From positions 1 to 17,999 of the forward strand of contig NZ_JACOGK010000046.1 in the NCBI RefSeq assembly GCF_014269395.1: DNA of 17,999 bases. Reading direction: 5' to 3'. Under the pieces are notes generated by a model. The model saw only the letters and a program-made list of their open reading frames with translations, was not told the origin of the DNA and made no database searches. Of the stretch, positions 1 to 17,999 are shown in pieces. Each line of letters begins with the position of its first letter. The stretch's first letter is position 1. A program made the translations under genes and the position numbers. The stretch comes from Megasphaera hominis (lineage in GTDB: Bacteria > Bacillota > Negativicutes > Veillonellales > Megasphaeraceae).

Positions 1-127
1 TAGATATCTTCATTGGTATAACGAAGATCGGATTAAGATGTCTTTGGGTGGCATGAGCCCGATACAGTATAGAATAAGTTTAGGCTTATTGCCTACAAAG
101 TGAGGACGGTCCAAAAAAACGTCTGCA
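1..127 (+). mobile_element. Right end of an IS3-family insertion sequence (partial)
   Basis: Seen: the 3' end of a transposase gene (stop at 101-103) is followed by GGTCC, a run of A and GTCTGCA ending at 127. Read as the complement, this end is GGTGCAGAC...TTGGACC including two flanking bases. It resembles the left end of the element at the other edge of the window (GGTGCGGAC...TTGGACC). The proposed terminus (CA at 127, TG at 17886) fits the 5'-TG...CA-3' ends of IS3 elements. The exact boundary and target duplication cannot be confirmed because the rest of the element lies outside the window. Confidence 0.75.
2..103 (+). CDS. IS3-family transposase OrfB, C-terminal fragment
   Basis: The frame open from base 2 to the TGA at 101-103 encodes 33 residues that include WYNEDRIKMSLGGMSPIQYR. 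This is the typical C-terminal end of the IS3/IS150 integrase-type transposase (rve domain), where a YNxxRI...L...SPxQYR pattern closes the protein. The protein would catalyse transposition of its own element. Only the tail is visible because the window starts inside the gene. It is oriented toward the neighbouring brnQ gene, which is transcribed in the opposite sense, so the two converge. I am confident of the family and cannot say whether the full copy is intact. Confidence 0.85.
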   Translation, partial: RYLHWYNEDRIKMSLGGMSPIQYRISLGLLPTK

Positions 128-144
128 CCCCCTATCGCTTCGCT

Positions 145-170
145 CCCGGTACTTTCCCCTCTGGGAAAGC
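145..170. repeat. Degenerate copy of the CTTTCCCC palindromic repeat
   Basis: Positions 152-158 (CTTTCCC) and 163-169 (GGGAAAG) form a hairpin with a 4-nt loop, preceded by CCCGGTA. The same arrangement (GTACTCTCCCC..GGGGAAAGCC on the complement) is seen inside the cobD intron at 3312-3335. It looks like a worn copy of the same small palindromic repeat. The match is short, so the assignment is tentative. Confidence 0.4.
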
Positions 171-215
171 AAAAGCCCGTATCCGCAGGATTCACATCCT
201 ATTGGATACGGGCTT
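168..215 (-). terminator. Intrinsic terminator after brnQ
   Basis: On the minus strand AAGCCCGTATCC (204-215) pairs with GGATACGGGCTT (173-184) in a 12-bp stem. An inner AGGAT/ATCCT stem at 187-200 lies inside it, and the outer stem is followed by a T-rich stretch. It lies about 50 nt after the brnQ stop codon and should end that transcript before the IS end. Confidence 0.8.
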
Positions 216-264
216 CATTAAATACTTACTTATTTACTTGTCTTTGAGTCTTCAGCAACTCGTC

Positions 265-1605
265 TTATGCTTCTTCGGTCTGTGCGTCTTTATCGGGGAC
301 TGCTGCTTTGTAGATGAGGCCTACGATGAAGCCTACTACTAAGAAGGGGATCCAGTCCATGCCGAGGGAATGGAGCGGTAATCCTTCAAATATAGCATCT
401 ACCGGGCCAAGGCCGATTTTAGCGGTCTGTAAGCCTGTGACGAGGGCCGGTACGAAGGTAAAGGCTGTGGAGCATACCCATACGCAGCGGCGGCCGCCGA
501 AGAGGTTGTGTGTGAAGGTCAGGATGATGTTGGATACTACGAGAGGATATACGAACATCAGGACCGGAATAGCTGCGACGATGATGGTCTTCAGGCCTGC
601 TGTAGCTACGAGGAAGGAAGCTACGGCAAAGATGGTTACGTAGGTCTTGAAGCTAGCGTGACCGATGAGCTGATGGAAGTACGCTGCGCAAGAGGTTACG
701 AGGCCGATGGATGTGGAGAGACAGGCCAGAAGTACGATGACTGCCAAGAGGAGGGCACCGCCATAACCGAAGAGGATCTGTGCGCTAAGGGACAGAACCG
801 GAGCACCTGTTTCCTGCATGCCAATGGCTTGTACGGACTGGGCACCTAAGTAAGCTACGAAGACGTATACGAAGGCTAAGAGACCAACGGCGAGGCCGCC
901 GGCTTTGAATACTTCGTGGGTTACTTCTTCTTTTGTCGTAGCGCCGTCTTCTTTTACGAATTCAATGACCAAGATGGCGAAGACGAAGGCTGCGATAGCA
1001 TCGAGGGTGTTGTACCCGTCAATAGCGCCCTGGGACAGGGCCATAACGCCTGTTGCGTATTTCGCGAGCGGCGCCTGGGGCACGCCCATAGGTGTTACAA
1101 GGGATTTAACGATCAGGGCCAGGATGGTCAGGAGCAGTGCCGGCGTGAGGATCTTGCCGATACGGTCGACCAGTTTAGCCGGGCTGATGGAGAGCCACCA
1201 CGTGATGATGAAGAAAACAACCAGGAAGGCCCACATAATCGGATCGCTGCCGCCATTATTGAGCAGCGGGCGAACGGCGATTTCATAGGAAACCGTGCCG
1301 GTTCTAGGAATAGCGAAAGCCGGGCCAATGGCTAAGTACGAAATAACAGTAAAGAAAATAGCATATCTCTTGTCAATGCGGTTGGTCAGTTCCTGCAGGT
1401 TGCTGCAGCCGGAATAGCCCATGGCCAGTACGCCCAGTAACGGCAAGCCTACGCCTGTAATGACGAAGCCACCGACGGCATACCATACGTTGGTACCTGC
1501 TGCCTGACCCATGGAAGCCGGGAAGATTAAGTTCCCTGCGCCAAACCACAGGGCGAAAAGCATTAAGCCTATCGCAATAGTTCGATTACCTTTTTTTGCA
1601 CCCAT
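265..1605 (-). CDS. brnQ: Branched-chain amino acid carrier BrnQ (LIVCS family)
   Basis: This 446-residue protein is a cation-coupled importer of leucine, isoleucine and valine in the inner membrane. Seen: about twelve hydrophobic segments across the whole length, and the N-terminal signature ALWFGAGNLIFPASMGQAAG (residues about 18-37), which is characteristic of LIVCS carriers. The length matches the family, usually about 430-450 residues. The ATG at 1603-1605 has a strong Shine-Dalgarno sequence (AGGAGG, 1613-1618) about seven bases upstream, which fixes the start. It is a single-gene unit: the cobD terminator lies upstream and its own terminator downstream. No T-box or other leader structure was recognised in front of it. 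Specificity among branched-chain amino acids cannot be read from the sequence. Confidence 0.93.
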   Translation of the reverse strand: MGAKKGNRTIAIGLMLFALWFGAGNLIFPASMGQAAGTNVWYAVGGFVITGVGLPLLGVLAMGYSGCSNLQELTNRIDKRYAIFFTVISYLAIGPAFAIPRTGTVSYEIAVRPLLNNGGSDPIMWAFLVVFFIITWWLSISPAKLVDRIGKILTPALLLTILALIVKSLVTPMGVPQAPLAKYATGVMALSQGAIDGYNTLDAIAAFVFAILVIEFVKEDGATTKEEVTHEVFKAGGLAVGLLAFVYVFVAYLGAQSVQAIGMQETGAPVLSLSAQILFGYGGALLLAVIVLLACLSTSIGLVTSCAAYFHQLIGHASFKTYVTIFAVASFLVATAGLKTIIVAAIPVLMFVYPLVVSNIILTFTHNLFGGRRCVWVCSTAFTFVPALVTGLQTAKIGLGPVDAIFEGLPLHSLGMDWIPFLVVGFIVGLIYKAAVPDKDAQTEEA

Positions 1606-1618
1606 ACGTCTTACCTCC

Positions 1619-1933
1619 TAACAATAGATAAAAACAAGAAACAGTGAGCACGCTTCGAAGGCCGCTTCAATTGTTGTTTACTACATTTTATCATAAAAAT
1701 TTAAATATATCTACTTTTGTTATTAATATTTTAAATGTTTAACCGCTTTTTAACGTCCTTCTCATTTTGTTTTAATATAAATGTGAAATATGGTTCAATC
1801 TTTTCTGTTTATTGGCCTTTACTGTGCAAAAGTTTTAAAATTTTAAGTCTTAATTTCTCAAATTCTCTTGTATGCTACTATTTTTCAATGGATTTTCAGG
1901 GAAAGTCCGGCTTTTTCTCCTGTTTTTATGAAC
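1619..1933. other. AT-rich intergenic region, probable brnQ promoter
   Basis: This 315-base stretch between the cobD terminator and the brnQ ribosome binding site has no convincing gene. It is strongly AT-rich. On the minus strand a TATGATAAAAT sequence (about 1686-1696) could supply a -10 element for brnQ, but no good -35 hexamer stands at the right distance. The small plus-strand reading frame here has low-complexity, F/N/S-rich content and is not considered real. Confidence 0.4.
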
Positions 1934-1967
1934 AAAAAAACAACAGCCTCTAAGAGACCAGAGGCTG
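1934..1967 (-). terminator. Intrinsic terminator after cobD
   Basis: On the minus strand CAGCCTCT (1960-1967) pairs with AGAGGCTG (1944-1951) around an 8-nt loop, followed by TTG and a run of seven T (1934-1940). It lies about 30 nt beyond the cobD stop codon and ends the cobalamin operon. Confidence 0.85.
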
Positions 1968-1994
1968 CGTTTTGTTATGATTGAGTTATGCTAT

Positions 1995-3023
1995 TTACAG
2001 CGGTTTTTCCGTACTTTTCGCGGTCAAACAAGCGCGCAGGTTATGGATGAGGCGCTCGTTTTCACACTGCGTGCGGACAGCAAGTCTAAAGAAATACGGC
2101 GTAAGACCGGGATAGTTCCCACAATCACGTAGGAGAATACCTTCATTTTGAAGGTTCTGTCTTAATACATGAGCCGGCAGGTCTTGGCGCAAACTCTGGA
2201 CGAGGATAAAATTGACCGACGGCGGCCAAACACGGAGATGCGGCAGCTTTTGGAGCTCGCCATAGAGATATTTTCCTTCGGCTTGTACAAAGGCCTGCGT
2301 TCTGGTTAGGTATTCTGTGTCCTGCAGAGCCGCGACACCGGCCGCCTGAGCCAGGACGTTGACGTGCCATACGTCGGTATGGGTCTCAGCTGCGGTGACC
2401 AGTTCCGGCGCTGCCACGGCAAAGCCCAGACGCAGGCCCGGTAGTGCAAAGATCTTCGTCAGAGAATGGAGGACAATGAGCCGGGGATAGGAGCGCACCA
2501 AATCAGCAACGCTATACTCTCCTCCATCGCTGCGGAAATCAATGAACGATTCATCTATGACGACGTACGTGTCCGTGTGCTGCAAGGATTCTAAAAGCTG
2601 CATGACCTCACGACGAGGCAGTAAATTCCCTGTAGGATTGTTGGGATTCGCCAAGAACAAGCAATCGAAGTGACAAGCCTCAGCGGCCAAAGCCCCTAAA
2701 TCCGGTTGGAATCCCGCCTCCATCTGAAGAGGCCAATACACCACGTCGGCATGAACAGACACAGCCGCCCGGGCATACTCACTAAAAGAAGGAGCCGGAA
2801 TCAAGACCCGCTTAGGACGCAGAACCTCCATGAGAAGGTACAACAACTCCGCCGCACCATTCCCAGGCAGGATGAATGAAGTTTCGAGACTGTAGAAAGA
2901 AGAAATAGCAGCCCGAAGCCCCCGGCACTCCGGATCCGGGTAATGAATGATAGAGTTTAGGTGAGAAAGAATTGTGTTTTTTACAGATAAAGAAAGACCC
3001 AAGGGATTAATATTTGCACTATA
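1995..3023 (-). CDS. cobD: CobD, L-threonine-O-3-phosphate decarboxylase, exon 2
   Basis: This exon encodes residues 21-362 of a PLP-dependent aminotransferase-fold enzyme. It decarboxylates threonine phosphate to (R)-1-amino-2-propanol O-2-phosphate, the arm that CbiB attaches to the corrinoid. Seen: it opens with YSANINPLG, the conserved N-terminal motif of CobD. Then come GNGAAELLY (cofactor phosphate loop), NPNNPTGN, DESFIDF and SLTKIFALPGLRLG, whose lysine (residue 210 of the joined protein) should form the PLP aldimine. The frame is closed by a TGA four codons before the splice junction (KQNQ|YSA), and no start codon precedes NPLG, so this piece cannot be translated as a normal gene alone. 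The missing start lies at 4017-4076 beyond a group I intron. The joined protein of 362 residues has normal CobD length. A histidinol-phosphate aminotransferase is the main alternative, but the motif and operon favour CobD. Confidence 0.92.
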   Translation of the reverse strand, partial: YSANINPLGLSLSVKNTILSHLNSIIHYPDPECRGLRAAISSFYSLETSFILPGNGAAELLYLLMEVLRPKRVLIPAPSFSEYARAAVSVHADVVYWPLQMEAGFQPDLGALAAEACHFDCLFLANPNNPTGNLLPRREVMQLLESLQHTDTYVVIDESFIDFRSDGGEYSVADLVRSYPRLIVLHSLTKIFALPGLRLGFAVAAPELVTAAETHTDVWHVNVLAQAAGVAALQDTEYLTRTQAFVQAEGKYLYGELQKLPHLRVWPPSVNFILVQSLRQDLPAHVLRQNLQNEGILLRDCGNYPGLTPYFFRLAVRTQCENERLIHNLRACLTAKSTEKPL

Positions 3024-3137
3024 CTGATTTTGCTTTCATGCTTTCCCATTTTGCCTTCCCCATGGTGGGGAGGGTGGTCCGATAGGACCGGGAGAGGAGA
3101 AAACGGTAGCTCTAACGTTGATGCAATGAAGCACTAA

Positions 3138-3392
3138 CGAAGCCGGGAAAGAGGGTATTTATAAAAATAATTTTTGTAATTACCCTCTATCGACCGCGGA
3201 CGAAGCCGCGCCCACTTTCCCCTATAAGGGGAAAGCCATCGATTCACATACTAAAAAAAATATATAGCTTTCTATATAAAAAACTGTGATTTAAGATATG
3301 CGAGCAGAAGGCTTTCCCCTTATAGGGGAGAGTACGGCGAAGCCGGGAGAGAGGGTATTTATAAAAAATAATTTTTGTAATAATTACCCTCT
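3138..3392. repeat. Tandem pair of palindromic repeats, 200 bases apart
   Basis: Two direct copies of the same module lie inside the cobD intron. Each has CGAAGCCGGG followed by GAGGGTATTTATAAAA..TTTTTGTAATTACCCTC, which is itself an inverted repeat (3138-3188 and 3338-3392). Each is also associated with a CTTTCCCC-TATAA-GGGGAAAG palindrome (3215-3235 and 3312-3332). The copies differ by small indels and substitutions. They look like mobile, REP- or MITE-like intergenic repeats and carry no protein. A degenerate relative sits at 145-170. Confidence 0.75.
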
Positions 3393-3441
3393 CTCCCCGG
3401 TTATAGAACTTTAATGGATCCACGTTTTAACTATTAGTTGG

Positions 3442-3596
3442 CTACTAGATTGAATGACTTCAATCTAGTAGTAGTTAGGCCGTATCGTGCACACAGGCAC
3501 GATACGCCTCTTCCGAGCGCTTCGCGCCCACCTGTTCCCCTTCCTGCGTCCTTTTTGCGGACGCAGGAACCACAGCATGCACACAGGCATGCTGTG
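3442..3596. other. Cluster of four perfect hairpins in the intron periphery
   Basis: Four perfect hairpins follow one another. 3442-3471 has a 13-bp stem CTACTAGATTGAA with loop TGAC. 3481-3506 has a 10-bp stem CGTATCGTGC with loop ACACAG. 3541-3569 has an 11-bp stem TTCCTGCGTCC. 3571-3596 has a 10-bp stem CACAGCATGC with loop ACACAG. The second and fourth have the same 6-nt loop and the same closing GC bases but otherwise different, fully compensated stems. On the intron RNA the loop reads CUGUGU. Role unknown; they may act as peripheral folding modules of the ribozyme or belong to an inserted repeat. Confidence 0.8.
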
Positions 3597-4016
3597 CCCA
3601 CCATGGGGAAGGCAAGGGAAAGCAAATTTCACACGGGGGCGCTGGGCCCGTGCAGTTCTCTTTTTTGAACTTCTTGCACTTTCGTGCAAGCATAGACTAT
3701 ATCTTATCCCTTTTCAGGGCCTATCCGCTTCGGTGCGCTTGCACCTACTTCCTTTTGGGAATAGTCGTTGAACCTTGCCTTGTTCGGGCCTTGGCTGCTG
3801 ATTGTCCATTTTTTCTGGCACGTAGGGTTTGACCGTATGCTATACAGTAGATTTTTTCTGCTTTCGCGGCCTTCACGTTTAGGTTTGTTTCAGCCTTGCG
3901 TTGTGGCTCTGCTGTCTTTAGGAGTTTCCAGCAATTCAGATAGTTTGGCGTGGCCTTGGCCACTGGTCATACAGGTTGCCCTGTATGCTGACTGGTGCAG
4001 GGGTGTTCCCTCGTTA

Positions 4017-4076
4017 ATCAAGCCATTGTTTGCTTGGGTCGTTGTAGATGTTGCCTCCGTGTTCAAAGGGTTGCAT
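4017..4076 (-). CDS. cobD: CobD, exon 1 (N-terminal 20 codons)
   Basis: An ATG at 4074-4076 opens a 20-codon frame, MQPFEHGGNIYNDPSKQWLD, that runs straight into a TAA formed by the first three intron bases. HGGNIY is the conserved N-terminal motif of CobD proteins, and WLD is what normally precedes the (F/Y)SANINPLG found at the start of exon 2. The joint GAT|TAT keeps frame and motif. A consensus ribosome binding site AGGAGG (4083-4088) stands six bases before the ATG, inside the end of the threonine kinase gene, which this exon overlaps by 14 nt. This suggests translational coupling. Without splicing only this 20-residue peptide would be made. The segment between HGGN and SANIN is a few residues shorter than in Salmonella CobD. 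Confidence 0.93.
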
Positions 4077-4932
4077 GGATTCCCTCCTTTTGGATGCGCA
4101 CGCCGCCGCTGATGAGGCGGACTGTGCGGTAGTAGGTGTAGGTGCCAAGGGTGCCGGCTATGGTCTTGGCTGTTTCTTCTATGTCTGCTTCTCTTCTATC
4201 TGCCGGGAAGAGGATGCCGCAGATGGTGCCGCTGTGGGCTGTGTTGACGCCTAGTGCACCGTGTTGCTTGGCCAGTCTGATGAGCTGTTCCAGGTCCGGT
4301 TTGGGCAGGTATGGCTGGTGCGCTACGGCGCTGCGCGTGGCAGCTTTGCCTAGTGTTTCTGCTGTCACTTTGTCTTTCAGGCTGGCCAGGGCCTGGGCTG
4401 CTGCTTCTGTGTGCGCTGGTACGAGCAGGTCCGTGGCGGCGTGAAAGTCTTCTGTTTGGACAATGCCGCCGGCGTCTAAGATGGCAATTTTCATGGGCGG
4501 TACAGGGCCGTACGTACGCAAAATGTCGCCGGTGCTGTAATTGACTAAGGCCAGGCCGTGGGCGAAGACGCCGTCTACGGCGTCGATGGTAGCGGCGAGG
4601 TGCCCTATTTCTGCTGCTGAGAGGGTCTTCCCTAGTGCCGTGGCGACGGCGACGCTGACGGCGGCAATATCGGCCGTGCTGGAGGCCATGCCTTTTCCCG
4701 GCGGCAGCTGCGATTGGATGGAGAGGCTGTAGGGAAAGGCCGGCTGGCCCAGATAGGCTAAGGTAGCGGCCAAGGCTGCTTTTGCTTTAGGTTGTAGAGG
4801 CCCTTGCTCGCCTTCGTGCACGGTGGCCGTGCTGTAGAGGTCGATGGGACAGGTGAGCAAAAAGGGTGTGCCGTGCCAGCGGCCTTGAATGAATTCGCCG
4901 CACGAACCGGGGACGGAGACGGATAGGTGCAC
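4063..4932 (-). CDS. pduX: PduX-like L-threonine kinase (GHMP kinase family)
   Basis: This 289-residue protein is an ATP-dependent kinase expected to phosphorylate L-threonine to O-phospho-L-threonine, the substrate of CobD. Seen: the three GHMP-kinase signatures, with N-terminal PGSCGEFIQG (residues 8-17), the ATP-binding PPGKGMASSTADIAA at about residues 75-89, and a C-terminal NTAHSGTICGILF motif. The start is a GTG at 4930-4932 preceded by GGGGAGG (4940-4946), which overlaps the cbiB stop codon. The gap to cbiB is only four bases, and cobD begins within its last codons. The operon position between cbiB and cobD supports the threonine kinase call over other GHMP kinases. It acts in the cytoplasm. 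Confidence 0.88.
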   Translation of the reverse strand: MHLSVSVPGSCGEFIQGRWHGTPFLLTCPIDLYSTATVHEGEQGPLQPKAKAALAATLAYLGQPAFPYSLSIQSQLPPGKGMASSTADIAAVSVAVATALGKTLSAAEIGHLAATIDAVDGVFAHGLALVNYSTGDILRTYGPVPPMKIAILDAGGIVQTEDFHAATDLLVPAHTEAAAQALASLKDKVTAETLGKAATRSAVAHQPYLPKPDLEQLIRLAKQHGALGVNTAHSGTICGILFPADRREADIEETAKTIAGTLGTYTYYRTVRLISGGVRIQKEGIHATL

Positions 4933-4936
4933 GGCG

Positions 4937-5881
4937 TCACCTCCCCAGCCAGGCCAGGGCCGTCAGTATGACCGCCAGGATAGTGACGGTATACATGAGA
5001 CTGATGGCCTGCCGGATGTGACGGGCCCGCAAGGGATGAATGGGATCGCCCATGTAGGCCCGGAAGGTGGTCTTGCCGAAATAGCTGTTGTAGCCGCCCA
5101 GGCGGATGCCTAAGGCGCCGGCTACAGAGGCTTCAGCCCAGCCGCCATTGGGGCTGGGATGCTTATGGGCATCGCGGCCCATAATTTGCCAGGCCCGGCG
5201 CCAGTGAAAGCGCAATAAAAAGGCGGCTACGACCGTCAAGACGCCTGTAAAGCGGGCCGGGATAAAGTTGGCTACGTCATCGAGACGGGCGGCGGCACGG
5301 CCGAAATAGAGGTATTTTTCGTTCTTATAGCCCAGCATGGAGTCCATCGTGTTCACGGCCCGGTAGAGGACGGCCAAGGGCAGGCCGCCTAAGGCGTAAT
5401 AGAATAAGGGCGAGACGATGCCGTCTGTCGTGTTTTCCGCTACTGTTTCTACAGTGGCCCTGGTGATCTCCCCTTCGTCCAGGTTTTCTGTATCGCGGCC
5501 GACGATCCAGCCTACGCGCTGGCGGGCCTGGGCCAGGTTATGGTGTTCCAAGAGGCGGCGAATAGCCGTACCAGCCTGGGCCAGGCTGCGCGGGCAAATG
5601 GTAAAGCTGAGGACCAGGGCTTGAACGGCTACGGAGACGTACCAATTGCCGATTTTTCCGAGGCCCCAGAGCAGGATGAGGACGACGTTCCACGTCACTA
5701 AGAGGACGATAGCTACGACTATGGCGCCGGCAATGAGCTGTACTCCGGGTGAGGCTGTCTTTTGGTAAAAGAAATGGTCCAGCCAGCCAATCAGACGGCC
5801 TAGCAAGGCGACAGGATGGAAACGCGTCTGTGGATCGCCGATGATCAGATCGAGGAAAAAGGCTGCAATACACGTCGTCAT
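4937..5881 (-). CDS. cbiB: CbiB, adenosylcobinamide(-phosphate) synthase
   Basis: This 314-residue integral membrane enzyme joins aminopropanol or its phosphate to adenosylcobyric acid, giving cobinamide (phosphate). Seen: the family N-terminus FFLDLIIGDPQTRFHPV (residues about 8-24), and the conserved central block with ETVAENTTDGIVSPLFYYA, RAVNTMDSMLGYKNEKY and ARLDDVANFIPARFTG. Hydrophobic segments lie at both ends and in the middle. The length is typical. Its ATG (5879-5881) overlaps the cbiP stop codon as ATGA, so the two are translationally coupled. The neighbouring cbiP supplies its corrinoid substrate, and the PduX-like and CobD proteins supply the aminopropanol phosphate. Confidence 0.95.
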   Translation of the reverse strand: MTTCIAAFFLDLIIGDPQTRFHPVALLGRLIGWLDHFFYQKTASPGVQLIAGAIVVAIVLLVTWNVVLILLWGLGKIGNWYVSVAVQALVLSFTICPRSLAQAGTAIRRLLEHHNLAQARQRVGWIVGRDTENLDEGEITRATVETVAENTTDGIVSPLFYYALGGLPLAVLYRAVNTMDSMLGYKNEKYLYFGRAAARLDDVANFIPARFTGVLTVVAAFLLRFHWRRAWQIMGRDAHKHPSPNGGWAEASVAGALGIRLGGYNSYFGKTTFRAYMGDPIHPLRARHIRQAISLMYTVTILAVILTALAWLGR

Positions 5882-7407
5882 GGGTGGGCCTCACGCATGA
5901 TGGCATCTAGCTTGTCCAGGTCCAAGTGGGCGGCGACGATGCGGGCCAGGCGGTCGTAGTGCCGTTCTTTTTCGTCGTCATAGCGCAGGTCTGCCCCTAA
6001 GGGCGGCAGGCCCTTGTGCTGGCGCAAGGCGTTGAGCAGGTCCCGGCGGAACTGGTCGTTGTCGAAGAGGCCGTGGACGTACGTGCCAAAGGCCTGGCCA
6101 TCCTTGCGGGCCGTACCGGCCTTGAGAGCACAGGGCCGGCCGGAACGGCTGGTGACGGTGAGCTGGGATAATTCCCGATCAGCGACGGTCGTTTGGCCCA
6201 TGTGGATTTCGTAGCCTTTCAGGGACGGTCCCGTAAGGGTTGCTTCCAAGAAGGGCAGCGCCTGCCACTGGGCTGTGACCTGATAGGTCGCCTTTGCCGC
6301 GGCAAAGGTCGTTTCCACCGGCAAAAGGCCTAAGCCTTCGATAGCGTCGCAATCCGTTTCCGTGTGTAAAGGATCGTAAATTGCCGTGCCCAGCATTTGG
6401 TAGCCGCCGCAAATGCCGATGAGGGGCGTGCCGTTCCGATAGCGTTCTTTTATGGCGGCAGCCACGCCGCTCTGGCGGAGCCATTGCAGGTCGCCCGTCG
6501 TATTCTTGCTGCCCGGCAGGATGATCAGGTCCGGCTGGCCCAGGCTGCCGGCATCGCTTACATAATAAAGGCTTACATCCTTCTCTTCTGCTAAGCTGTC
6601 GAAATCAGTGAAGTTGGAGATTTTGGGCAAGCGGATGACGGCGATTTGCAGGTCACCAGCTGCAGGCAGGCTTTGCTTGTCTTCTAAGGAGACTGAGTCT
6701 TCTTCGTCAATGCCTAAGTCTTCAATATAGGGAATGACGCCCAGGACGGGCTTACCCGTCTTTTGTTCCAGGAAGGCTACTGCCGGGTCGAAGAGGCTGA
6801 TGTCGCCGCGGAAGCGGTTGACAATAAGGCCCCGGACGAGGTCCCGTTCGTCCGGTTCTAAGAGCTCCAGCGTGCCTACGAGGGCGGCTAAGGAACCACC
6901 CCGGTCGACATCGGCGACGAGGAGGACCGGCGCCTGGGCGTACTTGGCGACGCGCATGTTGACGATATCATGATCGTGTAGGTTTACTTCAGCCGGACTG
7001 CCGGCACCTTCGATGACGATTGTATCATAGTTTTCTTCGAGTTTAGCCAAGGCTGCCTTAACGGCGTCAAAGGCCTTGAGGGCATAGCCTGTATGGTAGT
7101 CCCGGGCGGACATGTTGCCTAAGGGACGGCCATCGATGATGACCTGGGAGCAGCTGTTCCCCGTCGGTTTGAGGAGGACGGGGTTCATTTCTACGGACGG
7201 CTCTAAGCCCGCTGCTTCGGCCTGCGCCACTTGGGCCCGGCCCATTTCCAGGCCTTCTTTGGTGACATAGGAATTGAGGGCCATGTTTTGCGCCTTAAAC
7301 GGGACGACGCGCTGGCCTCTGCGATAAAAAATCCGGCACAAGGCCGTAGCGAGGACGCTCTTGCCTACGTGGGAGCTCGTGCCTTGAAGCATAATATATC
7401 TTGCCAA
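5878..7407 (-). CDS. cbiP: CbiP/CobQ, cobyric acid synthase
   Basis: This glutamine-dependent amidotransferase amidates four carboxylates of adenosylcobyrinic acid a,c-diamide to give cobyric acid, in the cytoplasm. Seen: an N-terminal ATPase domain of the dethiobiotin-synthetase type with P-loop GTSSHVGKS, KAQNMALNSYVT and a VIEGAGSPAEVNL motif. A C-terminal class I glutaminase domain follows with nucleophile cysteine in GICGGYQMLG, YEIHMGQT, and histidine in TYVHGLFDN. The start is placed at a TTG (7405-7407), giving 509 residues beginning MARYIMLQGTSSHVGKS as in the family. The ribosome binding site AAAGGTGG (7416-7423) is eight bases upstream. The GTG at 7417-7419 lies inside that site and is rejected. 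It is the first gene of the cobalamin operon. Confidence 0.94.
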   Translation of the reverse strand: MARYIMLQGTSSHVGKSVLATALCRIFYRRGQRVVPFKAQNMALNSYVTKEGLEMGRAQVAQAEAAGLEPSVEMNPVLLKPTGNSCSQVIIDGRPLGNMSARDYHTGYALKAFDAVKAALAKLEENYDTIVIEGAGSPAEVNLHDHDIVNMRVAKYAQAPVLLVADVDRGGSLAALVGTLELLEPDERDLVRGLIVNRFRGDISLFDPAVAFLEQKTGKPVLGVIPYIEDLGIDEEDSVSLEDKQSLPAAGDLQIAVIRLPKISNFTDFDSLAEEKDVSLYYVSDAGSLGQPDLIILPGSKNTTGDLQWLRQSGVAAAIKERYRNGTPLIGICGGYQMLGTAIYDPLHTETDCDAIEGLGLLPVETTFAAAKATYQVTAQWQALPFLEATLTGPSLKGYEIHMGQTTVADRELSQLTVTSRSGRPCALKAGTARKDGQAFGTYVHGLFDNDQFRRDLLNALRQHKGLPPLGADLRYDDEKERHYDRLARIVAAHLDLDKLDAIMREAHP

Positions 7408-7441
7408 TGGTTGCACCACCTTTGTTGATTACAATATAACT

Positions 7442-7471
7442 ATTATAGACAGAGGGCGTCTGTTACGTCAA
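7442..7471 (-). promoter_or_regulatory. Promoter of the cbiP-cbiB-pduX-cobD operon
   Basis: On the minus strand TTGACG (7466-7471) and TATAAT (7442-7447) are separated by 18 bases, a near-consensus vegetative promoter. Transcription would start near 7435, leaving a leader of only about 28 nt before the cbiP TTG. That leaves no room for a cobalamin riboswitch, and none is seen. Confidence 0.8.
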
Positions 7472-7484
7472 CGAATGAGACCGT

Positions 7485-7516
7485 AAAAAACAGGATGCCG
7501 TGACGACGACACCCTG
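7485..7516 (-). terminator. Intrinsic terminator ending the polysaccharide locus
   Basis: On the minus strand CAGGGTG (7510-7516) pairs with CATCCTG (7491-7497), with one G-U pair, and is followed by six T (7485-7490). It sits 26 nt after the GtrB-like gene and just upstream of the cbiP promoter, separating the two operons. Confidence 0.8.
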
Positions 7517-7541
7517 AGAATTTGATAGCACTATAAGGTTT

Positions 7542-8474
7542 TCATTTCTGCTCGCGGACGATATAGATTTGCCGTTTCTTCGTTTCCAAATAGATTTTTG
7601 ATAAATAAAGCCCGATAATGCCGAGGCTGAGCATCATAATGCCGCCTAAGAAGGTAATGATGCAGACTAGGGACGACCAGCCGGCGACGTTATTGCCCCA
7701 AATGCAGGAACGGATGAAAATGAAGGCTAAAGCCAGGAAGGATAGGACGCACATGATGATGCCCAGGACTGACGCTGCATAAAGGGGGACGACTGTATAG
7801 GCTAAGATACCTTCAATGGAATAACGGAAGAGGTTCCAAAAGGACCATTTCGTCTCACCGGCACTGCGTTCAATATTGTCATAGGAAAGCCAGACTGTAT
7901 GGAAACCTACCCAGCTGAAGATACCTTTGGAAAAGCGGTTGTATTCCCGGTCGGCCACGACGGCGTCTACCATCTGCCGGGACATCATGCGGAAATCCCT
8001 GGCGCCATCGACGATGTTCGTCTTGGAGATGGCGTTGATGAATTTATAAAAGAGTTTGGCAAAGAAAGAACGCAAGACCGGCTCACCTGTACGCGTATCC
8101 CTGCGCGTAGCGATGCAGTCGATCTCCTCCCCTTCTGTATGGAGCATACGCCACATCTTAGGCAAGAGGGACGGCGGGTCCTGGAGGTCTACGTCCATGG
8201 TGGCTACATAATCGCCCTTGGCCATGGAAAGGCCAGCATAGAGGCCTGCTTCCTTGCCGAAATTGCGGGAAAAGGAAATGTAGTGCACCCTTTCATCCTT
8301 TGCATGCAACTGGCGCAAAATGGACAGGGTCTTGTCGCGGCTGCCATCGTCGATGAAGCAGAATTCAAGGTCCGCATCAATCTGCTTTTCGTACTTCAGT
8401 ATTTCGTTGTAGAAGATTTCAATGGTCGCCTCTTCGTTGTAGCACGGGACGACGAGGGATAGTAATTGTGACAT
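7542..8474 (-). CDS. GtrB-like polyprenyl-phosphate glycosyltransferase
   Basis: A 310-residue family-2 glycosyltransferase of the GtrB/DPM1 type. Such enzymes move a sugar, commonly glucose, from a nucleotide donor to undecaprenyl phosphate on the cytoplasmic face of the membrane. Seen: N-terminal VVPCYNEEATIEIF, the FIDDGSRDKT nucleotide-binding motif, and the acidic metal-binding motif MDVDLQDPP (about residues 97-105). Two hydrophobic segments at about 230-255 and 265-290 form the usual C-terminal membrane anchor. The C-terminus is basic. It is the last gene of the locus, 29 nt after the flippase, so it may provide a lipid-linked sugar for side-chain modification of the polysaccharide. 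The partner GtrA-type flippase and a GtrC-type transferase are not seen nearby. The sugar cannot be read from the sequence. The ribosome binding site is weak. Confidence 0.88.
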   Translation of the reverse strand: MSQLLSLVVPCYNEEATIEIFYNEILKYEKQIDADLEFCFIDDGSRDKTLSILRQLHAKDERVHYISFSRNFGKEAGLYAGLSMAKGDYVATMDVDLQDPPSLLPKMWRMLHTEGEEIDCIATRRDTRTGEPVLRSFFAKLFYKFINAISKTNIVDGARDFRMMSRQMVDAVVADREYNRFSKGIFSWVGFHTVWLSYDNIERSAGETKWSFWNLFRYSIEGILAYTVVPLYAASVLGIIMCVLSFLALAFIFIRSCIWGNNVAGWSSLVCIITFLGGIMMLSLGIIGLYLSKIYLETKKRQIYIVREQK

Positions 8475-8503
8475 AGACAGGTTCCAACCTTTATAAGTAT
8501 ACT

Positions 8504-9940
8504 TTAAATATGTAATTTACTCCTCGCTTTATTAAGTACAGCATAAATCAGATTATCTTTTAAGGCAAGTAGTCCTATAAAATATACGATTCCGCCAACC
8601 GAAGAGATTATAATTGTATAAAAGAATGTAGGCCTTGCATATTGGCCTATGGCATATACCATGATGAACATAATTATTCCAACTAGCCAATACATACGTG
8701 AAATAGAAAGAATACGCTTCAGATGAAGGTCATGTCGCACCATGTAAAACTGAACAATGGTTACCAACCATTCTGTCAACAGTGTCGCCAGTGCCACACC
8801 CACAGCTTGATAACGGGGAATCATATATAGGTTCATGCAAAGATTAAAAATAGCCCCCATGGTGACGGACAAGGTCAATTCATTCTGCCTGTTCGTAGGA
8901 ATTAAGTATTGAATGCCCGTCACATTGCTAAGGCCAATGGCAATGATAATGCCGCTAATGACCTGTAAGACCGTCGTCACCGGTTCATAGCCTGGGCCAA
9001 AAAACCAAGGGACAAAGCTCGGTGCTACGGCCATGAGGCCTAAGCACATGGGAATCGTAAGAAACCACGTAAAGCGATAGGACCGCATCATATAGCGCTC
9101 TACGTCTTCCTTTAAGCCATGGGCATAGGCATAGGAAATACGCGGCAACATGACCGTCCCCAAAGACGTGGCAATAGTGAGAAGTAGCTTAACGATCTTG
9201 TCAGCCTGTTCATAATAGGCATTTTCTGCGTAGGAACCGGCTAATACGCCAAGCAGTGTCTTATCCATAACGATATAAATCTGAATGGCAATCTGAGGCA
9301 AAAAGAGCTGTAAAATAACGCTAAAGTTACGAAAAGGCTTCCATTCTTTCACAGGTACCTTGTGCACATATTGGGGCACATAGAACCAAATCAAGACGCC
9401 GGAAATGATATTCATAGCCCCCATGAGAGCCGTATAGGCTAAGAGATCTGCTGGTTCATGAATGAGGACGAAAATGAGGACGACGTTGGCAATACGCACG
9501 AGAAAGTTACGGAATACGATTTTGCCAAACTCTTCCAGGCCTTGAAAGAACCAGGAAATATCGAATAAGACAGCTACAATGTTGAGAGCTTGGAGCCAAT
9601 AGATCGTATGGGATACGTGCCACGACGAAACGAGGAAATAGTACACGACCATACTGGCACCGACAAGTACGAATCGCAAGACATTCACTTCAAAGAAGAT
9701 ACGGCTCAATACGTAGTCGTCATCTTGATGGTAGGCAATTTCCCGCTGGGCATAATTGGCAACGCCCAGATTGGCCACTAAGACAAAGTACGTGACAATA
9801 GAAAAGGTAAAGCTGTACTCACCTATGCCATCAGGTCCAAGGACACGGGATAAGTAAGGGATCGTAATAAAAGGAGTGATCAACGTAAGAATTTGATAAC
9901 TCAAATTATAGATGTAGTTTTTAGTAATACTTTTAGACAT
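8504..9940 (-). CDS. wzx: Wzx-type oligosaccharide flippase
   Basis: A 478-residue polytopic membrane protein of the polysaccharide transport (PST/MATE-like) superfamily, expected to flip the undecaprenyl-diphosphate-linked repeat unit across the inner membrane. Seen: about 12-14 hydrophobic segments over the full length. The N-terminus NYIYNLSYQILTLITPFITI is followed by PYLSRVLGPDGIGEYSF, the standard opening of Wzx/RfbX proteins. The ATG is preceded by CAGGAG about nine bases upstream. It lies after the rml genes and before the GtrB-like gene. Base composition is somewhat lower in GC than in the rml genes, as is common for flippases. Substrate specificity is unknown. Confidence 0.92.
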   Translation of the reverse strand: MSKSITKNYIYNLSYQILTLITPFITIPYLSRVLGPDGIGEYSFTFSIVTYFVLVANLGVANYAQREIAYHQDDDYVLSRIFFEVNVLRFVLVGASMVVYYFLVSSWHVSHTIYWLQALNIVAVLFDISWFFQGLEEFGKIVFRNFLVRIANVVLIFVLIHEPADLLAYTALMGAMNIISGVLIWFYVPQYVHKVPVKEWKPFRNFSVILQLFLPQIAIQIYIVMDKTLLGVLAGSYAENAYYEQADKIVKLLLTIATSLGTVMLPRISYAYAHGLKEDVERYMMRSYRFTWFLTIPMCLGLMAVAPSFVPWFFGPGYEPVTTVLQVISGIIIAIGLSNVTGIQYLIPTNRQNELTLSVTMGAIFNLCMNLYMIPRYQAVGVALATLLTEWLVTIVQFYMVRHDLHLKRILSISRMYWLVGIIMFIMVYAIGQYARPTFFYTIIISSVGGIVYFIGLLALKDNLIYAVLNKARSKLHI

Positions 9941-9984
9941 TACGTATACTCCTGCGTCCGGAATTTTACCTTAATTATGATTTA

Positions 9985-10596
9985 TTACTCAAAGGCAAAG
10001 GTTTCCTTCAACCCCAGCCACTGCTGATCTTTATCACTAAGGTTCAAGGGCGTGCCATCAGACAAGGAATAGCCGGCTGCACTGGCAGAGCCGGAATAAG
10101 CTCCCGTAACCTGTGGCCAGACGATGCCGATTTCCGGATCGTTCCAGGCCATGCCGCCTTCGTCGTTGGGATGCCAAAAGTCATTGACCTTGTAGCAAAA
10201 TTCAGCTTCATCGCTGAGGACGAGGAAGCCATGGGCAAAGCCTTCAGGAATGAGAAATTGCTTTTTATTTTCTTCGGTCAGCTCAATGCCATACCACTTA
10301 CCATAAGTTTCAGAACAGCGCCGCAAATCTACGGCCACGTCGAAGACGCTGCCGCGTACGGCGCGGACGAGCTTGCACTGAGGATAGTGTTTTTGGAAAT
10401 GGAGGCCACGCAGTACGCCCTTCGTGGATTTGCTCTGATTGTCCTGAACGAAATTGATGTGAAAACCGGCTTCTTCCATGTCTTTTTGGTTGTACGTTTC
10501 CATGAAATAACCGCGGGCATCGCCGTGGACGGCCGGTTCAATGACGCACAGGCCTTCGATGCCACCTACGTTTTTCGTTACTTTGATCTGTCCCAT
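9985..10596 (-). CDS. rmlC: RmlC, dTDP-4-dehydrorhamnose 3,5-epimerase
   Basis: The third step of dTDP-L-rhamnose synthesis: it epimerises C3 and C5 of dTDP-4-keto-6-deoxyglucose. Seen: a cupin-fold protein with HGDARGYFMETYNQ near residues 24-37, the active-site LRGLHFQKH histidine segment, and EGFAHGFLVLSDEAEFCYKV with the second conserved histidine and tyrosine. The start is placed at the ATG 10594-10596 (203 residues, MGQIKVTKN...). It has an AAGAGG ribosome binding site eight bases upstream and begins four bases after rmlD ends. A longer in-frame extension of 19 residues would overlap rmlD and is not like the family. Confidence 0.95.
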   Translation of the reverse strand: MGQIKVTKNVGGIEGLCVIEPAVHGDARGYFMETYNQKDMEEAGFHINFVQDNQSKSTKGVLRGLHFQKHYPQCKLVRAVRGSVFDVAVDLRRCSETYGKWYGIELTEENKKQFLIPEGFAHGFLVLSDEAEFCYKVNDFWHPNDEGGMAWNDPEIGIVWPQVTGAYSGSASAAGYSLSDGTPLNLSDKDQQWLGLKETFAFE

Positions 10597-10600
10597 TGTA

Positions 10601-11524
10601 TTAGCCTCTTTTCTCTGTTTCTTGTTCCCAGGCAATATAGCGTTGCAACGCATCCTGCCACGCCGGCAATGGCCGAAAGCCCATTATTTCAAGTTTGCTC
10701 GTATCTAAACGCGAATTAAAGGGCCGCGCAGCCTTGGCAGCACCGTATTCGGCGGTCGTCACGGGAATGACTTTGACATCACAGCCGGCTTGGCGGAAGA
10801 TTTCACAGGCGAAATCGTACCAGGAAAGGTAGCCGCCACTGTTAGTGACGTGGTAGTAGCCATACTTGTCTGATGATATCATGTCTGCTAAGGTGATTGC
10901 CGCATCAGGCGTATAGGTAGGCGTACCGATTTGATCAGCTACGACGCGCAGCGTGTCGTGTGTTTTGCCCAGATTGAGCATGGTCTTGACGAAATTCTTC
11001 CCATTGGGGCCAAAGACCCAGGCAATGCGGACGATGAAGAAGCGCTGCAGCGTTGTGGCCACGACTTTTTCACTGGCTAGCTTGGAAGCGCCGTAGACAT
11101 TGAGAGGTGCAAAGTCCTGGCAATCAGCCGGCCAGGGTTCCGTCCCTTGGCCGTTAAAGACGTAGTCCGTGCTGATATGGACCATGACGGCATCTATATC
11201 CCGGCAGGCTTCGGCTATGTATTGCGTGCCTAAGACATTGACAACCCAGACCTCATCCTTGTTTTCTGCTTCCTCTGCCGCATCGACAGCCGTCCAGGCA
11301 GCGCAATGGATGACTGCCTCTGGTTTTACATCCGTAAGGACGGCGTGGACACGGTCTCTAGCGGTAATATCGAGCTGTACATAAGGTACCTTTTCTAGTG
11401 GGCCTGGCAGGCCGCTATAGATTTCTTTCGTGCCGCTTATGGTAACGTCGTGGCCGCGGCGCACGAGTTCTAAGGCTGTGTCATAACCAAGCTGGCCGTT
11501 GACACCGGTAACGAATACTCTCAT
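10601..11524 (-). CDS. rmlD: RmlD, dTDP-4-dehydrorhamnose reductase
   Basis: The final step of dTDP-L-rhamnose synthesis: NAD(P)H-dependent reduction of the C4 keto group. Seen: an SDR-fold protein of 307 residues with the nucleotide-binding glycine motif VTGVNGQLGYD at the N-terminus, HISTDYVFNGQG, and catalytic YGASKLASEK (Tyr and Lys). The ATG at 11522-11524 overlaps the rmlB stop codon as ATGA. An upstream in-frame extension of 22 residues inside rmlB is rejected because the glycine motif should lie at the N-terminus. Neighbours are the other three rml genes in the order A-B-D-C. Confidence 0.95.
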   Translation of the reverse strand: MRVFVTGVNGQLGYDTALELVRRGHDVTISGTKEIYSGLPGPLEKVPYVQLDITARDRVHAVLTDVKPEAVIHCAAWTAVDAAEEAENKDEVWVVNVLGTQYIAEACRDIDAVMVHISTDYVFNGQGTEPWPADCQDFAPLNVYGASKLASEKVVATTLQRFFIVRIAWVFGPNGKNFVKTMLNLGKTHDTLRVVADQIGTPTYTPDAAITLADMISSDKYGYYHVTNSGGYLSWYDFACEIFRQAGCDVKVIPVTTAEYGAAKAARPFNSRLDTSKLEIMGFRPLPAWQDALQRYIAWEQETEKRG

Positions 11525-12543
11525 GACCTGCCTCCGTACATATTTTGATAATATTGCTGGTATTCGCCAGAAATGATATCCTGCCACCACGCTTCATGGG
11601 TCAGATACCATTGGATCGTCTTCTTGAGACCTGTGGTGAAGGTCGTTTCCGGGAGCCAGCCTAATTCGTCGTGAATCTTCGTCGGATCGATGGCGTAGCG
11701 GCGGTCGTGGCCTTTGCGGTCCGTCACATGAGTAATAAGGCTTTCCGGTTTATGAAGCTCCTGGCAAATGAGCTTTACAATGTCGATATTGCGCATTTCG
11801 TTGTGACCGCCGACGTTGTAGACTTCCCCAGTTCTCCCCTTCCGGACGATGAGGTCTATAGCTTTGCAATGGTCTTCTACATATAGCCAATCCCGCACGT
11901 TTAAGCCATCGCCGTAGACGGGCAAGGGCTGGTCGTGGAGGGCGTTGATAATCATGAGGGGAATGAGCTTTTCCGGGAAATGGTAAGGCCCGTAGTTGTT
12001 GGAGCAGCGGGAAATAGTAACGGGCAAGCCGTACGTCCGGTGATAGGCCAGGACCAGGAGATCTGCGCCAGCTTTGGAGCTGCTGTAAGGGCTCGACGTA
12101 TGGAGGGGCGTCGTTTCCGTAAAAAAGAGGTCCGGCCGGTCTAAGGGCAGATCGCCGTAGACTTCATCTGTCGATACCTGATGGTAGCGGACGATGCCAT
12201 ATTTACGGCAGGCATCCATGAGAACCGACGTGCCGATGATGTTCGTCTGCAGGAAGATTTCCGGATTTTCAATAGACCGGTCTACGTGGCTTTCGGCAGC
12301 GAAATTGATGACGATATCAGGCCGTTCTTTTTCAAAGAGATTGTATATTCCTTCTCTATCGCAAATATCTAAGCGGACAAAGGTAAGATTATCCTGATCC
12401 AGAACATCGGCCAAGGTCGAGAGATTGCCGGCGTAGGTCAGCTTATCGACACAAAGGATCTGATCTTCTCGGTGCTGCTGCAGCATATAGTGGACGAAAT
12501 TGCCGCCAATGAAGCCGGCACCACCAGTTACGAGTATTTTCAT
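11521..12543 (-). CDS. rmlB: RmlB, dTDP-glucose 4,6-dehydratase
   Basis: Converts dTDP-D-glucose to dTDP-4-keto-6-deoxy-D-glucose with a bound NAD+. Seen: 340 residues, N-terminal [13 protein letters not shown], the [12 protein letters not shown] segment, the catalytic STDEVYGDL (Thr-Asp-Glu) and [12 protein letters not shown] (Tyr-x3-Lys), plus [16 protein letters not shown], all typical of RmlB. The start ATG (12541-12543) overlaps the rmlA stop codon as ATGA, and its own stop overlaps the rmlD start. Translational coupling along the whole rmlA-B-D block is therefore likely. Confidence 0.97.
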
Positions 12544-13433
12544 ATGTCTTCCTCCCTAAATAGAACCTTGCCATCGACAACCTTTTGCAGGTATTGGCCG
12601 TACGGTGATTTCCCATAGGCCCGGGCACTGACTGCCAACGATTCCCGATCGATCCAGCCGTTTTGGAAGGCAATTTCTTCAGGCATGGAAATGTGGATCC
12701 CTGAGCGCGTTTCAATGGCCCGCACATATTCTGAGGCAGCAAAGAGGGAGTCCATAGTCCCCGTATCGAGCCAGGCGTAGCCCCGGCCTAAGGTGACGAC
12801 GTGGAGGTTGCCCTGTTCCAGATAGATTTTATTCAGATCCGTAATTTCCAGTTCACCTCTGGCCGAGGGCTTCACTTGTTTAGCGTATTCGCAGACGTGA
12901 TGGTCATAAAAGTAGAGGCCTGTCACGGCGTAATTAGACTTCGGCTGTTGCGGTTTTTCTTCGATGGAAATGGCCTTGCCTGCTTTATCGAATTCGATGA
13001 CGCCAAAGCGTTCCGGATCTTCTACGTAATAGCCAAAGACTGTAGCCCCTCCTTCCATAGAGGCTGCAGCCTTTAAATGGCGCGTCAAACCGGCCCCGTA
13101 GAAGATGTTGTCACCTAAGATCATGGCACAGGAATCATAACCGATGAAATCTTCCCCTAAGATAAAGGCCTGAGCTAAACCATCAGGCGAAGGCTGCACT
13201 TTATAAGACAGTCTAATTCCATAATGAGAGCCATCGCCTAAGAGACGTTCGAAATTAGGCAGATCACTAGGCGTAGAAATGATGAGAATATCCTGAATCC
13301 CTGCCAGCATGAGCGTCGACAAAGGATAGAAAATCATGGGCTTGTCGTATACAGGCAGTAACTGCTTCGATGTAACCCGTGTCAGCGGATATAAGCGTGT
13401 GCCGCTGCCGCCAGCTAAGATGATACCTTTCAT
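12540..13433 (-). CDS. rmlA: RmlA, glucose-1-phosphate thymidylyltransferase
   Basis: Makes dTDP-glucose from dTTP and glucose 1-phosphate, the committed step of the rhamnose pathway. Seen: 297 residues beginning [18 protein letters not shown] (nucleotide-binding loop), [15 protein letters not shown], the metal-binding ILGDNIFYG and the [21 protein letters not shown] block, all hallmarks of the short RmlA form. The ATG has AAGGAG about seven bases upstream. It is the first of four tightly packed rml genes. Composition rises sharply in GC compared with the two glycosyltransferase genes just upstream. Confidence 0.97.
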
Positions 13434-13490
13434 TATTAACTCCTTTTAATTAACTATAATGCACTCACTTCATAATTATAACTTTATTTC

Positions 13491-14453
13491 TTAAAATCTT
13501 ATTGTCGATGCCATCAAATCCTTTGCTAATTCCTTTGTTGCAATTAAAGGAGACTGATAGCATTTATAAAATACAAAAGACATTTTCACTATTCCAAAAA
13601 AGCAGTTGCTTTTAATATAACTTGCACGTAAATGAAAAAAATCTAAATATTTCTTTATATCAATAGAAGCATGCGCAATCCTTTTTGGATATCTAGATAT
13701 AACTTCAGAAAGGATAGCTTCTCTTTTTTCAATCCCATCTACATGTATTTTTAATTTTTTTCTTACGTTCGTCCATAATATTACTTTTTCTTTAATAGTT
13801 TTTGGAACACCCCCTACCACGTTATTTTCTTGTCTATATTTCATCATACAGTAATTTACAGGGACCACTTTATCAAATAGTATAGCGATAAGTCCTAACC
13901 ATTCATCATGAAATGCTATTGTACTAAAAGGCTTTGCTTCATCATATAGTTCTTTCTTAAATGCGCATGCGCTTCCTTGCACAACATTTTTTACGCCAAG
14001 AATGTTAAAGTTATTTGCAAGGAAATCCTCATAATTAAAACGTAAGATTTTCCAAAAGGAAGGGTATAATGGATGTAAGTTCCCGTCTACCAGGCAAGCA
14101 TCATGAAAAGCCATAATGACTTCTTCATCATTGTCGAATATATTCGCCACTTTTTCTATTTTTTCAGGAAGCCAAACATCATCCTGATCGCTTAAAAACA
14201 CTATATCTCCATGACAAAGTCCAATGGCTTTTTCGAAGTTCTTTCTAAATCCGAGATTGATTTCATTCCGTATAATGGTCGATTTAATAGTTGATACAGA
14301 AAGTAAATTCTGGGCTATTTCTACAGTATTATCACTTGAACAATCGTCACAAATTATTATTTCATCCGGCTTACGTGTTTGATAAATAATACTTTCCAGT
14401 TGTTCCTTTATATGCTTACTACCATTATACGTACACATAGCTACTGAAATCAT
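13491..14453 (-). CDS. Family-2 glycosyltransferase, probable rhamnosyltransferase
   Basis: A 320-residue cytoplasmic or membrane-associated glycosyltransferase, expected to add one sugar to the lipid-linked repeat unit. Seen: N-terminal SVAMCTYNGSKHIKEQL, the IICDDCSSDNT nucleotide-binding motif, and VFLSDQDDVWLPEKI (about residues 80-94). The DQDDVW form of the DxD motif is typical of GT2 enzymes annotated as rhamnosyltransferases. The start is the ATG at 14451-14453 with GGGAGGA seven bases upstream; an earlier TTG overlaps that site and is rejected. The gene is much richer in AT than rmlA or the DUF4422 gene, which suggests a different origin. The dTDP-rhamnose donor is inferred from the adjoining rml genes only. 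Confidence 0.85.
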   Translation of the reverse strand: MISVAMCTYNGSKHIKEQLESIIYQTRKPDEIIICDDCSSDNTVEIAQNLLSVSTIKSTIIRNEINLGFRKNFEKAIGLCHGDIVFLSDQDDVWLPEKIEKVANIFDNDEEVIMAFHDACLVDGNLHPLYPSFWKILRFNYEDFLANNFNILGVKNVVQGSACAFKKELYDEAKPFSTIAFHDEWLGLIAILFDKVVPVNYCMMKYRQENNVVGGVPKTIKEKVILWTNVRKKLKIHVDGIEKREAILSEVISRYPKRIAHASIDIKKYLDFFHLRASYIKSNCFFGIVKMSFVFYKCYQSPLIATKELAKDLMASTIRF

Positions 14454-14514
14454 AATATATTCCTCCCGCAAAAAATGATATTTTCTTTATTTTATCTCTA
14501 TTCGTGTATTTCAT

Positions 14515-15348
14515 TCAGCAATCTGGATATTTGCCAAACTTTTTTCTATAATAATCTCTAAAGCCCTGATATATATACAATATTTTTTTTAGCTTATCAG
14601 GTTCACCCAAAATGATTTTTGTAAACCATTTCAACATTGCTTTGTATTCTAAATATCTTCGTTCGGGATATTTATGACAAACATATAATTTGTTTCTAAA
14701 AATATAATATTGTCGGATGTATCCTTCGTTCAGAGTATTAAAGTGAAATCCTAGGATATTCTTATGAAGAGGATGCCCTAAGGCGTGTATCAAAATATTT
14801 CTTTTATATTTTAACAAGCGATAGCCTGCTTTATTACAGCGATAACAAAATTCGTGATCCACTTCGTCGATGAATAGATTTTCATCAAAACCACCGCAAC
14901 ATATTGCTGTTTTAATACGTATAATATTTCCAGATGTAATACATTTTTCAACTGGCTCTAAGAGTATGGTTTTATTTTCATCATTACTTCCAGATGCAGG
15001 GCATATTCCATATACATCATCACCAAGTTTCGTTAAGCACTGTATATACTCTGGAAATTTCCCGTCAGCAAACCGCGAATCCTGATCCATAGTAAGTAAC
15101 CAATCATATTGTCCTTCTGCCATTCGTAAAGCTTCATTTAAAGAATAAGAAATCCCTTTATTTTCTTTATGAGGGATATATATTATATTGGAATGTGGAA
15201 TAATCTTACTTAGGAGATTTTCGTTTGTATGTTCAGAATTATCAATGATATATAGTTTTTGTATATATGGTGCGTAAGATGAAATATTTTTATAAACAGA
15301 TTCATCCGGATTGTATAGAATCACAACACCAGCAATAGATAATGACAT
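14515..15348 (-). CDS. Family-2 glycosyltransferase, rhamnosyltransferase type
   Basis: A 277-residue GT2 enzyme. Seen: N-terminal IAGVVILYNPDESVYKNI, YIIDNSEHTNENL and WLLTMDQDSRFADG (DxD-type metal site at about residue 97). Then comes CCGGFDENLFIDEVDHEFCYR, the acceptor-side acidic motif. This set matches the WbbL/RfbF group of rhamnosyltransferases, and the neighbouring dTDP-rhamnose genes support that. The ATG has a modest GAGAGG site six bases upstream. It is strongly AT-rich like the next gene downstream. Linkage and acceptor are unknown. Confidence 0.85.
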   Translation of the reverse strand: MSLSIAGVVILYNPDESVYKNISSYAPYIQKLYIIDNSEHTNENLLSKIIPHSNIIYIPHKENKGISYSLNEALRMAEGQYDWLLTMDQDSRFADGKFPEYIQCLTKLGDDVYGICPASGSNDENKTILLEPVEKCITSGNIIRIKTAICCGGFDENLFIDEVDHEFCYRCNKAGYRLLKYKRNILIHALGHPLHKNILGFHFNTLNEGYIRQYYIFRNKLYVCHKYPERRYLEYKAMLKWFTKIILGEPDKLKKILYIYQGFRDYYRKKFGKYPDC

Positions 15349-15501
15349 AAATACCTCTCAAACATGTTATTACAACTATTACGGCTGTCAACAAAACCAC
15401 TTCAGGAAGATAAAAAACTTCATCTTTCGAGTTAAGCAAAACGCACGAAAGCAAATTGACAGAATGTGTAAATTCCACCAATTTGCTATGCTTATTCTCT
15501 G

Positions 15502-16269
15502 CTATTGTCCCCTACCCAAAAGCTTCCGCTTCAAAAAGGCACCGCCTTTTTTGAACCAATTTTGTTTTTCCATAAAGGACACGTTTTGTTCTGTATAGGG
15601 AATGTTATTCTGTTCCAGCCAGACATCGAGGAGGAGTTCGCTGACGAAGCCGTAAATGCGGGATTCGTACGTATCCCAGCCGGTAATATCGACGCGCTCT
15701 TCCAGGGTAAAGAGGATGTCGAAGAGCCACGTCATATAGGCGTCGAAGAGATCCTTGCGCATGACGAACATGTTGAACATGTGAGCCCAGGTGCGGTTCA
15801 TGATGCGGTCGAAGGCAAGCAGGTAGTCCGGATAGCGTTCCTTGATGATGGCTTCCGTAATATCGAGGCCTTCCTTGTGGTGGGCATGGTTATAATGAGA
15901 GCGGTTCGTTTCGATGTAGTAGCGGCGTTTCCCTGGGACGACGACGGAGCGCCGGGAGAGGATGCCTTCCCAGTCAGCGTGACTGAGGATTTGCTGCCGT
16001 TTCTCTTCTATACCGTGTACTTCTTTCCGCGTGAAATAGCGGCGGTAATGGACGAGACCGATGTAGTCGGCGTCAAGGTTTTTCCAGGCCCAATAAAGGC
16101 CTGTGAGCTCGCAGAAATGAGGGTTCTTCCCTGATATATTAGGGCCTGTATCGTCGCGCGTAAAACCCAGGTCGGCCTTGCCGGCAGCGCCAACGTGGAG
16201 GGGCAAATAGCTCGGGTCCTGAGGCATCCAATATGGTTTATGAGCTGCAATGAGTATTTGTATATTCAC
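15502..16269 (-). CDS. DUF4422 glycosyltransferase
   Basis: A 255-residue protein of the DUF4422 family, found in capsule, EPS and O-antigen loci and generally regarded as glycosyltransferases. Seen: N-terminal IQILIAAHKPYWMP, HVGAAGK, then LTGLYWAWKN and DYIGLVHYRRYF, the most recognisable motif of the family (about residues 67-78). A late THMF-like segment (RTWAHMFNMFVMRKDLFD) follows. The start is a GTG at 16267-16269 preceded by AGGAAGGA. It follows wbaP by about 25 nt and therefore probably adds the second sugar. The C-terminus is basic (KKGGAFLKRKLLGRG), which may help membrane binding. The sugar is unknown. Confidence 0.85.
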   Translation of the reverse strand: MNIQILIAAHKPYWMPQDPSYLPLHVGAAGKADLGFTRDDTGPNISGKNPHFCELTGLYWAWKNLDADYIGLVHYRRYFTRKEVHGIEEKRQQILSHADWEGILSRRSVVVPGKRRYYIETNRSHYNHAHHKEGLDITEAIIKERYPDYLLAFDRIMNRTWAHMFNMFVMRKDLFDAYMTWLFDILFTLEERVDITGWDTYESRIYGFVSELLLDVWLEQNNIPYTEQNVSFMEKQNWFKKGGAFLKRKLLGRGQ

Positions 16270-16294
16270 TACGATAGTTCCTTCCTATGGAAGC

Positions 16295-17740
16295 CTAGTA
16301 GGCTCCTCTTTTTCCTAAGACAACGCCAACTGTCCGCCAGATGAGGACAATATCGAACCAGACGCTCCAATTGCGGACGTACCAGCTGTCCATTTGGACG
16401 CGTTCGTCGTAGGAGACGTCGCTGCGGCCGCTGGTTTGCCACATACCGGTGACGCCAGGGCGGACCATGTAGAAGTCTGCAATCCATTTGCCATAGCGTT
16501 CGACTTCGTCGCGGATAATGGGCCGCGGGCCGACGAGGCTCATTTCCCCTTTGAGGACATTTAGGAGCTGGGGCAATTCGTCTAGGCTGGTTTTACGCAG
16601 GAAAGCGCCGCTTTTCGTAATGCGCGGATCGTCTTTGAGCTTAAAGTCTTTTTCCCATTCAGCGCGAATGGCCGGGTCTTTTTCCAGAAGCTCTTCCAGC
16701 TTTTTATCAGCATCCATAACCATGCTGCGGAACTTGTAGCAATCGAAGGACTTGCCGTTCTTGCCGATACGGCGGTGCTTGAAGATGACCGGCCCTGGTG
16801 AATCGCGGTAGATCCAAAGGGCAATGACCAAGAAGAGGGGCGACAACGCGATGAGGCCTAAGGTTGTACAGACGATATCGAAGACCCGCTTGACCCAGCG
16901 GTTGTACCAATGAGCCAGGTTGTTGCGCACGCTAAAGGCCACGATATGGCCATCGATGAGGCTTTCCATATCGAGGGTTGCCAAGGGCACCCGGCCCATA
17001 TCGGGAATGAAGGAAATGGTCTTCACCAAGGGCTGTAAGCGGTAAATGATGTCTTGAATACCATCGTTATGCAGGCCTGGAGCGATGACCAGCACGTGGC
17101 GCACGCCCGTCTCCTGAATGATCTTTTCGGCGTCACAAAAGCCGCCTAAACAAGGCATCATGGAAGCTACGGGCTCTTCCGGCGTATTATCTTCCAGGTA
17201 ACCAATGAAATCGTAGCCCAAGCCGGCATCACTCTTCAGGTTCCCTAAGACCAAAGCCGCCGTCTTCCCGGCCCCTAAGACGAGGACCGGAATCTGGAGA
17301 ATTCCGAAGTGCTCGAAAATTTTCTTCGCCACATAGCGGAAGGCAACGAGGAAACAAAAAGAAAAAATCGCCATAAAACCCGTGAAAAGACGGGACGTAC
17401 TACCTGCCACTTCCCAAACGTACATGAGTAAAATGAGCGTCACCATGGCATACACAGTAACCCGGAAAATCGCCGCCATGGTGCGCCAAAACTGCATACG
17501 CCGCGTGTAAAGAGAACTGATCTGCATAAAAAGCAAAAACACAGCCGGCCCGATGACATGGGAACTAAGCCAGGAAATCCGCAACACCGGCGAAGGAATC
17601 AAGAAATTCCGTAAACTAAAAGCGGCCCATTCAGCGCACCACACGGCGAAATAATCGACGCACACCAGCACCAAGGGCAATAGAAAAAAGCTATATTTGT
17701 TCTCGAAAGGAATACTCCCCGAAGCATTAACTTTACGCAT
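16295..17740 (-). CDS. wbaP: WbaP-type undecaprenyl-phosphate sugar-1-phosphate transferase
   Basis: This enzyme starts repeat-unit assembly by moving a sugar 1-phosphate from its nucleotide onto undecaprenyl phosphate in the inner membrane. Seen: four N-terminal membrane segments, then a Rossmann-like domain with [19 protein letters not shown]-terminal bacterial sugar-transferase domain follows: [13 protein letters not shown] re-entrant helix, [21 protein letters not shown], catalytic Asp-Glu in [24 protein letters not shown], and [12 protein letters not shown]. The start is the ATG at 17738-17740 (481 residues) with GGGGAG seven bases upstream, giving normal WbaP length. Longer in-frame starts, up to 59 residues further, would run across the promoter and are rejected. 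WbaP usually transfers galactose, but the sugar here is not certain. It is the first gene of the locus. Confidence 0.93.
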
Positions 17741-17821
17741 AGATACACTCCCCATTGTGTATGAATAAGTTGATATAAGTTTTGTGAATGCATTACTTTT
17801 GTAGATAAAAGAATACATTCT

Positions 17822-17851
17822 ATTATACCTATATACAGGGAACACTGTCAA
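17822..17851 (-). promoter_or_regulatory. Consensus promoter of the polysaccharide locus
   Basis: On the minus strand a perfect TTGACA (17846-17851) and a perfect TATAAT (17822-17827) are 18 bases apart. Transcription would start near 17814, giving a leader of about 70 nt before wbaP. The upstream edge of the promoter is only about 35 bases from the IS end at 17886, so any operator further upstream has been separated from it. Confidence 0.88.
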
Positions 17852-17885
17852 TGCGGGGTTGTGTGGTTTGGTTTGGATGTGGAGG

Positions 17886-17999
17886 TGCGGACAAAAAGTT
17901 GGACCTGACATGATCACTAAATGTCAGGAGGTTTAAAATGTATTCTTATGAAAAACGAATGAAAGCAGTCCTGTTGCATCGAGACGCAGGTATGGGACT
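17886..17999 (+). mobile_element. Left end of an IS3-family insertion sequence (partial)
   Basis: The sequence TGCGGACAAAAAGTTGGACC (17886-17905) looks like an IS3-family left inverted repeat. It pairs imperfectly with the complement of the right end at 108-127. It is followed by a small inverted repeat, TGACAT (17906-17911) and ATGTCA (17921-17926), and then the transposase start. The element continues beyond the window. The boundary is placed at the TG expected for IS3 ends. Confidence 0.75.
17938..17999 (+). CDS. IS3-family transposase OrfA, N-terminal fragment
   Basis: An ATG at 17938, preceded by AGGAGG (17926-17931), opens a frame that runs off the window. The visible residues MYSYEKRMKAVLLHRDAGMG match the usual start of IS3/IS150 OrfA proteins (SYExRMKAV.L), which carry a DNA-binding helix-turn-helix. 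The gene lies in the same orientation as the transposase tail at the left edge of the window. Confidence 0.82.
   Translation, partial: MYSYEKRMKAVLLHRDAGMG

Follow-up and report, generated by a model that had tools for sequence, protein, structure and literature searches.

A group IA2 intron of IStron type, predicted to self-splice, within the cobD gene of a Negativicutes bacterium

IStrons can be seen as a ribozyme and a transposon that have entered a pact. According to Tourasse 2014 (PMC4227781), they are known to insert in many unrelated bacterial protein genes, those of group A following a TTGAT, ATTAT or TTTAT target and ending in TCAG; the same study describes a Fusobacterium intron that lies beside TTGAT and is not an IStron. 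The Bacillus recA, nrdE and flagellin genes also hold group I introns, and the early in-frame stop of many bacterial group I introns has been viewed as a folding aid (Hausner 2014, PMC3984707).

The intron described here occupies 3024..4016 on the minus strand of the window, the whole 17,999-nt stretch of DNA that was analysed (features below are on that strand unless stated otherwise). We consider it likely to be an IStron-type group IA2 intron in cobD, predicted to self-splice and descended from an IStron that has lost its whole transposon half. With the group A IStrons CdISt1, EfISt1, MfISt1 and MspISt1, as described in PMC4227781, it shares an IA2 core with P7.1, P7.2, P9.1 and P9.2, the TTGAT target, the U.G pair at the 5' splice site, the TCAG end, and a position inside a protein gene that is rejoined in frame. 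Unlike them, it has no tnpA, tnpB, IStron-like 3' segment or left- or right-end hairpin that we could find, and a 586-nt palindrome array occupies the place of the IS; with the IS half wholly absent, the argument for IStron descent is made by the core, TTGAT and TCAG. The group B IStron BcISt1 has variants in emetic B. cereus that likewise lack ORFs and occupy the same site in related strains (PMC4227781); they differ in their GG target and CGG end, and in having a short inverted-repeat stem where the window has a long array.

The first-pass annotation of this DNA had presented the intron as a rarity. That judgement holds insofar as an open-access library yielded no report of a group I intron in cobD or cobalamin biosynthesis genes; it is weakened in that IStrons land in many unrelated protein genes, so that finding one in a B12 gene surprises less than finding a lone intron there would. 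The Bacillus introns mentioned above lie in host genes other than cobD, and to our knowledge their borders are not of IStron type.

Exon 1 of cobD (4017..4076; 20 codons, MQPFEHGGNIYNDPSKQWLD) starts at 4076, where it overlaps the end of the GHMP kinase gene, carries the HGGN(I/V) N-terminal block of intact CobD proteins, and ends in CTTGAT, while exon 2 (1995..3023) supplies 342 codons and the stop. Read unspliced, the frame runs GAT^TAA after 20 codons (the caret marks the splice site), stopping at the first intron codon, and no CobD coding sequence is present from 4016 to 3024. Joining 4076-4017 to 3023-1995 gives 362 codons free of stops, and the in-frame joint GAT^TAT proposed at first pass is borne out by the product, a 362-aa CobD that scores 316.4 bits against NCBI TIGR01140 (cut-off 290.55) and matches the solved CobD structure 1lc5 over residues 14-355 (E 7.1e-69). 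The suggested alignment to uninterrupted cobD genes of relatives gave the same answer: the 12 best cobD loci from 380 Negativicutes genomes (L055 included), which are the loci read across the insertion point, are all continuous there (12/12), with (W/V)(L/I)D^FSAN or DYSAN. Among these 380 genomes the best listed CobD is 53% identical, and in genome contigs a separate search for cobD found 8 loci, 30-42% identical. Group I introns were found in 0/8 genomes of the first cobD scan, and no uninterrupted CobD of the window's lineage was seen among the 120 matches listed of 7745. The class to which G256 belongs was taken to be Negativicutes on the strength of its cobD loci, of which one is 99.7% identical to a protein named Selenomonas ruminantium and one 92.8% to Megasphaera sp. 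SW808.

The Rfam group I model RF00028, named at first pass as a check, matches at 4029-3673 with 75.2 bits (gathering score 50; E 8e-18); the match is full-length, covering all 253 model positions (1-253), and RF00028 is the sole Rfam family above threshold in the window. The elements follow in order. The P2 hairpin (3969..3986) shows two-sided changes in 6/7 pairs; the catalytic core, from the P3 5' to the P3 3' strand (3720..3943), holds P4 (5' strand 3933-3928, 3' strand 3801-3796), P5, P6, the P7 5' strand (3766-3762), P7.1 and P7.2; P8 and the S element (3695..3719) come next, S being the P7 3' strand (AAGATATAGTC, 3705-3695); and the P9.1 and P9.2 hairpins (3632..3690) form the final portion common to IStron introns. 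The P, Q, R and S stretches had been placed correctly by eye, with agreeing coordinates for P4, the P7 5' strand and S. Just after S, the window has UAUG where the 14 aligned relatives have UGUG, so that one possible P9.0 pairing may be weaker.

The pairings were assessed in alignment A1, which comprises the window and 14 relatives (15 sequences; L020, a near copy of L013, and L032 and L034, cut by contig ends, are omitted), against a named structure of 77 pairs from P2 to P9.2 including the P7 pseudoknot. Across the 15 aligned cores, 93.0% of cells are paired and 46/77 pairs show a two-sided change. None of 500 shuffled controls reaches any of the five measures, and slid controls pair 34.6-43.2% of cells; the window sequence was the template for drawing the structure, which gives it an advantage over its slid versions, while the two-sided changes are independent of that choice. 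The core pairings claimed at first pass thus lie far above both controls. The conserved group I pairings P3, P4, P6, P7 and P8 are present with covariation, P7 and most of P4 being invariant; P7, P9.1b and five of the six P4 pairs do not vary and are therefore uninformative for covariation, either way. P2.1 as drawn is paired in just 40-45% of cells, which in our opinion reflects alignment slippage there. A group I intron inside cobD is supported by the agreement of covariance model, covariation, splice-site comparison and CobD alignment.

The 5' splice site reads CTTGAT^TAACGAGG at 4017/4016 and the 3' splice site AAAATCAG^TATAGTGC at 3024/3023, giving an intron of 993 nt. Both borders are those of group A IStrons: the target CTTGAT^ contains TTGAT, the intron ends in TCAG, and at AAAATCAG^TATAG the exons abut with no target duplication. 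It may be the chemistry of the intron, and not the IS, that dictates the TCAG end. The 5-bp P1 with a terminal U.G that had been drawn at first pass is recovered, UUGAU at the exon end pairing with an internal guide GUCAG (3988..3992, read 3992-3988). This pairing was followed in the 17 relatives whose 5' end is readable, namely L011, L012 and 15 Negativicutes loci (among which L013 and L020 are copies in one genome), leaving aside L010, which has no guide by the pattern, and L036, truncated at its 5' end. Exon end and guide covary in 17/17, where several loci offer more than one TTxAT and the candidate at the usual spacing was chosen, a bias toward pairing. Eight relatives have TTGAT with GTCAG, the combination of the window, and nine have TTTAT, ATTAT or CTTAT with GTAAG, so the exon changes from G to T where the guide changes from C to A. 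All five positions pair in 15/17, and four pair in the ATTAT cases L011 and L032. The P1 loop of the window is 24 nt long and contains a 4-bp hairpin, compared with 52-61 nt in IStrons, exceptions being L025 (100), L029 (29) and L031 (32). P10 has one pair at most, by eye.

Downstream of the core lies a palindromic tail of 586 nt (3039..3624) in place of the IS component, made of a closing stem and many enclosed hairpins. The stem arms, 3624-3597 and 3069-3039, pair over 9 + 19 bp (28 bp) with one 3-nt bulge; group A IStrons likewise have an inverted-repeat stem closing the region after P9.2, of 6-10 bp in the published account, and the present one is longer. A 15-nt link (3024..3038) runs from the stem to the 3' splice site and ends in TCAG. 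Folding of 3024-3630 gives a minimum free energy of -296.3 kcal/mol against a mean of -171.3 in 20 shuffles (z -18.9). On the transcribed strand the tail has no ORFs of at least 80 aa, and Pfam (E 0.1) found no match in six of its eight open pieces of at least 30 aa, nor in two plus-strand ORFs (94 and 114 aa) lying over the intron. Neither the comparison with five IStrons nor Pfam on the pieces revealed an IS200/IS605 component in the window copy, be it with ORF B whole or as a remnant, and no subterminal palindromes of that family or GACTTTAGTC-type right end were seen; GUGAAAUU, which follows P9.2, is not among the published IS-start motifs (GAACGA or its listed variants). Compared with the five IStrons by blastn and tblastx, the tail gave chance AT-rich or short matches only, and a tail consisting of IS remnant was rejected because its likeness to them is at chance level. 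We also rejected a cobalamin riboswitch or other RNA switch, since in an Rfam search of 3000-4100 at E up to 5 all matches but RF00028 were far below gathering scores; the sub-threshold ones were mostly microRNA models on the palindromes.

Short palindromic repeats are seen at window positions 3502-3541 and 3214-3402, and pieces of the tail are common to 17/380 genomes of the class. It is conceivable, though somewhat unlikely, that the tail is a nested MITE-like element with its own 28-bp terminal inverted repeats, inserted into an ORF-less IStron, an account compatible with the one preferred here: arms of 19 bp perfect and 9 bp enclose the tail, and its pieces (e.g. 3541-3502) are short dispersed palindromes of other Negativicutes genomes. 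Against this, neither the 380 Negativicutes genomes nor the phage and plasmid collections hold a full-length copy, no clear target duplication is visible by eye, and, going by the L037 match, the arms that close the stem seem to be the dispersed repeat itself, present twice in inverted orientation.

The question of ancestry turns on the relatives of the core. Part of the element is matched in 33/380 Negativicutes genomes: 15 match the core (68-85% identity over aligned stretches), one (G457) a 27-nt core piece, and 17 short tail pieces. The core also occurs in E. faecium plasmid elements (about 72%) and a C. difficile plasmid element (71%), the plasmid and phage matches being IStron-type introns of Enterococcus and Clostridioides plus phage introns, one of the latter with an annotated intron endonuclease (L071). 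These 15 genomes provide 16 core loci that were read, and 12 of them carry TnpB, a remnant of tnpB or the right end of an IS; the remaining four (L025, L032, L033, L034) are cut by contig ends and have a left-end hairpin. The 3' end was examined at ten loci, of which eight have TnpB (in pieces in L068) and a GACTTTAGTCGTGGGAGGTTCAG-like end; TnpB was identified by Pfam in L062 and L029 only, is annotated in L012, and was elsewhere named by likeness. A left-end hairpin lies within the P1 loop in 15/17 relatives; L029 and L031 have none and retain TnpB and the right end. In L025 (G480:C110) this hairpin is tandemly duplicated inside its 100-nt P1 loop.

IStrons without tnpB exist. L066 (G476:C13:36000-39200; also L024), at 499 nt the smallest complete IStron-type element among those examined, has no tnpB and, by our reading, both IS end hairpins, and L026 (G443:C42), an 892-nt IStron lying in frame in its host gene, keeps only a C-terminal tnpB remnant with both ends intact. 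L066 resembles the window intron in belonging to a Negativicutes genome, lacking tnpB and lying in frame in a metabolic gene, PTS EIIC-like by a match just below cut-off; it differs in its length, its TTTAT target and its retained left- and right-end hairpins. In L068 (G464:C16:6100-9000), a 2081-nt IStron splits in frame a CPSase_L_D2 domain that we read as biotin-carboxylase-like.

For nine relatives (L011 and L012 were not joined), the element was removed from TTxAT^ to TCAG^ and the 300-base flanks were joined. An open frame crosses the joint in 8/9, clearly in L066, L026, L061, L062, L065 and L068, and weakly in L029 (14 codons past the joint) and L031 (27 codons past, in competition with a 94-aa frame); in L063 no frame is open before the joint. 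Pfam matches span the joint in L066 (PTS_EIIC, 30.5 bits, cut-off 30.7) and L068 (CPSase_L_D2, 74.4 bits), and lie beside it in L065 (start of an FAD-binding domain) and L061 (a weak ABC transporter match), with nothing in 4/8 pieces. From these joints and matches, IStron-type elements do occupy metabolic genes in Negativicutes, and the border rule applied to the window holds elsewhere.

Alternatively, the window intron could have no IStron in its past and be a plain group IA2 intron, of phage type or bacterial, that reached TTGAT in cobD by reverse splicing or homing and lost any endonuclease gene, with repeats filling the gap. We regard this as unlikely, yet several observations suit it. TnpB, an IS hairpin and a 3' segment like that of IStrons are all missing from the window copy; its core is common to introns of L009, L010 and Enterocloster phages, one L009 intron having TTGAT with GTCAG; the Fusobacterium intron beside TTGAT reported in PMC4227781 is not an IStron; and the core tree does not place the window, with 5/21 inner branches starred, long branches, and the window flagged for odd letter make-up. 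Against it, the window's nearest rows by path and identity are the Negativicutes IStrons L024 and L023, 12/16 Negativicutes core loci have IS parts and the contig-cut others a left-end hairpin, and the TCAG 3' end suits group A IStrons; the Pfam search found no endonuclease domain in six of eight tail pieces or the two plus-strand ORFs, though a degraded remnant could escape it. By the AU test, a clade of IStrons alone (p 0.237) is not rejected, and neither is one that also includes the window (p 0.287).

Several viral contigs deserve a separate remark. L009 carries two group I introns with the same core, the first, IStron-like, at TTTTGAT with guide GTCAG. In another scan, two viral contigs showed introns with the same S element as the window that are distinct from the window intron. 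The 18-mer at the intron 3' end was found in two viral contigs, both times in unrelated phage-type sequence.

More than one strain seems to carry the insertion. The best protein match to the joined CobD, P0001 (92-94% identical), starts MGKAKWESIKQNQ^YSAN(INPLG), and two successive frames at the end of the window intron translate as MGKAKWES and KQNQ^YSAN; P0001 thus looks like the product of DNA that has this intron end less one base, which suggests that the 15-nt link ends in the same way there. Because P0001 begins with translated intron end, the insertion appears to be shared. P0002 (96% identical) is a fragment of 202 aa that lacks the N-terminus, and among the listed matches the next one of full length is 49% identical. 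That the element splices poorly, with cobD decaying or read from exon 2 only, is improbable: the tail is long and repeat-filled and P0001 is recorded as starting inside the intron, but the core retains the pairs that are invariant in the family, exon 1 its HGGNIY block and frame, exon 2 is intact in two records differing by 6-8%, and the joined protein scores above the CobD cut-off.

Upstream of cobD lie the genes for cobyric acid synthase (7419-5878), cbiB (5881-4937) and, directly upstream, a GHMP kinase (4932-4063); a terminator-like hairpin, known by consensus match only, follows the cobD stop (1943..1968), and a terminator scan, likewise of consensus matches, gave no site inside the intron on the transcribed strand. 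For the cobyric acid synthase, identity is 98% with one metagenome cluster and then drops to 73%, and the named matches, at 66-70%, include Selenomonadaceae, Mitsuokella and Megasphaera; from these matches the host is likely a Negativicutes bacterium that has not been cultured. Window positions 7542-17917 hold a surface polysaccharide cluster with glycosyltransferases, a flippase-like protein, a DUF4422 protein and a sugar transferase, together with dTDP-rhamnose genes identified by eye.

In the mechanism that we propose for the IStron-type intron, the cob genes would be transcribed through the intron, and a ribosome starting on exon 1 would halt at the UAA that is the first intron codon, leaving the core free to fold. 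The exon-end UUGAU would pair with the guide GUCAG, guanosine would cleave directly after the U.G pair, and attack by the freed exon after the terminal G of UCAG would then produce GAT^TAT and the full 362-aa CobD. The tail with its 28-bp closing stem may hold the distant 3' splice site near the core, much as the shorter inverted-repeat stem of other IStrons may do. Control of splicing by B12 was considered, and we found no evidence for it.

Splicing, descent from an IStron, loss of mobility and the role of the tail are what we infer from the comparisons above, and the locus is probably a mobile element settled as a permanent intron. A fuller account, plausible but tentative, is that of a domesticated IStron: it would have shed transposase, nuclease, guide RNA and both ends, become fixed in cobD of a Negativicutes lineage, and had its 3' half rebuilt as a self-closing hairpin array that keeps the two splice sites together, so that B12 synthesis would depend on a permanent, immobile intron. 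If this is true, a ribozyme-only copy in a metabolic gene of diverged strains would represent an end point of IStron evolution, an ordinary intron derived from a mobile element. The Negativicutes elements, among them the insertions in the PTS EIIC-like and CPSase_L_D2 genes, are comparison material, and with the window intron one could examine how permanent group I introns come to reside in bacterial protein genes and how a long 3' tail is tolerated.
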